A stretch of 64,000 bases of DNA from Desulfobotulus pelophilus (GTDB taxonomy: Bacteria; Desulfobacterota; Desulfobacteria; Desulfobacterales; ASO4-4): the NCBI RefSeq assembly GCF_026155325.1, contig NZ_JAPFPW010000007.1, positions 62,001 through 126,000 on the forward strand, written 5' to 3'. Shown one piece after another: positions 1 through 64,000 of the stretch (position 1 is the stretch's first letter; the number at the start of each line of letters is the position of its first letter). The position numbers and the translations under genes were made by a program. The notes beneath the pieces were generated by a model. The model ran no database searches and was not told the DNA's origin. It saw nothing but the letters and a program-made list of their open reading frames with translations.

Positions 1-288
1 CGTACCGATCACAGCGGCTACTTTTCTTGTGGAAAGCCTCTGGGCAGCCAAGGCTGCAGAACGGGGATCGCCTGCATCATCCTCCACCACAATTTCCACC
101 TGTTTGCCCAGCACCCCACCCCTGGCATTCAGCTCTTCGGCCAGCAGGTTCACAATATCCCGCATATCCTGCCCTTCACTGGCCCAGGAGCCTGTCATGG
201 GGGCCATCAGCCCGATACGGATGGTTTTGGCCATGGCCGGAACCGCCAGAAAACACAAAACTCCCACAAGACACAGAACTTTTTTCAT
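1..288 (-). CDS. Branched-chain amino acid ABC transporter substrate-binding protein, N-terminal part
   Basis: Partial gene running off the left edge; the 96 visible codons are the N-terminus. They start with a signal peptide (MKKVLCLVGVLCFLAVPAMA) and continue with IRIGLMAPMTGSWASEGQ and NLLAEELNARGGVLGKQVE, the typical opening of LivJ/LivK-type periplasmic binding proteins (type I periplasmic-binding fold). A GGGAGGAAGG ribosome site lies just before the ATG at 288. Family knowledge says these proteins deliver leucine/isoleucine/valine, or in many anaerobes other amides and aromatic acids, to a LivHMGF permease. The permease genes are not in this window, so the ligand is unknown. Confidence 0.85.
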   Translation of the reverse strand, partial: MKKVLCLVGVLCFLAVPAMAKTIRIGLMAPMTGSWASEGQDMRDIVNLLAEELNARGGVLGKQVEIVVEDDAGDPRSAALAAQRLSTRKVAAVIGT

Positions 289-473
289 GCCTTCCTCCCT
301 CTTCAGTTAAAAATATCCGGGAAAAGAATGGATACGGTGAATTTTTTCAAATAGCAGAGGGCCGCAAGTCCTGTCAATTGCTTTGTCCGCATCACAAACA
401 AGCATCCGCTTGATTTTCATAGGGTTTTTGCTGTGTCGCAGCATGAGCTCCAGGCCCATGCTGCAGGAGGGAA

Positions 474-1898
474 CTAATAGCGGTAGTGGTCCGGCTTAAA
501 AGGTCCTTCAGGAGAAATTCCCAGATAGGAAGCCTGTTCCGGCGTCAGCCTGGTGAGACGCACACCCAGTCGGCCAAGGTGAAGACGGGCTACTTCTTCA
601 TCCAGTGTTTTGGAAAGGGTATACACTTCTTTTTTGTGGGACTTCGTTGCCAGAGCAATCTGGGCAAGGGTCTGATTCGTGAAAGAGTTGCTCATGACAA
701 AGCTGGGATGCCCCGTAGCACAGCCAAGATTGACGAGACGGCCTTCCGCCAGCACGATGATGGAACGGCCGGACTTCAACGTCCATTTATCCACCTGAGG
801 CTTAATGTTCAGACACAGGCACTCTGGGGTCTCTTCCAGGTAAGCCATGTCGATCTCATTGTCAAAGTGACCGATATTACATACAATGGCCTCATTTTTC
901 ATGGATTCCATATGCTGGCCTGTTATAACATGGTAATTTCCCGTGGCCGTGACAAAGATATCTCCCATGGAGGCCGCTTCTTCCATGGTCAGAACCTCAA
1001 AACCTTCCATGGCAGCCTGCAGGGCACAGATGGGATCAATTTCCGTCACAAGGACCCGGGCGCCAAAACCCTTCATGGATCGGGCACAGCCTTTACCCAC
1101 GTCACCATACCCGCAGATCACAACCACCTTGCCGGCAATCATGACGTCCGTTGCCCTTTTGATTCCGTCGGCAAGGGATTCCTGGCAGCCATAGAGGTTA
1201 TCAAATTTACTTTTGGTGACAGAATCGTTCACGTTGATGGCCGGAAAAAGCAGCTCTCCTTTTTTCTGCAGCTGATAAAGCCGCCCTACACCTGTGGTGG
1301 TTTCTTCGGAAACCCCACGGATTTTTTCCGCCATGCGGGTCCATTTGCCGGGATCCGTTCCATAAGCCAGACGAAGGCGGTCCTGCAGGCATTTTTCCTC
1401 CAGAGAACCCGGTTTTTTATCCAGAAGAGACGGGTCCTTTTCCACACGCACCCCTTCATGGACCATCAGAGTGGCATCCCCTCCATCATCCACAATGAGA
1501 TCCGGGCCGGAACCGTCGGGCCAGGTCAGGGCCATTTCCGTGCACCACCAGTACTCCTCCAGCGTTTCCCCTTTCCAGGCAAAAACCGCAGAGGAACCAT
1601 TGGCTGCAATGGCAGCAGCCGCATGATCCTGAGTGGAAAAAATATTGCAGGAAGCCCAGCGGATATCCGCTCCCAGCTCTTTTAACGTTTCAATGAGCAT
1701 GGCCGTCTGTATGGTCATGTGCAGGGATCCCGTTACCTTGAGACCTGCAAGGGGCTTTTCCTTTCCATATTTTTCCCTTGCCGCCATAAGACCGGGCATT
1801 TCGTTTTCCGCAAGCTGCATTTCCTTACGGCCGAAATCGGCTCCTGCCATATCCGCAACCTTGTGACCAAGGCTCAATTCCAGTGGCTGAACTGACAT
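474..1898 (-). CDS. ahcY: Adenosylhomocysteinase (S-adenosyl-L-homocysteine hydrolase)
   Basis: Cytoplasmic NAD-dependent enzyme that splits S-adenosylhomocysteine into adenosine and homocysteine, relieving product inhibition of methyltransferases. The 474-residue product has full family length. It shows the N-terminal substrate region ([18 protein letters not shown]), the NAD-binding stretch [19 protein letters not shown] and the conserved C-terminal end PDHYRY. An AAGGAG site precedes the ATG. The gene lies 105 bp downstream of an ArsR-methyltransferase fusion gene on the same strand, so the two are probably co-transcribed; SahR regulators are known to control ahcY in relatives. Confidence 0.97.
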
Positions 1899-2003
1899 AA
1901 ATTCACTCTCCTTTTAAGTTGTTATGATACATCTTTAAGAGATCTGGCCATCCATGCTGACCGACAACCGGAGCCCCCTTTTTGCCTTCCCCTTGTCCGC
2001 AAT

Positions 2004-2921
2004 TCAGGCTCGGCGAACGGCATGATACAAACTGAGAGAAAGGGAGGACGGCAGGGAAAAGCTATCCAGCTTTGTCAGATCAAAGCCAGCACCCTCAAGA
2101 AAACGGGCTATGGTTTCCTGCTGGAACCCCAGCCAGCGGTCACCGAAGCGTTCCCTCAGAAACTCCTTGTCATGTTTATCAAAATCTGCCAGCAGCAGAA
2201 CACCGCCGGGAACTAAAATACGGGCCGCATCCCGGATGCCCCCTTCGGGATCGGGCAGATGATGCAGGGCCAGAGAAATAATGGCAAGGTCCGCCACACC
2301 ATCGGCTACGGGAAGATGCTCAATGGCACCCAGCCTCAGATCGGCATGGAGACCCGCTGCCCGGAAACGCCGTTCTGCTTCCGCCAGCATCTCCATGGAA
2401 TAATCCACACCAATCACACTCCCCGCCTGACGGGCCAACCCCTGCAAAAGCTCTCCCGTTCCACAGCCCAGATCTACGGCAAGACGGGGACGTCCCGCAG
2501 CAGACAACAGGCAGGCATTGAGATCAAAGTCTCCCAGGATTTCCCGTCGCAGGGCATCCCAGTCCGTAGCAATGGTATCAAAAAAGCGGGATGTACTTCT
2601 GCGCCTGGCCTCCAGAACTTCCGCCGCGCGGACCCTGTCTGCCGCTAGCTCAGGCTCCTTCCGCATCCATTCCCGTACGGAAACCACAAAATCCCTTCCA
2701 CTTCCCTCCGCAGGCACGCCGTAAAAAGCCCAGACCCCATCCCTGCGACAGGAAAGCAGCCCTGCATCCGTCAGTATTTTCAGATGTCTGGAAATACGGG
2801 ACTGCCCCATACCCATAACCGCTACAATCTCATTGACACTGAGTTCATGGTGGTCCAGTATGTGGATCAATCGGATTCGTGTGGGGTCGGACAGAGCCTT
2901 GCTAAATATTAAAATATCCAT
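2004..2921 (-). CDS. sahR: SahR-like ArsR-family regulator fused to a SAM-methyltransferase-like domain
   Basis: Residues about 1-85 form an ArsR winged helix (FSKALSDPTRIRLIHILDHH, then GMGQSRISRHLKILTDAGLL). The C-terminal half is a class I methyltransferase fold (VDLGCGTGELLQGLARQAG). This fusion next to ahcY matches SahR, the S-adenosylhomocysteine-responsive repressor of methionine-cycle genes known in Desulfovibrio and related bacteria. The C-terminal domain is then the likely effector pocket rather than an enzyme; that last point is inference. The ATG at 2921 is preferred because homologous sequence begins there. A TTG at 2942 would add seven residues. Confidence 0.8.
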   Translation of the reverse strand: MDILIFSKALSDPTRIRLIHILDHHELSVNEIVAVMGMGQSRISRHLKILTDAGLLSCRRDGVWAFYGVPAEGSGRDFVVSVREWMRKEPELAADRVRAAEVLEARRRSTSRFFDTIATDWDALRREILGDFDLNACLLSAAGRPRLAVDLGCGTGELLQGLARQAGSVIGVDYSMEMLAEAERRFRAAGLHADLRLGAIEHLPVADGVADLAIISLALHHLPDPEGGIRDAARILVPGGVLLLADFDKHDKEFLRERFGDRWLGFQQETIARFLEGAGFDLTKLDSFSLPSSLSLSLYHAVRRA

Positions 2922-2933
2922 ATTCCTTGATAT
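2914..2933 (-). promoter_or_regulatory. Candidate SahR operator overlapping the sahR start
   Basis: An interrupted palindrome, ATATC-N10-GATAT, overlaps the start codon of the regulator gene and carries TATCAAG on the coding strand. Its position fits autorepression of the sahR-ahcY operon. The assignment rests on symmetry and context only. Confidence 0.45.
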
Positions 2934-3135
2934 ATCCCCCAATCAAGCCTCAAGGTCAAGCTTTTTATCCGAGCCTGAGGACCCTCTTTCCTCATTCCCT
3001 GAAAAAAGCAAGAGACGGTACAATTCCAGAAAAATTCTTACCCCTTCTTTCTGCTTTGGGCTTGCCCTGAAGCAACCGGAAAGGTACATTGGTTACCAAC
3101 CATCCTGTCTATGATTCCTAAAAGGAGAATCCACC

Positions 3136-3450
3136 ATGCCGGATTTTGAGTACCTTGCGGAACAGCTGGGGCTGGACACAGAAGACTTCCTTGAACTGAC
3201 CAACCTTTTCATTTCCACCCTGCGGGATGACATCACCCGGCTTGAAAAGGCCCTTCAGGCACAGGATGCCTCCGCAGCCCGTGATGTCATCCACGCCATC
3301 AGAGGCTCTGCTGGAAATCTTGGATTTACAGCCATTTACCTTCTGGCTTCCGATGGTGAAAACCACGCCATGGAAGGAAGACTGGAGCTCCTTACTTCCC
3401 TGCCCCAGTCCTTTGCCACAGAAGTGGCCCTCATTGCTGAGGCCCTCTGA
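3136..3450 (+). CDS. Hpt (histidine phosphotransfer) domain protein
   Basis: A 104-residue, single-domain, mostly helical protein. The phosphotransfer histidine is at about residue 53 in VIHAIRGSAGNLG, matching the Hpt consensus (His, then K/R-G-x-A, then N-x-G). A good AAAGGAG site precedes the ATG. It is the first gene of a three-gene operon with a receiver-PP2C phosphatase and a HATPase, so it probably passes a phosphoryl group to or from the receiver domain encoded 12 bp downstream. The donor kinase is not adjacent; the hybrid kinase at 15.8 kb is one possible partner, but nothing in the sequence shows this. Confidence 0.85.
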   Translation: MPDFEYLAEQLGLDTEDFLELTNLFISTLRDDITRLEKALQAQDASAARDVIHAIRGSAGNLGFTAIYLLASDGENHAMEGRLELLTSLPQSFATEVALIAEAL

Positions 3451-3464
3451 CCATGGAGGCCACC

Positions 3465-4610
3465 ATGCATGATCTCCATGAAACAGCTGCCCAACCCTCC
3501 CGGGAACTGACCCTTCTGGTAGTGGATGACAGTATCATCAATATACGGCTGCTGGAAACGGCCCTTTCCAAGGAAGGGTACCGCATCCTGACGGCAGACA
3601 ACGGACCGCAGGCGAGAAAGCTGGCAGTGGAGCATCGGCCGGACCTCATCCTTCTCGACATCATGATGCCGGGAGAAGACGGATTCAGCGTCATCCGGTT
3701 CCTGAAGAACCATAGTGCAACAGCAGCCATTCCTGTCATATTTCTGACCGGTGTCAGCGAAATTGAATCCAAAATTGAAGGCTTTGACCTCGGAGCTGTG
3801 GACTACATTATCAAGCCCTTCCACCCCATGGAAGTTCTTGCAAGGGTGCGGCTCCATCTGAAACTTTCCATAGCCACCAACTCTCTTATTGCCAGTCAGG
3901 CGCAGAAACTTCGCCAGATACACAAGGCGCAGACCTCCCTTCTCGTAGCACCGGAAAGTCTTCCGGAAGCCCGCTTTGGCGTACATTATGAATCCCTGCA
4001 GGAAGCGGGCGGAGATTTTTATGATGTCATCGCCATCAGCAAAGATATCCACGGCTATTTTGTGGCAGATTTTTCCGGCCACGACATCAGTATATCCTAC
4101 CTCACGGCCTCCATAAAGGCCCTGATGAAACAGAACTGCACCCCCATCTACCAGCCTTCGGAAAGCATCAAGCTGATCAATGATGTTCTTGTGGAGATTC
4201 TACCGGAAGACAAGTACCTGACGGCTTCCTATGCTCATCTGAACCGCAAAACCATGAAGCTGACCCTGGTCAACGCAGGGCATCCTCCTGCCATATATGT
4301 CCCCAAAAACGGCCTGGCGCAAAGCATCTCCATGGACGGGGATATACTGGGTATCTTCCGGAATGTCATTTTCGGTACCCGCACCCTTTCCGTACAACCC
4401 GGAGACCGTTTTTATCTGTACTCCGACGGGCTGGTCGAAAATACCCGGACACGCACCACATGGCCGGAAGCGTCCAGGCGCATGCTGAAAGTCTGTGAGG
4501 AAGTCCGGCACCTGTCCGTTGCAGAAGCAGTCCGTTCCATACGGGAAAATCTCATTGCCAAAGGAATTCCCATTGAAGATGACATTGTTGTCATGTCCGT
4601 GGAAATCTGA
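3465..4610 (+). CDS. Response regulator with PP2C/SpoIIE-type Ser/Thr phosphatase output
   Basis: Residues about 15-130 are a receiver domain (acidic pair VVDDS, phosphoacceptor Asp65 in LILLDIMMPG, conserved Lys in YIIKPF). Residues about 160-380 are an RsbU/SpoIIE PP2C domain (GGDFYDVIAI, VADFSGHDISISYLTASIK, YLYSDGLVENT, EDDIVVMSVE). Such proteins dephosphorylate an anti-sigma-factor antagonist when the receiver is phosphorylated. The ATG at 3465 is chosen over the in-frame ATG at 3453 because GGAGG sits between them at proper spacing. The downstream HATPase gene probably encodes the opposing kinase; no STAS antagonist gene is seen in the window. Confidence 0.9.
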   Translation: MHDLHETAAQPSRELTLLVVDDSIINIRLLETALSKEGYRILTADNGPQARKLAVEHRPDLILLDIMMPGEDGFSVIRFLKNHSATAAIPVIFLTGVSEIESKIEGFDLGAVDYIIKPFHPMEVLARVRLHLKLSIATNSLIASQAQKLRQIHKAQTSLLVAPESLPEARFGVHYESLQEAGGDFYDVIAISKDIHGYFVADFSGHDISISYLTASIKALMKQNCTPIYQPSESIKLINDVLVEILPEDKYLTASYAHLNRKTMKLTLVNAGHPPAIYVPKNGLAQSISMDGDILGIFRNVIFGTRTLSVQPGDRFYLYSDGLVENTRTRTTWPEASRRMLKVCEEVRHLSVAEAVRSIRENLIAKGIPIEDDIVVMSVEI

Positions 4611-4666
4611 ACTCCCGAACGCCGCCTGAGCCCCAATGGATCTTTCTTCACCATGCGGAGCAGACC

Positions 4667-5116
4667 ATGAATGATATGCTTTTCATAGCAGAAAGTAATG
4701 AAACCCAAACGCAACTCAGCATTCGCATGTCCGCCAATATGGACAACATTGAGCGCGCCAACAAAGAAACCATGATGTTTCTGCGTGTCAACCAGCTCAA
4801 TTCCATCAACTTTGCCATCTGTCTGGGCATGCGCGAAGCCCTTACCAATGCGGTCCGCCATGGCAACAGGACCAATCCATCCGGCATCATCACCTACCGT
4901 ATCCACCTGACAAACCAGAGAATCATTCTTGAAATCATTGATGAAGGCCCGGGCTTCGACTGGAAGGAACCCCTCATTGTCGCTCCTGATGCAGAAAACG
5001 GACGGGGCATCCAGATCATGAGAAACTACTTTCAGTCCATACGCTATAATGAAAAAGGGAATCACCTGATTCTTGAAAAAGACCTGCCACACGGATCAGG
5101 TCCTCGCTGCCCTTAG
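4667..5116 (+). CDS. RsbW-like serine kinase / anti-sigma regulatory factor (HATPase_c)
   Basis: A 149-residue protein made almost entirely of a GHKL ATPase domain. The N-box is MREALTNAVRHGNR (E and N that bind Mg-ATP), followed by LEIIDEGPGFDW (G1 box) and NGRGIQIMRNY (G2 box). This is the RsbW/SpoIIAB architecture, a kinase that phosphorylates an anti-sigma antagonist or binds a sigma factor. It follows the PP2C gene by 56 bp, so Hpt, phosphatase and kinase form one partner-switching operon. The target sigma factor or antagonist must be encoded elsewhere. Confidence 0.85.
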   Translation: MNDMLFIAESNETQTQLSIRMSANMDNIERANKETMMFLRVNQLNSINFAICLGMREALTNAVRHGNRTNPSGIITYRIHLTNQRIILEIIDEGPGFDWKEPLIVAPDAENGRGIQIMRNYFQSIRYNEKGNHLILEKDLPHGSGPRCP

Positions 5117-5344
5117 GGTCTTTTGGTAAACAAACGCCCAGCACCCTTCAAAACAAAGGCAGGCCTGCCTGCAGGGAGTCAGCCATCGCAAAATAATAAC
5201 CGCCTAAACCCTCCGTCTTCGAACCGGGAACAACGTCCCTTCCTCCCCAATACCCTCTATCCGGATACGCCCTGTTCCAGCCTGCGCTTTCTCCATTTTT
5301 TATTTTGCTTGCATACCGGACCTGAATTGCCTAAAAATCTTTTC

Positions 5345-6133
5345 ATGGGACATGTTTTTGATGAAAAAAATAGCCTGGCTTACCGGGAATGGCGCATGAG
5401 TGAAAAGGGTATCCTTTACACACAGCAGGAGGCCCGCCTTTTTTTCGATCTTTTGCGCCCTTCTCCGGGAGACTCCATTCTGGACATCGGATGCGGCTGC
5501 GGAGATATTCTTGAAAGCTGCATTCATAAAGGGCTGGACAGTACAGGCCTTGAACCCTCTCCCGTCATGCTGGACATGGCTTTCGAGCGCCTGAGTCATA
5601 GGGCAAACCTTTTCCGGGGCTACGCCGAAGACCTCCCCTTTGACGACAACTCCTTTAATCATGCCAGTCTCTTCACCACCCTGGAATTTGTTTCCGACCC
5701 CAGAAAAGCCATCGAAGAATCCTTCCGCGTGGCCAAGGACCGTGTTTTTATTGGTGTACTCAACCGCTATGCCATCAAAGGGCTGCAACGACGGATTCAG
5801 GGCTTTTTCGGCCGTGGCATTTATGCCAAAGCCCGCTTTTTCACCCTCTGGGAACTAAAAACCATGGTTCGGGAACTGGCGGGTGATGTACCTGTCACCT
5901 GGCGTTCCATCTGTCTTTTTCCCGAACCCGGCAAACCCGTCAGCTGCTCTCCGGACACCTGGCCTCTGGCCCAGCGTATGCCCTTTGGCACCTTTGTGGG
6001 CATGGTGGTCACCCTGAAACCCCGCTTCCGCCTCCGTCCCCTGGCCCTTCCCTATCCTTCCGAATCCCGTTATAAGGAAAGCCTTACGGGTTTTGCCGCC
6101 GAGACCCAAAAAAAATACCGCAAAGATACCTGA
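5345..6133 (+). CDS. Class I SAM-dependent methyltransferase (UbiE/MenG-like fold)
   Basis: The open frame extends further upstream, but recognisable protein begins at the ATG at 5345, giving about 262 residues. Motif I is SILDIGCGCGDILESC, followed by TGLEPSPVMLDMA, DLPFDDNSFNHA and a post-II region FVSDPRKAIEES, as in methyltransferase family 11. No convincing ribosome site is seen at this ATG. It lies 9 bp upstream of a prenyltransferase gene and then ubiX, so a quinone methylation role (menaquinone C-methylation) is plausible. The sequence alone does not fix the substrate. Confidence 0.75.
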   Translation: MGHVFDEKNSLAYREWRMSEKGILYTQQEARLFFDLLRPSPGDSILDIGCGCGDILESCIHKGLDSTGLEPSPVMLDMAFERLSHRANLFRGYAEDLPFDDNSFNHASLFTTLEFVSDPRKAIEESFRVAKDRVFIGVLNRYAIKGLQRRIQGFFGRGIYAKARFFTLWELKTMVRELAGDVPVTWRSICLFPEPGKPVSCSPDTWPLAQRMPFGTFVGMVVTLKPRFRLRPLALPYPSESRYKESLTGFAAETQKKYRKDT

Positions 6134-6142
6134 AAGAAAGCC

Positions 6143-7027
6143 ATGGTTCCTCTGCAGAAAATCTTCCTGACCACCCTGACCTACGGACGCATGATCAAGT
6201 TCTCCCATTCCGTTTTTGCTTTGCCCTTTGTACTGTCAGCCGTAGTACTGGCGTCCATGGAGACGAGGCTTACGGCCAGCGTCCTTGCCCTCATAGTCGC
6301 GGCTGTGGTCGCCGCACGAACCGCGGCCATGGGATTCAACCGCATTGTGGATGCCCGCATGGATGCGGGCAATCCCCGAACTGCCTGCAGGGAAATACCG
6401 TCTGGACATATTTCCATCCGGTCCGCATCTCTGCTGGTTTTTCTGTCAGGTATCCTTTTCATTCTGAGTGCGGCCATGCTGGGTCCCCTGTGCCTTTCCC
6501 TTTCCATACCCGTTCTTATTTTCCTTCTGGGATACTCCTTCACGAAACGCTTTACCCTTTTATGCCATTATTATCTCGGTGCTGCCATTGCCCTGGCTCC
6601 TGCTGCAGCCTGGGTGGCACTTACCGGCACCCTGACTCCGAAAATCCTTCTGCTTTCCGCCGTTCTCTTTACCCATATAGCCGGTTTTGACATATTGTAC
6701 GCCTGTCAGGATACGGATTTCGACCGTAAGGAAGGACTCCATTCCATTCCAGCCCGTCTTGGCATCCGTAACGCCCTTCGTCTTGCCAGGCTCACCCATC
6801 TTTTCTGTGCTTGTTTTATTTTCTCCCTTTCCCCGGCTTTCGGTCTGGGTACAGTCTATATGGGCTTTGCTCTTCTTATATGCGGGCTTCTCATCCTTGA
6901 ACACCGGATGGTCAGAGAAAATGACCTTTCTGCCATTCCCATGGCCTTTTTCCATGTCAACAGCATCATCAGTCTTCTGCTTTTCTGCGGTATTTTTTTG
7001 GATATATGGACAGGAAGGGGTTTCTGA
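6143..7027 (+). CDS. mqnP: UbiA-family prenyltransferase (MqnP-like, menaquinone synthesis)
   Basis: A polytopic membrane protein of 294 residues. The first aspartate-rich motif is NRIVDARMDAGNPRT and the second is YACQDTDFDRKEG, the two Mg/prenyl-diphosphate sites of UbiA enzymes. Several hydrophobic helices surround them. Length and motif spacing fit the 4-hydroxybenzoate-type prenyltransferases used in the futalosine menaquinone route (MqnP), and the stop codon touches the start of a ubiX homologue. The futalosine assignment is inferred from this pairing and the organism type; mqnABCD and the UbiD-like decarboxylase are not in the window. Confidence 0.85.
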   Translation: MVPLQKIFLTTLTYGRMIKFSHSVFALPFVLSAVVLASMETRLTASVLALIVAAVVAARTAAMGFNRIVDARMDAGNPRTACREIPSGHISIRSASLLVFLSGILFILSAAMLGPLCLSLSIPVLIFLLGYSFTKRFTLLCHYYLGAAIALAPAAAWVALTGTLTPKILLLSAVLFTHIAGFDILYACQDTDFDRKEGLHSIPARLGIRNALRLARLTHLFCACFIFSLSPAFGLGTVYMGFALLICGLLILEHRMVRENDLSAIPMAFFHVNSIISLLLFCGIFLDIWTGRGF

Positions 7028-7612
7028 ATGCGTTTTGTACTCGCCATTACCGGAGCATCGGGCGTGATCTATGGTATCCGAACCCTGGAAAACCTCCTGC
7101 TCAGCGGAGCTGAGGTGCATCTGGTCATCTCCGATGCCGGCCATTCCGTTCTGGCCCATGAAATGGGATCCGCTGATCCCTGCGCCATCCTGACAAAACG
7201 AAACCGCACTTCAGAAAAACAGAATCTGCACCTTCATGACTCCCACAACTTTTTCACTCCTCCGGCCTCAGGCTCCTTCTCCCATGACGGAATGGCCATC
7301 GTTCCCTGCGCCATGCGCAGCATCGGTAATCTTGCCGCCGGAATCGGCGACAATCTCATCCACCGAGCCGCCGATGTGAGCCTCAAAGAAAAAAGGCCCC
7401 TCATTCTGGTTCCCAGAGAAGCGCCTTTCCATGCCATCCATCTCAACAATCTTCTTACACTGCAAAGGGCCGGTGCCACCATTATTCCAGCCAGCCCTGC
7501 TTTTTATCATTTTCCCAAAGACATCGAAACTCTGGTGGATTCCGTAGTTGCCCGTGTTCTGGATCACCTGGGATGCCCCCACAGCCTGATGCCTCCCTGG
7601 CAGGGGGCATAG
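7028..7612 (+). CDS. ubiX: UbiX-family flavin prenyltransferase
   Basis: Makes prenylated FMN, the cofactor of UbiD-type decarboxylases. The N-terminal FMN motif is VLAITGASGVIYGIRTL. The later signature is VPCAMRSIGNLAAGIGDNL, then RAADVSLKEKRPLILVPRE and NLLTLQRAGATIIPASPAFYH. The 194-residue length is normal. It starts immediately after the prenyltransferase stop, showing tight co-expression, and is probably the partner (MqnM-type) of a decarboxylase in menaquinone synthesis. Confidence 0.93.
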   Translation: MRFVLAITGASGVIYGIRTLENLLLSGAEVHLVISDAGHSVLAHEMGSADPCAILTKRNRTSEKQNLHLHDSHNFFTPPASGSFSHDGMAIVPCAMRSIGNLAAGIGDNLIHRAADVSLKEKRPLILVPREAPFHAIHLNNLLTLQRAGATIIPASPAFYHFPKDIETLVDSVVARVLDHLGCPHSLMPPWQGA

Positions 7613-7630
7613 GCTTCAAAGGAGCTTTGT

Positions 7631-8419
7631 CTACAGGCGCTCTACCATTTCTCCACGGATCTGGAAAATCCGCCCCTCTCCCCTTTCTTCCGCAACCAGA
7701 TTCATCTCTCCCAAGGCCTCACTGAGACCATAGCCTTCCTGCAGACAATAGACCTCTGCCATATCCACGGAAAGGGGGGCTTCTTTTTCCAAAAGTTCCC
7801 GTATACGCAGCAGGGAGGAATCATGAAGATCCGGGACAACCGCACCGGTAGATAATTCTTCACGGCTTTCACAAAGAAATGAGGAACTCTCTTCGCCCAC
7901 CGCACCCAAGGCCTGCCAGGCCCCATCCGCGCAGAAGCCATCTGCCACACCGAGCGGGCGCTCTTTTTCTGTCAACCCGGTTGCCGGAACAACCGTATCC
8001 AGAGAATCCATCTTCTTCAGCCAGTCTCCCGGATCAATCGCTGCTTCCTTTTTTTCTATCCTCTGGTTTCCGGAGTCCTCTACGGCAAAGGAAGGAGAGG
8101 AAACTGCCGGATCCTCTGTCCTTTTCTGCCCCCCCGTTTCTTCCTTTCTTCTCAGGATACCGGCCCTTTCTTCCCCGGAAAGGCCCTCCTCCTGCATTCT
8201 GGAAAAAGCCATTCTCGACCGTGTTCTTTGTTCCCTGTAACGGGACTGGGCATAGGGCAGGCCCAGCAGCAACCACAGGGCGGCAGCAAAAAGAAAGAAG
8301 AGCTGAAATCCCATAAATACAGGATGGCCGGAAAACCATATGTTCAGAACCAGTGCACAGGCCAGAACAATGACTGCCGCAGGATAGGAAAAATACCAGG
8401 GGAAAAAACCCTTATGCAT
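7631..8419 (-). CDS. Membrane-anchored protein of unknown function
   Basis: 262 residues, not recognised as a known family. Two hydrophobic helices occupy the N-terminus (about residues 8-28 and 36-54), followed by a basic stretch (YAQSRYREQRTRSRMAF). A long acidic, low-complexity hydrophilic tail ends in a compact segment (residues about 205-262: LRIRELLEKEAPLSVDMAEV, later GEGRIFQIRGEMVERL). GGAGG precedes the ATG well. It lies 79 bp downstream of a MarR gene on the same strand and may be the last gene of the MarR-MATE-MarR group. No function can be assigned. Confidence 0.65.
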   Translation of the reverse strand: MHKGFFPWYFSYPAAVIVLACALVLNIWFSGHPVFMGFQLFFLFAAALWLLLGLPYAQSRYREQRTRSRMAFSRMQEEGLSGEERAGILRRKEETGGQKRTEDPAVSSPSFAVEDSGNQRIEKKEAAIDPGDWLKKMDSLDTVVPATGLTEKERPLGVADGFCADGAWQALGAVGEESSSFLCESREELSTGAVVPDLHDSSLLRIRELLEKEAPLSVDMAEVYCLQEGYGLSEALGEMNLVAEERGEGRIFQIRGEMVERL

Positions 8420-8498
8420 ATTCTACAACCTCCCAAACCAGAACCTGCCTGACCCACTGGAAGCAGGCTTCCATGCAGCTCTCTGTCCATTACCATTT

Positions 8499-8969
8499 TC
8501 AGAAACGGTCGCTTTTCCCCATCCGTTCCGCAATTCTGCCCATGAATTCCACGTAGTGGGATCTCTCCTCCCCATTCAGCACCTCCAGAATATCCCGACA
8601 GTGCTGCTGGCGGATGGTCCGGTAATGGTCACAAAGAGATTGCCCTTTATCCGTAAGGTTTACTCTGACAATGCGCCTGTCTTCCTGCGACCGGGTCCGT
8701 ATGACCAGATCCCTTGCCGCAAGTCTGTCCACAAGGGCCGTAATCGTACTGCTTCCCACAAAAAGATGCCCGGCAATCTCTCCCATGGGGACCGGCCCCT
8801 TTCTGCCCAGAAAAACCATTGCCTGAAGCTCCTGCAGGGTAATGCCCGCATCCCCGTAAGAGTTCAGGGCGTCCTGATCCAGAACCCGGATGCGGCACAC
8901 CAGATCCTCCATGAAATCTGCAAGACAGGCTGCCTGTTCTTCCATCCGTGCTGTTTCATGGCTAATCAT
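8499..8969 (-). CDS. MarR-family transcriptional regulator
   Basis: 156 residues with the MarR winged helix: ITLQELQAMVFLGRKGPVPM, then GHLFVGSSTITALVDRLAAR (recognition helix) and the wing TRSQEDRRIVRVNLTDKG. The start has AAGGG upstream. It lies 114 bp beyond the end of a MATE efflux gene and is one of two MarR genes flanking that pump. It may control the pump or the small membrane-protein gene downstream; the ligand is unknown. Confidence 0.9.
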   Translation of the reverse strand: MISHETARMEEQAACLADFMEDLVCRIRVLDQDALNSYGDAGITLQELQAMVFLGRKGPVPMGEIAGHLFVGSSTITALVDRLAARDLVIRTRSQEDRRIVRVNLTDKGQSLCDHYRTIRQQHCRDILEVLNGEERSHYVEFMGRIAERMGKSDRF

Positions 8970-9083
8970 TATGCACCCTTACAATTTCGTTTTTGAAACT
9001 TTTCTTACAATCCGGCTTCCCTTCTGTCAATGAACAAGAAAACAAAAAGCCCGTTACCCATCCGAAAAGCACCGGATTCAGAT

Positions 9084-10406
9084 TCAAGATCCTTTTTTCA
9101 GCATTGTCATCTGACGTAGAAACATACAAGCGATGAGCGAGGCAAATACCACATTGGAAAGGGGTAAGGCCAACCATACCCCGGTGAGACCGGCAAGCCC
9201 CGGCAGAAAAAAAAGAAAGGGCAGCTGAATGAACATATTACCAAGGGTTATCACGGTGGCCTTTTTCGCCATCCCCATGGACTGGAAAAAACTGGCGGTC
9301 AGTACGATAAAACCATCCAGAAAAAGAGCAAAAAGATGCAGACGCATCCCCATAGAAGCGGCGGCAAAAAGCTCCGGATCATCGGAAAGAAACAACCACA
9401 GGGCCCAGTCCGGACGTAGTATCACCAAAAAGGTCATGAGCATACCTACCCCGAGAGCCACTCCCATGGCTAGCATCACCACTTTCCGGACAGATTCCGG
9501 TTTTCCAGCACCATGGTAATAGCTTACCAGAGGCTGCATGCCGCCGGCAACCCCTTCGGCAAACATGTAGTACAGAGTCAGCACATAACCCACAAGGGTA
9601 AAGGCCGCCACCTGCAGAATACCGCCATAGGCCATAAACAGCATATTATGCAGCAGCACCACAAAACTGATGTAAAGATACATCAGCATACTGGAAAAAC
9701 CCGTTCCCAAAGATGCTGCCAGCAGACCCGGCCTGAGCCTCACAAAGCCCTTCTTCAGAGGCACACGGTTCCAGGGACTGAACAGAAAGATCATCCCCAT
9801 GACAATACTGAAACTCTCCCCCAGTACGGTAGCGAGGGCAGCGCCTTTCAGGCCCCAGCCAAGGTGCATGATAAAAATATAGTCCAGCAGAATATTGGCC
9901 ACCGCACTCGTCGCCATGGAAAGGGTGGCCAGCCCGGGGGCACCGAGGTTCCGGACCCAAAAGGGAATGGCAATACTGGCCAGAACAACAGGAGAAGCCA
10001 AACCCATAACCCGAAGATAATCCTGCCCCAGCAATGCCACATCACCCGCTGCCCCCTGAAAGGCCAGAAACAGGGATGCGGAATAAACCAGCAGTCCTCC
10101 GACAAACAGCCCCAGCAGCACCAGAGCCCAGAAACCCTGTCCCAGAAATGCAGCGGCCTTCCTGTCATCACCTCCGCCCTGAGCAATACCGCACTGCACA
10201 CCCGTACCAATACCGATCATCATACCCACGGCCAACAGCACGCCGATCCATGGCCAGGCCATGTTGATGGCTGCCAGTCCCTGAGCCCCCATGGCATGAC
10301 CGATAAAAATACCATCCACAATCTGATACATGGCACTGACCATGAGAGCCATGACCGATGGAATGGTATACCGCCAGAAACTCCTTGAAACACTGCTCAA
10401 CTTCAT
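9084..10406 (-). CDS. MATE-family multidrug/metabolite efflux pump
   Basis: About 440 residues with twelve predicted membrane helices in two homologous halves. It opens with FWRYTIPSVMALMVSAMYQIVDGIFIGHAMG, split here as the MATE motif IPSVMALMVSAMYQIVDG, and the second half has GFSSMLMYLYISFVVLLHN. This resembles MepA/DinF-like Na+ or H+ antiporters. The gene starts 7 bp after the stop of a MarR gene, with its ribosome site (AAAGG) inside the last MarR codons, so the two are translationally linked. Export of a toxic compound sensed by MarR is the expected role; the substrate is unknown. Confidence 0.9.
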   Translation of the reverse strand: MKLSSVSRSFWRYTIPSVMALMVSAMYQIVDGIFIGHAMGAQGLAAINMAWPWIGVLLAVGMMIGIGTGVQCGIAQGGGDDRKAAAFLGQGFWALVLLGLFVGGLLVYSASLFLAFQGAAGDVALLGQDYLRVMGLASPVVLASIAIPFWVRNLGAPGLATLSMATSAVANILLDYIFIMHLGWGLKGAALATVLGESFSIVMGMIFLFSPWNRVPLKKGFVRLRPGLLAASLGTGFSSMLMYLYISFVVLLHNMLFMAYGGILQVAAFTLVGYVLTLYYMFAEGVAGGMQPLVSYYHGAGKPESVRKVVMLAMGVALGVGMLMTFLVILRPDWALWLFLSDDPELFAAASMGMRLHLFALFLDGFIVLTASFFQSMGMAKKATVITLGNMFIQLPFLFFLPGLAGLTGVWLALPLSNVVFASLIACMFLRQMTMLKKGS

Positions 10407-10413
10407 CAATCAT

Positions 10414-10842
10414 CTACCTTTCACACACAAGACCGGCACAGACCCTGACAAGCAATCTGCTCAGCTCCCGGTACTCATCCTGGCCCAGAGAATCCTCTAT
10501 TCTCTTTGCCATGCACCTGAAAACACGGTCATCTTCCTGTTCCAACCCCCTGGACTTTACCGTAACCCGCAGCAGGGAAGCCCTGCGGTCTTCCGGGCAG
10601 GGCCATCTTTCCAGATAACCCCGGGATTCCAGCTTGGCTGCCATGGCGCTGGCAGAGGCCTTACTCACCCGCATCACCTCTGCCAGCTCCGTCAGCCGCA
10701 TGCCTTCGGAAGAACCCAGAAGGGCATAAAGATAGTAAAGTTCGCTACTTGTCAGCTCACCGCTTCCGCTCCGGTTGGCAGCTTCCCTCCAGAGTTCCCA
10801 CATGTGGGCCTGTAACACCTTAAGACATTCTGCAAGATCCAT
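10414..10842 (-). CDS. MarR-family repressor of the MATE operon
   Basis: 142-residue winged-helix protein (SSELYYLYALLGSSEGMRLT, LAEVMRVSKASASAMAAKLE as the helix-turn-helix, then PEDRRASLLRVT in the wing). It is the first gene of the MarR-MATE operon. A 5-5-5 palindrome covers the -10 element of the promoter 50 bp upstream of its start, so it probably represses itself and the pump. Confidence 0.9.
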   Translation of the reverse strand: MDLAECLKVLQAHMWELWREAANRSGSGELTSSELYYLYALLGSSEGMRLTELAEVMRVSKASASAMAAKLESRGYLERWPCPEDRRASLLRVTVKSRGLEQEDDRVFRCMAKRIEDSLGQDEYRELSRLLVRVCAGLVCER

Positions 10843-10891
10843 TGATCCCCCTCCCGTTTCCAGTCTATCGGGGTGGCCACCCGAAAAAACA

Positions 10892-10927
10892 GTTAGGAAG
10901 ACTAACTAACCAAAAAATCTTTGTCAA
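10892..10927 (-). promoter_or_regulatory. Promoter and MarR operator of the MATE operon
   Basis: On the minus strand TTGACA (10927-10922) and TAGTCT (10904-10899) are 17 bp apart, a good sigma-70 promoter. The palindrome GTTAG-GAAGA-CTAAC (10892-10906) covers the -10 element, the expected place for a MarR repressor. Confidence 0.7.
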
Positions 10928-10939
10928 TCCGTTGCATAT

Positions 10940-10965
10940 AAAAAGGGGGTCCTTTCGGAACCCCC
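10940..10965 (-). terminator. Rho-independent terminator downstream of hisD
   Basis: On the minus strand a GGGGGTTCC / GGACCCCC stem with a GAAA loop and one bulged base is followed by TTTTT. It lies about 120 bp beyond the hisD stop codon. Confidence 0.8.
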
Positions 10966-11087
10966 TGCCATATCAAAATTTTATCTGATCAGCACCTGGA
11001 CTCAAACCATTCTTTTCCATCTCCGTCTCTGGCCTTACAACATTTGCAGCCTGGCAGGCCCTGCCATTCGCAGGCCGGAGGCCTGAA

Positions 11088-12386
11088 TCAGGACAGGCGG
11101 ACACGAACGGAATGGGCATGGGCCTCAAGCCCTTCTATACCCGCAAGGTGCATTACATCCTCTGCTTCTTTGATAAAAGCCTCTTTCGTGTAGGAAATGA
11201 GACTGGATTTTTTCACAAAATGATCCACACCCAGAGCCGATGCAAACCGTGCCGTTCCTGCCGTAGGAAGCACGTGATTGGGCCCTGCCATATAATCTCC
11301 CATGGGTTCGGGGGTGTGGGTGCCACAGAAAATGGCTCCGGCATTGCGCACCTTTCCTATCCAGGAAAGGGGCTCCTCCATCAGCAGCTCCAGATGCTCC
11401 GGTGCCAAACGATTGGAAACCTCAAAGGCCTGTTCCATGGTATCCACCACAAGAACCGCCCCGAAATCCCGGAGGGATACCCGGGCAATCTCTTTTCTGG
11501 GGAGGTGTTCCAGCTGTTTTGCAAGTTCGGCCATCACTTCTTCAGCAAAGGCAGCGTTCTTTGTCACCAGAATGGCCGAAGCCATGGTGTCATGCTCCGC
11601 CTGAGAAAGAAGATCGGCAGCGGCATAGGCAGCAGGTGCCGTTCCATCACTGATCACAAGAATTTCCGAAGGTCCGGCAATCATGTCAATCCCCACCATG
11701 CCGGAAACCAGCTTCTTGGCAAGGGTCACCCAGATATTCCCCGGCCCCACAATCACATCCACCCTTGGAACCTGTCCAGTTCCCCAGGCCATGGCAGCAA
11801 TGCCCCAGGCGCTTCCTGCCCGGATCACCGTATCAATACCCACTTTACGGGCAGCCACCAGAAGATGGGGATTGACGGATCCATCGGCCATGGGCGGAGT
11901 GGTCATGACCACTTTTTTTACACCGGCAATCCGCGCGGGAATGCCTCCCATCAGTACGGAAGAAACCAGAGGCGTCATGCCACCAGTGGCTCCGGGTACA
12001 TATACGCCTGCCACATCCACAGGCTTCACAAGCTGACCGAGCATCACACCGTCTCTGGGGGTATCAATCCATGAATTCTGTACCTGTCTCTGGTGAAAGG
12101 AACGAATCTGCTCCACAGCCCTGTTCAGAGCTTTCATAAAAGCAGGGCTGACCATCTTTTCTGCGGCGTCGATTTCCGCCTCTGCTACGCAGAGATCATG
12201 GGCTGCCAGATCCGGGGCATCAAAACGGCGTGTATACTCCAGTACCGCCTCATCCCCTCTGGTACGAACATCCTCAAGAATCCGGCCCACCTGGGCTGTC
12301 ATCTCTTCCGTTTCTCCAAGGCCTCTGGTCACAATAGCCTGAAGTTTTGCTTCGGCTTCGGCCGAAGGGTATTGCAGCATTTCCAT
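11088..12386 (-). CDS. hisD: Histidinol dehydrogenase
   Basis: Zinc- and NAD-dependent enzyme oxidising L-histidinol to L-histidine, the last two steps of histidine synthesis. About 432 residues with family hallmarks: GYVPGATGG-type loop ([20 protein letters not shown]), [40 protein letters not shown] and [20 protein letters not shown]. The ATG at 12386 is preferred over 12401 because GGAGAG lies at good distance before it. No other his gene adjoins, so it stands alone here with its own terminator. Confidence 0.95.
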
Positions 12387-12558
12387 ATATAGTCTCTCCA
12401 TTTCAGGAAAAGGTAAGGCTCAGCCACCTCCGCTGGAGGTCTGGGACACTGGAAAAAAACCATGCACACTCTTTTATCATAAAAAGCCGGTACAACAAGG
12501 CTTTCATAGCACAGGAATAATTTTAAGGTAAGACGTATGCAAAAGAGATATATGGATA

Positions 12559-12587
12559 TTGACAAGTTTTTTCCATACGGGGATAAA
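12559..12587 (+). promoter_or_regulatory. Sigma-70 promoter upstream of serC
   Basis: TTGACA (12559-12564) and GATAAA (12582-12587) are separated by 17 bp, 66 bp before the serC start. The rest of the 266-bp gap to hisD holds only a weak inverted repeat (AAAGCC/GGCTTT near 12480-12505). Confidence 0.6.
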
Positions 12588-12652
12588 CGGCAGGGTACTC
12601 AGACAGAGACTCTTACGCAATCAGACATCCATCCCGAAAGGGGGTTCTTTTC

Positions 12653-13741
12653 ATGACCGAGCGTATCCATAACTTCAATCCCGGCCCCGCCGCCCTTCCC
12701 CTTTCCGTGCTGGAAAAAGTGCAGGCAGAAATGCTGAATTTCAGGGATTCCGGAATGTCCATTCTGGAAATCAGCCACCGCTCCGACCTCTTCGGAGAAG
12801 TGCTGGCCAGTGCCCGAAACCGTGCCAGAAGACTTTTCAACCTTCCGGACAACTACCGGGTACTGTTCATTCAGGGAGGAGCCAGCCTGCAGTTTGCCAT
12901 GGCTCCCATGAATTTTCTGGGTACCGGAGACAGGGCCGATTACATCAATACCGGTACATGGGCCACCAAGGCCTTTGAGCAGGCAACGCTTTTAGGTAAA
13001 AACGTACGCTATGCCGCCTCTTCCGAAGACCAGTCGTTTTCCTGTATCCCCACAAAGGCGGACATTGACACCGGTGCCCGCTATGTGCACATCACCTCCA
13101 ACAACACCATACGGGGAACGCAGTGGCGGACCTACCCGGACACAGGCGGCATTCCTCTGGTCTGTGACATGTGCTCCGATATGCTCAGCAGGCCCGTTCC
13201 CGTAGAAAAATTTGGCCTCATCTATGCCGGAGCCCAAAAAAATCTGGGGCCTGCAGGGCTGACACTGGTCATCATTCGTGAGGACATGCTGCTCTGGAAC
13301 CCCGATGCTGTCATGCCCACTCTGATGCGCTACAAAACCTATTCGGATCACTATTCCATGTACAATACCCCACCCTGCTTCGGTATCTATGTGGCAGAAA
13401 AAGTCATGGCATGGCTGGAAGAAGACATAGGAGGACTGGAAGCCATGGCTTCCCTGAATGCAGCCAAGGCAGAGCGGCTTTACGGGGCTCTGGATGCCAC
13501 AGACTTCTATCAGGGAACAGCGGCAGAGGCAGACCGGTCTCTCATGAATGTAACCTTCCGGCTCCGCCATAGGGATCTCGAAGCCATCTTTATCAAAGAA
13601 GCACTGGCCGCAGGCTTAGGAGGCCTCAAGGGACATAAGAGCGTGGGGGGATGCCGGGCTTCCCTCTACAATGCCACGGGCATGGATGCCGTGGAAAGCC
13701 TTGTGGCTTTTATGAAAAACTTTGAAAAAAGAATGGGATAA
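12653..13741 (+). CDS. serC: Phosphoserine aminotransferase
   Basis: PLP enzyme converting 3-phosphohydroxypyruvate and glutamate to phosphoserine and 2-oxoglutarate. 362 residues, normal length. It shows NFNPGPAALPLSVLEKVQ at the N-terminus, FIQGGASLQFAMAPMNFL, DMCSDMLSRPVPVEKF, and the PLP lysine in YAGAQKNLGPAGLTLV. The end has GGLKGHKSVGGCRASLYNA. A GGGGG site precedes the ATG and a promoter is visible upstream. It is a single-gene unit. Confidence 0.96.
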   Translation: MTERIHNFNPGPAALPLSVLEKVQAEMLNFRDSGMSILEISHRSDLFGEVLASARNRARRLFNLPDNYRVLFIQGGASLQFAMAPMNFLGTGDRADYINTGTWATKAFEQATLLGKNVRYAASSEDQSFSCIPTKADIDTGARYVHITSNNTIRGTQWRTYPDTGGIPLVCDMCSDMLSRPVPVEKFGLIYAGAQKNLGPAGLTLVIIREDMLLWNPDAVMPTLMRYKTYSDHYSMYNTPPCFGIYVAEKVMAWLEEDIGGLEAMASLNAAKAERLYGALDATDFYQGTAAEADRSLMNVTFRLRHRDLEAIFIKEALAAGLGGLKGHKSVGGCRASLYNATGMDAVESLVAFMKNFEKRMG

Positions 13742-13847
13742 GCACCTGCCAGACATCAGGCCGGAACAGTTTCCGGGGCTTATTACCATACGTTTTTTTG
13801 CGCCGCACAGCTCAGGCAGGCCTGAAATTTCATGCTTCCCCCACGGC

Positions 13848-13872
13848 AAAAAAGGGCAGGCCCTGCCTGCCC
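13848..13872 (-). terminator. Terminator downstream of the flagellin gene
   Basis: On the minus strand GGGCAGG and CCTGCCC form a stem with a 4-6 base loop, followed by TTTTTT. It lies about 85 bp beyond the flagellin stop. Confidence 0.75.
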
Positions 13873-13957
13873 CTCTGCCCTTCCTCCTACGCCATATCTC
13901 CCCTGCCGGACAAACAGATATACTGCGGTAAGCATACCAACAGCTCCGTATGTCAGA

Positions 13958-14806
13958 CTACCCCACACCCGGCATGAGAAGGGAAAGCACGTTCTCCCGA
14001 TTCGCCCCTCCCTGAACCTGAGCAAAAAGACTGGCATGCATGAGATTTTTCATGCGATTCATGTTCATGGACTCGGCAGCAAAGTCCACATCCCGCATGG
14101 AAGAAGCAGACGCCATGCTTTGCACCCTTGCTGCTGCTGTACTGCGTACGCTGCTCTCCAGCTGGCGGTAGGTGGAACCCAGACTGGCACGGCTGTCATT
14201 CACCTGCCCCATGGCAGCTTCCACAACGGCAATGGCCTTTTCCGTGCCTTCCGCTGACCGCACATCAATATCAGCAAGAAAACCCAGATCCGGATGTCCC
14301 AGGTTTTCTGAGTTTACCGCTCCAATGGAAAAACGAACCGTTTCTCCCGGGCGGATACCCACCTGAAAAGCCTGATCCGTAAAAGCACCGGAAAGCAGCG
14401 GCTGGTTGGTAAACCGGGTGTTGGCGGCTATATCATCCACTGCACGGACGGCAGCACGGATATCGGACTGGATGGCAACCCGACTCTCCGGAGACTGACC
14501 GGCACTGCCCGCCTGCAGCACCTTTTCACGGATACCGTGCAGGGTAGCACCTATGCCAGCAAGCCCACCCTCTGCTACCTGGGCCAGGCTCACGGCATCA
14601 CTGGCATTGCGCATGGCCTGCCCGAAACCTCTGGCCTGAGAAAACAGATGATTACTCAGGGTCAGCCCGGCAGGATCATCGGCGGCTTTCTCAATCTGAA
14701 GCCCGGACCCCATGCGGGAAAGGGAGGAAGCCAAACCCTGCTGCAACCTTGCCAGCTGGCTGGCTCCAGACATGGCTGTTCCATGGGAGCTGATACGGAG
14801 AGTCAT
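13958..14806 (-). CDS. Short flagellin (FliC-family), orphan
   Basis: 282 residues. The N-terminal D0/D1 region shows LARLQQGLASSLSRMGSGLQ and KAADDPAGLTLSNHL, and the C-terminal region shows RMKNLMHASLFAQVQGGANRE. These two conserved parts almost meet, so the variable D2/D3 domains are nearly absent, as in compact flagellins. The protein ends in LLMPGVG rather than the usual short leucine-rich tail. No other flagellar gene is nearby. The promoter looks like sigma-70, not sigma-28, and the leader can mask the ribosome site, so expression may be set at translation. It may be a minor filament subunit or hook-proximal flagellin; that is inference. Confidence 0.9.
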   Translation of the reverse strand: MTLRISSHGTAMSGASQLARLQQGLASSLSRMGSGLQIEKAADDPAGLTLSNHLFSQARGFGQAMRNASDAVSLAQVAEGGLAGIGATLHGIREKVLQAGSAGQSPESRVAIQSDIRAAVRAVDDIAANTRFTNQPLLSGAFTDQAFQVGIRPGETVRFSIGAVNSENLGHPDLGFLADIDVRSAEGTEKAIAVVEAAMGQVNDSRASLGSTYRQLESSVRSTAAARVQSMASASSMRDVDFAAESMNMNRMKNLMHASLFAQVQGGANRENVLSLLMPGVG

Positions 14807-14810
14807 GGTG

Positions 14811-14866
14811 ACCTCCTTTTCTGAAAGGTGGGTGTCCGTGGAGAAAAAAGGAGGTGAGCACGGACA
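14811..14866 (-). promoter_or_regulatory. Flagellin leader with sequestering anti-Shine-Dalgarno and hairpin
   Basis: On the transcript an 8-bp stem (minus-strand TGTCCGTG at 14866-14859 with CACGGACA at 14840-14833) has a loop that contains ACCTCCTTTT (14855-14846). This is a perfect 10-base complement of the flagellin ribosome site AAAAGGAGGT (14820-14811). Both pairings together would make an H-type pseudoknot that hides the ribosome site. Confidence 0.6.
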
Positions 14867-14871
14867 TATAA

Positions 14872-14899
14872 AATATAAACCATAGATTTTTTATGTCAA
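14872..14899 (-). promoter_or_regulatory. Sigma-70-type promoter of the flagellin gene
   Basis: TTGACA (14899-14894) and TATATT (14877-14872) are 16 bp apart on the minus strand. Transcription would begin at about 14865, exactly at the start of the leader hairpin. Confidence 0.6.
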
Positions 14900-14991
14900 T
14901 TTTTTCATATCGCCCCAATCTGTTTGACTTGATACCGGGTCTCCGGCTAGGATTAAAAATGCCGTTGATTCACCCCAAAAGGAGATTCCTC

Positions 14992-15672
14992 ATGCCTTCT
15001 GTCACATGGTACGGTCATTCCTGTTTTGCTGTTGAATGGGAAACAACAACCCTCCTCATCGATCCTTTTTTTGAAGGAAATCCCACAGCCCCCGTGGGTC
15101 AGGAAACCATAGGGAAGGTGGACTGTATTCTGGTCACCCACGACCATGATGACCACCTTGGAGATACCCTTGCCATTGCCGCACGAACCGGTGCGTCGGT
15201 CATCGCCATCCATGACCTTATCTGTCATCTTCAGGGAAATGGTCTTGATGCCCACAAGGCCATGAGCATGAACATAGGCGGCTCCGTAGAAGCAAAAGGA
15301 ACACAGATCTTCATGGTACCTGCCATTCATTCCGCAGGCAGAGGTACTGCTGCGGGCTTTGTGATCCATCTGAAAAATGCCTTTTCCTTCTATCATGCCG
15401 GGGACACGGCCCTTTTCAGCGATATGGCCCTTATCGGCAGGCGCCACAACCCTGCTCTGGCCATGGTCCCCATAGACGGACGCTTCAACATGGATCCTGA
15501 AGATGCGGCAGAAGCCTGCCGCCTTCTGCAATGCCGCCAGGTGATCCCCATGCACTGGGGCACCTTTCCCATTCTTGAACCGGATACGGATCGTTTTGAG
15601 GCAGCACTCAGGAAAAAGGCTCCCGACATCCAGTGCCTTTCCATGGTTCCGGGCCAAACGCTAAAGCTGTAG
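14992..15672 (+). CDS. UPF0173-type metal-dependent hydrolase (metallo-beta-lactamase fold)
   Basis: 226 residues beginning at the ATG after AAAGGAG (14992). The metal site is VTHDHDDHLGDT, with further ligands in VPAIHSAGRG (His), FYHAGDTALFSDM (Asp) and VIPMHWGTFPIL (His). The opening VTWYGHSCFAVEW is the UPF0173 signature. Members resemble UlaG lactonases, but the natural substrate is unknown. The gene is monocistronic and followed by an independent histidine kinase gene. Confidence 0.85.
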   Translation: MPSVTWYGHSCFAVEWETTTLLIDPFFEGNPTAPVGQETIGKVDCILVTHDHDDHLGDTLAIAARTGASVIAIHDLICHLQGNGLDAHKAMSMNIGGSVEAKGTQIFMVPAIHSAGRGTAAGFVIHLKNAFSFYHAGDTALFSDMALIGRRHNPALAMVPIDGRFNMDPEDAAEACRLLQCRQVIPMHWGTFPILEPDTDRFEAALRKKAPDIQCLSMVPGQTLKL

Positions 15673-15824
15673 GTGTTTGGCTGCGTTTCCGGTTCCGCAT
15701 CCCGTTTAAAACCGTTCATAAATCCGTCGATCATTCCTTTCGCACCCATACCCGATGCCCCGGTCCTGAAAACAACAGACACAGGCCCGCACCCAGCTCA
15801 TCCTCCCAAAAAAAAGGGTGTCCC

Positions 15825-17939
15825 ATGCTATCCAGGCTCCCCATTCTTCCCATACTCTGGATATTCTGCTCCCTGGCGTCCCCATGGCTTCTGCCCTTTC
15901 CCGCCCTTTCTCTGGAACTGCCGAACAACACCCTGCTTCCGGGCTCCTTTTTCAATCAGAACCATATAGCCCAGGAACTGGTCCAGAAACACGGCAGTAT
16001 CATGCTGCTGGTTGATCCGGCCACAGGCAAGATAGAAGATGCCAATGCAGCAGCCTGGCATTTCTACGGTTATCCGGAGCTCCTGCAACAAAACATCAAA
16101 ACCATCAATCAGCTTGACCCGGAAGAAATCGAAAAGGAAATGCACAGAGCCGGAGAGCTCCGTCATAATTTTTTTCTTTTCCGGCATCGTCTTGCAGATG
16201 GCCGTATCCGTGATGTGGAAGTTACCTCCTATCCTGTGACAGTGGGCCAGCGTACCCTTCTCTTTTCCATTGTTGTGGATGTAACAGACCGCATACAGGC
16301 AGAAACAGAAAACCGACAGCGGGAAAAACAGATACGCATACTGATTCTCACAGGGCTTCTTCTGCAATCCTTTCTGTTTTTTCTTCTCTTTCAAAGTCGC
16401 CAGAAACGAAAAAACATGGAGGAACGTCTACGGGCCATCATTGATCACAGCCCCCTCCTCATATCCGAAATAAGTGCAGCAGGCCGTTATCTTCTCTGCA
16501 ACAACGAAACAGCCCGCACCTTCGGCTTACAAAAAGAAGAAATCATTGGCAAATATTTTACGGAATTACTCCCGGAAAAAACAGCCGCCCTCTTCATGCA
16601 TCGCCTGGCGCAAATCCAGCGCACCCGAAAAGCCATTTTCGTAGAAGACCGGATATCTACGGCCCATGGAGACCGCGATTATGAAACCGTACTTTTTCCC
16701 CTTTTTGACTCGGCGGGAAACATCCGTTCCATTGCAGGAATTTCCCATAATGTCACGGAAATCAAACACTATAACCGGGAAAAAAAGGCCCTGCAGACCC
16801 AGCTCATAGATGCTCACCGCATGGAAGCCATTGGCATGCTGGCAAGTGGAATTGCCCACGATTTTAACAATATTCTATTCCCCATCATGGGCTATGCGGA
16901 AATGCTGCTCATGCATATACCACCGGAAGATCCAGGCCATGCCAAACTCAGTGCCATTCATACGGCCGCCCTGCGGGGCAGAGACCTCACCCATCAGATT
17001 CTCACCTTTGCCAGAAAAGAGCATCAGGAACCCCGGGCATTGAAACTGCAACCCATCATCAAAGAGGTACTGAAATTCATAAGAGCTACCATTCCCAGCT
17101 CTATCCGCATCCGGACCTATATCCAGAATGACTGCCGCCCCGTAAAAGCAGAGCCTGCCCATATCCACCAGATCCTGATGAATCTTATTACCAATGCCTA
17201 CCATGCCATGGAAACGGCAGGCGGTGACATGCAGATTCACCTGAAGGAAATTTATGTGGACAGACCCACGCATGTGAACCCGACCATGGCCGCAGGGAAT
17301 TATATAAGATTAAGCGTAAAGGATACCGGTACCGGAATTTCCCCCCAGAACCTTGATAAAATTTTTCAGTCCTTTTTCACAACCAAAGAAAGGGGGAAGG
17401 GAACCGGCATGGGGCTTTCCGTTGTCAAGGATATAGTGGAAAAATGCGGAGGGTATATACAGGTGGAAAGCCATGAAGGGCAAGGCTCTTCCTTTCACAT
17501 CTATCTGCCCGTAACCACCGCGTCCAATTCTGAAGAAACCATTGCGCCCACAAAAAAACGGCAAGGCGGCAATGAGCATATTCTTCTGGTGGATGATGAA
17601 AAAGCCATTATCAAACTTCAGGAAACCATACTGCGTTCTTTGGGGTACACAGTCACTTCCTGCACGGAAAGCAGTCAGGCACTGGCCTGTTTTGCAGCCA
17701 GCCCCCATGATTTTGACCTTGTCCTGACAGATATGCACATGCCGGAGATGTCGGGAGATCGCCTTGCACAAGCCATTCTGGCCATCCGTCCCCGGACCCC
17801 CATCCTTATCTCCACCGGCTTCAGTGAAAACCTTACGGAAGAAAAATTGTCGGCACTGGGTATCCGTGGGCTCCTCACCAAGCCCGTAACAGCAGGTGAT
17901 CTAGCGGCAAAAATCCGTCAGGTTCTTGATGCAGCCTGA
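15825..17939 (+). CDS. Membrane PAS hybrid histidine kinase with C-terminal receiver
   Basis: About 704 residues from the ATG at 15825 (AAAAGGG upstream). Order: signal or membrane helix (residues 1-30), PAS domain (about 45-150), membrane helix (about 170-190, ILTGLLLQSFLFFLLF), second PAS (about 200-310), HisKA with the phosphohistidine in LASGIAHDFNNILFPIMGYA, HATPase (LMNLITNAYHAMET; DTGTGISPQNLDKIF; GTGMGLSVVKDIV), and a receiver domain (LVDDEKA, phospho-Asp in LVLTDMHMPEMSG). The first PAS may face the periplasm. No response regulator gene adjoins; the nearest Hpt is at 3.1 kb. The signal is unknown. Confidence 0.88.
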   Translation: MLSRLPILPILWIFCSLASPWLLPFPALSLELPNNTLLPGSFFNQNHIAQELVQKHGSIMLLVDPATGKIEDANAAAWHFYGYPELLQQNIKTINQLDPEEIEKEMHRAGELRHNFFLFRHRLADGRIRDVEVTSYPVTVGQRTLLFSIVVDVTDRIQAETENRQREKQIRILILTGLLLQSFLFFLLFQSRQKRKNMEERLRAIIDHSPLLISEISAAGRYLLCNNETARTFGLQKEEIIGKYFTELLPEKTAALFMHRLAQIQRTRKAIFVEDRISTAHGDRDYETVLFPLFDSAGNIRSIAGISHNVTEIKHYNREKKALQTQLIDAHRMEAIGMLASGIAHDFNNILFPIMGYAEMLLMHIPPEDPGHAKLSAIHTAALRGRDLTHQILTFARKEHQEPRALKLQPIIKEVLKFIRATIPSSIRIRTYIQNDCRPVKAEPAHIHQILMNLITNAYHAMETAGGDMQIHLKEIYVDRPTHVNPTMAAGNYIRLSVKDTGTGISPQNLDKIFQSFFTTKERGKGTGMGLSVVKDIVEKCGGYIQVESHEGQGSSFHIYLPVTTASNSEETIAPTKKRQGGNEHILLVDDEKAIIKLQETILRSLGYTVTSCTESSQALACFAASPHDFDLVLTDMHMPEMSGDRLAQAILAIRPRTPILISTGFSENLTEEKLSALGIRGLLTKPVTAGDLAAKIRQVLDAA

Positions 17940-18005
17940 CATGAAACTGCCCGGAGCAGGGCATATACCCGCTCTGCCAAAAACCGAAAACGAGCATTCC
18001 CATAT

Positions 18006-19817
18006 TCAGACATCTATGGAAAGACAATGGTCAAAATGCCTGCGCCCTTTCAGCTGCTGGTGGCTGATCACAATCAAAATACCATCCTTCTGCCTGCTGC
18101 GAAGCATGGCAAGAAGCTGGTCTGCTGTGGAGCTGTCCAGTCCTTCAAAGGGTTCGTCCAGAACAAGAATGGGCGTTTCCATCAACAGCAGCCGTACAAG
18201 GGCCAGCCGCCGTGCCTGTCCGCCGGAGACCCCCGTTCCATAATCCCCCAGCTGGGTATCCAGACCATCGGGCAGCTGCCGGGCCCAGTCGCCCAGCCCC
18301 ACAGCATCCAGAAGGTCGAACAGCTCATCCTCTCGGGCCAGAGGTTTTGCCAGACAAAGATTTTCCCTCAATGACATGGGGAAAAGATGCACGTCCTGAT
18401 CCAGAAGCCCCACACAACGACGGAGACAACGTTCTTCCACATCCTCCATGGGGACGCCATTCACCCGGATGGCTCCTCCCATGGGGCGCAACCAGCCAGT
18501 CATCATCAGGGCCAGAGTTGATTTACCGCAGCCCGAAGGGCCTTCCATCCACAAAGTCCCGCCTTTCTGCAGCAAAACAGAAACATCCCTGGGCCCTGTA
18601 ACGGCATTCTGCTGACGGCCGCTGATGCCCTCAAGGGATAAAGAAGGGGCTCCGGAAAGAACAGTGACTTTCCTTTTTTCTTCCTGTTCTCCCTGCACCG
18701 CTTCCAGAAGCCGGTCCCGGGCTCCAAGGGTAAAACCAAGGGCCTGAAACGTTGTGGATAAGGGTAAAAGAACTTCCACAAACCCGAGCATGACACACAC
18801 AAGACCGACCAGCACTGCCGCAGAAAAATGGTCTTCCTGGACAGCCCTGCCTCCATACAGGAGAACCATCCACAGGGCGGCGGAAAGGGAAAGAAAAATA
18901 AAAAACTGAGCAGCCACTCCCAGGCTCTGCAGGTGCCACTGGTTCTTAAGAATATCCTGATCCATGGAGGCAATGGCCTTACGCCTTGCCAGAAAGGCTC
19001 CTGTCGTACGAAGGGTGATAAGACCAGCCATAGTTTCCAGAACGAACTGTCTGCGCCTTCCCGCCATAGCCGTATGGGAACGGCTGAGCCGAAGTACTGG
19101 AGGCAGGATCAGCAATGGCAGCAAACCACACAGAGAAAGCATAAAACAAATAAACAGCACGGAAAGAACAGGAAAGATCCAGAAAAGTACGGCCCCGTAA
19201 AGCAGGCAAAGCCCCGCGGCCCAAATCCATGGAGAAAGCGCCCGCAGAGGCCACTGATCCAGAAGGTCAATATCCGCCAGCATGCGTTGCATAAGATCAC
19301 CGCTGCCAAAGCCCGCCATACGAAAACGGTTCATCATGGAAAGACCGTCAAAAAGCCAGATTCGCAGGCGCTGCAGAAGACGCAGTACCCCATCATGGGA
19401 TACAATGCGCTCTCCGTACAGGGCAAGCGTCCGGGTAATGGCAAGGAGCCGTATAAAGGCTGCAGGCTGCAGATAATTGAAGCTGTGCAGGGTAACAAGA
19501 GACAGCCCCGCCACTCCCGCAGCGGTGATAAACCAGCCGGAAACGGCAAGCAACAGCACGGCTGCCCCCAACCCCAGTGCACCCAGCACCAGCCCCGCCC
19601 ATCCCATGGACCCCTGCAGAAAAAACAGAGAACGCAGAGGAAGATCTTTCTTGCCTGAATCGTCCCGAAACAACCCCGACTTTTTTGGCAGCACGTCCTT
19701 TTTGATTTCCACAGTCTCTTTTCCCTGATACAGGCCTGTGCCTGCCTGCTTGGCCCCTGGCGGCAGGTCTTGACCAGAACTCTCCATATGATAGTCATTT
19801 AGCGGATATAAACCCAC
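18006..19817 (-). CDS. cydC: CydC subunit of the CydDC thiol/heme ABC exporter
   Basis: Up to 603 residues: a six-helix exporter domain with CydC hallmarks (AVSGWFITAAGVAGLSLVTL, ALYGERIVSHDGVLRLLQRL, DLMQRMLADIDLLDQWPLRA). The C-terminal ATPase has Walker A GPSGCGKSTLALMM, signature VSGGQARRLALVRLLL and Walker B ILVLDEPFEG. CydDC exports cysteine/glutathione-type thiols to the periplasm and is needed for assembly of bd oxidase and c-type cytochromes. The start is uncertain: GTG at 19817, ATG at 19787, or later, because about 60 charged residues precede the first helix. Its partner cydD lies about 9 kb away. Confidence 0.9.
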   Translation of the reverse strand: MGLYPLNDYHMESSGQDLPPGAKQAGTGLYQGKETVEIKKDVLPKKSGLFRDDSGKKDLPLRSLFFLQGSMGWAGLVLGALGLGAAVLLLAVSGWFITAAGVAGLSLVTLHSFNYLQPAAFIRLLAITRTLALYGERIVSHDGVLRLLQRLRIWLFDGLSMMNRFRMAGFGSGDLMQRMLADIDLLDQWPLRALSPWIWAAGLCLLYGAVLFWIFPVLSVLFICFMLSLCGLLPLLILPPVLRLSRSHTAMAGRRRQFVLETMAGLITLRTTGAFLARRKAIASMDQDILKNQWHLQSLGVAAQFFIFLSLSAALWMVLLYGGRAVQEDHFSAAVLVGLVCVMLGFVEVLLPLSTTFQALGFTLGARDRLLEAVQGEQEEKRKVTVLSGAPSLSLEGISGRQQNAVTGPRDVSVLLQKGGTLWMEGPSGCGKSTLALMMTGWLRPMGGAIRVNGVPMEDVEERCLRRCVGLLDQDVHLFPMSLRENLCLAKPLAREDELFDLLDAVGLGDWARQLPDGLDTQLGDYGTGVSGGQARRLALVRLLLMETPILVLDEPFEGLDSSTADQLLAMLRSRQKDGILIVISHQQLKGRRHFDHCLSIDV

Positions 19818-20107
19818 AAACGGACGCCCCTTTCCGACTGTTCCGCAGACATCCGGAAAATAGCATGATAGTATTCTTTTCCTGCTATCCGGTCATGCTT
19901 TTTCCGATCTTTTCCCACTCATTGCAGGGAGAGGACAGGGCTTGTCAGGCCAGAGACAGGAGAAAAACCCCGAATCCGGGCACATTCACCCGATTCATGA
20001 CAGAAACGGGTATGAAACAAAGCCATCTCTGGCCCCTTTCCTGCAGCAGGAGTAAAAACCGTAGCGGCCTTTATGAACCTGCCAGTGCAAACGAAGGAAA
20101 AGTCCTT

Positions 20108-22087
20108 ATGAAAGCATTCAGTCCCATGCAGCGTTTCCGTTATTTTCTGGAACGCCTTTTCATCCGCGGCACTCCCTGGCAGTTTCTGGTCATGGCCACC
20201 CTCATCGGACTTATATCCATTTTAGGCGGAATCCTTGTGTATGGATCCGGTGAACCGGGAACGGGAATAGAAGACGAAATCTGGTGGGCTTTTCTGCGGC
20301 TTACGGATCCGGGTTATCTGGGAGATGATGAGGGCATATGGCGACGTACGGTTTCCACCGTGCTGACAGTCAGCGGCTATGTTCTGTTTCTGGGTGCTCT
20401 GGTCGCCATTCTGACCCAGTGGCTGGGCCGTCATATGCGCTCCCTTGAAAGGGGACTGAGCCCTGTGAATATAAACCACCATATTGTTATTCTGGGATGG
20501 ACGGACCGGACCCTCCCCCTTCTCCGCGAGCTATGGCTTGCCGAAGGCAGAGTTCGGCGTTTTCTGTCCCGGTCCGGTGGCAGTGGACGCCTGCGTCTGG
20601 TTGTGCTGGCGGAGGATCTCAGGCCGGAGCTTGCCCAGGAGCTGCGCTCTGACGCCATTCTGGGCAAGCACTTCAATTCCGTCATTCTCCGGTCGGGTTC
20701 CGCACTCAACAATGAGCACCTCCATCGCGCCGCATGCCTGAATGCAGCGGCAGTCATTGTTCCTGCGAGAACCTTTGCCTATACAGGGGCTGTATCCTCG
20801 GACGTGGAAGTCATCAAAATTCTCCTGGCCCTGAACAGTCAGGCGGCAACGGCAGGGGCTGCCCTTCCCTATGTGGTCACAGAAATTCAGGAGCCGGACA
20901 AGGTACACATTGCCCGCCGGGCTTTTCACGGTCCCATGGAAGTGGTGGCCGGAGATTCCTTCATCAGCAAAATCATGATCCAGACAGTGAGACACCCTGG
21001 CTTATCCCATGTCTGTCTGGAACTGTTCCACCATGGCATCGGCCAGAATCTGTATATTCACCAGAATCCGGACCTGGATGGCTCCACCATTGACCGAATC
21101 CGGGAGGGCTTCCCTAAAGCCTGTCTCTGCGGCCTTGTACGGGAAAAAAACGGGGATTTTTCCGCCATACTGTCGCCACCGGGCCATCTCATACTGCAAC
21201 CGGGAGACAGTCTTGTGATGCTGGCAAAGGATTTCGATGCCGCACGGGAATACCGCCAGCCCTGTGCGCCCCTCCATGCCAAAGAAAACACCGGGCAGAC
21301 ACCGGTTTCCATTCCCGTCCATACAGGCCATAAAAAAGCCATCCTCATTGCCGGATGGAGCCAGAAAGTTCCCGAACTCCTTCGGGAACTTGTTTCCCAT
21401 GGCGATATGATCCAGCAGGTTACCATCTTCTCTTCCCGCCCTGTGGAAGAGCGGGTTTGTGCCATCCTGGATGCGGAAACGGGAATCGCGAACCATTTTC
21501 TGCACCATATCACAGGGGAGGTTACCAGCGAAGAAGCATGGTGCGCCATGGATCTCAGGCTCTTTGACACGATTGTTCTGCTCAGCAGCGACCGGCTGGC
21601 CTCCGGTGAGGAAGCCGATGCCCGCACCATTGTGGGCTACCTTCAGCTGGAAGCCCTTCTGGAGACCATGGAGAACAGGCCGCAGATTCTGCTGGAACTC
21701 TCCGATCCCAATAACAGACGCCTTCTCGGCCACCGGAAAGGAGAAGCCATCATCAGCCCCCTGCTTCTCGGCCATCTGCTGGTCCATGTGGCTCTCCGAA
21801 GGGAAATGCTCACCGTTCTCCACCAGCTATTCCGTGCAGGCGGACCGGAAATCACCTTCCGCAGCCCTGCTGAGTATGGTCTTACACAGGCTAAGCTATC
21901 CTTTGCCGATCTCTGCCGCAGGGCATGGGAGAAAGGGGAAACTCTGCTGGGCCTCTCCTGCTCCGGAGCCGGAGAAAATCCAACCCGGAGCCTCTGTCTC
22001 AATCCTGCACACAATGCCATTATAGAACTGAAAAAAGGGGATTGCCTGGTGGTGATTGCAGGCCAGAACCCTTCTCTACAAAAATAA
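20108..22087 (+). CDS. CASTOR/POLLUX-type ion channel with TrkA-like domains
   Basis: About 659 residues from the ATG at 20108 (AAGGAAAA upstream). Two membrane helices (about 26-46 and 80-100) flank the loop WWAFLRLTDPGYLGDD, which resembles the selectivity region of CASTOR/POLLUX channels. The remaining 500 residues are two RCK-like Rossmann modules, the first beginning HIVILGWTDRTLPLLREL and the second KAILIAGWSQKVPELLREL. Plant CASTOR is a nuclear K+/Ca2+ channel; bacterial homologues are little studied. It is divergent from cydC with a 290-bp shared upstream region. Confidence 0.8.
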   Translation: MKAFSPMQRFRYFLERLFIRGTPWQFLVMATLIGLISILGGILVYGSGEPGTGIEDEIWWAFLRLTDPGYLGDDEGIWRRTVSTVLTVSGYVLFLGALVAILTQWLGRHMRSLERGLSPVNINHHIVILGWTDRTLPLLRELWLAEGRVRRFLSRSGGSGRLRLVVLAEDLRPELAQELRSDAILGKHFNSVILRSGSALNNEHLHRAACLNAAAVIVPARTFAYTGAVSSDVEVIKILLALNSQAATAGAALPYVVTEIQEPDKVHIARRAFHGPMEVVAGDSFISKIMIQTVRHPGLSHVCLELFHHGIGQNLYIHQNPDLDGSTIDRIREGFPKACLCGLVREKNGDFSAILSPPGHLILQPGDSLVMLAKDFDAAREYRQPCAPLHAKENTGQTPVSIPVHTGHKKAILIAGWSQKVPELLRELVSHGDMIQQVTIFSSRPVEERVCAILDAETGIANHFLHHITGEVTSEEAWCAMDLRLFDTIVLLSSDRLASGEEADARTIVGYLQLEALLETMENRPQILLELSDPNNRRLLGHRKGEAIISPLLLGHLLVHVALRREMLTVLHQLFRAGGPEITFRSPAEYGLTQAKLSFADLCRRAWEKGETLLGLSCSGAGENPTRSLCLNPAHNAIIELKKGDCLVVIAGQNPSLQK

Positions 22088-22094
22088 TCAACAA

Positions 22095-22197
22095 AACCGG
22101 GCCCCTACCCTACCGGTTCTGTGCCTCTGTTCGTGGATGGCAGCACACTCAATGGGGAAGAAAACCCCATCCAGACTTTCTGGCTCGCCAGAAGTCT
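22095..22197 (+). promoter_or_regulatory. Structured leader upstream of the aldehyde oxidoreductase gene (riboswitch candidate)
   Basis: Four successive hairpins are visible: AACCGG/CCGGTT (22095-22118), GTGC/GCAC or the alternative TGCC/GGCA (22121-22146), ATGGGG/CCCCAT (22152-22170), and AGACTT-T-CTGG/CCAGAAGTCT (22173-22197) with a CTCG loop. They lie 60-165 bp before the start of a tungstopterin enzyme gene. That would suit a molybdenum/tungsten cofactor riboswitch, but I cannot match a riboswitch consensus from memory. Confidence 0.4.
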
Positions 22198-22259
22198 GAT
22201 ATTGTAAGGAATATACTTGGTACGAAGACAACTTCAAGACTCAAAAAAAGGAAAAAATC

Positions 22260-24206
22260 ATGAAAGGCTGGTGTGGCCGCATACTGAACGTGAACCTAAG
22301 CCGCGGGACCCTTGAGCCCGCCGAACTGAACCCGGCAGATGCCGAACTCTTTATCGGTGGCCGGGGTTTAAACGACAAAGTTCTTTTTGATCGCATCCCT
22401 CCGGGCACCGACCCCCTTGGCCCGGAAAACGTCATCTGCTTTGCTCCCGGCCCCCTTTCCGGCACGGTTCTCGGACTCACCAGCCGTGTCGAGGTCAGCA
22501 CCCTGTCTCCTTACAGCGGCATTCTGGGAGACGGCAATGCGGGCGAAAGGCTGGCCCATGTCATGAAACTTGCCGGATGGGATCAGATCAATATCACAGG
22601 CCGATGTGAAAACCCCTCCTATCTGTATATCCATGAAGATGAGATTTCCCTGATTCCCTGCCCGGAGCACTGGGGCACGGATACCTGGGAATTTACCGAT
22701 GCCATGCGCAACACCCACAACAGGGATATCAGTGTAGCCTGCATTGGTCAGGCAGGAGAATGTCTGGTTCGTTTTGCCTCTGTGATTGTGGATAAATACG
22801 CATCCGCCGCCAGAGGTGCCGGGGCTGTCATGGGCTCCAAAAACCTTAAAGGTATCGTGGTCCGGGGAAACAGAAAGGTGAAACTGGCCGATCCTGAAAC
22901 CTTTAAAGCCCTTGCGAAGGAAGACAGAAATTTCTTTAAAACAGATCCCTTTCAAAAGGGCGTTGCCTCCTGCATAGGTTCCCACCACGGCATCCTCAAC
23001 TGGTTTCCGGGCTACCGGAATTATGAAGACTTCTGGGACAGAAGCAAGATCCCTGCAGCCATTCAGCCCGAAGCCTTCAAGGAATATGAGGTCCGTCGTA
23101 CGGGCTGCCGGAACTGTACGGTGCAGTGTAAAAACCGTTTTGAAATCCCCAAAGGACGCCGAGCCGGAGAGCAGGGCGAAGCCATGGAATATGAATGCGT
23201 TTTCTGCCTCGGCACCAACTGCGGCATCACCGATCCTGTGGTGATCATGGAAATGGAAAACCTCTGCGACCGCTATGGCATGGATATTATTGCGGCAGGC
23301 AACACCATAGCCATGGTCAAGGACCTTTTCCATATGGGCGATATCACCCTTGAAGATACGGGGGGACTGGATCTGTCATGGGAAAATGCCGACGATCAGG
23401 TGGAGCTGCTGCACCGAACGGCCCTGCGACAGGGGTTCGGCAACATTGTGGCGGAAGGCCTTTACCTTGGCGCAAAGATTCTGGGAAAAAGGGCCATGGA
23501 TGTCTGTTACCACGTGAAAGGCCTTTCCAGAGGCCCTTATAAATCGGGCATGTTTGCCCTGGCCCACGCCACCAGCACCCGAGGTGCCGACCATCTCAGG
23601 GGACGGAGCTGGGCCTATGGAGAAAATGACGGCGATCTTTTTTCTAAACTGAAAAGCGAAGGCCGTCTTCCCGCAGACATGGCTGATAACCCCGTATCCG
23701 CCCTTATCGTCTCCGAAAGGGCCTGTACCCTTGCGGACTGCATCGGCCGATGCAAGGGTGCTGTCAACTCCTGGAGCTGTGCAGTCCCCCTTGTAAACCA
23801 GTACCCTCTCATGGAAGGGCTGGCCCGGCTCATGACCGCCGCCACAGGCATTCCCTATACGGAAGAACGCCTTGCCGAAACCGCAGACCGGGTCTATCTT
23901 CTGGAAAAGGCCTTGAATGCCCGCTTCGGAACCCGCAGGCAGGATGACAGGCTGGTATTGCACAAAGATCTTCTGGGAACAGAGGAGGCTGCCAAAGAGC
24001 AGGAAAAGCACGAAGCCATGCTCACCGCCTATTATGAAGCGTCCGGTCAGGATGTGGTAACGGGGATTCCCACACGCAGAAAACTGGAAAAGCTGAAGCT
24101 GGGCTTTGTGGCCAATACCCTTGAAAAAGAACTGCCCCTTGATCCATGGGACGGCCCGAAACCATGGCCCCTGGATGTCTACCCGTCAGGGGAAAAAAGG
24201 GTATAG
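22260..24206 (+). CDS. Aldehyde:ferredoxin oxidoreductase family protein (tungstopterin)
   Basis: 648 residues, normal for the family. N-terminal AOR domain: MKGWCGRILNVNLSRGTLE, GGRGLNDKVLFDRIPPGTDP, and YASAARGAGAVMGSKNLKGI at the pterin site. The [4Fe-4S] cluster ligands appear as RRTGCRNCTVQCKNRFE, with a fourth cysteine probably in ACTLADCIGRCKG. The enzyme couples aldehyde/carboxylate interconversion to ferredoxin; which aldehyde is not evident. An AAAAAAGG site precedes the ATG. It heads the strand shared with the HydS operon, but 328 bp of unexplained sequence separates them, so co-transcription is uncertain. Confidence 0.92.
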   Translation: MKGWCGRILNVNLSRGTLEPAELNPADAELFIGGRGLNDKVLFDRIPPGTDPLGPENVICFAPGPLSGTVLGLTSRVEVSTLSPYSGILGDGNAGERLAHVMKLAGWDQINITGRCENPSYLYIHEDEISLIPCPEHWGTDTWEFTDAMRNTHNRDISVACIGQAGECLVRFASVIVDKYASAARGAGAVMGSKNLKGIVVRGNRKVKLADPETFKALAKEDRNFFKTDPFQKGVASCIGSHHGILNWFPGYRNYEDFWDRSKIPAAIQPEAFKEYEVRRTGCRNCTVQCKNRFEIPKGRRAGEQGEAMEYECVFCLGTNCGITDPVVIMEMENLCDRYGMDIIAAGNTIAMVKDLFHMGDITLEDTGGLDLSWENADDQVELLHRTALRQGFGNIVAEGLYLGAKILGKRAMDVCYHVKGLSRGPYKSGMFALAHATSTRGADHLRGRSWAYGENDGDLFSKLKSEGRLPADMADNPVSALIVSERACTLADCIGRCKGAVNSWSCAVPLVNQYPLMEGLARLMTAATGIPYTEERLAETADRVYLLEKALNARFGTRRQDDRLVLHKDLLGTEEAAKEQEKHEAMLTAYYEASGQDVVTGIPTRRKLEKLKLGFVANTLEKELPLDPWDGPKPWPLDVYPSGEKRV

Positions 24207-24534
24207 TTTTTATAATTTCTGAGTAACCACAAGTTACTTAAGGATAAAACGCGCTGCGTGCCGTGCGTTGCTATTCAGTACAACCATCGTTTGGTAAGAG
24301 CCATACTTGTCAAGCAGGTTCATGGGCACCCAGGCTGTTTGTTCGTGACTCAATCCGGCACTCAAGCTGAAAACCGCAAGCCCCTTTACGGGAGCAAAAA
24401 TGTTTAAGGATCTTGAGTACCGGAATACGAAACAATTGTAACGTCACTTACAAACGGCAGGGCACCTTACACCATAACTAAGTTGCTGAAATTGCAATGC
24501 TGAAATGTAAAAAAATAATGCACACCGAAAGGAC
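24207..24534 (+). other. Intergenic region of unknown content
   Basis: No gene is visible in these 328 bp. The region starts with a palindrome GTAAC-CACAA-GTTAC (24223-24237), then GC-rich stretches mixed with A/T-rich ones, and ends close to the ribosome site AAAGGA of the next gene. It could hold a promoter, an untranslated RNA or a decayed element; nothing decides between these. Confidence 0.4.
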
Positions 24535-24816
24535 ATGCATTTACCAATGGACAATCCTGTAAAACCTGTTCAAACCCTCACCATCTGCATGGGCAGTTCC
24601 TGCTTTTCCAAGGGGAATAATCTCAATGCCGCGGCCATCGAAGCCTTTATCCAAAAAAACAGGCTCACGGAGTCCCTTACGGTACAGGGCTGCCTCTGCG
24701 AGCAGCACTGCAAAAACGGCCCCAACATCACCATTGACGGCGAACTGATTCAGGGGGTTCAGCCGGGAATGATCCATGATCTTCTGGCCCATAAAATCAG
24801 GCGGCAAAAATCATGA
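24535..24816 (+). CDS. Thioredoxin-like [2Fe-2S] ferredoxin subunit (NuoE/HymA type)
   Basis: 93 residues. The four cluster cysteines are visible as ICMGSSCFSKG and later VQGCLCEQHCKNGPNI, the NuoE/HoxE pattern in which a thioredoxin fold carries one [2Fe-2S] cluster. It ends in GVQPGMIHDLLAHK, as such proteins do. The stop overlaps the start of the HydS gene (ATGA), so it is probably the electron-transfer partner of the hydrogenase-like protein. An in-frame ATG at 24547 is an alternative start. Confidence 0.85.
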   Translation: MHLPMDNPVKPVQTLTICMGSSCFSKGNNLNAAAIEAFIQKNRLTESLTVQGCLCEQHCKNGPNITIDGELIQGVQPGMIHDLLAHKIRRQKS

Positions 24817-26637
24817 CTCGAATCAAAAGCCCCATCTATACGGAAAAAACCCGCTGTCAGGACTGCTATAAGTGTATCCGGGAATGTCCTGTCAAAGCCA
24901 TTCGTGTGGAAAAGGGGCACGCCATCATCATTCCGGACCAGTGCGTACTATGCGGTCACTGTGTTGTGGCCTGTCCTGCCCAGGCCAAAAAAGTAAGGGA
25001 TGACCTGGCGCAGGCACGCCAGATCCTGAAGCTGAAACCAAAAGTAATTGTATCCCTTGCGCCTTCCTTTGCCGCTGTCTATCCGGACATCGAACCGGGT
25101 CAGCTGATCGCGGCCATCAAGTCTCTGGGTTTTTACGGAGTTTCCGAAACCGGTATCGGTGCAGATCTGGTATCCGCCAAAATTGCTCAGGATCTCTCGA
25201 TGGCCGAGAACAGTTCTGAGACGGATCCGCGGGACCATATGGAAAGGCTCTATGGATATCGGGTGCAGTTCCGGTCACAGGAATCCACAACAGGACCACA
25301 GCCCTTTCATCAGCCAAAACTCTTTTTATCATCGGCCTGTCCTGTGGTTGTGGAATTCATCAAACACTACATGCCGGAACTCAGCCCCTGTATTACGGAC
25401 TGTGCCTCCCCCCTGCTGGCCCATGCCAGATATCTGAAAGAAAAGTACGGAAAAGAAACAGGCATTGTATTTATCGGCCCCTGCATCGCCAAAAAAAAGG
25501 GAAGCGGATACCTGGGATGCTGTGGATGCCGCCATTTCTTTTACGGACTTAAACCGCTGGTTTGAAGATGAAGGCATCCGTCCGGCTGATCATAAGGCCG
25601 CCAAAAATACCTTTATTCCTGTCAAGGCAGCCAAAGGCAGCCTGTATCCCATTGAAGGGGGCATGATTGCCTCCATCCGGAAGTATGCTCCCCTCCGGAA
25701 TGTGCACATGATGAGTGTCACAGGACTGAAAGAGATACGCAAAACCCTTGAAGGCATAAAGCCTTCTGAGCTTTCCGCTCCTCTCTTCATGGAACTTCTT
25801 TCCTGTCCCGGAGGCTGCATCAACGGACCGGGAGTCTGTGACGATACCCAAAGGGCTTTCCGGAGAATCCGCCTTCTCGAATATGCCCTGAAGGCCAGAA
25901 ATACCCTTACGGAAAAACTGCCCGACATGCACGGTACCCTTCCGGTGGAAAGACATCTCCCCATCGAACATTCCGAGGAAACAATTCAGGCCGCCCTCCG
26001 TCAGATAGGCAAGCGAACCGTTCAGGATGCCCTGAACTGCGGAAGCTGCGGTTACGACACGTGCAAAGCCTTTGCCATTGCCATGCTGGAAGACAGAGCC
26101 GAAAAAACCATGTGTCTTTCCTACATGAAAACCCTTGCCCAGACCAAAGCCAATGGCCTCATCAGGGCCATTCCGGCAGGGGTTGTCATCTGCGACAATC
26201 AGTTAAAGATCATTGAGTGCAACCGCTACTTTGCCAGAATGATGGGAGAAGACGTACTGTCCATGTTTGAAGTACGGCCGGGCATGGAAGGAGCCAGCCT
26301 TGAAAAAGTCACCCCTCTGGCCCGTTACTTCAAGGATGTCATCAGCCTCAACGGACTGGACCTTATCAACAGAGACGTGCGTGAAGAAAATAACATTTTC
26401 CACCTAACTATTTTTTCCATTGAAAAAGGAGAAAGCGCCTGCGGGGTACTGCAGGATGTGACAGCTCCCCAGATTCAAAAATCCAGGGTGATTGATGAAA
26501 CAAGACGGGTCATCAATAAAAACCTGAAACTGGTTCAGAAAATTGCCTTTCTCCTTGGTGAGAATGCCGCTGAAACAGAGGCCATACTGAACTCTGTGAT
26601 AGAATCCTTTTCAGGAGATGAGGACAGGGACGCATGA
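24813..26637 (+). CDS. hydS: HydS-like sensory [FeFe]-hydrogenase with PAS domain, interrupted by an apparent frameshift
   Basis: Two overlapping frames (24813-25565 and about 25491-26637) together encode about 607 residues. Order: two [4Fe-4S] motifs (C15, C18, C21, C25 and C44, C47, C50, C54), H-cluster domain, a four-cysteine FeS domain (LNCGSCGYDTC, later MC), then PAS (AIPAGVVICDNQLKIIECNR). H-cluster cysteines: SSACP (C176), IGPCIAKK (C224), and LSCPGGCINGPG. The proton-relay Cys of the usual TSCCP motif is Ala, as described for Thermotoga HydS. The frame is lost at eight A (25491-25498), where removing one A restores IAKKREADTWDA. This may be real mutation, transcript slippage or sequencing error. 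Start and stop overlap the neighbouring genes by ATGA. Confidence 0.85.
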
Positions 26638-27863
26638 TTCATATGCCAGCGGCGGAAAGCTTTATTGAGGTGGACCATCATCAGATCTTCAAACATAAAG
26701 AAGGGGCCGGAGGAGATACCTTTTTGTCCCAGAAAAATGAAAATGACGGCAGGGTGATCACCGTCCTTTCAGACGGCCTGGGATCGGGTATCAAAGCCGG
26801 TGTGCTCTCCACCCTTACGGCTACCATGGCGCTCAAATTTGTGGCTTCCAATATCCCCATCAAACGTGCCGCCAGAACCATCATGAATACCCTCCCCGTA
26901 TGCAGACTGCGGGAAATCAGCTATGCCACATTCACCATTGTGGATATTGAACCGGGTCTGCAGGTGAGGATCATTGAATTTGATAATCCGGGCTATTTTC
27001 TTATCCGTGACAGACAGCTCTTCACACCGGAAAAGCACAGCAGCATCATAGAAAGAAAAAATAAAAAAACGGCACCGCCTCACAATGCCACCATGTACTA
27101 TTCCAGCTACCATGCCCTTCCCGGCGACAGACTGGTCTTTTTCTCCGACGGCGTCACACAATCCGGCATGGGAAGCCAGGGCTTTCCCTTTGGCTGGGGC
27201 GAGGAAAGGGTCAGGGATTTCATACTGGATAAAATCCGTACGGCTCCTTCCATCAGCGCAAGGGAACTGGCCCGTTCCATTGTGCAACGGGCACTCTTCC
27301 ATGACCAGTACAAAGCTAAAGACGATATCACCTGCGGCGTCATTTACATTCGCAGCCCAAGGGATCTGCTGATTGTCACCGGTCCTCCCATGAATCCGGA
27401 CCATGACAGCGAAATGGTCCGGCAGTTCACATCCTTTAAAGGCTCCCGAATCATTGCAGGCGGTACCACTGCGGGCATCATATCCCGCCACACCGAAAGA
27501 CCCTGCCGGACCGACCTGAAGAATCTGGATCCTGTTATTCCGCCGGCGTCGGAAATGGAGGGAGCGGATCTGGTTACGGAAGGCATTATTACCCTCGGCA
27601 GGGTTGCGGAAATTCTGGAACAGAAGACCAACATCGTCACCGGAACCATTGCTTCCGGCATCCGGCAGAATGCCGCCGATAAAATCATCGATATGGTCAT
27701 CAACCACGACCGCATCGTTTTTCTGGTGGGTACCAAAATCAACGAAGCGCACCAGGATCCCAACATGCCCGTAGGCCTGGAAATCCGCCGGAATATCGTA
27801 AAAAAAATACAGGGGCTTCTCGTGGATCATTATCTTAAGGAGGTCAGCATCCATTATCTCTGA
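26634..27863 (+). CDS. PP2C/SpoIIE-family phosphatase paired with HydS
   Basis: 409 residues. The N-terminal half is a SpoIIE-like PP2C domain (VITVLSDGLGSGIKAGVLST, LREISYATFTIVDIE, DRLVFFSDGVTQSGMG, AKDDITCGVIYI). Residues about 245-409 form a second domain with an RIIAGGTTAGIISRH segment that I do not recognise. The ATG overlaps the HydS stop. Group C sensory [FeFe]-hydrogenases are typically followed by such a phosphatase, so redox or H2 state read by HydS is probably passed to a phosphoprotein target. The target is not in the operon. Confidence 0.88.
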   Translation: MIHMPAAESFIEVDHHQIFKHKEGAGGDTFLSQKNENDGRVITVLSDGLGSGIKAGVLSTLTATMALKFVASNIPIKRAARTIMNTLPVCRLREISYATFTIVDIEPGLQVRIIEFDNPGYFLIRDRQLFTPEKHSSIIERKNKKTAPPHNATMYYSSYHALPGDRLVFFSDGVTQSGMGSQGFPFGWGEERVRDFILDKIRTAPSISARELARSIVQRALFHDQYKAKDDITCGVIYIRSPRDLLIVTGPPMNPDHDSEMVRQFTSFKGSRIIAGGTTAGIISRHTERPCRTDLKNLDPVIPPASEMEGADLVTEGIITLGRVAEILEQKTNIVTGTIASGIRQNAADKIIDMVINHDRIVFLVGTKINEAHQDPNMPVGLEIRRNIVKKIQGLLVDHYLKEVSIHYL

Positions 27864-27876
27864 TGGCAGGACCGGA

Positions 27877-28734
27877 TCAGAATCCGTGGTCCTGACGGAT
27901 TCTCACAAAGGAGGCGAACTTAGGTATGCCGGAATCATAGCGTCCGTAATACTGAAAGGTGATCACACTTCCCACGGGAGGAGGCTGCTCCCTGTTCTGA
28001 TCCGTAAAACCGCTACCAATGCGAAACTCCTTCCCGCTTTCCAACTCCCTGACAAAAAGGGAGCCCATTTTTCCGCTGTTACGACCCCGGCCCGGAACAT
28101 GGGCCAGTACCAGAGCTTCCCCGTCCTCGGAACTTTTCACCTTCAGAATCTGTGCACTGCGCCCTTTCTCATACAGGGCATCCGGATCCCGTACAATAAG
28201 GCCCTCCCCCCCCATTCCTTCAATAAAAGCAAGCTCCTCTGCCAGATGCCGGGTATCCTTAACGGGTTTCTGGTCAATCACAAAGGCCGAGTCCGACGGA
28301 TTCTCCGTAAACCAGGCCACCGCTTTGCCAATGCGGATACGGAAAGGCTCTGGATCTCCGGGCAAATCAAAAATACCCATACGGATATCCTTCCACCCCT
28401 CATGGGGATACTGTTTCATAACCATGGAAGCTGTTTTCTCAAAACTCTGCCGACCGGCCCACAACTCCCCTTCCACAGCAAAGGGAGGCAGACCGGCCAC
28501 AAAAAACTCCGGCGGATGAAAGGGGGTACCGTTGCGGCTCCACAGATTTCTGCCATCCCAGTACGCACGGATACCATCCAGTTTTTCACTCATCCACCAG
28601 CCGTCAACTACGGCTCCTTCCGTATAGACATGGGGCCGCATGGGCTCGTGATCCATGGCGCAAAGAATCACTGGAGGAAAAAACAACATACACAAAAAAA
28701 TGAACAGCCTCCGGCAGCACCCGAACCCTGCCAT
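27877..28734 (-). CDS. ligE: Secreted ATP-dependent DNA ligase (LigE type)
   Basis: 285 residues. A signal peptide (RRLFIFLCMLFFPPVILCA) precedes the ligase core. The adenylated lysine lies in WMSEKLDGIRAYWDG (motif I), followed by AVEGELWAGRQ (motif III), GGEGLIVRDPDALY (motif IV) and SAQILKVKS (motif V). A short OB domain ends the protein; there is no other accessory domain. Lig E enzymes are periplasmic or extracellular in several proteobacteria and have been linked to DNA uptake or biofilm DNA. The ATG directly abuts the cydD stop, so it is the last gene of the CpxRA-CydD operon. Confidence 0.88.
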   Translation of the reverse strand: MAGFGCCRRLFIFLCMLFFPPVILCAMDHEPMRPHVYTEGAVVDGWWMSEKLDGIRAYWDGRNLWSRNGTPFHPPEFFVAGLPPFAVEGELWAGRQSFEKTASMVMKQYPHEGWKDIRMGIFDLPGDPEPFRIRIGKAVAWFTENPSDSAFVIDQKPVKDTRHLAEELAFIEGMGGEGLIVRDPDALYEKGRSAQILKVKSSEDGEALVLAHVPGRGRNSGKMGSLFVRELESGKEFRIGSGFTDQNREQPPPVGSVITFQYYGRYDSGIPKFASFVRIRQDHGF

Positions 28735-30471
28735 TTATCCTCCCCTCATTATCTCCATGGAATCTGTCACAGGTCCTGCAATCCGCCCTCCATCAACAAG
28801 AAAAAGGTCATCCAACCATTCCAGCCCCTCCAGGTGATGGGTGGCAAGGATAAGGGTTTTGCCCTCACTTACTTTTCCCAGCTGCCGACGCACGGACCTC
28901 GCCGTTTCCGGATCCAGATGGGCTCCCGGCTCATCCAGAATCCACAGCCAGGAATCCTGGAGAAGGGCTCTTGCCAGCGCAAGCCGCTGGAGCTGCCCGC
29001 CGGAAAAACCGCGGCCGCCTTCCCCCATGGGACTGTTCAGCCCCTGAGGCAGGGCCTTCATGAAATCCAGAGCCCCGGCTTTCTGCAAAATCCGCCAGAT
29101 TTCCGTATCAGAAGCGTCCGGGCAGCCAAGACGTACATTTTCACCCACACTGCCGGAAAACCACTCCGGACTCTGGCCCAGCCAGACTATCTGCCTCCGA
29201 TACCGTTCCGTATCCAGGCCATCCAGCGGCATGCCGTTTACAAGAATACGGCCTTCTGAAGGCCGGTCAAAGGCCAACAGAAGCTGCAGAAGGCTGCTCT
29301 TCCCTGCGCCACTGGGACCCACCAGCCCCACCCTTCTGCCCGATCCGATGAACATACTTACATCCTTGAGCACCGCATCCCGTTCATCAGGCTGCCAGAC
29401 TACCTTTTCCAGAGTGATGGTTGGAGGGCCTTCGGCCTCCCAAACAAAACGACCGCCGCCAGAAGAATCCCTGAACGTTTCCGCAAGGGGCCGCAGGGCA
29501 GAGGCCGCCGCCATGGCCTGGGCTTTTGCATGATAGTCAGCACCGAAACGGCGTAAAGCCATGTAGTATTCGGGTATCAGCAGAAGAATAAAAAGGCCGG
29601 CGTAAAGGGAAACGGGTACCGTACCTCTGGCCCATGGCACATGACCCAGCAGTCCCATCCCCAGATAAACGGCTGTCAGGGCAATGGACAAAGAAGCAAA
29701 GAGTTCCAGAACGGCTGAAGAGAGGAAGGCCAGCCGCAGTACGGAAAGGGTTCGCTCTCTGTAGGCACCGGCAGCCAGTGCCAGTTTTTCACGGGCTGGA
29801 TCCACCGCATTGAGCTGGCGCAGTACGGTCAGTCCACGGAGAATATCCCTCATGCGACCAGCCAGAAGGGACAGTGCCTCCAGCTGCTGCCTGCCTGCCC
29901 GTGCTGCCTCATTGCCAACCAGCATCATGAAAAATGGAATCAGGGGCGCTGTCACCATGAGAAGCAGGGCCACAAGCCGACTATGTGGCCATACCGCAAG
30001 AACAATGACAACAGGGGTTACCACAGCCAGAATCTTCTGTGGCAAATAGCGAACAATATAATCATCCATGGCATCCACCTGCTCCAGTACCATGGCCGAA
30101 AGTACACCGTCTCCGCCCATACGGCTTCTCAGAGGACCGGCGTCGGCAATCCGGTCCAGCAGCTCCATACGGAGTCGATGCCGCAGCACAAGGCCGGCCC
30201 GCAAGCCCCAGAAATCCTTTGCTGCAAGAAAAAAAGGCCTGCAAAAAAAACAGAGCCCGAGAAGCCAGAAGCTCTGCATGGAAAAAACCTTTTTCAAGGC
30301 CAGTCCCACCAGGAGGTCTGCCAGAAAAAAGCACTGAAAAACCATAACTACAGCGGCCATACTGCCTGAGAAGGCAGACAGGAGAAGAAGGCCCCGCACC
30401 CGTTTTACCTGATCCTGCAACCAGAATGCTGCTTGCTTTTCTCCTGCAGCCCTATCCTTTTCTTCCCCCAC
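28735..30471 (-). CDS. cydD: CydD subunit of the CydDC thiol/heme ABC exporter
   Basis: 578 residues: exporter membrane domain with CydD hallmarks (DFWGLRAGLVLRHRLRMELL, DAMDDYIVRYLPQKILAVVT, APLIPFFMMLVGNEAARAGR). The ATPase domain has Walker A GPSGAGKSSLLQLLL, signature FSGGQLQRLALARALL and Walker B LWILDEPGAHLD. It works as a heterodimer with CydC, whose gene lies at 18.0-19.8 kb, an unusual separation. cydD begins 4 bp after a CpxA-like kinase gene and ends against ligE, so it appears to be expressed with envelope-stress signalling. Confidence 0.92.
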   Translation of the reverse strand: MGEEKDRAAGEKQAAFWLQDQVKRVRGLLLLSAFSGSMAAVVMVFQCFFLADLLVGLALKKVFSMQSFWLLGLCFFCRPFFLAAKDFWGLRAGLVLRHRLRMELLDRIADAGPLRSRMGGDGVLSAMVLEQVDAMDDYIVRYLPQKILAVVTPVVIVLAVWPHSRLVALLLMVTAPLIPFFMMLVGNEAARAGRQQLEALSLLAGRMRDILRGLTVLRQLNAVDPAREKLALAAGAYRERTLSVLRLAFLSSAVLELFASLSIALTAVYLGMGLLGHVPWARGTVPVSLYAGLFILLLIPEYYMALRRFGADYHAKAQAMAAASALRPLAETFRDSSGGGRFVWEAEGPPTITLEKVVWQPDERDAVLKDVSMFIGSGRRVGLVGPSGAGKSSLLQLLLAFDRPSEGRILVNGMPLDGLDTERYRRQIVWLGQSPEWFSGSVGENVRLGCPDASDTEIWRILQKAGALDFMKALPQGLNSPMGEGGRGFSGGQLQRLALARALLQDSWLWILDEPGAHLDPETARSVRRQLGKVSEGKTLILATHHLEGLEWLDDLFLVDGGRIAGPVTDSMEIMRGG

Positions 30472-30475
30472 AGCC

Positions 30476-31864
30476 CTATTCCTTTACCGTAACAGGCAGC
30501 CGGATCACCACACAGAAACCATTATCCATATTATAGGCTCCAACGGAGCCGCCATGACGCCGCAGGGCCTGTCCCGTGATGGCAAGACCAAGACCCACGC
30601 CGCCGGTTCGCCTGTCCCTGTCATCGTGAACCCTGTAAAAGGGCTCAAACAGTCTCGGGATTTCCTCGTCGGGAACTCCCGGTCCGGGATCCGTCACACG
30701 GAGCACCGCTTCCCTTCCCTCAAGGGTAAGGGAAACCCGAACCTCACCTTCTTCCGGCGTATAGCGCAGGGCATTGCGCACCACATTCTCCACCGCCCTG
30801 TGCAGAAGAGTGGACGATCCTTCCATAACCAGCCCTTCCTCTCCGGAAAAAATCACAGAGCGGTTCTGCCCCTGGGCCTCAAAATCCGCATCCGCTACCA
30901 CATCCATAACCAGCTTGGAAAAATCCAGGCTGGCACAGACCACTCCTCCACCGTCTCCGGAACTCAAGCGGGCAAGGGTCAGAATTTCTCCGATCATGGT
31001 ATTGAGCCGCTCCATCTCCATTTCCATACGAACCAGCGCACCCGGATCACCGCCCCCTTTTCGTGCCAGTTCCAAGGCAACGGCCATTCGCGCAAGGGGA
31101 GACCGCAACTCATGGGAAATGTCCCTCAACAGCCTGTCCCTTGCATCCAGCAGATCGGCCATACGGCCGGTCATGGTATCAAAATCTCTGGCTAGCAACC
31201 CCAGTTCATCCTGCCTTTTTCCCATATAAGGAGCCACTCGAACGGAAAGATTCCCTTCTGCCACAGTGCGGGTGGCAGAACGGAGCCTTGCTATGGGACC
31301 GGTGATATGCCGGGCAATGGCCCAGCAAAGAATAACGGCCAGAAGTATGGAGCTCCAGAAGCGGATACCCAGATCCTTGGGGAAACGAAAAATAGGACGT
31401 TCCGCATGGTGAGGCATGGGCAACAGGCCCGTCATCAGCCAGGATTCTCCTCCATGAAAAAAGGGAGCCACCACAATGATCTCCCTTTCCATAAACCGCA
31501 CTCCGCCCTCTGCTCTGTCCGAAAACAAGGCCAGCACCTCCTGCACCGGCTCGGGAAGGGAATCCCCGGATACGGTTTGAAGATCGGGATAAAGAAGCCA
31601 GGTTCTTGTCCGCATTTTTTCTAAAAAACGCTTCCTGTAATCCAGATAGCCCTCCAGGCCCTCATCCCGCAACACGGCAACGGCACCATACCCATAGAGC
31701 TCCACGGTCTGCCGGAACATCTCCTGACGCTCATGGCGCACCCGCTGCCTGTGTTCTCCCCACGGGCCCTTGGAAGCCGTGAAAGCCAGCATAACGGAAA
31801 GGGCCATGCTGGCAAGTGTGAAACCCAGAAATCCAAAAAACAGTTTAAAAAACAGTCTGTGCAT
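30476..31864 (-). CDS. cpxA: CpxA-like sensor histidine kinase
   Basis: About 462 residues from the ATG at 31864 (GGGGA upstream); the frame runs longer. Two membrane helices (about 3-25 and 165-190) enclose a periplasmic sensor domain of about 140 residues. HAMP (ITGPIARLRSATRTVAEGNL), HisKA (LLRDISHELRSPLARMAVAL, phospho-His) and HATPase (AVENVVRNALRYTPEEG; VTDPGPGVPDEEIPRLF; GVGLGLAITGQALRRH) follow. Closest in layout to CpxA. It starts 34 bp after the regulator gene and is followed by cydD. The periplasmic signal is presumably misfolded or redox-stressed protein, by analogy. Confidence 0.88.
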   Translation of the reverse strand: MHRLFFKLFFGFLGFTLASMALSVMLAFTASKGPWGEHRQRVRHERQEMFRQTVELYGYGAVAVLRDEGLEGYLDYRKRFLEKMRTRTWLLYPDLQTVSGDSLPEPVQEVLALFSDRAEGGVRFMEREIIVVAPFFHGGESWLMTGLLPMPHHAERPIFRFPKDLGIRFWSSILLAVILCWAIARHITGPIARLRSATRTVAEGNLSVRVAPYMGKRQDELGLLARDFDTMTGRMADLLDARDRLLRDISHELRSPLARMAVALELARKGGGDPGALVRMEMEMERLNTMIGEILTLARLSSGDGGGVVCASLDFSKLVMDVVADADFEAQGQNRSVIFSGEEGLVMEGSSTLLHRAVENVVRNALRYTPEEGEVRVSLTLEGREAVLRVTDPGPGVPDEEIPRLFEPFYRVHDDRDRRTGGVGLGLAITGQALRRHGGSVGAYNMDNGFCVVIRLPVTVKE

Positions 31865-31898
31865 CAACAGTCCCCGGTTATGGTAAAGTCGCCCCTGT

Positions 31899-32606
31899 CT
31901 ACTCCCCACCTGTGAACGCATAGAGATACCCAACCCCCCTTATGGCACGGATCCGCTCCACACCATCCGGCCGTGACCCAAGCTTACGGCGCAGACTGCT
32001 CACATGCACATCCACACTGCGGTCATAGGGGCCGAGGGGCCTGCCCAAAACCTCGGTAGAAAGGCGTTCCCGGCTTATGGTTTCTCCCGCATGGGCCAGA
32101 AAAAGTGCCAGCAGATCAAACTCCACCATGGTGAGTGTCACAACCTCACCGCCCCTCAATGCCCGTCTGCTGCCCGGATACATCCTCACATCTCCCATCT
32201 CCACCGGCCGTGTCTCCTCAGGCAGACCAGCACCCTCCCCATCACGGCCGCTTCGGCGCAATACAGCCCGTATCCTTGCCACAAGTTCCCTGGGATTAAA
32301 GGGTTTACTCAGATAGTCATCTGCACCGATTTCAAGCCCCACAATCCGGTCCACATCCTCACCTTTGGCCGTGAGCATGATAACCGGCAAAGAACTCCTG
32401 GACCTCAGCTTTCTCAGTACCTCCAGCCCGCCCATACCCGGCATCATCACATCGAGCACCACAAGATCCGCCACTCCGGCAAGGGCCCTCTCCAAACCAT
32501 CAGCCCCGTCATGCACACCTTCCACCTCAAAACCCTCGGGTTCGAGATATTCCGCCAGAAGGGCGGTCAGCTCCCTGTCATCATCAATTACCAGAATATG
32601 CAGCAT
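31899..32606 (-). CDS. cpxR: CpxR-like OmpR-family response regulator
   Basis: 235 residues. Receiver: VIDDDRELTALLAEYL, phospho-Asp in LVVLDVMMPGMGG, Lys in LSKPFNPREL. The winged-helix output domain contains LSTEVLGRPLGPYDRSVDVH followed by VSSLRRKLG, close to the DNA-binding domain of E. coli CpxR. AGGAGG precedes the ATG. A perfect CpxR box lies 50 bp upstream, between this gene and the divergent CpxP-like gene, which supports autoregulation and control of both units. Confidence 0.92.
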   Translation of the reverse strand: MLHILVIDDDRELTALLAEYLEPEGFEVEGVHDGADGLERALAGVADLVVLDVMMPGMGGLEVLRKLRSRSSLPVIMLTAKGEDVDRIVGLEIGADDYLSKPFNPRELVARIRAVLRRSGRDGEGAGLPEETRPVEMGDVRMYPGSRRALRGGEVVTLTMVEFDLLALFLAHAGETISRERLSTEVLGRPLGPYDRSVDVHVSSLRRKLGSRPDGVERIRAIRGVGYLYAFTGGE

Positions 32607-32655
32607 CGGGACCTCCTTTTTTCAATATCATGCCAGAGGTGCCGGCTAACGGAGC

Positions 32656-32670
32656 GTAAAAAATTGTAAA
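32656..32670. promoter_or_regulatory. CpxR box GTAAA-N5-GTAAA
   Basis: GTAAA (32656-32660), five bases, GTAAA (32666-32670) is an exact match to the E. coli CpxR consensus, in the cpxR/cpxP divergent region. Two further half-sites in the opposite orientation (TTTAC at 32688-32692 and 32708-32712) are 20 bp apart, two helical turns. Confidence 0.75.
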
Positions 32671-32789
32671 GATAGAACGACACCAGATTTACCAGTCTTC
32701 ACCCCGCTTTACGAAAGAAAAGGCTATTCTTTTTCATGCTTCGGGATCCACCGTTTTTCCCGACCCACTTCATGCACAAGGAGGTTGTC

Positions 32790-33215
32790 ATGTATCAGAA
32801 AAAACAGAATTTCATGCGTGGGTTTTTCTTTCTTTTCATGATCTTTTTTTTATCCCTTCCCGCCTTTGCCCAGCCGGGAAGGGAGTTTCAGCACCCCAGA
32901 GATTCGGAACAAAATGTCAGCTTGCTCGAAAAAAAACTGGGACTGGAACCATGGCAGAAAGAAGCCCTGCAGCCTCTTCTGCAAGAAATGATGGAAAAGC
33001 GCCATCATCAATGGCAGAAACTGCATGAAACCATGAAAACAGAAATGCAGGCTCTGGATGCGGAAGAGGATGCCAGACTGCAAAAAATTCTCCGGCCGGA
33101 ACAACTGGCCTCTTTCCGCAAGCACAGGGAAGAAAGACAGCAAAAAGTCATGGGGCGTCATGAAAACCGAAAACCAATGCATCCAGGTACCCGGAACATA
33201 CCCATGTCTGATTAA
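32790..33215 (+). CDS. CpxP/Spy-family periplasmic stress protein
   Basis: About 141 residues from the ATG at 32790 (AAGGAGG upstream). Signal peptide (FFFLFMIFFLSLPAFAQP), then a helical, charged body with LTXXQ-like motifs (LEPWQKEALQPLLQEM and LRPEQLASFRKHREERQ). Histidines cluster at KRHHQWQKLHE. CpxP and Spy are periplasmic chaperones that restrain CpxA or protect proteins. Its divergent placement from cpxRA, with a CpxR box between, is the same arrangement as in enterobacteria. Confidence 0.85.
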   Translation: MYQKKQNFMRGFFFLFMIFFLSLPAFAQPGREFQHPRDSEQNVSLLEKKLGLEPWQKEALQPLLQEMMEKRHHQWQKLHETMKTEMQALDAEEDARLQKILRPEQLASFRKHREERQQKVMGRHENRKPMHPGTRNIPMSD

Positions 33216-33319
33216 GCAATAAAAGCGGGAAGCCCTGCAGCGGCTCACCTTTCTGCAGTCAGTTTGCGGGACAACTCTCACCTTCCTGCCCATGAACTGA
33301 CAAAGCTGCTCAGACACCA

Positions 33320-33357
33320 CCGGCCCAGGAGCTTCTAGAGCATCCGGGGCCGGTTTT
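33320..33357 (+). terminator. Terminator downstream of the CpxP/Spy-like gene
   Basis: CCGGCCC (33320-33326) and GGGGCCGG (33346-33353) pair around a 19-base loop, followed by TTTT. The stem is strong but the T run is short. Confidence 0.6.
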
Positions 33358-33434
33358 CACCCTCCGGCCAGACAGGTCGATCCCTTCCCGATGGCCCCCC
33401 TGCGATCCGATAAAAAAAGTTTCATTACATCAGA

Positions 33435-34010
33435 TCAGGATCTCGGCCCAAGAAAACGGCTCACATCCATACAGGATACACCCATGGCCGCAATATCACG
33501 TATATTGGCTGCGGCCACGTCCTCGCTTCGGGCCGACGTAGCATCCACGATGCTTATCACATCATAGCCAAGGGCAAGGGCATCAAAAATGGTGGTGCGG
33601 ATACATACCGGCCACTGGGTTCCGCAAACGACAAGACGCCGGATCCCCATACGCCGCAGAATAAAATCGAGCTCCGTCTGCATAAAGGCACTGAACCGGC
33701 GTTTGATAATAACAAATTCATCTTCAAGGGGTTTCAGCTCATCCACAATTTCGGCCCCTTTCGTACCGGGTACGGCAAAACCTGCTCCCTGCCTGAACAG
33801 TCCTTCCCGAATACCCTCCGCATCCACACCATCGGCCCTGTGATGACGGATCACATGAACGACGGGCAGACCTCTGCTCCGAAAAGCATCCAGAAGCTCC
33901 CGGATACGGGGAAGGGTTGCTGCCGCACCTTCTATGCATAAAGGGGCCTCCGGCAGCACAAAATCATTCTGCATATCAATGATCATCAGGGCAGATTGAT
34001 CCCATAACAT
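33435..34010 (-). CDS. Isochorismatase-family cysteine hydrolase
   Basis: About 191 residues from the ATG at 34010, chosen because GGAGG precedes it; a GTG at 34025 would overlap that site. It shows ALMIIDMQNDFVLPEAPLC (catalytic Asp), IIKRRFSAFMQTELDFILRR (catalytic Lys region) and LVVCGTQWPVCIRTTIFDAL with the nucleophilic Cys in VCIRTT. This is the isochorismatase/nicotinamidase fold. Substrate is not evident; an amidase on a small molecule is most likely. It is a single-gene unit. Confidence 0.85.
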   Translation of the reverse strand: MLWDQSALMIIDMQNDFVLPEAPLCIEGAAATLPRIRELLDAFRSRGLPVVHVIRHHRADGVDAEGIREGLFRQGAGFAVPGTKGAEIVDELKPLEDEFVIIKRRFSAFMQTELDFILRRMGIRRLVVCGTQWPVCIRTTIFDALALGYDVISIVDATSARSEDVAAANIRDIAAMGVSCMDVSRFLGPRS

Positions 34011-34119
34011 CGTCTTATCCTCCACTGGAAGGTTCCCTGCAGGGAGCTCCCCGCATACGGGAAAACATACAAATACAAACCATTATAATATCATATGACG
34101 GAACAGAACGGCTCGGCAG

Positions 34120-35016
34120 CTATTTGTCCTGTCTGGCCTTAACGGCAAAGCCCATATCCGGAATCACTTCCAGCACCAGTTTTTTCACATGGGGATAATA
34201 GGCTTCATACCGGTCCGTAAGGGTTATAAAATGGATGGAGTCATCGGATGCATTGGAAAGGGCGGGAGCCGGAGGGAGCACATTATCATAGATACGGGTT
34301 CCGGCGAGATCCGCATAATACCCGAAAGCTTCTTTATGGCGTCTGTACTGCTTTGTTCTTCTGTCCGCCTTGTTCAGAATAAAACCCAGAAGCTCAAAGG
34401 AGCGTTTTTCTCCCCGCCACTGACGGATATTTTCCATCATTTTTAATGTCAGGGGAATGGCATTGGTATTGATGCGGTTGGGCTCCAGAGGAATCATAAA
34501 ATAATCCGCCATAAAGGCTCCAATGAGGGAAAAACCGTTTCTTCGAGACAGGGCTGCCGGAAGATCCACAATAATAAAATCATACTCCTTTGCCAGGGAG
34601 CTTCGGAGCCAGGCAGCCATATCCAGGGAGTCTTCCAGAGAACCGGTCTCATCAAAGTGAAGAGCCTCTTCCGGATCTGCCACCATGGCATCCAGGTTTC
34701 CGAGACGCACCTTCTTTGTTCTGGATCGATTATCTTCTTTTCTTGTAACAATATAGTCTAGGATCTTTACCTTACGGCCCAGCCTTTTTTCTCTGATGGC
34801 ATGGGGCAGGGTTCTTCCCGTGGTGCGCAGCTCTGCAGAACGTTCCGGCCCTAAAATAGCATTGCAGCAGGACGCCTGCGGATCAAAATCAATAACCAGC
34901 ACCCGTGATTTTTTTTTCTGAATGGTGACCGATGAAAGAAAATCCGCGAAAAAAAGAGATAGAGTGGTTTTGCCCACTCCTCCTTTATTATTATAAAAAC
35001 AGATAATTCTAGCCAT
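34120..35016 (-). CDS. ParA/MinD-type ATPase
   Basis: 298 residues from the ATG at 35016. A deviant Walker A, FYNNKGGVGKTTLSLFFADF, Walker A' VLVIDFDPQASCCNAILG and Walker B FIIVDLPAALSRRNGFSLI are present, with QWRGEKRSFELLGFILNKAD later. This is the ParA/Soj group. No ParB gene or parS-like repeat lies beside it, so it is an orphan that may position something other than a chromosome. A PAS protein gene lies about 90 bp upstream on the same strand. Confidence 0.85.
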   Translation of the reverse strand: MARIICFYNNKGGVGKTTLSLFFADFLSSVTIQKKKSRVLVIDFDPQASCCNAILGPERSAELRTTGRTLPHAIREKRLGRKVKILDYIVTRKEDNRSRTKKVRLGNLDAMVADPEEALHFDETGSLEDSLDMAAWLRSSLAKEYDFIIVDLPAALSRRNGFSLIGAFMADYFMIPLEPNRINTNAIPLTLKMMENIRQWRGEKRSFELLGFILNKADRRTKQYRRHKEAFGYYADLAGTRIYDNVLPPAPALSNASDDSIHFITLTDRYEAYYPHVKKLVLEVIPDMGFAVKARQDK

Positions 35017-35104
35017 ACCCTGTTCGCTCCATTTCCTTTCGCCATACAACAGAACCTCTGCATTGTTCCCATAAACTCTGCCAGATTTTTTTTGAGAACA
35101 ACCC

Positions 35105-35737
35105 TTATGCCGAGTCTGCAAATTCAGGATAAAGAGTTCGCACACAATCCGGGCAGATTCCATGGGAAACCCGATCGGGAAAGGCCCTGCCCAAGCCATC
35201 GGGAACCGTCACCCAGAGATCCTCAAGGCGGAAACGCTGGCATACGGAACAGAGGGTAACGATATGCTCCACACCGCTTTCCGGTGAAGGCAGAGACGAC
35301 CTCACCTGCCGGACAAACTCCCTGCTTCTGGCTTTCTGCTCCAGCTCCGCCCCGAGATTCACCACAAGACCGCGCATACGCACAGGCCTGCCTGTTTCGT
35401 CCCTTGTAACCGCGCAACCTCTGTCCATATACCAGGTATACCCGCCATCTTTTCGGCGAATGCGGTAATCAATCTGATAAATGGCAGCCCGGCCTTCCAG
35501 ATAGTCCCTCATGGCCTGCATGGTACGCCCATGGTCATCAGGATGCAGTAACTCCGTAAAGGACTGGTACCCGACATTCTCAAACTCTGCAGGATCATAG
35601 CCCAGCATGGTGACCTTCAGATCATTACAGGTGACGCGGTTGCACACCGTATCCCACTCCCACCATGCAAACCTTGAGTCCATCAGCTCTTTTTCCATAA
35701 AAATCCGCAGGCCATCCAGAAACACCGTTTTATCCAT
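35105..35737 (-). CDS. PAS-domain protein with C-terminal Cys motif
   Basis: 210 residues. Residues about 15-135 form a PAS_3 fold with PAC motif (FAWWEWDTVCNRVTCND, YRIRRKDGGYTWYMDRGCAV). The C-terminal 55 residues have TLCSVCQRF and SHGICPDCVRTLYPEF. This Cys-x2-Cys...Cys-x2-Cys tail is seen at the end of many PAS signalling proteins in related bacteria; here there is no kinase domain between. It probably acts as a stand-alone sensor or adaptor. Partners are unknown; the ParA-like gene follows on the same strand. Confidence 0.75.
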   Translation of the reverse strand: MDKTVFLDGLRIFMEKELMDSRFAWWEWDTVCNRVTCNDLKVTMLGYDPAEFENVGYQSFTELLHPDDHGRTMQAMRDYLEGRAAIYQIDYRIRRKDGGYTWYMDRGCAVTRDETGRPVRMRGLVVNLGAELEQKARSREFVRQVRSSLPSPESGVEHIVTLCSVCQRFRLEDLWVTVPDGLGRAFPDRVSHGICPDCVRTLYPEFADSA

Positions 35738-35998
35738 TCGCCATCTCCAGTGAGTACATCATGGAAACAGAAGAGACTGTCCGAAAACCAGTGGGAATAG
35801 CCAACAAGATGTACTATATAGGCATTGTCAGCCCCAAAACATACCGTATATTGCACACAGTGTTACCCCGCCAGTTTTTTTCAAACAGCATCATACCCAA
35901 CCATTCATACCAACCAACCCAGCCGTCTTGACCTCCCTATCCTTTCCCTTTATTGTCGTTTTGTCCCAGCAAGACCCCAACTCCAGAAAAGGCTTCCC

Positions 35999-36952
35999 AT
36001 GGAAACCAGACCCCCCATTTCCCTTTGTCCTGTCACACTTCTCGACTATCGCAAGCGTATCTGTGATGCCATGAATTTTATCAGCCAAAATCTGGAAAAC
36101 GAGCTGTCTCTGGAAGAAATTGCACAGGCTGCCATTTTTTCACCTTTTCATTTTCACAGAATTTTTACAACACTTACGGGAGAAAGCGTTGCCGCCTTCA
36201 CCCGCAGACTCCGACTGGAACGGGCAGCCAACCGTCTTCTTCAGGACCAACGGACACCCATAACCCGCATCGCCATGGACGGCGGTTTTTCCAGCTCCCA
36301 GAACTTTGCCAAAGCCTTTCGCCAGCATTTTACCATGAGCCCTTCAGCCTACAGGAAAAGCAAGACAGGAAACACTTGCCGCAAACCCGGAAACGCTTTC
36401 CATCGGGATTTCCCCTATGCTGCGGACATGATGCCTGCAGGCAGTCCTTTTTTTCAAAACCTGAAAAACCGAAGGGAGCTGACCATGAAAGGAAGTATAG
36501 AACAAATTCCCGCCTACCGGGTCGCCTATATCCGAAAGATGGGTGCCTATGGACATGAAATCTGTGAACAGGCCTTTGGAGAACTGATGACCTGGGCCGG
36601 TCCCAGAGGATACCTCGAAGCCGGAACTGTTTTAGGTGTCTACTGGGATAACCCCGAAATAACCCCACCGGAAAAATGCCGAATGGACGCCTGCATCACC
36701 CTTCCTGATCCTGCTGAACCAGATGGAGATATCAGCGTTCAGCAACTTCGTGGCGGGCCCTATGCCGTATGTCGCTTTGAAATCGCCAACGCAGATTTCC
36801 CAAAAGCCTGGAATGAAGCCTTTATCTGGTTCATGGAACAGGGCTATGCCTGTGATGACAGCCCCTGTTATGAACGCTACCACACCAGCCCGGAGGAACA
36901 CCCCGAAGGAAAATGGATCGTAGACATATGCATGCCGCTAAAGCCGGCCTGA
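35999..36952 (+). CDS. AraC-family regulator with GyrI-like effector domain
   Basis: About 317 residues from the ATG at 35999. Residues about 20-120 are two AraC helix-turn-helix motifs (LSLEEIAQAAIFSPFHFHRI; ITRIAMDGGFSSSQNFAKAF). Residues about 160-317 are a GyrI-like/BacR effector-binding domain (IEQIPAYRVAYIRKMGAYGH, MDACITLPDPAEPDGDISVQ, KWIVDICMPL). Rob and SbmC-like proteins with this pair bind small hydrophobic or cationic drugs. No obvious target gene adjoins. Confidence 0.9.
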   Translation: METRPPISLCPVTLLDYRKRICDAMNFISQNLENELSLEEIAQAAIFSPFHFHRIFTTLTGESVAAFTRRLRLERAANRLLQDQRTPITRIAMDGGFSSSQNFAKAFRQHFTMSPSAYRKSKTGNTCRKPGNAFHRDFPYAADMMPAGSPFFQNLKNRRELTMKGSIEQIPAYRVAYIRKMGAYGHEICEQAFGELMTWAGPRGYLEAGTVLGVYWDNPEITPPEKCRMDACITLPDPAEPDGDISVQQLRGGPYAVCRFEIANADFPKAWNEAFIWFMEQGYACDDSPCYERYHTSPEEHPEGKWIVDICMPLKPA

Positions 36953-37191
36953 AAAAAGCGTCTTATCCATAGATCAGACTACCCAAAAGCAGCGCGGCAG
37001 AAGAGCCGAAAATAGCCACAGAGTTTCCGGCTCTTCTGCTGATTCACATCCAACAGAACACAAACAAAGGATAAGCACTGACAGAACCCGTTCAAAATCT
37101 TACAGAAAGCAACGCCTGAAGACGGCATGGGACAGACAGCTTTTTTTCTCCATGTCCCCAAAAACCTTTTTCCCATTACCAGGCACCAACC

Positions 37192-37221
37192 AAAAAAGGC
37201 ATGCCCTTACGGACACGCCTT
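37192..37221 (-). terminator. Terminator of the 106-residue hypothetical gene
   Basis: On the minus strand AAGGCGTGTCC, loop GTAA, GGGCATGCCTT (two G-T pairs), then TTTTTT. It begins 23 bp beyond the stop at 37244. Confidence 0.85.
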
Positions 37222-37243
37222 CATGGTCTGCAATCAAAAAAAA

Positions 37244-37564
37244 TCAGTGGCGCCCGGTCTGGATCAGCTCACTTTCAATACGGCCTGCAATGTCCAGTGC
37301 CTGGGTCATTAAGTCATGAATGGCAAACAGTTCCTTTTTCAGTTGGCGGATCCCGCCATTGGGAAGGGGAGGAAGGGAGGCTTCCGCAAAAAGGTCTGAG
37401 AGAATTTTCGCTTTGCCAGAAAGGCTCTCCATGCGCTCGGAAAAAATTTTCACTTCATCGGCCCACTTGCGAAGCTCCTTTTTCTGAATGTGACCTGACC
37501 CTTCAAAACGGGGCTGCAAAACACTGATGTCATAGTCCGGACTGCGAAAAGTGAGGGAAAACAT
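37244..37564 (-). CDS. Small helical protein of unknown function
   Basis: 106 residues, unrecognised. A good GGAG site 8 bp before the ATG and a strong terminator after the stop support a real gene. The sequence is soluble and helical with heptad-like stretches (HIQKKELRKWADEVKIFSER, RQLKKELFAIHDLMTQALDI); no cysteine and no membrane segment. It stands alone between an AraC-GyrI regulator and the selenium/dehydratase operon, facing away from the latter. No function is assigned. Confidence 0.6.
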   Translation of the reverse strand: MFSLTFRSPDYDISVLQPRFEGSGHIQKKELRKWADEVKIFSERMESLSGKAKILSDLFAEASLPPLPNGGIRQLKKELFAIHDLMTQALDIAGRIESELIQTGRH

Positions 37565-38066
37565 AATGGCTGCTCCTTACATCAACATGGGTTACACGAT
37601 GAATTGACACAAAAAAAACTCTTTTTCTGCGCCATTTCAAGCCTGATCAGTGCAGGTTATACGGAAAAACTTTTTTCTGGCCGCATACCCGCCTTTGTTT
37701 TTTCATAGCATTTTCCCTGCCATCCGAAGCACCATTCCCTTACAAACTGAAATCAAAACCACATATATACCAGTAAATACCTAAAATAAAAAAAGATATT
37801 TATTCAGCCATTACAACACCCCTTCTTCCTGTCCGAAATCCTCCGCCACCAGATAAAACACAAAAACAGTCATAAAATGAACAGTCGCTACGCATTGAGT
37901 GGATATGTCTGTGGACCATCATGCCGCATAGAAAAAAACAATCCGAAGGCAAAAATACATTGAAAGGAACAATTTGATCCAGCCCCACAGTATTGCTTAT
38001 ATCTATGCCCCATACGGATTTGCATATAAAAAATCTTGAAAAACAACCTGTGCAAAGGAGCAGATC
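37565..38066. other. Intergenic region upstream of the double-cubane operon
   Basis: 502 bp with no credible gene; long A and T runs around 37610-37800 give it a lower GC content than the surrounding genes. It must hold the promoters of both divergent units. TTGATC and TATATC near 37975-38003 are a possible -35/-10 pair towards 38067, but the match is weak. Confidence 0.4.
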
Positions 38067-39344
38067 ATGAGCGATCCACGCTACGAAGCCATGTGGGAAA
38101 AACTCAACCTCGACATTCCGGCCCACGATGCCCTTCTCGGTGTGCTGGGCCAGTTTTACGGTGATATTTACATGTCCCAGAAAGGTCGCCTTCAGGGTAT
38201 GGAATATCTGGATTTTGTCCTGAGCGAAGTCCATGGCCTCAGGATACAGGAACTGCAGGAAGCCAAATCCAAAGGGCATAAAATCATTGGCACCTTCTGT
38301 GTTTTTGTTCCTGAAGAGCTTACCCTTGCAGCCAACGCCGTTCATATCGGCCTCTGTTCCGGTGCGGATGCAGGCACAGAGCAGGCAGAAACCCTCCTGC
38401 CCAGAAACACCTGCGCCCTCATCAAGTCTTTTGTGGGGTTCAAGATGGCCAGAATCTGCCCTTTCACGGAATCCTGCGATATGGTGGTGGGAGAAACCAC
38501 CTGTGACGGCAAGAAAAAAGCCTATGAGACCTTTGGCGAAATGGTCAACATGCATGTCATGGAGCTGCCCCAGACCAAATCCGATGCCGCCAGAGCCCTC
38601 TTCCGCAGCGAAGTCCTTCGCTACAAGGAAAAACTGGAAGCCCTTACGGGCAACACCATCACAGTGGAAAAGCTCCGGGCAGCCATCAGCACCGTGAATA
38701 ACAAACGCAAAGCCCTGCAACGTCTGGATGCCCTGCGCAGCGCCGACCCTTCCCCCATCTCCGGAAGGGACGCCCTTTTGATCCATCAGGTGGCATTTTA
38801 TGATGATCCCGTCCGTTTCACCGCTTCCATCAATGCCCTCTGCGATCAGATGGAAACCCGCGTTAAGAAGCAGGAAGGCGTAACAGCCAAAGGCACGCCG
38901 CGCATTCTCCTTTCAGGCTGCCCCATGGCCGTTCCCAACTGGAAGCTGCCCTACATCACCGAAAGTTCAGGCGCTGTCATTGTGGGAGAGGAATCCTGCA
39001 TCGGAACCCGCAACATCCGCAACCTCACCGATGAAAAGACAGAGGATATGGATGGCCTCATTGATGCACTGGTGGACCGCTACATGGAAATCGACTGCGC
39101 CTGTTTCACCCCCAATACGGAACGCATGGGGCATGTGGTCTCCATGGCAAAGGAACTGAAGGCAGACGGCGTGCTGCACTACGGTCTCATGTTCTGCCAG
39201 CCCTATGCCAGTGAAGCCATCCGGCTGGAAAAGGTACTCCGAAAAGAAGAAATTCCCATGCTGGCCATTGAAACGGACTACAGCATGGAAGATATGGAGC
39301 AGCTAAAAACCCGGGTGGAAGCCTTTGTGGAAATGATCCGCTGA
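38067..39344 (+). CDS. Double-cubane-cluster protein, 2-hydroxyacyl-CoA dehydratase family (YjiM-like)
   Basis: 425 residues. Typical segments are KIIGTFCVFVPEELTLAANA, ARICPFTESCDMVVGETTCDG, ILLSGCPMAVPNWKLPYI, VGEESCIGTRN and HYGLMFCQPYASEAIRLEKV. These cysteines belong to the HgdB/DCCP fold, in which a double-cubane [Fe8S9] cluster is held and fired by an ATP-driven activase. DCCPs reduce small unactivated molecules such as acetylene in vitro; natural substrates are unknown. A single large subunit without HgdA/HgdB pairing argues against a true dehydratase. First gene of the operon; GGAG precedes the ATG. Confidence 0.88.
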   Translation: MSDPRYEAMWEKLNLDIPAHDALLGVLGQFYGDIYMSQKGRLQGMEYLDFVLSEVHGLRIQELQEAKSKGHKIIGTFCVFVPEELTLAANAVHIGLCSGADAGTEQAETLLPRNTCALIKSFVGFKMARICPFTESCDMVVGETTCDGKKKAYETFGEMVNMHVMELPQTKSDAARALFRSEVLRYKEKLEALTGNTITVEKLRAAISTVNNKRKALQRLDALRSADPSPISGRDALLIHQVAFYDDPVRFTASINALCDQMETRVKKQEGVTAKGTPRILLSGCPMAVPNWKLPYITESSGAVIVGEESCIGTRNIRNLTDEKTEDMDGLIDALVDRYMEIDCACFTPNTERMGHVVSMAKELKADGVLHYGLMFCQPYASEAIRLEKVLRKEEIPMLAIETDYSMEDMEQLKTRVEAFVEMIR

Positions 39345-39383
39345 AAGAAACTGAAGCATGATGCCAATATCTAAGGAGTTGCC

Positions 39384-40175
39384 ATGGGACCAACCTTTAC
39401 CGGGCTGGATATAGGCTCCAGATCCATTGAAATGGTGGTTCTCCGTGAAGACTGCATCCTGCGGGAAGAGCGGCTGCCCACAACCTTTGACCCTAAACGT
39501 CAGATCCGTAAACTCCTGCAGGGGCTGCATACGGACCGCCTCATCGCCACAGGCTATGGCAGAGGCCTTGTGCAGGACATGGGGCTGCCCTTTGAGGTCA
39601 CAAGCCTTACGGAAATCAAAGCCCATGCCCTTGCAGCGGCCCATCTCTTTCCCGGAGCCCGGACCGTACTGGACATCGGCGGACAGGATACCAAGGCCAT
39701 CCGCCTCCGTGCGGAAGGCAGGGTGCTCCGCTTTGAAATGAATGACCGCTGCGCCGCAGGAACGGGAAAGTTTCTGGAATACACGGCCGCTATCTTTCAG
39801 ATCCCTGTGGAAGATTTCGGCACCTATGCCCTCAGGGGGGATGAACCGCCACTCATCAACAGCATGTGCACGGTGTTCGCGGAAACCGAGGCCACCTCCC
39901 TCATGGCCCAGGGGGTCAGCCCGGAAAACATCGCCCTTGGCCTGCACCTTGCCATCGTCCGCCGCACGGTGAGCATGCTGCGCCGCACAGGCCTTGAAAA
40001 ACCACTGGTTTTTGCCGGTGGGGTGGCCCATAACCCCTGCATTCGTTTTCTGATCTGCAAAGAACTGCAGCTGAAGGAAAATCATGATTTATGCATTGCC
40101 GCCAGCCCGGAAATGGCCGGAGCCCTCGGGGCCGCACTCTGGGGAGCAGAAGAGTTCAGAAAACTGGCCGCATAA
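39384..40175 (+). CDS. ATP-dependent activase of the double-cubane protein (HgdC/YjiL-like)
   Basis: 263-residue ASKHA-fold ATPase. FTGLDIGSRSIEMVVL is the phosphate-1 loop and TVLDIGGQDTKAIRL the phosphate-2 loop. NDRCAAGTGKFLEYTA carries one cluster cysteine, and a second lies in LINSMCTVFAETEAT; the homodimer shares one [4Fe-4S] cluster. VFAGGVAHNPCIRFLI closes the adenosine site. It hydrolyses ATP to push a low-potential electron into its partner encoded 39 bp upstream. AAGGAG precedes the ATG. Confidence 0.92.
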   Translation: MGPTFTGLDIGSRSIEMVVLREDCILREERLPTTFDPKRQIRKLLQGLHTDRLIATGYGRGLVQDMGLPFEVTSLTEIKAHALAAAHLFPGARTVLDIGGQDTKAIRLRAEGRVLRFEMNDRCAAGTGKFLEYTAAIFQIPVEDFGTYALRGDEPPLINSMCTVFAETEATSLMAQGVSPENIALGLHLAIVRRTVSMLRRTGLEKPLVFAGGVAHNPCIRFLICKELQLKENHDLCIAASPEMAGALGAALWGAEEFRKLAA

Positions 40176-40252
40176 AAAAACCTTCACCGTTTTTTTTAAA
40201 AATCAGCGGTGACTTTATCCATATTACCTGGACACGAGGAGAAAAAAGACAG

Positions 40253-41338
40253 ATGAAAAACTATTTTTCCACCCGATGGGGCATCATTGCCGTAGGTGCC
40301 CTGATCGGCCTTCTGGCGGCACTGTTACAAAAAATGGGAAACCCGCCCAACATGGGGATCTGTGTGGCCTGCTTTGAAAGGGACATTGCAGGGGCTTTAG
40401 GTCTGCACAGAGCAGAAGTGGTGCAATATATGCGCCCTGAGATCATGGGATTTGTGCTGGGATCCCTTGTGGCAGCCCTTCTTGCCAGAGATTTCCGGCC
40501 CCGCACGGGCTCAGCACCCGTCATCCGCTTTACCCTAGGCTTTTTTGCCATGATCGGTGCCCTTATTTTCCTTGGTTGTCCATGGCGGGCTTTGCTCCGG
40601 CTGGCCGGCGGGGACTGGAATGCAATTTTTGGACTTTTAGGGCTTGCGGGTGGTGTTTTCATCGGCACCCTCTTCCTGAGGGGCGGCTACAATCTGGGGC
40701 CTGCAAAAAAAGCTCCGAAATTTGTGGGCTTTGCCATGCCGCTTATCATGGCAGGCCTTCTGGTTCTGGCCTTTATGAATCCACCCATGGCAGGAGAAGG
40801 TAAAAGCGGGGTTCTTTTCTACAGCCTCAAAGGCCCCGGTGCCATGTATGCCCCCCTTTTCATTGCCCTTGCCATAGGCCTTCTTGTGGGTGGTCTTGCC
40901 CAGAGAAGCCGTTTCTGCACCATGGGTGCCCTGCGGGATCTCATTCTTTTTAAACAGATGCACCTCTTCTCAGGACTCATCGCCCTTGTGGCGGTGGCTT
41001 TTCTTGCCAATCTTGCCTTCGGGCAGTTCAAACCGGGATTTGAGGGCCAGCCCGTGGCCCACAGCGTGGGGATATGGAACTTCATGGGAATGGTGCTGGC
41101 AGGCCTTGCCTTTGCCCTTGCAGGGGGTTGCCCCGGCCGTCAGCTCTTTCTTTCCGGAGAGGGGGACGGTGATGCGGCCATCTTTGTGGTGGGCATGATT
41201 GTGGGTGCCGCCTTTGCCCATAACTTTGCCATGGCCAGCTCTCCTGCGGGTATCGGTGCCAACGGCATCACGGGCCTTATCATCGGCCTTGTGGTCTGCC
41301 TTGGGATAGGATTTTTTGGCATGCGGAAACAGGCCTGA
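40253..41338 (+). CDS. yedE: YedE-family putative selenium transporter
   Basis: 361 residues from the ATG at 40253 (GAGGAG upstream), about ten membrane helices. Family signatures are the cysteine-containing motifs NPPNMGICVACFERDIAGAL, LIFLGCPWRALLRLAGGDWN, RSRFCTMGALRDLI and LAGGCPGRQLFLSGEGDGDA. YedE/YeeE proteins import thiosulfate or, in this subgroup, are linked by genome context to selenium use. Here it lies in an operon with a TusA-like protein and a DUF3343 protein, both typical of that selenium context. Confidence 0.88.
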   Translation: MKNYFSTRWGIIAVGALIGLLAALLQKMGNPPNMGICVACFERDIAGALGLHRAEVVQYMRPEIMGFVLGSLVAALLARDFRPRTGSAPVIRFTLGFFAMIGALIFLGCPWRALLRLAGGDWNAIFGLLGLAGGVFIGTLFLRGGYNLGPAKKAPKFVGFAMPLIMAGLLVLAFMNPPMAGEGKSGVLFYSLKGPGAMYAPLFIALAIGLLVGGLAQRSRFCTMGALRDLILFKQMHLFSGLIALVAVAFLANLAFGQFKPGFEGQPVAHSVGIWNFMGMVLAGLAFALAGGCPGRQLFLSGEGDGDAAIFVVGMIVGAAFAHNFAMASSPAGIGANGITGLIIGLVVCLGIGFFGMRKQA

Positions 41339-41492
41339 GGCAAAAAAGACCCTTCCAGGGCCTTCCCCTCACCCCGGTCCCTCTGGCTTCGAGATCCTCA
41401 GCCACCACCCGGAGAGAGAGGGGAAAAAAGGGGTTTCCCCAAAAAAAACTTTTCACGGCCGGTATCCGGCCTATCCATAAAGGAGATTTTCC

Positions 41493-41714
41493 ATGACAGA
41501 AATTCTTGATGAACGGGGACTTTCCTGTCCCCAGCCCGTACTGGACACCCTGAAAGCCCTGCCCTCGGTTCAGGGTGGAAAACTCAGCGTACTGGTGGAC
41601 ACGGAAGCCGCAAGGGAAAATGTGGCCAGAGCCGCCGAATCCAAAGGATGGCAACTGGCATCCGTGGAGGAAAAAGATGGTGAATACACCCTGCATCTGG
41701 TAAAAAACGCCTGA
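41493..41714 (+). CDS. TusA/SirA-like sulfur (or selenium) carrier protein
   Basis: 73 residues. The active-site motif CPQP in LDERGLSCPQPVLDTLKALP is the TusA signature, whose cysteine carries a persulfide (or perselenide) group. Full domain length, no extra domain; the longer YedF has an additional C-terminal domain that is absent here. AAAGGAG precedes the ATG. Next to yedE it is likely to receive the imported chalcogen; that is inference from the pair. Confidence 0.9.
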   Translation: MTEILDERGLSCPQPVLDTLKALPSVQGGKLSVLVDTEAARENVARAAESKGWQLASVEEKDGEYTLHLVKNA

Positions 41715-41806
41715 CCTTTACTTTAAAGGAAGGCCATGGCAGCACGAAAACCGCTCGCCACTGCTTTCTTCAGATACAGGGCAGCCATAAAATCCTGACT
41801 CCATCC

Positions 41807-41837
41807 ACCCGCTAAAAAATTCTTTTAGCGGGTGTTT
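41807..41837 (+). terminator. Intrinsic terminator or attenuator inside the selenium-linked operon
   Basis: ACCCGCTAAAA and TTTTAGCGGGT form a perfect 11-bp stem (41807-41833) with a 5-base loop, followed by GTTTT. It separates the TusA-like gene from the DUF3343 gene and may set their ratio. Confidence 0.7.
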
Positions 41838-41877
41838 TCAAAAGCTACCCCTCTGCTGGCATATTTAAGGAAAGTCC

Positions 41878-42417
41878 ATGTTTTTCAGAAAACTCTTCGG
41901 CAGAAAAAAAGCAAAGACTTCCCGGGCCGACCGGGGCATGCTCCTTTTTGACCACACCTCCGATGTGATACAGGCGGAAAACCTTCTCAAGGCCGAAGGC
42001 TGGACCATTAAAGTCATGGGACCACCACCGGAAATCCAGAGGGGATGCGACCTTGTGGTGGAATTTCCCCTTATGGAACAGATGCGCATTCTGGAAACCC
42101 TCAAAAACGCAAGGGTTCATCCCATGGACGTGGTACCCGTGACCGGGCCTCTCCTTTCCCCTGTGGATCTTTTTCACACAAAAGATTTCGGAGAATACCT
42201 CATGGTCCGGGCCGCCAACATGAAAATCACCATAGAGAAAAAAAGCCGCATGATTGTAAATATTTCCGGTGGAGGTTGTCCGGATGTGCCCTTTCTGGCG
42301 GACCAGCTCACGGGCAAAATTCTGGAAGAAGCTCCCCAGCCCCGGGAAATCGGACATACCCTCTGCGGATATGCTCTGCAGCTTGCCTATGAGGAGATAG
42401 AACGCCAATGCTTGTAA
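41878..42417 (+). CDS. DUF3343-domain protein with extra C-terminal domain
   Basis: 179 residues. Residues about 20-75 are the DUF3343 domain (MLLFDHTSDVIQAENLLKAE, then PPPEIQRGCDLVVEF with its single conserved cysteine). DUF3343 is a putative Se/S carrier often found with YedE and YedF. The C-terminal half has a glycine-rich motif, IVNISGGGCPDVPFLADQLT, which I do not recognise; a cysteine sits in it. AAGGAAA precedes the ATG. The stop overlaps the next gene by ten bases, so both are translated together. Confidence 0.75.
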   Translation: MFFRKLFGRKKAKTSRADRGMLLFDHTSDVIQAENLLKAEGWTIKVMGPPPEIQRGCDLVVEFPLMEQMRILETLKNARVHPMDVVPVTGPLLSPVDLFHTKDFGEYLMVRAANMKITIEKKSRMIVNISGGGCPDVPFLADQLTGKILEEAPQPREIGHTLCGYALQLAYEEIERQCL

Positions 42418-43265
42418 TTGCAGGAACCGTACCCGACCCTAACTTTCCTCTGGTTACGGGCCCGGCCTACCTTGAGGGCAGGAGCCTGAAAGTGGGGAAT
42501 TATCTCATCCCCATTCTCAGGGGCACACCGGCCCTTGTGGCGGCGGCCATTCGAACGGCGGAGTTTGTGGGAGATAAACCTCCCCATGTGCTGCTGGCAG
42601 GAGATACGGGCCGGGGCGGAGGCAGCCGTCTTGTCTATCAGCACATCGTGGAAAATGCCCATAGCTTTGCAGCGGCCACCCTTACCTTTCACTACCTTCA
42701 GCCCGAAGTGGATTGGCACAATCGTATTCTCATGGCTCTGGACGCCCTTCCCCTGCCACCTGTCCGTATTGCGGACGCAGGGTTCATGTATGCGGCAAAA
42801 ATGAGCGGCTATGCCACCTCCTATGATCTTTTCACCCCGGATGTGGGCGAGCTCGCCTTCCTTGCCGATGAAAAAGCCCCCCATCCCTTTTATACACGGG
42901 GCTTTATTCTCCATCAGGACCAGCAGGCCCCGGAACTCATCAAAAGGGCCTATGCCCATGACAACGCAGCTGGCCACCTTCTGGTAAAAGGCGCCGTTGA
43001 CCTGTTTGCCTCCGGAGAAAACATTCACTGGCGCATAGACAGCCCCGGCTGCGAAGTAATGGAAGCCATGGGCGGCACGGGAGACACCATCACGGGAATG
43101 GCATCGGCCCTCATTGCCTCCGGTATCCACATGGAAAAAGCCTGCCACATGGCAGCCCTTGCCAACCGGCATGCCGGCATGCTGACCCAACCCACGCCCG
43201 CAACCCAGGTAGTCGAAATTATCCGGGCCATACCCCAGGCTTTAGCCATGTGCACGGGGGACTGA
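42408..43265 (+). CDS. Ribokinase-like / NAD(P)HX dehydratase-like protein
   Basis: 285 residues in the ribokinase-like superfamily, resembling the NnrD (ATP/ADP-dependent NAD(P)HX dehydratase) domain without the NnrE epimerase part. Markers are PHVLLAGDTGRGGGSRLVYQ, TPDVGELAFLADE and the anion-hole motif MGGTGDTITGMASALIAS. True NnrD repairs hydrated NAD(P)H. The operon position suggests instead a special kinase or dehydratase in selenium/sulfur cofactor chemistry, which is inference. GAGGAG precedes the ATG; the start overlaps the DUF3343 gene. Confidence 0.75.
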   Translation: MLVIAGTVPDPNFPLVTGPAYLEGRSLKVGNYLIPILRGTPALVAAAIRTAEFVGDKPPHVLLAGDTGRGGGSRLVYQHIVENAHSFAAATLTFHYLQPEVDWHNRILMALDALPLPPVRIADAGFMYAAKMSGYATSYDLFTPDVGELAFLADEKAPHPFYTRGFILHQDQQAPELIKRAYAHDNAAGHLLVKGAVDLFASGENIHWRIDSPGCEVMEAMGGTGDTITGMASALIASGIHMEKACHMAALANRHAGMLTQPTPATQVVEIIRAIPQALAMCTGD

Positions 43266-43712
43266 TTCCAAACAGACTCCTAGGTCTTCCAAACCAGACG
43301 GGGCCAAACCCTGCCACCCCAACTGCCGGATACATGGCAAGCACTCCGTTTTCTGGTCACCGTCACAAAGAGCACGCCCCTTTCTCAACCGGTCCCTCCA
43401 TACTCCGGCAATCATCCATCCTGCCCTATCGCCCATCTTCCGCAACAGGCAACATCCTGGTCAGATCCATCCCCATTCTGCACCTGTTACCCATAAAAAA
43501 AACATCCCTGCCCACAATCCCTTTTCCAGCACTTTCCCAATAAACGCACCACTGCAAATTTCGCTAAAATAAAATACGCCACCGCTAGCACAAAAAACAA
43601 AAAAGTATTAGGAATGCCAAATAAATTACACAATGGCAAAGCAGGATAATTTCAAAAATCCACATACAGCGCAAAGGCGCCAGACACCCTACCCCAGAAA
43701 ACGGAGCTTTTC
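43266..43712 (+). other. Intergenic region before the TonB receptor gene
   Basis: 447 bp with no supported gene, cobalamin-box-like sequence or clear Fur site. The first 240 bp are C-rich, the last 200 A-rich. A promoter for the receptor is expected near 43560-43640, where GCTAAAATAAAATACG occurs, but no confident -35 element is seen. Confidence 0.4.
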
Positions 43713-46136
43713 ATGCAGGCAAGAACCCATAGAAAAAGAAAGCACAGGACGATGTTCTCTCTTTTATCCGACCGAAAAATCCAATCCGGTGAACCCAGTT
43801 ACAAACAAAAAGAAGGCTGCCGGAAAAAGTGGTCCCGTTCCGCATATCTCCTCATCGGACTCTTCCTGCTGGGGCTCCCCCATATGGCTGACGCTTCCCC
43901 AATGTCCATCCGTGGAAAACAACAGCCCGTTCATATTGATCCCGGTCCACTGGAAACCGCACTGCACAGCTTTGCGCATCAGACGGGAGTCGATCTGCAC
44001 TTTTCTAGCGCGGAAACGGATGGACTTCACAGTTCCGGACTGTCGGGCCACCTTCATCCAGAGGAAGGCCTGACCCGCTTAGCCCAGGAGCACGGTTTCC
44101 GCCTTATCCGACGCTCAGCGAACAGCTTTGAACTTGTGCATGGACAAAACCGGACGATTATGGACAGCAGCACAGCCATGGCCCTTCCTCCCATTCTCGT
44201 CATGGGTGAAAAAGTAGAGCGATCCATCCAGGATACCAGCTCCAGTGTTCAGGTTTTTGATTCCAGAAGAATAGAAACGGCCGTCAATGCAACAGAAATA
44301 TCGGATCTTCTGAAAATGACGCCCAATATAGTAGACGTGGGCTATGGCAACCATCTGCCCACCGTACGCGGCCTCGACGGAGCAGGACCGGCCACCGGCG
44401 CTGTGGCTTTTCTTGCGGGAACCCGCCCCCGTCTGAATGTTTCACTGGATGGGAGATCACTGACGTTTAACGAACTGGCCTTCGGACCCCAGTCCCTCTG
44501 GGACGTGGGGCAGGTGGATATCTTCCTGGGACCCCAGAGCTATATGCAGGGACGCAACTCCATTGCCGGGGCTGTCGTTCTCCGATCCAATGAGCCTTCC
44601 TTCGCATGGGAGGGCGCCGTCAAGGGAAGCGTGGGAGAACAGGGCTATTCACAAATGGCTGCCATGGCTTCCGGACCCATTGTGGAGGACCAGCTGGCCT
44701 TCCGGATCAGCGCGGACCGGCAAAAACGTAAAAGCTTTGTCCTGCTGGAATCCTATGAGCCAGCAGGAGACCCCCGGGAGTTTGAAACCACCACCCTCCG
44801 AACCAGCCTTCTCTACCTCCCTCCCGGATCACCGGGACTGTTGACCCGCTTTTCCGTCAATCACTTCGACACCCGTGCGCCTCAGGGTGAAAACATGGTC
44901 GCCCCTCCCGGTACGGGTTCCAAGCTCAGCGGACCCAGGCCTGTTTTTGAAACCCGGTCCACCAGCACCATCTGGGATGTGGAATGGGAAATGTCGGAAG
45001 GTCTCAGGACAGAAACCAAAATCATCTACACGGATTTTGACATCCAGCGCATAACCACCGCCGCGGATGCCCATGCCGATATTGAGGGCAGGGAAATTCA
45101 GATAGAACCTACCCTGCACTTCCAAAACAGTGACGGCCGTTTACGGGGGCTTGCCGGATTACGCTATTTCCGTTCCAGTCAGGATGAGTTTGTGAATATT
45201 TTCAACGGAAGTAATTTTGATGATAAAACGGAAACCGGCTCCGTCTACGGGGAGATCACCTATGCCCTTCTCCCCCGCATGGATGTAACCCTGGGAGGCA
45301 GGCTGGAGCGGGAACAGAGAAAACGCAAAGGAGGCAGCAAAGGAATCCATCACGGCGGGCAGGTCTACAGCGTTGAAGTGGACTTTGACAAAACCTACTC
45401 GGCATTTCTCCCCAAACTGGACCTTGCATGGAAAGTCAGCCCGGATCATACTCTCGGCGCAAAGGTGGCCCGTGGCTATCGATCGGGCGGTGCTGGCATC
45501 ACCTTTGACACACCATGGACCAGCTTTGCCTTTGACGAGGAGTCTGTGTGGAACTATGAACTATATAGTCGCCACCGCCTTCGGGATGGGCAACTTGAAT
45601 TAACATCCAATATTTTCTTCAATAACTACGAAGACATGCAGCTCCCCTACTACATCAACGCCAACGCCATTACCATCATAAATGCGGAAAAGGCCCAGAG
45701 CTACGGCGCAGAAATGGGGGTTCGATGGCTGCCCGTTTCCAGTCTGGAGCTTTTCGGCGGTATGGGTCTGCTGCACACGGAAATCAAGCGCTTTTCCGTG
45801 GCCAGTTATGAAGGCAATGAACTGCCCCGTGCCCCGAGCTTTTCGGCCAACATGGGAGCCTGCTACCGTTTCGCCTCCCGGTTTGAGCTGAGCGGCAGCC
45901 TGAGCTACAAAAACTCCTATTACTCCTATTATGACAATGATGCACGGGGAAAAATATCCGCCTACTGGATGGCCGATCTGCAACTTGCCTACCAGCTGCC
46001 CAAAGGCCGCATGGTTCTTTTTGCAAGCAATCTGATGGATAAGGATCACGTTGTCATGATATCGGATAACGATATGAATGCTCCGGTGAAAACACAACCC
46101 AGAATGCTGGGAGCCTCCCTTGAGTGGAGATTCTGA
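43713..46136 (+). CDS. TonB-dependent outer-membrane receptor with STN signalling domain
   Basis: 807 residues. Signal region at about 40-62 (SAYLLIGLFLLGLPHMADAS), STN domain at about 70-140 (HIDPGPLETALHSFAHQTGV, GLTRLAQEHGFRLIRRSANS), plug at about 155-290 (SVQVFDSRRIETAVNATEIS; RNSIAGAVVLRSNEP), then the 22-strand barrel ending in the aromatic LGASLEWRF. STN domains signal ligand binding to an inner-membrane anti-sigma factor, but no FecIR pair is near; an AraC regulator is convergent instead. Ligand is probably a siderophore or other chelate, not determined. GGAG precedes the ATG. Confidence 0.9.
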   Translation: MQARTHRKRKHRTMFSLLSDRKIQSGEPSYKQKEGCRKKWSRSAYLLIGLFLLGLPHMADASPMSIRGKQQPVHIDPGPLETALHSFAHQTGVDLHFSSAETDGLHSSGLSGHLHPEEGLTRLAQEHGFRLIRRSANSFELVHGQNRTIMDSSTAMALPPILVMGEKVERSIQDTSSSVQVFDSRRIETAVNATEISDLLKMTPNIVDVGYGNHLPTVRGLDGAGPATGAVAFLAGTRPRLNVSLDGRSLTFNELAFGPQSLWDVGQVDIFLGPQSYMQGRNSIAGAVVLRSNEPSFAWEGAVKGSVGEQGYSQMAAMASGPIVEDQLAFRISADRQKRKSFVLLESYEPAGDPREFETTTLRTSLLYLPPGSPGLLTRFSVNHFDTRAPQGENMVAPPGTGSKLSGPRPVFETRSTSTIWDVEWEMSEGLRTETKIIYTDFDIQRITTAADAHADIEGREIQIEPTLHFQNSDGRLRGLAGLRYFRSSQDEFVNIFNGSNFDDKTETGSVYGEITYALLPRMDVTLGGRLEREQRKRKGGSKGIHHGGQVYSVEVDFDKTYSAFLPKLDLAWKVSPDHTLGAKVARGYRSGGAGITFDTPWTSFAFDEESVWNYELYSRHRLRDGQLELTSNIFFNNYEDMQLPYYINANAITIINAEKAQSYGAEMGVRWLPVSSLELFGGMGLLHTEIKRFSVASYEGNELPRAPSFSANMGACYRFASRFELSGSLSYKNSYYSYYDNDARGKISAYWMADLQLAYQLPKGRMVLFASNLMDKDHVVMISDNDMNAPVKTQPRMLGASLEWRF

Positions 46137-46150
46137 CCCCAACCGGAAGG

Positions 46151-46177
46151 GCCTGCCTAGGGGGCAGGCTCTTTTTT
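46151..46177 (+). terminator. Terminator of the TonB receptor gene
   Basis: GCCTGCC and GGCAGGC pair around a five-base loop and are followed by TCTTTTTT. It overlaps the 3' end of the convergent AraC gene. Confidence 0.85.
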
Positions 46178-47107
46178 GCGGTATTGTCCGGGAAGACACC
46201 CGGTGTGCTGCCGGAAGGCCTTTGTGAAGTGGCTCACACTGGCGTACCCCACAGCACAGGCCGCCTGTGTGACATTCAGTTTTCCTTCGCACAAAAAACG
46301 CCCGGCAGCTTCGAGTCGCTGATGACGCAGAAAATGAAAAGGAGTCATTCCGTACACCTCACGGAAACAGTAGTGAAACCTGCTGCGGCACATCCCCGCC
46401 TGTCTGGCCGCTTCGGAAAGGGTAATGGGATTTTCAAGGTCGGCGATCAGCAACTCACCGGCATAGTGTATGCGGTCAATTTCTCCCGTTTTTAAACCGG
46501 GCTCCGGAGGCGCAGGACCCTTTCTGCTATGAAGCTGATCCAGCTTACAGGCCATAAGCTCAAGGGCTTTTCCTTCCATGAACAGGGAACGGATACGCCC
46601 CTCATAGGGGCAGGATGCGAGCTGCAGCAGAGCTGCTTTCATGGCTGGTGTCAGGGAATCAAAAGCACGGTAGGGATGGCGGAGCAGTTTATGCAAAGAG
46701 GGTATTGCCATCTGCAGCTCATTACCCAGAAAGGCTTCCACTTTTTCCGGCTCCATCATGATATTGAGCCGGATCACCCTTCTCCTGGCCACAACTTCTT
46801 TCATGGACTCCCCGGTAAAATGAAAGACGGCACTCTGATCAGGACCTATGGCATCCGCCGCCTTGAATCCTCCGGGCTGATTGAGAATCTCCCCTGAAAG
46901 GCAGAATCCAAAACCAAACACAGCAGGAAAGGATGCATATTCCATACGCGTTGTTTCATGCAGGCTGTAGTCGGAAAAAAGCAGCTGAATACCCGAAGCA
47001 AGGGACATCATGGATACACCTCCCCTGCCCGCATCCGGGGGCAGGGGAAGATGCACGCCACCTTCTTCCTCTCCTTTTTTTTTCGGTAAAATTCGTATTG
47101 TTTTCAT
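46157..47107 (-). CDS. AraC-family regulator (PchR-like)
   Basis: About 316 residues from the ATG at 47107 (GGGGG upstream). The N-terminal 200 residues are a ligand-binding region with FGFGFCLSGEILNQPG. The C-terminal HTH pair is ITLSEAARQAGMCRSRFHYC and LNVTQAACAVGYASVSHFTK, with the end PGQYRKKEPAP. Layout and the neighbouring receptor fit PchR-type regulators, which activate a siderophore receptor gene when the ferri-siderophore is present. This pairing is inferred from position only. Confidence 0.85.
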   Translation of the reverse strand: MKTIRILPKKKGEEEGGVHLPLPPDAGRGGVSMMSLASGIQLLFSDYSLHETTRMEYASFPAVFGFGFCLSGEILNQPGGFKAADAIGPDQSAVFHFTGESMKEVVARRRVIRLNIMMEPEKVEAFLGNELQMAIPSLHKLLRHPYRAFDSLTPAMKAALLQLASCPYEGRIRSLFMEGKALELMACKLDQLHSRKGPAPPEPGLKTGEIDRIHYAGELLIADLENPITLSEAARQAGMCRSRFHYCFREVYGMTPFHFLRHQRLEAAGRFLCEGKLNVTQAACAVGYASVSHFTKAFRQHTGCLPGQYRKKEPAP

Positions 47108-47190
47108 CTGGCCCCCAGAATGATCCTTACAAAATCCCAAACTCTCCTCCCCCCCTGATCCCACAGAAAAGGCGGGAATCGCCGCCAGCC

Positions 47191-48264
47191 TCAGGCCATA
47201 AATGGATAATCCGTATATCCTTCGGCCCCCCCACCATAGAAGGTGGCAGGATCCGGCCGGTTCAGCCTGGCTCCCTTCCGGAACCGTTCCACAAGATCGG
47301 GGTTAGCAAGGAAAAGAGAGCCAAAGGACACAAGATCCGCCAGTCCGCTTTCCACAGCCTCCTCTGCACGCTTCTGTGTATAACCGCCGTTTACCATCCA
47401 TATACCGCCAAAGGCCTTTCTGATTTCTCCGTAATCCACGCGGGATACCCCCCCTGCCAGATCTCCCTCAATCACATGCAGGTAGGCCAGACCATAGGGC
47501 TTCAGCATATGGGCAAGGGCCGTAAAAATTGTTTGGGGATCACTGTCTTCCATGTCATTGAAGGTATTTTCCGGTGAAATACGCACCCCCACCTTTTCAG
47601 CTCCGATGGCCCCTGATACAGCCTTCGTAACATCTGCAAGAAACCGAAGACGATTCGCAGGGCTGCCCCCGTAATCGTCCTTTCTCCGGTTGCTGCCATC
47701 CCTGAGGAACTGATCAATGAGATATCCGTTAGCCGCATGGATCTCCACACCGTCAAAACCAGCTGCCATGGCATTTTGTGCAGCCCGTGCATACTGCTCC
47801 ACAATCTCCTCTATTTCATGCACGTCCAGCTCCCGGGGAATAACAAAGGGTTTTTTCCCCTCAAGGGTAATGGCATCTCCACGGGGACGAATGGGAGAGG
47901 GCGCTACGGGCAATGCCCCATGGGGCTGAAGCAAAGGATGGGAAACCCTGCCCACATGCCAAAGCTGCAGGTACACGGTACCGCCTTTCGCATGCACAGC
48001 ATCGCTGACCTTTTTCCAACCGGCAAGCTGCTCCGGACTGTGGATGCCCGGCGTAAGGGGATAGCCCACACCCTGAGGGGATATCTGCGCGGCTTCCGTT
48101 ATGATGAGTCCGGCTGTGGCTCGCTGGGCATAGTAGGTGGCCGTGAGATCCGTGGGGACATTGCCTTCTCCGGCCCTGTTCCTTGTCATGGGTGCCATGA
48201 CCACACGGTTGGAAAGGATATGGGAACCGACTGTAACCGGATCAAAAAGAATCTTGTTACCCAT
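47191..48264 (-). CDS. Old Yellow Enzyme family flavin oxidoreductase (NemA-like)
   Basis: 357 residues; FMN-dependent reduction of activated C=C bonds or nitro-compounds with NAD(P)H. Motifs: NRVVMAPMTRNRAGEGNVPT, LWHVGRVSHPLLQPHG, VEIHAANGYLIDQFLRDGSN (His-Asn anion pair), RRKDDYGGSPANRLRFLADV and WMVNGGYTQKRAEEAV. A strong AGGAGG site precedes the ATG. It is a single gene, divergent from a MocR regulator at 300 bp distance. Physiological substrate is unknown. Confidence 0.93.
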   Translation of the reverse strand: MGNKILFDPVTVGSHILSNRVVMAPMTRNRAGEGNVPTDLTATYYAQRATAGLIITEAAQISPQGVGYPLTPGIHSPEQLAGWKKVSDAVHAKGGTVYLQLWHVGRVSHPLLQPHGALPVAPSPIRPRGDAITLEGKKPFVIPRELDVHEIEEIVEQYARAAQNAMAAGFDGVEIHAANGYLIDQFLRDGSNRRKDDYGGSPANRLRFLADVTKAVSGAIGAEKVGVRISPENTFNDMEDSDPQTIFTALAHMLKPYGLAYLHVIEGDLAGGVSRVDYGEIRKAFGGIWMVNGGYTQKRAEEAVESGLADLVSFGSLFLANPDLVERFRKGARLNRPDPATFYGGGAEGYTDYPFMA

Positions 48265-48565
48265 GATGTTTCCTCCTGTTGGCTTTTCAAGATAGTGACG
48301 GGTACCTTCTTTTAACTGTACACTCTTACAATAAGACCCTTGGCAATATAGGCAACAAAAAAGTTTTGGCTATGCTAAAATCGTGTGCGTTTATCTCCCT
48401 TCATCCCCCATCGGCTAAAGAAATCTGCCCAAAAATCACCTGATTTCAATCCAGGCCCTTCCCTTTTTTCTGTACCCTCTGTTCTTCTTCGTGGAAAAAC
48501 TGTATCCATCCAAATTCAGGCCAACTGTATCTGGTATTTTTCTGCCAAAGGCATAGGGTGAGATC
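48265..48565. other. Divergent intergenic region between the OYE and MocR genes
   Basis: 301 bp without a gene. An extended -10-like TGCTAAAAT (near 48372) may serve the MocR side. No repeat stands out. Confidence 0.4.
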
Positions 48566-50008
48566 ATGAAAAGGGAAACGCAGGATAAAAAATACCGCTA
48601 CGAAGAAATACACGACCGCATGATGCGGATGGTGGCGAAAGGAGTCTACCGTCCCGGTGAGCGAATGCCTTCCATACGGGAACTGAGCCGCAGCATGGGG
48701 GTCAGCCTGAATACGGTGAAACAGGCCTATCTCCTCCTGGAAGATCAGCGCATCATCGAATCCAGGCCCCAGTCCGGGTATTATGTCCGTCCAAGGGGCT
48801 TTGACCTTCCAAGACAGCCCGATTTTTCCGGTCCTGATCTTTCTCCGGTCCAGATACCTTCCGCCCACATCAGCTCGCAGATTCTCAGCCATGCAGCGGA
48901 TCCCGGCATGGTGCCCTTTGGTGCCGCCATTCCGGCGGACGAATGCATCCCGGCGGCCAAACTTTCCTCCATCATGGCCAGCCAGTGCCGCCGGCAGCTC
49001 CATGACAGTACCGCCTACTCCATGCCTCCGGGTCATGTACGCCTGCGGGTTCAGATTGCCCGCAGGCTGACCCTGGCAGGCTGTGATGTGGATCCCGATG
49101 AAATCCTTATCACCACCGGAGCCTGCGAAGCCGTTTTCCTTGCCCTGAAAACCCTGTGCCGACCCGGAGACACACTGGCCATAGGATCTCCGGTATATTT
49201 CAATTTTCTGGATATGTTCCGGGAGCTTTCCCTGAAAATTCTTGAAATCCCCTCTTCTCCGGAAACAGGGCTCTGCCTTGACACCCTTGAAACAACCCTG
49301 ACCAGCCAGAAACCCGCCGCCTGCCTTGTAATATCCAACTTTAACAATCCTTTGGGTGTCAGCCTCACCGATACAAAAAAAGAAGAAATGGTACGCATCC
49401 TTGCCCGCCACAAGGTTCCCCTTGTGGAAGACGACATCAATGGGGATCTGTCCTTTGTTAATGTACGGCCATCCGTCGCAAGGGCTTGGGATAAAAGGGG
49501 GGAAGTGCTGCTTTGCGGCTCTTTTTCCAAGACTCTGGCCCCGGGATACCGGGTTGGATGGCTGGCTGGCGGCCGTTTCCGGGAGCAGGCTTTCCGGCTC
49601 AAAATGATGGTATCCCTGGCCTCCGCCAGCCCCACCCAGTTAGCCGTTGCAGAATTTCTCCATTCCGGAGGATATGAGCACCATCTCCGCCATATCCGCA
49701 GAATTTATGCCAACAAAACAGCCGCCATGGCTGATGCCATCCACCGCTGTTTTCCTGCCGGAACCCGTATCACAAAGCCCGAAGGCGGATTTACCCTCTG
49801 GGTGGAAATGCCGGAGGCCGTCGATTCCATGGTGCTTTATGAAAAAGCCATGGCCCAAGGCATCAGCATTGCGCCGGGCTCCCTTTTTTCCACCACCTCC
49901 CATTTCCGTCACTATGTGCGCCTCAATGCAGCTGCCTGGTCAGACCGGAACGCCTGGGCCTTGGAAACCCTCGGTAAAATGGCCCGTACCCTGATGGACA
50001 GTTCCTGA
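48566..50008 (+). CDS. MocR-type regulator (GntR HTH fused to PLP aminotransferase)
   Basis: 480 residues. Residues about 8-80 are a GntR winged helix (MVAKGVYRPGERMPSIRELS, MGVSLNTVKQAYLLLEDQRI). Residues about 110-470 are a fold-type I aminotransferase with NFNNPLGVSL and the PLP lysine in LCGSFSKTLAPGYRVGWL. MocR proteins such as GabR and PdxR sense PLP adducts and control nearby genes, often an exporter. The next gene, 102 bp downstream, is an EamA exporter and is the likely target. Confidence 0.92.
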   Translation: MKRETQDKKYRYEEIHDRMMRMVAKGVYRPGERMPSIRELSRSMGVSLNTVKQAYLLLEDQRIIESRPQSGYYVRPRGFDLPRQPDFSGPDLSPVQIPSAHISSQILSHAADPGMVPFGAAIPADECIPAAKLSSIMASQCRRQLHDSTAYSMPPGHVRLRVQIARRLTLAGCDVDPDEILITTGACEAVFLALKTLCRPGDTLAIGSPVYFNFLDMFRELSLKILEIPSSPETGLCLDTLETTLTSQKPAACLVISNFNNPLGVSLTDTKKEEMVRILARHKVPLVEDDINGDLSFVNVRPSVARAWDKRGEVLLCGSFSKTLAPGYRVGWLAGGRFREQAFRLKMMVSLASASPTQLAVAEFLHSGGYEHHLRHIRRIYANKTAAMADAIHRCFPAGTRITKPEGGFTLWVEMPEAVDSMVLYEKAMAQGISIAPGSLFSTTSHFRHYVRLNAAAWSDRNAWALETLGKMARTLMDSS

Positions 50009-50110
50009 AAAACTTCCGGCAGAAAAGACCTCTCCACCTCGAATGACAGACACTCTGCCTTTGCTGGCAGGTGTTCCGTACCAAAAGAAATACCCCAAGG
50101 AGTATCATCC

Positions 50111-51052
50111 ATGCGCAATCTTCTCTTTTATGCTTTCACTGTTCTGATCTGGGGATCCACCTGGATCGCCATCACCTTTCAGCTGGGCAATATGGATCCC
50201 ATGGCTTCCGTGGCCCTGCGTTTCTGTCTGGCATCCCTTCTTCTGCTGATTTTCTGCATTTTTACCCGGATCAGGATGCGTTTTTCACGGCAGGAACATA
50301 TGGCCATGGCCCTGCAGGGCTTCTTTCTTTTCGGCCTGAACTACTGGTTCATCTACCTTTCAGAACTCCACATCACCAGTGGTCTGGCTGCGGTTCTTTT
50401 TTCCACCATCGTGCTCATGAATGTGATCAATGCAGCCCTTTTCCTTGGCAACAGAATCCGTTTCGAAGCCGTCTGGGCTACCATTCTGGGGCTGACGGGT
50501 ATTGTTCTGGTCTTCCAGCCGGAACTTGAGGGATTTCATCTTTCCGACAGCGGACTCAAAGGAGCCCTCTTCTGCCTCGCCGGCACATGGCTGGCCTCCA
50601 TAGGCAACATTCTTTCCGCCAGAAATCAGAAAAAAAGCCTGCCCATCATCCAGACCAATGCCTTTGGCATGGGCTATGGAGGTATAATGATGGTTCTTTT
50701 TTCCATCGTCCTTGGAAAAAGCCTGATACCACCCTTTACCTTCAGCTATATGAGCTCCCTCTTTTATCTTGCCGTCTTCGGCTCCATCCTGGCCTTTGGG
50801 TGCTATCTCAGCCTTGTGGGCAGCATCGGACCGGAAAAGGCAGCCTATGCCACCCTTCTTTTCCCCATTGTGGCCCTTGGTTTTTCTACTTTTTTAGAAG
50901 GCTATCAGTGGAGTCTTTCCGCAGCAGGCGGCGTGGGACTTATTCTTGCGGGTAACTTTCTGATGATGAAGAAAAAACAAACACCGGAAAAAGAACAGAA
51001 AACCGACACACCACTTACCCTGCCAGCGTCTGTAAAAAAACAGGCAGCCTGA
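50111..51052 (+). CDS. EamA/DMT-superfamily metabolite exporter
   Basis: 313 residues, ten membrane helices in two EamA halves. N-terminal LIWGSTWIAITFQLGNMDPM and the second-half start LFCLAGTWLASIGNILSAR are typical of RhaT/EamA exporters of amino acids or other metabolites. AAGGAG precedes the ATG. A strong terminator follows. Paired with the MocR regulator upstream; an amino compound substrate is a reasonable guess. Confidence 0.92.
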   Translation: MRNLLFYAFTVLIWGSTWIAITFQLGNMDPMASVALRFCLASLLLLIFCIFTRIRMRFSRQEHMAMALQGFFLFGLNYWFIYLSELHITSGLAAVLFSTIVLMNVINAALFLGNRIRFEAVWATILGLTGIVLVFQPELEGFHLSDSGLKGALFCLAGTWLASIGNILSARNQKKSLPIIQTNAFGMGYGGIMMVLFSIVLGKSLIPPFTFSYMSSLFYLAVFGSILAFGCYLSLVGSIGPEKAAYATLLFPIVALGFSTFLEGYQWSLSAAGGVGLILAGNFLMMKKKQTPEKEQKTDTPLTLPASVKKQAA

Positions 51053-51060
51053 AACGGGAA

Positions 51061-51094
51061 GGCCGCCGGAAATTATTGCCGGCGGCCTTTATTT
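51061..51094 (+). terminator. Strong terminator of the MocR-EamA unit
   Basis: GGCCGCCGG and CCGGCGGCC form a perfect 9-bp stem with loop AAATTATTG, followed by TTTATTTTT. It closes the plus-strand unit before the convergent TonB2 operon. Confidence 0.92.
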
Positions 51095-51133
51095 TTCTGT
51101 TTTCTTTACGGCAGAAGAAGCACCGGAAGCATG

Positions 51134-52402
51134 CTACAGCGGCGGCGCATTCTGAATGGCACGAAGGTGGGCCAGAAGCCGTCCCGCTTCCTCTCGGGCC
51201 TTTTTATCCCTTTCAGGAATACGTTCAAGAAACTTTCTGGCCATTTCCGGCTCACCGGCCTTATAAGCACAATAGCCCAAAGTCAACAGCATGCGGCTGT
51301 TATGACCTTGCCCCTTGTGTCCGTTCAGGTAGCGTACCCCGGCATCCATGGCCTCTCTGTAACGGTTTTCTCCCATATGGATGGCCATGGCCACCTCAAA
51401 AAGGGCCGGATCCGCAGCCTGCTTCAACCCACCCTCAATTCTCTGCAGTGCTTTCTCATTCTGCTGGGCTGCCTGCAACATCTGCACTTCCCGTACAAGA
51501 AGCCTCGGGCATCCATCGCCCTTTTCCTGGGCCGTAGCATAGGCTGTTGCTGCCCTTGCCGGAAGATTGAGATTGGCATAGAGATCGCCCAGCAGGCGGT
51601 AGTCCGACGCCTTTGGCTCCCCCTCCAGAGCCAGTCGGATTTCCAGAGCGGCAGCTGCTTTTTTATAATCCTTTACCCGAAGATACAGATGGGTGGCCAG
51701 TTCCCACATCCCCCTGTCCTCCGGCTCCCGGTCCAGTATCGCTTCCAGAAGAGCAATGGATTTTCTTTCATTGCCCGTTTCCATGGCCGCCTGGGCATGG
51801 GCACGGACCCACTCCTCCCTGGGATGGTCATCCAGCTGCATCAGGCGATCCAGACGCTGCCATGCCGCAGCTGAATTCTTATCCATCAGATAAAACAGAC
51901 CGCTGTGGTATAAAAGCGTACCTTTTTTCTCTTTGCAGGTTTCCCATGCCCTTTCCATGGCATGGGCCGCCTCTGAATAAGCCTTTGCATCATGGGCTGC
52001 TATGGCAAGATTCTGCCAGATCCGGCTGTCTTCAGGAGCCAGTTTCACCGCCTTTCTGTAAGCAGTGAGGGCCGCGGCACTATCCTCCAGCTGCAGCCTC
52101 GCATTACCTAGCCAGAAAAAGAGCAGGGGATGCTCCATCTCCGGATTTTTCTCATAAAAAGCTTCCAGCTTTGCAAGGGCTTCGGCAGGCCGTCCTTCTC
52201 CCATATCCAGCCCAGCATCCGCCAGTACCTGCTGCAAAGAACGGGGCAGGGGTCTTTCCGGAGATGCTGTGACAAGGCCCTGCAGACAGAATACAAAAAA
52301 AAGGAAAAAGAGAAGGAGAAAAGGGTTCAGCCCCCTTTTGTGCCTTTTGTGGGCATAAAAAGGGGCTGAACCCTTTTGTGGGTTTTCCATTATTTTTTCC
52401 AT
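51134..52402 (-). CDS. TPR-repeat protein, last gene of the TonB2-type operon
   Basis: 422 residues from the ATG at 52402, which overlaps the tonB stop (TGATG) and has GGAGG upstream. A hydrophobic N-terminal helix (NPFLLLFFLFFVFCLQGLV) anchors or exports it. The rest is about nine tetratricopeptide repeats (for example PEDSRIWQNLAIAAHDAKAY). Such TPR proteins end TtpC-TonB2 clusters in Vibrio and related bacteria and are thought to support energy transfer to receptors. Residues about 9-26 (KGSAPFYAHKRHKRGLNPF) are encoded by the palindromic repeat described separately. Confidence 0.85.
   Translation of the reverse strand: MEKIMENPQKGSAPFYAHKRHKRGLNPFLLLFFLFFVFCLQGLVTASPERPLPRSLQQVLADAGLDMGEGRPAEALAKLEAFYEKNPEMEHPLLFFWLGNARLQLEDSAAALTAYRKAVKLAPEDSRIWQNLAIAAHDAKAYSEAAHAMERAWETCKEKKGTLLYHSGLFYLMDKNSAAAWQRLDRLMQLDDHPREEWVRAHAQAAMETGNERKSIALLEAILDREPEDRGMWELATHLYLRVKDYKKAAAALEIRLALEGEPKASDYRLLGDLYANLNLPARAATAYATAQEKGDGCPRLLVREVQMLQAAQQNEKALQRIEGGLKQAADPALFEVAMAIHMGENRYREAMDAGVRYLNGHKGQGHNSRMLLTLGYCAYKAGEPEMARKFLERIPERDKKAREEAGRLLAHLRAIQNAPPL
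52321..52376 (-). repeat. In-frame palindromic element, copy B (TPR gene)
   Basis: Arms AAGGGTTCAGCCCC and GGGGCTGAACCCTT form a perfect 14-bp inverted repeat within the first 27 codons of the TPR gene. It encodes a peptide like copy A, with three extra residues (HKR duplicated). Confidence 0.8.
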
Positions 52403-53124
52403 CAGTTTCCTCCAAGCTGAAAACGGATAGGGGTTACCACCCATGCCGCTACTCTGCGGCCTTCCATCACCGCTGCTTCAAACCGCCAGTTGGATATGGC
52501 CTGAATAACCGCATCCTCAAAAACGCCTTCAGGATCGGCTTCCAGTACATGAATGTTCCGGGGTACACCATCCGTACCCACCAGAAACCGTACCCGAACC
52601 CAGCCCTCAATGCCCATACGCCGGGCACGGAAGGGATAAATCGGGGGTGTCTGCACCATGGTTCTCGGGGCAACATCTACCTCCCCTGCTTCGAAGGTCA
52701 TGGGGCCGGCCGGAGGCGGCGGCGCAATGGCAGGTCCTGGCACGGCGGAAAGACGGAGATCCGGCGTAAAAGGGATGGGCTCCATCTGCGGAACCTCTGG
52801 CAAAGGCCGCTGCATAATCTGCTCCATGGGCACGTCAGGCTCCGGAGGTTTTTCTTCCGGAGGCTTGGGCGGCTCCGGTTCAGGCTCCGGCTCCGGTGGC
52901 CGAAGATCCCTTAACTGCACAGACACCATGCGTTCCAGGTCCGAAGCATCGGGCGGCGGCCCGATCATCCAGGGAACCATGGCAAAAATTCCCAGGGTAA
53001 CCAGAAGGGCCAGTCCCGTGGCAGTCACATAGACAAGGACGGATCTGCCGAAAAACGAGCCTGACCCCTTTTCCGGGTATAAAAGGGCGCTGCCCCCTTT
53101 TTCTTTAAGGGCTTTTGGTGGCAA
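52402..53124 (-). CDS. tonB: TonB-like energy-transducing protein
   Basis: 240 residues: N-terminal membrane anchor (YVTATGLALLVTLGIFAMVP), a Pro/Glu-rich periplasmic spacer (residues about 70-120), and a TonB C-terminal domain at about 155-240 (IYPFRARRMGIEGWVRVRF; AVIQAISNWRFEAAVMEGR). The start must be upstream of the anchor and no ATG or GTG is there; TTG at 53124 with AAAGGA nine bases before it, inside the exbD 3' end, is best. TonB passes proton-motive energy to outer-membrane receptors. Residues about 9-24 come from repeat copy C. Confidence 0.87.
   Translation of the reverse strand: MPPKALKEKGGSALLYPEKGSGSFFGRSVLVYVTATGLALLVTLGIFAMVPWMIGPPPDASDLERMVSVQLRDLRPPEPEPEPEPPKPPEEKPPEPDVPMEQIMQRPLPEVPQMEPIPFTPDLRLSAVPGPAIAPPPPAGPMTFEAGEVDVAPRTMVQTPPIYPFRARRMGIEGWVRVRFLVGTDGVPRNIHVLEADPEGVFEDAVIQAISNWRFEAAVMEGRRVAAWVVTPIRFQLGGN
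53051..53102 (-). repeat. In-frame palindromic element, copy C (tonB)
   Basis: 52 bp aligning without gaps to copy A with 42 identical positions, but with the inverted repeats degraded. It encodes KGGSALLYPEKGSGSFFG at the start of TonB, just before the membrane anchor. Confidence 0.7.
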
Positions 53125-53515
53125 TGCTCACATCCTTTGCCCGGGCCAGCCGACAGTGGTCCAGAATTTCCACCACAATACCCGTGTCTGTCTTTTTATC
53201 CGCCACAATGACCACAGAAGCTTCCGGCATCTCTGCCAGTGCCCTCTCCACCCGGGCCCGTACACTTCGCATGTCTATGGCTTCCTTATCCATAAAAATT
53301 CCGCCTGCGGCATCCACGCCAATGAGAATACTGCCCTGCTCCTTGAGATCACCGGTGCTGGCCGTGGGACGGTCCACATCAATACCCGTTTCCTTCACAA
53401 AACTTGTGGTGACAATGAAAAAAATCAGAAGAAGAAAAATCAGGTCGATAAGGGGAGCAATATTAATGTCACTTCCCTGATTTCTGGCCCGAAGGCTCTG
53501 GCGTACGTTAATCAT
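53105..53515 (-). CDS. exbD: ExbD/TolR-family energy-transduction protein
   Basis: 136 residues from the ATG at 53515, which overlaps the exbB stop (ATGA). A single membrane helix with the essential proton-carrying aspartate is visible: DINIAPLIDLIFLLLIFFIV. The periplasmic domain includes IGVDAAGGIFMDKEAIDMRS and VVIVADKKTDTGIVVEIL. It forms the ion channel with ExbB and drives TonB. The longer open frame upstream overlaps exbB and is not used. Confidence 0.93.
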   Translation of the reverse strand: MINVRQSLRARNQGSDINIAPLIDLIFLLLIFFIVTTSFVKETGIDVDRPTASTGDLKEQGSILIGVDAAGGIFMDKEAIDMRSVRARVERALAEMPEASVVIVADKKTDTGIVVEILDHCRLARAKDVSIATKSP

Positions 53516-54111
53516 CGAAGCTGCCTTTCCAGCATGGCGTACAGACGATCCAGACGATAGGTGGCCCTTCTGGCCTGTCTTGTCAGATACATGGCCATGA
53601 TAATGCCGGGAATGGCCACCATAAGACCGCACTGGGTGGTGACAAGAGCCTCGGAAATACCGGCGGCCATGCCGCGGGCATCCCCTGTCCCGGCAAAGGC
53701 CATGACATCAAAGGTAACAATCATTCCCTTTACCGTTCCCAAAAGACCAAAAAGGGGAGAAACCGCTGCCAGAACCTGAATCTGAGGTATCCCCCTGTTC
53801 AGATCCCTCCGGATCCGAAGGCCGCACTCCCGAAGAATACTCCTGTCCAGCATGCAGATGCCGCTTCTCCGGCTCCTGAAATCCTGAATCAGCCGAAGGG
53901 ATAACCCCTCCCCACAGGGAAGGGTACGGCTGCTGTCCAGGGCCATACCCACAGCCGTATCCGGCGGCAGATCCTTGACCAGAAGGCGGCGGAAAAAAAA
54001 CAGCCTTTCAAAAATACCCGCCCACATAAGAAGACAGACCAGGGCCAGGGGCCAGAGAATGCCTCCTCCTGCGGAAAGATGGCTCAGGATATCCTGAAAA
54101 CCCGCCATCAT
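53512..54111 (-). CDS. exbB: ExbB/TolQ-type proton channel subunit (ExbB2-like)
   Basis: 199 residues with three membrane helices. N-terminal helix GGGILWPLALVCLLMWAGIF followed by ERLFFFRRLL. The conserved MotA/TolQ/ExbB core is ISPLFGLLGTVKGM-like (VSPLFGLLGTVKGMIVTFDV) and GISEALVTTQCGLMVAIPGI. The start overlaps the upstream ttpC stop by four bases. This short form without periplasmic extension is typical of ExbB2 in TonB2 clusters. Confidence 0.92.
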   Translation of the reverse strand: MMAGFQDILSHLSAGGGILWPLALVCLLMWAGIFERLFFFRRLLVKDLPPDTAVGMALDSSRTLPCGEGLSLRLIQDFRSRRSGICMLDRSILRECGLRIRRDLNRGIPQIQVLAAVSPLFGLLGTVKGMIVTFDVMAFAGTGDARGMAAGISEALVTTQCGLMVAIPGIIMAMYLTRQARRATYRLDRLYAMLERQLR

Positions 54112-55604
54112 CCCTGTATCCTCCCTTTACAGCAGGAAGGCAGACTGTGCTCTCGGGTGAGGGTATTGCACAGGGCCACGGCCTTTTCCTCCATATCCCC
54201 CACAATATGCTCCACCCTGCGGGTGAGAAAGGTGTGGATCAGGGTAATGGGAATGGCCACGGCCAGGCCAAACATGGTAGTGGCAAGGGCCTCGGATATG
54301 CCGCCGGACATCATGCGCGGATCTCCCGTGCCAAAAAGGGTTATGGTATGAAAGGTTCGTATCATGCCCGTAACCGTACCCAGAAGACCAATCAGGGGAG
54401 CAATACCCGCCATGACATTGAGCATGGGAAGGAAACGCTCCAGCCGGGGAAGCTCTCGCAGAATGGCTTCCTGCAGAATACTTTCCAGGGTTTGCCTGTC
54501 TTCCTTCCTTCCTCCCAGACCGGCAATCAGGATATTAAAAACTGGCTTGCCCTTTCCGGGTTGAACCGTAGCATCGCAGGCTTCCCAGTTTTTTTCCGCA
54601 GCCAGTTCGTTGACCCGACCCATGACCCTGTCCGCATTGGTGTGAACCTTATGAAGAAACCAGATCCTTTCCAGAGTGACCAGAAGCGCCACAAGGGCTA
54701 TAAAAAGAATGGGCCAGACCAGAAAACCACCGCTCTCCACCTGACTTTTCAGGGTGGAGCGGTGCAGCACCTGCTGCAGGGCGGCTCCCTGTGAGATATC
54801 CATGGAAAGGGAATCACTTCTGCCATCCATATAGGCGCCGAGGCTCTTTCGGGCCGAACGGGAAGGCTCCCGTCCCAGCATCTGGAACCTGCGGTTTTCA
54901 GGCAGATAGTGCAGGTAACCCACGTTTCCGTTCTCCGCACGGAAAGCGGCGGTAAAGGGGCCCAGAGTCAGGATTTCCGATGCCATAAGCTGCCCGCCTG
55001 CTCCCAGAATCTCTCCCCTTTCCAGACGCACAGCCCCCGTTTTTAGCACCTCGCCAAAAAAGCCCTCCACAATCACATCAAAATCTTCCATGCCAGCAAA
55101 GCGGCCGGCATCGAGAATACGGCGTACCGGTTCCAGCCGGGTGGGTTCACTGGCCGTAAAGGGAGATTCACTCAGCATGGCATCCAGCTCACGGGCAGCC
55201 GAACGCAGGGTACCCGAAACGGCTTTCATGGCAGATACGGTAACATCCCGCTCTCCGGCCAGGGCTTCCCTCTTTTCCATAAGGACTTCCACAGTGCTTT
55301 CCAGTGCCGACCTTTCCTCCGTCAGCCTGTTTTTAGCCGCCGTGAGCTCTGCAATTTTTGCTGCCAGCTTCTCCCGGTCCGCAAGGATCTCCCTTCTGGT
55401 TTCCCTGGCTTCAGCTTCCGCAGCAAGACGCGCTTCCCTTGCCTGTACGGATATGGCCCGCATGTCCGAAGAAATAGCCGTCACGGGAAAAAGAAAAAGA
55501 AGCAGAAACAGCAGGCAAAAGCAAAAAGAGCAAAAAGAGCAAAAAGGGGTCAGACCCCTTTTGTGGGCATAAAAGGGGTCTGACCCCTTTTTATTCTTAC
55601 TCAT
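54108..55604 (-). CDS. ttpC: TtpC-like MotA/TolQ/ExbB protein with periplasmic coiled coil
   Basis: 498 residues. Hydrophobic signal or anchor at about 22-45, a long coiled coil at about 50-125 (EARLAAEAEARETRREILAD), a mixed periplasmic domain, then a second membrane helix at about 297-315 (LVWPILFIALVALLVTLERI) and the ExbB core (GIAPLIGLLGTVTGMIRTFH, GGISEALATTMFGLAVAIPI). TtpC is the extra ExbB-like component essential for TonB2 in Vibrio. The cysteine/phenylalanine-rich stretch after the repeat (SFCSFCFCLLFLLLF) is unusual. N-terminal residues 5-21 derive from palindromic element copy A. Confidence 0.87.
   Translation of the reverse strand: MSKNKKGSDPFYAHKRGLTPFCSFCSFCFCLLFLLLFLFPVTAISSDMRAISVQAREARLAAEAEARETRREILADREKLAAKIAELTAAKNRLTEERSALESTVEVLMEKREALAGERDVTVSAMKAVSGTLRSAARELDAMLSESPFTASEPTRLEPVRRILDAGRFAGMEDFDVIVEGFFGEVLKTGAVRLERGEILGAGGQLMASEILTLGPFTAAFRAENGNVGYLHYLPENRRFQMLGREPSRSARKSLGAYMDGRSDSLSMDISQGAALQQVLHRSTLKSQVESGGFLVWPILFIALVALLVTLERIWFLHKVHTNADRVMGRVNELAAEKNWEACDATVQPGKGKPVFNILIAGLGGRKEDRQTLESILQEAILRELPRLERFLPMLNVMAGIAPLIGLLGTVTGMIRTFHTITLFGTGDPRMMSGGISEALATTMFGLAVAIPITLIHTFLTRRVEHIVGDMEEKAVALCNTLTREHSLPSCCKGRIQG
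55541..55592 (-). repeat. In-frame palindromic element, copy A (ttpC)
   Basis: A perfect 22-bp inverted repeat (55541-55562 with 55571-55592) around GTGGGCAT; each arm contains its own smaller palindrome, AAAAGGGGTC-type. It begins about 12 bp after the start codon and encodes KKGSDPFYAHKRGLTPF in frame. Confidence 0.9.
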
Positions 55605-56377
55605 GGCAGAATCCTCCCTACAGGCAATGTCACCAGTTCCGGCGCCCGTTTCCGGGTGGCCACGTCAAAGGCCCTGGCAAAGGAGGCATCCCAGGACGCT
55701 TCCAGCGGCTGCCACCTCTTTTCGCCTGCATCATAGTATCCGACCCTGCCGTCTCCCGTTCGGTAAAAAAGTCCCAGGCGCCCAAGGCGCAGTACCTGAG
55801 CCAGCACCTCATCCTGCCCCAGCTGCAGGGGAATCCGGCCAAGCTCCACCGTAAAGCCATAGTCCGCTTCTATGCGGAGAGCTTCCATGATACGCCGCAG
55901 ACGTTCTGCAGGGCCCGCATCCGGATCCACCATAAGGTCCTGAAGCATGGCAAGCCTCTGGGTCCGTTCTTCCTCAAGGAAAGGCAGGTCCGAAGCCATG
56001 GAACCCTCCAGCCGGAGCAGAACTTCATCCAGCCTCCCGTCCAGCTCATCTTCCAATCGCCTTGCTTCCATAAGCTCCCGTTCAATGGCAGCCACATCCC
56101 GTTCCAGATGGTCTCTGGACCGGGAAAGCCTGTCACGGTCCCTCCCAAGACGCCGGTTTTCCTCTTCAAGGCTTTCCATACGACTCAAGAGCTCTCTTCT
56201 CTCCCTGGCCCATGCTTCACGGGCCTTCTGGGTTCCGGCTTCTGCCTCCATGCCTTTTTCGTGCTCTTCCATGACTGCCTTCGGCCGACTGTCACCCATG
56301 ACAAAGCCCGGAGCATGGAGCAGCAAAACCAGAAATCCTGCCATTACAGACTTTTTTATAACCATAGAAATTCTCAT
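55601..56377 (-). CDS. DUF3450-family periplasmic protein, first gene of the TonB2-type operon
   Basis: 258 residues (or 254 from the ATG at 56365). Signal peptide (VMAGFLVLLLHAPGFVMG), then a long coiled coil at about 40-115 (RELLSRMESLEEENRRLGRD) and a compact C-terminal domain (LFYRTGDGRVGYYDAGEKRW). DUF3450 proteins precede TtpC-ExbB-ExbD-TonB2 clusters and probably work with the periplasmic part of TtpC, which has a similar layout. The stop overlaps the ttpC start by four bases. Upstream 229 bp are AT-rich and hold the operon promoter. Confidence 0.85.
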   Translation of the reverse strand: MRISMVIKKSVMAGFLVLLLHAPGFVMGDSRPKAVMEEHEKGMEAEAGTQKAREAWARERRELLSRMESLEEENRRLGRDRDRLSRSRDHLERDVAAIERELMEARRLEDELDGRLDEVLLRLEGSMASDLPFLEEERTQRLAMLQDLMVDPDAGPAERLRRIMEALRIEADYGFTVELGRIPLQLGQDEVLAQVLRLGRLGLFYRTGDGRVGYYDAGEKRWQPLEASWDASFARAFDVATRKRAPELVTLPVGRILP

Positions 56378-56606
56378 TTTTTAGTCTTTTCTAAAATTTT
56401 ATAAATAATCATTTTATTTTCGGCTTCTATATCTTTCACAGCCTTATGGGTCAAGAGAAAAAGCAAGTCCCTATTGAATTTATTCGTCATGGCTAATTTA
56501 TTACTACGGAACAGATCATCTGCATGGCATTCATATTGCATTTTTATAAAAGCTACAGATCCGGCTGAGAGCCAATTGATAACACCACCGGGAAAGAGCC
56601 TCTTCC

Positions 56607-59600
56607 ATGGTCGCAGCTGTCCGCCCCATAAACATGTCACCCCCATCATCTCCCGTCGGTAATACGGACCGAAAGGGAGACAGGGATGACTATAGCCTCA
56701 CGGCAGCGGACACTCTTTTACAGAATACGGGCCAGAGACAGCAGTGGCAGAACATCCGCCAGAACAATGACGCCCTTGCCAGAAAACTGGCTCCCTTGCT
56801 TATGGAAAGAAACGCCATGCTGGCAAAGGCCCGGGATGGGGAGACCATCCGCTGGAGCCACTTTGACACACTCACGGCAGAACTCGGCAGGGCGGGCATT
56901 CATCTCTGGGATCACAATGCCCTTCTGGCTTCAGGGTGGCAGGCAGACAGCATGCCGCACAACCATGTATCAGGCAATGGAAGCCACCGTTCTGGACCTG
57001 CGGCCCCCACCGTTCCCCTTCCTTCCGCATCCGAAATGACCCAGGCCCGCTCCACGGGCCTTTTCCCTCAGAGCATACTCCCTCCCACCGCCCCCATGGT
57101 GCCGCAAAAAGAAGAACCAGCTCCCTCTACGGAACCGGATTTCCTTGTGCTCAATGCCACCTGGGAACGACACACCCTGGCTTCCGGCCTTGGTGCCTAC
57201 GGAAACCCGGACCAGCTGTTCATGCCTCTGGGTGCTCTGGCTGCCATTCTGGAAGTGCCCCTGCGGGTCAGTCCGCAGACAGGAAAAGCATCAGGGGAAG
57301 TTCTGGGGAAAAACTTTGAGCTGAACCTTGAAGAAAAAACCATCACCCTTGGCAGAAAAACCCAGACAATACCTGAAAATGCCATCATCCATGATGAAGA
57401 TGATATTCATATTGATGCCAAGGTACTGAAAGAGTGGCTGCCCCTGGATTTTGATTTCAGCTTCAGGGAGATGGCCGTCAGGCTTCAGCCCAAAGCAACG
57501 TTTCCCTTTCAGGAACGCATCGAAAGGCAGCAGCGCTGGAACCGTCTCGGCTCTTTCGATGGCACGGCAAAGCCTTCCATTCTGGATGAAAAAACAAGAC
57601 CCGCCTTTGTCAGCCTGCCCGTGGTGGATCTTTCCCTTTCAGCCTCCCACCACAGCCGGGACAACAATCCCAGACAGGCCAGCTATACCCTTTCCGGGGC
57701 AGGAAATCTTGCGGGAGGAACCGGGCATTTCTATGTCCGGGGAGATGACACCCATAACCCAAGGCGGGTGGAAGCCCGTTTTGAAAAAACGGATCCTTCC
57801 GGCTCCCTGCCTCTGGGGGCAACCCGCTTTGCCCTTGGAGATGTATCATCCCCTTCCCTTCCCATACTGGGCCGGGCTGGTACTGCCCAGGGTATCCTTC
57901 TGGAAAACCGGTCCTTATATAAAGAAAGGGAATTTGACAGCACCCGTTTTGAAGGCAATCTGGCGCCGGGATGGGAGGTGGAACTATACCGTGGAACGGC
58001 TCTCATGGATGTGCGCAGGGTAGGAGAAGATGGCCGTTACCTTTTTGACGATGTTTCCCTTTTCTATGGAACCAATGATTTCAGGCTCATTTTCTACGGT
58101 CCCGAAGGGCAACGCCGTGAGGAAAACCGCAGACTGGAAGTCGGCACGGATATGCTGCCCAGAGGACAGATGACCTACAGTGCCAGCCTCACCCGACAGG
58201 ACAGAGTCACCTATGAAGAAAACCAGTCCCGCAACAACGATGCGGGTAATGCCGCTGGCGTCGGAGCAATCGAATACGGTCTTGGAGAACGAACTACCCT
58301 TTCCGCAGGCTTCATGAGCGACACATTCGGAGAAGAACGCCGCACGCGGCTGCAGGCCGGTATGGAGACAGCCCTTACGGGTGCATCCTTACGGGTAGAC
58401 GGAGTGCACACTGTGGATGGCGGCAGTGCCCTGCGCCTTGGCAGCCAGACAGCCCTGAATGATCATCGTATCCGCGCCAGTGTGCAGCTTCAGGACAAAC
58501 TGGAAGGTGACCATGTCACCAACCCTGTCCGCAGCATCAGTGAACTTTCTCTCTACGGCACCCTTGGAAAACAAGATGGCTTCCGTCTTCCCTATACCTT
58601 ATCGGGCCGCTACACGGACAGGGATGACAGCTATGAATCCCGAATCAGCCTGCTGAACAGCCTTCGTACAGGAGCTGTACACTGGAACCACAGAATCAGC
58701 CATGACTACAACAGTGCAAGCTCACGGCCGGAAAGTATTCAGGGAAGCCTTCATGCCTCCACCCGGATGCAAAGCACCCATATCCGCGCCCATGGTGATT
58801 ACCGTCTGGATGACTACGAAAGGGGCTTTACCGGAGCAGGCCTCACCGCAACCCGCCATCTTACAAGGGATCTTGATATTCAGGGCAGCCTGAACCGGGA
58901 TTTTACCGGCACAGGGCGTACATACGGGGATGCCCAGCTTAATCTGAGAAAGGATAAACTCAGCATCAGCCCCGGAGTATCTGCCGATGACCGGGGTGAC
59001 TGGAGCGTTTCCCTGAACATGAATATGGCTCTAGGGCCTGATCCGCACAGACAAAGCATTCGCCCCTTACCCAGAAACTCCAGTGCCCAGGGCCTTGCTG
59101 CCGTACGGGTATTTGAGGACGCCAATGGTAACGGGATTATGGACGGTGAAGAAAAGGGTCTTGAAGGGGTGAGGGTACGGGCCGTGCAGTCCGGCAGCAG
59201 GGCTGTGACGGACAAAGACGGCATAGCCTTTTTGCAGCTGTCTCCCCACCAAAAAACCGATATTGTAATTGAAGAAGAAAGCCTTGAAGACCCGGCCCTT
59301 TACCCCCTGCATCCAGGAGAGGCCGTATCTCCGAGACCAGGAGAAGTTCGGCCTTTATCCCTGCCTGTAATCCGCACAGGAGAAATTGACGGCACTCTCT
59401 ATGGTGTGAACAGTTCCGGTGACTCTGTACCCCTCAGGCAGGTTGAAGTCCTCCTTACAGACAAAAAAGGCACGGTAGTGGACAGAGTGCTGTCCGAATA
59501 TGACGGCTTTTATCTGTTTGAACGGGTCAAACCTGGACAATACACGGTAAAAGCCCTCCTATCTCAGGATAACGGAACGGTTCTGACAAGGAGCCTTGCC

Positions 59601-60470
59601 ACAAAGATAGATGAAACGGGCAGTATCGAAAGTGGCCTTGACATGGTCCTGAAGACGCAAGACAGGCCAGAAACAAAAGCATCAGCCCCTGGACCGGTGC
59701 CGGAGGAGGATGAATATGTACTCTTCCGTGAGGGCCGGTGGACAGACAGCCCCGATCCACAGACCCTGCCTGCGACCAGACCCCTGTTTGATGGTCCGGA
59801 AGCCGTGCTGTACAGAGAAGGAAGCTGGGTTCCGGGGAGCCTGGGAGCCGTCCCGGCCTTGCAGGGCCTGACGGAAAACAGAATTCTTTTTGCAGCAGAG
59901 GGCCGGAAGGAAGAAGAAATCCAGACAAAAAAAAACCAGCCTTCTGCCATTCAGCACAAAAGCCCCCTGCACGGCAGGATATCCCGCTACGGGGTTCATG
60001 CAGGCTCCTACCGGAGCAGAGAAAAGGCCCTGGAAGGCATACAATGGGCCAAAGACCACATGCCTGAGTTGAACAGCCTCGAAGAGGCAAGGATTCAACC
60101 CGTGGATCTGGGGGAAAAAGGTCTCTGGTACAGGGTAGTTCTGGGTGCTTTTGAAAACAGGGCTGCTGCGGACAGCCTGGCTGCTGTCATGGCCGAAAAA
60201 TCGGGATACGGCAGGGTTCTCACGGCAGGCAGTAAAGAGGAAACGGCCGTTCATCTGGCAAGCTATACGGATATAAAGGACGCGGAAAAGGGCATCATTC
60301 TTCTGGAAAGGCAGTTCCGCACCCTCATGGGTAACAATCTTTCCATGGGTATCACCAAGGAAGGCAGCAGCTACAGAGTCGTCGTACAGAATTTTAAGGT
60401 TCTGGAAGATGCGGAACAATTCAGGCAAAAAGTGGCGGATATGGGTGGATACGCAAGGATCATCGGGTAA
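56607..60470 (+). CDS. Usher-like outer-membrane barrel protein with SPOR repeats
   Basis: 1287 residues, no visible signal peptide. Order: helical segment (about 28-110), Pro-rich linker (about 115-170), an usher-type N-domain (about 180-310: QLFMPLGALAAILEVPLRVS, WLPLDFDFSFREMAVRL), a beta-rich barrel (about 315-840) of FimD/PapC-like type, a calcium-like loop FEDANGNGIMDGEEKGLEGV starting an SdrD-B fold (about 850-920), a second such domain (about 935-1010), and at least two C-terminal SPOR-like repeats (about 1130-1287: YGVHAGSYRSREKALEGIQW, YRVVLGAFENRAAADSLAAV). It faces a chaperone/DUF4402 operon and is its probable secretion pore. An in-frame stop lies just upstream, so no longer N-terminus is possible in this frame. 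Confidence 0.8.
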   Translation: MVAAVRPINMSPPSSPVGNTDRKGDRDDYSLTAADTLLQNTGQRQQWQNIRQNNDALARKLAPLLMERNAMLAKARDGETIRWSHFDTLTAELGRAGIHLWDHNALLASGWQADSMPHNHVSGNGSHRSGPAAPTVPLPSASEMTQARSTGLFPQSILPPTAPMVPQKEEPAPSTEPDFLVLNATWERHTLASGLGAYGNPDQLFMPLGALAAILEVPLRVSPQTGKASGEVLGKNFELNLEEKTITLGRKTQTIPENAIIHDEDDIHIDAKVLKEWLPLDFDFSFREMAVRLQPKATFPFQERIERQQRWNRLGSFDGTAKPSILDEKTRPAFVSLPVVDLSLSASHHSRDNNPRQASYTLSGAGNLAGGTGHFYVRGDDTHNPRRVEARFEKTDPSGSLPLGATRFALGDVSSPSLPILGRAGTAQGILLENRSLYKEREFDSTRFEGNLAPGWEVELYRGTALMDVRRVGEDGRYLFDDVSLFYGTNDFRLIFYGPEGQRREENRRLEVGTDMLPRGQMTYSASLTRQDRVTYEENQSRNNDAGNAAGVGAIEYGLGERTTLSAGFMSDTFGEERRTRLQAGMETALTGASLRVDGVHTVDGGSALRLGSQTALNDHRIRASVQLQDKLEGDHVTNPVRSISELSLYGTLGKQDGFRLPYTLSGRYTDRDDSYESRISLLNSLRTGAVHWNHRISHDYNSASSRPESIQGSLHASTRMQSTHIRAHGDYRLDDYERGFTGAGLTATRHLTRDLDIQGSLNRDFTGTGRTYGDAQLNLRKDKLSISPGVSADDRGDWSVSLNMNMALGPDPHRQSIRPLPRNSSAQGLAAVRVFEDANGNGIMDGEEKGLEGVRVRAVQSGSRAVTDKDGIAFLQLSPHQKTDIVIEEESLEDPALYPLHPGEAVSPRPGEVRPLSLPVIRTGEIDGTLYGVNSSGDSVPLRQVEVLLTDKKGTVVDRVLSEYDGFYLFERVKPGQYTVKALLSQDNGTVLTRSLATKIDETGSIESGLDMVLKTQDRPETKASAPGPVPEEDEYVLFREGRWTDSPDPQTLPATRPLFDGPEAVLYREGSWVPGSLGAVPALQGLTENRILFAAEGRKEEEIQTKKNQPSAIQHKSPLHGRISRYGVHAGSYRSREKALEGIQWAKDHMPELNSLEEARIQPVDLGEKGLWYRVVLGAFENRAAADSLAAVMAEKSGYGRVLTAGSKEETAVHLASYTDIKDAEKGIILLERQFRTLMGNNLSMGITKEGSSYRVVVQNFKVLEDAEQFRQKVADMGGYARIIG

Positions 60471-60616
60471 AAACAGGGCAGGCCCCGGCACACAAACAAT
60501 GAAAAAATCTGTTTGCATTCACAGAATTCATGCCAAAGTACCCAAGTGAGGAAAAACCGGACGCTGTGCACCCAAGTATTCTTTCCCCGGAAGAAAGAAA
60601 GGGACAGCAAGGCAAT

Positions 60617-60663
60617 AAAAAAATCCCCTGCAAAAAACGGACATACTTTGCAGGGGATTTTTT
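60617..60663. terminator. Bidirectional terminator between usher and chaperone genes
   Basis: AAAAAAATCCCCTGCAAA pairs with TTTGCAGGGGATTTTTT around a 12-base loop. A-run and T-run flank a perfect stem, so it can stop transcripts from both sides. Confidence 0.93.
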
Positions 60664-60681
60664 GGCCAGAGGCGGTGTTTT

Positions 60682-61494
60682 TCAGTAGTTCAGAACAAGA
60701 GGAATTTCCTTTATAAGGGGATTCCCTTCTTTTTCTCTGTCACGAAGCACAAGGCGCAGGGTGCTGCCGGATGGAGGAAGATCCGCCTGAAGAGGGAAAC
60801 GTACATACCGTTTCCCATTGGGTTGGTACACGGCAAAGCCCTTTACTTCACCCAAAAGAATTTTACCATAAAAAATAGCCCCATCCATGTAAATGGATCT
60901 ATTTCCTTCCCCAAAGATAAGAGTTTGTAAAACAGGTGTTTCTCCATGCGAAACACCCAACTCTATCCCCCGGGCATCAATGTTGACAGCCGTTTTTCCA
61001 TGCCGGATAATCAAAGGGATGGATGTGGACACGAGGAAGTTAATATTGATGGTGGTTTGTCCAGCTTTTGCCTGCACCACTTCAGCCATATTCCTGTCCG
61101 GCTCTGGAAGTGGAGAAACCCTGACATGCACTCTATATTCACCATCCTGAAGGGTGGCAGGTTTCCGGAGCATAATGCGCACAGCCTGCATGGCACCTGG
61201 CTCCAGGCGGACCTGACGGGGGGAAAAACGAACCATCCGCAAAAGATCTTCATGTTCTTTAGTTTTTCCCACTTCTCTTACATTCCCGTCCGTATCCTGC
61301 TCCATTACGACCATCTCAATCCGGTATGTTACAGGCACGGAATTAGGGTTCACTATTCTCAGTGTTTCCGACCTGTCTCTGCCCTCAAGAACCATACGCA
61401 GAGGAGAAAGAATCACAGCGGTTTCCGAAGCCTGAGAAGGTAGAGAGAAGGCGTTTATGCAGGCAAAAACAAGAAAAGACAAAAAGACTCTCAT
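60682..61494 (-). CDS. PapD-like fimbrial chaperone
   Basis: 270 residues with a signal peptide (FLVFACINAFSLPSQAS). Immunoglobulin-like fold of periplasmic pilus chaperones: ILSPLRMVLEGRDRSETLRI, NPNSVPVTYRIEMVVMEQDT, MVRFSPRQVRLEPGAMQAVR (G1-strand region) and VSTSIPLIIRHG. It belongs to the alternative/archaic rather than the classical FimC set. It follows two DUF4402 genes on the same strand and would guide these subunits to the usher-like protein encoded convergently. Confidence 0.82.
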   Translation of the reverse strand: MRVFLSFLVFACINAFSLPSQASETAVILSPLRMVLEGRDRSETLRIVNPNSVPVTYRIEMVVMEQDTDGNVREVGKTKEHEDLLRMVRFSPRQVRLEPGAMQAVRIMLRKPATLQDGEYRVHVRVSPLPEPDRNMAEVVQAKAGQTTININFLVSTSIPLIIRHGKTAVNIDARGIELGVSHGETPVLQTLIFGEGNRSIYMDGAIFYGKILLGEVKGFAVYQPNGKRYVRFPLQADLPPSGSTLRLVLRDREKEGNPLIKEIPLVLNY

Positions 61495-61505
61495 GAAAGG
61501 GCCTC

Positions 61506-61985
61506 TTACGGATTCAATATATTAATTGTAATTGTGATACTGCCGCCATAAATCCCGCTTGCTCCTGGCTGCAGATTCAAGACCCCCCCGATGTGCAGAA
61601 AATGATCTGCCATATCCTGAGCTGTCACATATTGAGTGGAAAAACCATCCATAGCTCCAACCACAAGGCTCCCTCCATGTCCGTTATACAGAGAAACACT
61701 GGCTGGGAACAGCAACTGAACCTGCTGGCCCGGCATACCGGGACTGTAACGTATGAGACCGCTGTTTCCTCCTGTCACCCGACTCCAACCGCCGCCCATG
61801 TTCCGGGGAACAGCCGGTCCGCTGCTGGCATCCATACCTATCGCATCCGCATAGGGTGATGCAATGATCTGGCCGAACCGGAGAGGGTGAACCAGATGAA
61901 AACTGGCTCCCCATACAGGGCCGGCCTGCAGCAGGAACAACACCGTACACAGCAACGCAAAAATAAAAGTATTCCTGCCTGTCAT
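61506..61985 (-). CDS. DUF4402-family fimbrial subunit
   Basis: 159 residues with signal peptide (LLCTVLFLLQAGPVWG). The body contains LRFGQIIASPYADAIGMDAS and the C-terminal SGIYGGSITITINILNP, the alternating-beta end typical of DUF4402 donor-strand subunits. It lies 11 bp before the chaperone gene. It is probably a structural or tip subunit of the alternative chaperone-usher fibre. Confidence 0.78.
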   Translation of the reverse strand: MTGRNTFIFALLCTVLFLLQAGPVWGASFHLVHPLRFGQIIASPYADAIGMDASSGPAVPRNMGGGWSRVTGGNSGLIRYSPGMPGQQVQLLFPASVSLYNGHGGSLVVGAMDGFSTQYVTAQDMADHFLHIGGVLNLQPGASGIYGGSITITINILNP

Positions 61986-62140
61986 GATTCATCAGTTATC
62001 CCGGTTACGATCTTGTCTGCATGCATATAATCTTGAAACCGGAAAGGGTCTACGATATGCATACACACTCCATGGGAACGTGGCACCATAAATATTTATT
62101 TTACCATACCAGCGAACCATCTCTGAACGCAAAGCACATA

Positions 62141-62680
62141 TTACTGATAGTTAATGGTGATGGTAACGGCTGCATTGTCATAGGTTCCTGGCGTCTGTCC
62201 GCTACTCACACCCAGAACCCCTCCGACAAAAATTTTATTAGGGCCCGCAGCGGTAGCGGCAAGGGGGGAGGCCGTGGAGTTGATCGCAATATCGTTAATG
62301 GTCATGGTTGCGCCTCCTGTCTCCGTAATGGTAATGGAGGTAGGATAGACAATGCTGATATTGGCTCCCACCGTTGTCGTAACATCGATGCGACCGTTAT
62401 GCCCGCCGCTTACCGATGTCCCCGCTGGCGCGGATGGCAATACGGGAGAGGGCAATACGCCTCCGGTCACGACCATGCCAGAGGCATCAATCGTAACGCT
62501 TGTAGCTCCTGTGGTAACAATACTGCCAAAATTTAAGGACTGATCCTCCGTTCCAGCAAGAACGGCAGCCGTAATTTCTGCCTCTGCCGTCATGGTAACA
62601 GCGACAGCCCACGAGTCCTTCACCCACAGAGACAAACAGGATACCAGTGCCAATATACAGACAACGTAGTTTTTTTTCAT
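62141..62680 (-). CDS. DUF4402-family fimbrial major subunit
   Basis: 179 residues from the ATG at 62680 (GGGGGAACA upstream). Signal peptide (VVCILALVSCLSLWVKDSWA), then EAEITAAVLAGTEDQSLNFG, a Thr/Val/Gly-rich beta fold and the C-terminal TPGTYDNAAVTITINYQ, very close in pattern to the neighbouring DUF4402 protein. It has no cysteine in the mature part. First of the three minus-strand fimbrial genes, so probably the most abundant subunit. Confidence 0.8.
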   Translation of the reverse strand: MKKNYVVCILALVSCLSLWVKDSWAVAVTMTAEAEITAAVLAGTEDQSLNFGSIVTTGATSVTIDASGMVVTGGVLPSPVLPSAPAGTSVSGGHNGRIDVTTTVGANISIVYPTSITITETGGATMTINDIAINSTASPLAATAAGPNKIFVGGVLGVSSGQTPGTYDNAAVTITINYQ

Positions 62681-62922
62681 TGTTCCCCCTATTATCACTC
62701 AATTTCGGGAAAAGATCAAAAGAGACCCGCGCAAAAGGAACCCCCTTTTACGGGATGGTGGTTTGTCAAAAGCCAACAAATTCAATGACTGCATTTTCCA
62801 TACCAGGCTCACATACCACCTTCATAAACCATATTATCGGACAAAGAGGCTAGCAACTTGATCCGATAATGCATTCCCCCATCAAAAAACTCTTTTTCAA
62901 ACATATAGCAAAAGGTTTCCAA

Positions 62923-63459
62923 ATGAAAACAACACCCTCTTCACAACCAGCCCAAACCAACCTCATCCTCACCGGCATGCCCGGAGCAGGCAAAAGCACC
63001 CTCGGGGTTCTTGCCGCCAAAATCCTTGGCATGGATTTTCTGGACACAGACCTTATTATTCAGTCCAATGAAAAAAAGAGGCTTTCTGAAATCATAGAAG
63101 AAAATGGCTTAAACGCATTCAAAGAAATCGAAGCCCGCCATGTGGCAGAACTTACGGTCTCCCACACGGTCATTGCCACAGGCGGCAGCGTCATCTACAG
63201 CGAGAAGGCCATGGAAAATCTTGCCTCTCAGGGCCTGATTCTTCACCTTGCACTTTCCCTGCCAGAGCTTACAAAACGCCTTGGAAATCTCGATGAAAGG
63301 GGGGTTGTCAGGATGCCGGGCCAGAGCCTTGCAGCACTGTTTCATGAGCGCATGCCCCTTTACAGAAAATGGGCAGATGCGGAAATGGCCTGCGACGGCC
63401 TTTCCATGGATGATCTTCTCTGCCGCATCCGGCAGATTTTTCCTCCTTCACCGTCATGA
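62923..63459 (+). CDS. Shikimate kinase
   Basis: 178 residues from the ATG at 62923 (AAAGG upstream; the frame extends 18 residues further). Phosphorylates shikimate in the chorismate pathway. Walker A is LILTGMPGAGKSTLGVLAAK, the substrate aspartates lie in FLDTDLIIQ, the Gly-rich site is IATGGSVIYSEKAM (GGS instead of GGG), and the lid/adenine segment is HERMPLYRKWADAEM. The usual FRxxE is FKEIE here. Stand-alone gene. Confidence 0.85.
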   Translation: MKTTPSSQPAQTNLILTGMPGAGKSTLGVLAAKILGMDFLDTDLIIQSNEKKRLSEIIEENGLNAFKEIEARHVAELTVSHTVIATGGSVIYSEKAMENLASQGLILHLALSLPELTKRLGNLDERGVVRMPGQSLAALFHERMPLYRKWADAEMACDGLSMDDLLCRIRQIFPPSPS

Positions 63460-63485
63460 ATGCAGCTTTTATGAATGCAGCTTTT
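63456..63485 (+). repeat. Perfect 15-bp tandem duplication at the shikimate kinase stop
   Basis: ATGAATGCAGCTTTT occurs twice in direct succession (63456-63470 and 63471-63485); the first copy contains the stop codon. The remaining gap to 63905 holds no gene, only a terminator for the next minus-strand gene. Confidence 0.85.
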
Positions 63486-63582
63486 TCTGTCAAAAACAGC
63501 AACGCCATCGCGGGTTTTAAAAGCTCCTGCCATCGGTGAAACGTCAAAGCCCCGCCTGCTTCCCCTTCATTCCTGCACAGAT

Positions 63583-63626
63583 AAAAAATCCCTGCCCGGA
63601 AAGCCTTTTCGCCTCCCGGACAGGGA
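63583..63626 (-). terminator. Terminator of the OmpA-family gene
   Basis: On the minus strand TCCCTGTCCGG and CCGGGCAGGGA pair (one mismatch) and are followed by ATTTTTT. It lies about 280 bp beyond the OmpA stop and is the only strong hairpin in the 63460-63905 gap. Confidence 0.7.
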
Positions 63627-63905
63627 CTGTCCTGCCGTAGAAATTCAGCACCGGATCAACGGGTATCGGCTACACTGTTCAGCCGTTTTGCGTTGAACCC
63701 CATAAAGCATAGGGACAATATGCTTGCTACAACTTTCCGCCCCTCCTGTCCGGATGGGGATGAGCCGTAACCACAAGGATTATTACTTCCATACGGGTAT
63801 ATGGGAACCTGATCTCAGGACTTTTTCAAAGCCCTTTTGCCATCACTCCAGTCCGGCGGAAGGGAGGACGAGAATCTGAGACAGGCACACAACTTACTCC
63901 AGCTA

Positions 63906-64000
63906 TCAGGGAATGGGAAGCAGCTCCACCCTGCGGTTCCGGGCTCTGCCTTCTGCCGTATCATTATCGGCAATGGGATGGTCCGGTCCGTGGCCTGTCA
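63906..64000 (-). CDS. OmpA-family protein, C-terminal end
   Basis: Partial gene entering from the right edge. The last 31 codons read TGHGPDHPIADNDTAEGR followed by ARNRRVELLPIP. This is the conserved end of the OmpA/MotB peptidoglycan-binding domain (GHTD...N...LS..RA..V..R..NRRVEI pattern). The rest, including any barrel or lipoprotein signal, is outside the window. Confidence 0.85.
   Translation of the reverse strand, partial: TGHGPDHPIADNDTAEGRARNRRVELLPIP

Follow-up and report, generated by a model that had tools for sequence, protein, structure and literature searches.

A REP/REPIN-like palindrome family in Desulfobotulus with probably translated copies in three genes of a TonB-type operon

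Three genes of a TonB-type operon in Desulfobotulus pelophilus, namely ttpC, tonB and the gene of a TPR-repeat protein, carry pairs of a short palindrome at their 5' ends. We consider it likely that these pairs belong to a genus-wide REP/REPIN-like family whose transposase has decayed, and that proteins tolerate them where they fall in a signal-peptide n-region or a cytoplasmic tail. Judged from the reading frames, translation of the elements is probable and would give the three proteins additional, apparently harmless residues at their N-termini. REPs inside genes have already been published, and the general kind is known. Here, we describe a compact natural case, with three comparable species, of such palindromes entering protein from intergenic DNA, in which the DNA is conserved while frame and peptide are not. 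For annotators, this means that KGSxPF-type N-termini in Desulfobotulus are element-encoded.

Palindrome pairs and host genes

All features are listed in Table 1. Positions refer to the window, i.e., the whole stretch of 64,000 nt that was analysed.

Table 1. Palindrome pairs and genes of the operon region
Feature	Position	Strand	Remarks
TPR-repeat protein gene	51134..52402	(-)	422 aa; apparent N-terminal signal peptide
Palindrome pair in TPR gene	52319..52377	(-)	units 52357-52377 (3 mismatches) and 52319-52339 (2 mismatches)
tonB	52402..53124	(-)	TonB_C domain; extent with the most likely start
Palindrome pair, exbD/tonB junction	53052..53101	(-)	decayed units 53081-53101 and 53052-53072, 3 mismatches each
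exbD/tolR	53105..53515	(-)	
exbB/tolQ-type proton channel gene	53512..54111	(-)	MotA_ExbB
ttpC	54108..55604	(-)	498 aa; MotA/TolQ/ExbB domain
Palindrome pair in ttpC	55542..55591	(-)	two exact 21-bp units, 55571-55591 and 55542-55562
DUF3450 protein gene, preceding ttpC	55601..56377	(-)	

The repeating unit, AAAAGGGGTCAGACCCCTTTT, is a 21-bp palindrome that is self-complementary apart from the centre base, runs from an A run via a G+C stem to a T run, and is open in five of the six reading frames. Each operon copy consists of two such units. In ttpC, these are separated by 8 bp (ATGCCCAC in gene sense), and the pair codes for KKGSDPFYAHKRGLTPF, placed after MSKN. The TPR pair has a 17-bp spacer with ATGCCCAC as its first bases and codes for KGSAPFYAHKRHKRGLNPF, and the spacer at the exbD/tonB junction is ATACCCGG. 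Inverted pairs with an ATRCCCAC-like spacer are found in ttpC, TPR and at the carA-carB junction, and pairs with a similar spacer occupy four chromosomal junctions. In the tonB pairs of D. pelophilus and of its congener G002, both centre bases have the same orientation.

A sequence-only reading of the window had described three copies of a palindromic element in this operon, and all three were recovered where it had placed them. The inverted arms of the ttpC copy (55541-55592) are perfect over 22 bp. This copy agrees with that of tonB in 42 of 52 bases without gaps, and the TPR copy keeps a perfect inverted repeat of 14 bp within the limits first drawn for it (16 bp in the wider 52315-52382); the latter two figures had been given correctly, with the labels 'B' and 'C' swapped relative to the order of listing. 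The KGS-PF-type peptide ascribed to all three genes is present in ttpC and TPR as KGSxPF, whereas in tonB the first unit has a different frame and gives GGSALL.

ttpC starts with an ATG overlapping the stop of the preceding gene (ATGA), the TPR gene with an ATG overlapping the tonB stop (TGATG); the Shine-Dalgarno-like sequences are GGGAGGA and GGAGG, respectively. The start of tonB is most likely, rather than certainly, the TTG at 53124, within the end of exbD and downstream of AAAGGATGTGA. The tonB frame through the element is open in all three species, with translations running unbroken to GLALLVTLG, and our home-made gene caller placed the start 3' of the element in each of them. The N-terminal part of TtpC is DUF3450-like with a score under the Pfam cut-off, and the family search for the TPR protein used an ORF 14 residues longer than the assigned gene. 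Read by eye, the hydrophobic segment after the element in TtpC and in the TPR protein looks like a signal peptide.

Comparison of three species

The same three operon junctions are occupied in D. pelophilus and in the congeners G001 and G002, with differences in copy number or spacing. In this order of species, ttpC carries 2, 1 and 1 units, tonB 2, 1 and 2, and TPR two throughout (spacings 38, 29 and 26); the carA-carB junction has 1, 2 and 3. In TPR and tonB, the element DNA is kept but read in different frames between species. The frame from the upstream start is open across the element in all nine gene-species cases (the G002 TPR gene has two ATG codons side by side, the second of which was used), and the element is therefore most likely translated. 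In ttpC of G001 and G002, the single unit is accompanied by an unrelated insert. In those outgroup TtpC proteins whose start is clear, the hydrophobic segment comes first; the TPR gene was found in 6 of the 20 outgroup loci.

Two filled sites could be aligned with empty ones (G002:C52:2165 with G001:C22:37717, and G001:C22:36900 with G002:C52:1364). The differences extend over 61 and 77 alignment columns and include other sequence, so that neither is a clean insertion of 21 or 50 bp. At these two positions, a target duplication, one of the marks of a MITE with DDE transposase, could not be established.

Distribution of the element

In the D. pelophilus genome, 34 + 35 strand matches to the 21-mer (at most three mismatches) correspond to 37 distinct places (the match is exact at 16), as against 0 + 1 matches of the reversed pattern. 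The window alone holds nine such strand matches, compared with none in 100 shuffles. This is in good agreement with the dispersed, mobile-looking element that had been postulated, and the search of related genomes found the unit in both congeners, where at most two mismatches were allowed. At this latter threshold, the unit occurs in 3 of 58 relatives searched, all Desulfobotulus, and in none of the 55 non-Desulfobotulus genomes of the order. The 19-bp core (at most one mismatch) was found in 8 other genomes of a 395-genome phylum sample, mostly in one or two copies. Several copies are situated in related prophage-like contigs, four stretches from two viral contigs contain the exact 21-mer, and in a short viral contig (L123) a TAA is immediately followed by one (gene reading by eye). 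Phage records gave only weak partial matches in four Lactococcus phages (E 6), plasmid records three matches leading to Rhodospirillum rubrum.

The copies of the three Desulfobotulus genomes form 71 groups, 18 with several units and 53 with a single one; two isolated places with three mismatches (C9:126035 and C5:25526) are omitted from group counts, which leaves 28 of 30 groups in D. pelophilus. Three groups within 3.3 kb have a P of about 0.008 if these 28 are placed at random, and local spreading or some retention is therefore hinted at. The flanks of 84 units show no GTAG or CGTC tag; T precedes in 40 and A follows in 48 of them.

Gene ends are frequent sites: 38 of the 71 groups lie at, or at most 50 bp behind, a predicted stop (5.9% of random positions do), a figure that is based on crude gene ends from the home-made caller, on an interval of -25 to +50 bp at the downstream side of the stop, and on groups that are not independent. 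No called stop or start is near 29 groups. Unrelated genes, too, have the element behind their stop codons, and it is found at the carA end. In the operon, the distance from the stop of the preceding gene to the element is 3-24 bp for the three copies. The insertions at the starts of ttpC, tonB and TPR obey the stop-codon rule because the operon genes overlap. The placement at gene 5' ends proposed earlier applies to these three genes and is too narrow for the family. A few copies fall in small putative ORFs called in the congeners; those coding copies that are well supported sit at the ends of proteins.

In a literature search for the exact core and derived peptides, the KGSDPF matches concern human or animal Eps15 according to their titles and the beginning of their abstracts, and the other three terms were absent; no publication naming Desulfobotulus in title or abstract was found.

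Association with a transposase

Within the element, GGGGTCAG fits GGGGWSAS, the motif of repeats around REP-like tyrosine transposases, termed TIRYT or 'TIRtron' (Di Nocera et al. 2013, PMC3733652). It is present both at the gene of a Rhodospirillum rubrum transposase (P0001), an intact homologue with the palindrome on both sides, and at a transposase remnant of D. pelophilus (C12:22261-22469). The two pieces of the remnant share 68% and 61% of their residues with P0001; the remnant is broken by one frame change and one stop and cut off at a palindrome. P0001 reaches 77.4 bits with the NCBIfam model for REP-associated tyrosine transposases, slightly below the cut-off of 80. An intact cognate transposase was not found in the three Desulfobotulus draft genomes, and mobility is therefore historical or inferred. 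Motif and remnant point to the REP/REPIN-TIRYT kind, and not to the kinship with Rickettsia palindromic elements (RPE) that had been suggested.

The palindrome itself was seen at one of 19 homologue loci read, that of R. rubrum, and in four other palindrome-bearing genomes the loci of their Y1 transposases have no core. An exact inverted repeat of at least 12 bp surrounds the gene in 19 of 30 same-class homologue loci, a subset of the matches in 175 of 291 genomes, and the GGGGWSAS motif occurs in 12 of these 19 repeats. An IS200-type transposase of D. pelophilus (C9:116572, matching the IS200 model) was rejected as mobiliser for want of a nearby 21-mer: in 16 kb around it, the only one with at most four mismatches is C9:126035, about 9 kb off. 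The fetched loci of seven other Y1_Tnp matches in G001 and G002 lack the 13-bp core (at most one mismatch). A second Y1-like family (C4, C11 and congener relatives) is without the core (at most two mismatches) in seven of eight loci; the exception, L164 of G002, has it ahead of a shortened copy.

Explanations for the operon copies

We suggest that the palindromes were mobilised by REP- or TIR-associated tyrosine transposases (RAYT/TIRYT, HUH single-strand transposases) and spread by single-strand transposition while the transposase was active, and that copies settled or survived mostly right behind stop codons. In the operon, the next gene begins at or before the insertion point (ATGA, TGATG, probably the TTG inside exbD), and the element would become N-terminal coding sequence; where genes of an operon overlap, an insertion past a stop codon would thus yield an N-terminal leader. 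In TtpC and the TPR protein, the added basic stretch would fall into the signal-peptide n-region, in TonB into the cytoplasmic tail. Elements may have persisted because five of six unit frames are open and length and sequence hardly matter at these sites; a specific function of the leader peptide would be unnecessary.

Alternatively, though with a rather small probability, the hairpins are kept for regulation, either slowing down translation initiation or, by translation-coupled attenuation of transcription, setting the TtpC:TonB:TPR ratio. Such a role would suit a strong stem-loop that lies 13-25 nt past the start codon and precedes T-rich codons of a signal peptide. The predicted RNA hairpins are very stable in D. 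pelophilus ttpC (-52.4 kcal/mol, z -6.83), in TPR of D. pelophilus, G001 and G002 (-52.2, -47.9 and -50.4 kcal/mol; z -7.19, -4.78 and -5.78), and in G002 tonB (-42.0 kcal/mol, z -3.34), and the ttpC pair is flagged as terminator-like on both strands. However, the tonB hairpin is lost in two of the species, where the fold does not surpass that of shuffles (z -0.83 in D. pelophilus, +0.49 in G001), ttpC of G001 and G002 with one unit and the unrelated insert gives z -1.05 and -1.86, and the element also stands behind unrelated genes. In D. pelophilus TPR, two positions are changed in both arms such that the long stem is preserved, but this concerns one sequence only, and the measures were matched by 17 to 30 of 500 shuffles. 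Covariation amounts to 2 of 21 pairs for the long stem, both from that one sequence, and to 1 of 18 pairs for separate small stems. Template-switch repair of quasipalindromes would yield the same paired arm changes. The tuning of translation by hairpins, as considered in the sequence-only reading, may still apply to ttpC and TPR, and is weak for tonB.

Improbable, too, is a scenario in which the transposase-driven palindrome, by settling behind stop codons, keeps supplying overlapping operons with N-terminal leaders. The three copies would then have been retained through speciation because the hairpin or leader at each start governs how much TtpC, TonB and TPR protein is made relative to one another, with the congeners swapping in a second, unrelated palindrome (of the CCCCTCTCCC..GGGAGAGGGG family in ttpC) at that position.

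It is very unlikely, judging from sequence and position, that the palindromes are bidirectional intrinsic terminators multiplied by gene duplication and prophage exchange and not transposable. They do resemble terminators in their predicted hairpin with T run, in the A run, G+C stem, T run form and in their position at or behind stops, including the TAA of contig L123; the sparse occurrence of the core in the phylum sample and the copies in prophage-like contigs would also fit. They differ in that one sequence is common to many sites, including sites inside genes of an operon: most surroundings of the 16 exact copies are not mutually alignable, and unrelated terminators are generally not expected to have sequence in common. 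The similar-spacer pairs at four chromosomal junctions and the palindrome's association with a transposase gene argue in the same direction.

There is next to no chance that KGSxPF is a conserved protein feature of TonB2-type systems, and we reject this reading: the peptide occurs in the window's TtpC and TPR protein, with a relative in TonB, but KGS[DAEN]PF and KRG[QL]TPF are absent from all 20 outgroup loci in six frames, the congeners retain the DNA while frame and peptide differ at TPR and tonB, and the same DNA is found at the carA end and in prophage-like contigs.

Likeness to known repeat families

With TIRYT repeats (PMC3733652; related to subclass 2.1, PMC6006769), the family shares the GGGGWSAS fit and a palindrome that bounds both the R. 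rubrum homologue and the broken D. pelophilus remnant. It differs in being self-complementary over 21 bp, in having only a remnant of the cognate gene and in some coding copies; self-complementary TIR families have also been reported (PMC3733652).

REP/REPIN sequences (Bertels and Rainey 2011, PMC3116915) are likewise short multi-copy palindromes that are mainly extragenic, lie near 3' ends of ORFs and are associated with a RAYT-type tyrosine (HUH) transposase, of which D. pelophilus has the truncated remnant only. Their mobile unit is an inverted doublet with a short spacer; the inverted pairs in ttpC, TPR and at carA-carB resemble it, but the tonB pairs have equal orientation and only 18 of 71 groups contain more than one unit. 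In contrast to them, Desulfobotulus has tens, not hundreds, of copies, no GTAG/CGTC tag at the stem foot (and hence no place in the GTAG or CGTC REP superfamilies), a majority of single groups (53 of 71) and several copies in coding sequence. REP/REPIN singlets have been explained as doublet remnants (PMC3116915), and many REP families comprise 20-100 units or fewer (PMC3733652), so that the 37 places of D. pelophilus are at the low end of this range.

RPEs of the original kind have a length of about 105-150 bp (PMC2229807, PMC10969869), and their peptide is conserved (PMC10969869), whereas the Desulfobotulus elements have 21 or 50 bp, another sequence and no conserved frame; kinship was rejected on these grounds. 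REPs are also known within ORFs, including N- and C-terminal positions, and RPE-4 and RPE-6 have been counted among them (Di Nocera et al., PMC3733652); the likeness to Desulfobotulus lies in palindromes that are in frame and, here presumably, translated within proteins.

Distribution of the palindrome

The three palindromic copies that the sequence-only reading had placed in ttpC, tonB and the TPR gene were all recovered at exactly those positions. The repeating unit is a 21-bp REP/REPIN-like palindrome, and each operon copy consists of two units with a spacer of 8 bp in ttpC and tonB and of 17 bp in the TPR gene. The matches in the window are far above chance, as the pattern occurred in 0 of 100 shuffled windows. 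In the 3.66 Mb draft genome of D. pelophilus, to whose contig C7 the window belongs, 37 distinct places were counted from the list of matches, versus 0+1 for a reversed-pattern control. Since contigs of this draft break at or near copies, the palindrome may be under-counted.

In a search of relatives (n = 58, at most two mismatches), the palindrome was found only in the three genomes of the genus, D. pelophilus and two congeners (G001 and G002). In the phylum sample, 9 of 395 genomes carry the 19-bp core at no more than one mismatch; D. pelophilus has 43 strand matches, and the next highest counts are 10 and 5. The genus copies sit in prophage-like contigs and at chromosomal gene junctions. 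The former include contig C41 of D. pelophilus, with tail tape-measure and antirepressor genes, and C22 of G001, with a tape-measure gene; further contigs have stretches in common with these two.

Neighbouring units were combined into 71 groups over the three genomes, which are not independent, as orthologues and prophage paralogues are among them. Gene ends were taken from a simple codon-hexamer gene caller, which misses small genes. On this basis, 38 of the 71 groups lie on the downstream side of a predicted stop codon (-25 to +50 bp), versus 5.9% of random positions. A predicted start is near 16 groups (random positions, 8.1%), 12 of which are also beside a stop, and 29 groups have neither nearby. 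Given the dependence among groups and the missed small genes, the P value of this comparison is nominal.

Probable translation through the element

The operon has the gene order DUF3450 gene, ttpC, exbB, exbD, tonB, TPR, and the elements follow the stop codons of the DUF3450 gene, exbD and tonB at distances of 9, 3 and 24 bp, respectively. Genes overlap by ATGA at ttpC and by TGATG at the TPR gene, while tonB probably starts with a TTG within the end of exbD, preceded by the good ribosome-binding sequence AAAGGATGTGA. Because of these overlaps, the general position behind a stop becomes N-terminal coding sequence in the operon.

From the start to a conserved downstream point, the three species show whole codons despite unequal lengths (129, 174 and 189 bp in ttpC; 117, 105 and 84 bp in the TPR gene), and the tonB translations run without a stop as far as GLALLVTLG in all three. 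An open frame thus leads from an upstream start through the element in 9 of 9 gene-species cases, and this kept frame, as far as reading frames can tell, speaks for the element being translated. In all three species the gene caller placed the tonB start beyond the element, as it also did with the TPR gene of G001 and with ttpC of G002, and a passage of PMC3733652 warns that many N-terminal REPs may not be translated.

A less likely alternative is that the hairpins are kept for a regulatory role. Strong RNA hairpins are predicted in ttpC of D. pelophilus and in TPR of all three species, and a moderate one in tonB of G002 (z -3.34). The folds of tonB in D. pelophilus and G001 and of ttpC in both congeners are no or little better than those of shuffled sequences, and long-stem paired changes occur only in the D. 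pelophilus TPR gene. By these predicted folds, regulation may act at single operon sites but would not be a common reason for all three.

A conserved peptide is the weakest explanation: the first TPR unit reads KGSxPF in D. pelophilus and G002 and GVKPLL in G001, the tonB element reads GGSALL, KGADPF and GVRPLL in D. pelophilus, G001 and G002, KGS[DAEN]PF and KRG[QL]TPF are encoded in 0 of 20 outgroup loci, and in those TtpC proteins of the outgroup whose start is clear, a hydrophobic segment comes first, e.g., MKSLTVLILVLFLACPVLAEDMR. By sequence comparison, what is conserved is the DNA and not the peptide.

In their MotA/ExbB-type parts, the adjacent genes exbB and ttpC are paralogous, with 164-bp stretches that are 70% identical. 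A large ORF of 1287 aa is divergent from the operon.

Features located in this analysis (genome:contig:position; G000, D. pelophilus; L, locus)
Feature	Location	Remark
Transposase remnant, RAYT/TIRYT type	G000:C12:22261-22469 (L034:5262-5470)	truncated, broken; between palindromes at 22239 and 22498
Second Y1-like transposase family	G000:C4:132137, C11:62946; G001:C53, C60, C64; G002:C2, C9, C53	
Contig breaks at or near palindrome copies	G000:C41:6361-6374, C5 end, C26 start	C41 end falls within a copy
carA-carB junction	G000:C16:56070; G001:C5:5155; G002:C5:114793	
Second repeat family, CCCCTCTCCCnGAGGGAGAGGGG	G001:C3:192629 (L084); G002:C15:70605 (L085)	in ttpC behind first palindrome
exbB/ttpC paralogous stretches	window 53608-53771 and 54249-54412	
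Large ORF	window 56607-60470	+ strand

Probable mobility and candidate transposase

Copy number varies at orthologous sites. The junction of two genes which we take to be carA and carB, from protein start and length, holds 1, 2 and 3 units in D. pelophilus, G001 and G002, in 29-bp steps, and the last carA residues and the stop codon come from the element. At two prophage sites the element is present in one species and missing in the other, with flanks 91-98% identical; the extra DNA comprises 61 and 77 alignment columns and is longer than the unit. Two further sites (C and D) carry the element in D. pelophilus and G002; in G001 it is shortened by two centre bases at site C and absent from site D.

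A Pfam Y1_Tnp search of the D. pelophilus genome matched only an IS200-type gene. Searching plasmids for the ttpC copy pointed to R. rubrum; a transposase gene of this species (WP_011387744.1) is closely flanked by the palindrome on each side. This protein matches the D. pelophilus genome in two adjoining pieces (61% and 68% identity) spanning its first 70 residues. The remnant contains a single frame change and a single stop, and it runs as far as a palindrome shortly after an HIH motif, of the HUH type named in part of PMC3733652. In 19 of 30 class-level homologue loci, the gene is enclosed by an exact inverted repeat 12 bp or longer, with GGGGWSAS in 12 of 19, the motif given for repeats of TIRYTs (TIR-associated tyrosine transposases) in a section of PMC3733652 and quoted in an excerpt of PMC6006769. 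Two results count against a simple transposase picture: in another set of 19 homologue loci, the palindrome itself is present only at that of R. rubrum, and four other genomes (G133, G248, G167 and G067) hold it, yet none in their Y1 transposase loci.

By eye, the neighbours of the remnant are a two-gene toxin-antitoxin-like unit and a type IV pilin-like gene. A second Y1-like transposase family (MTYPRSTLISLESTPWYHCVCR...) has two or more copies per genome.

Relation to published repeats

Parts of PMC3733652 already report REPs within genes, at N- and C-termini, where many of the inserts add 20-30 residues, as well as a location behind stop codons. REPIN doublets are described in a portion of PMC3116915, and in-frame small elements generally, and RPEs, in portions of PMC2229807 and PMC10969869. 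As intragenic REPs and the position behind stops are in print, the novelty is limited to a new palindrome family, a new host and an unusually clear three-species picture; the core sequence was not found in the open-licence PMC literature.

A second palindromic repeat in ttpC

In both congeners, ttpC carries a single unit and then a different, unrelated palindromic insert, which in G002 translates as LTPGPSPRGRGE. This second family has 20 strand matches in G001, 13 in G002 and 3 in D. pelophilus (control in the latter, 1).
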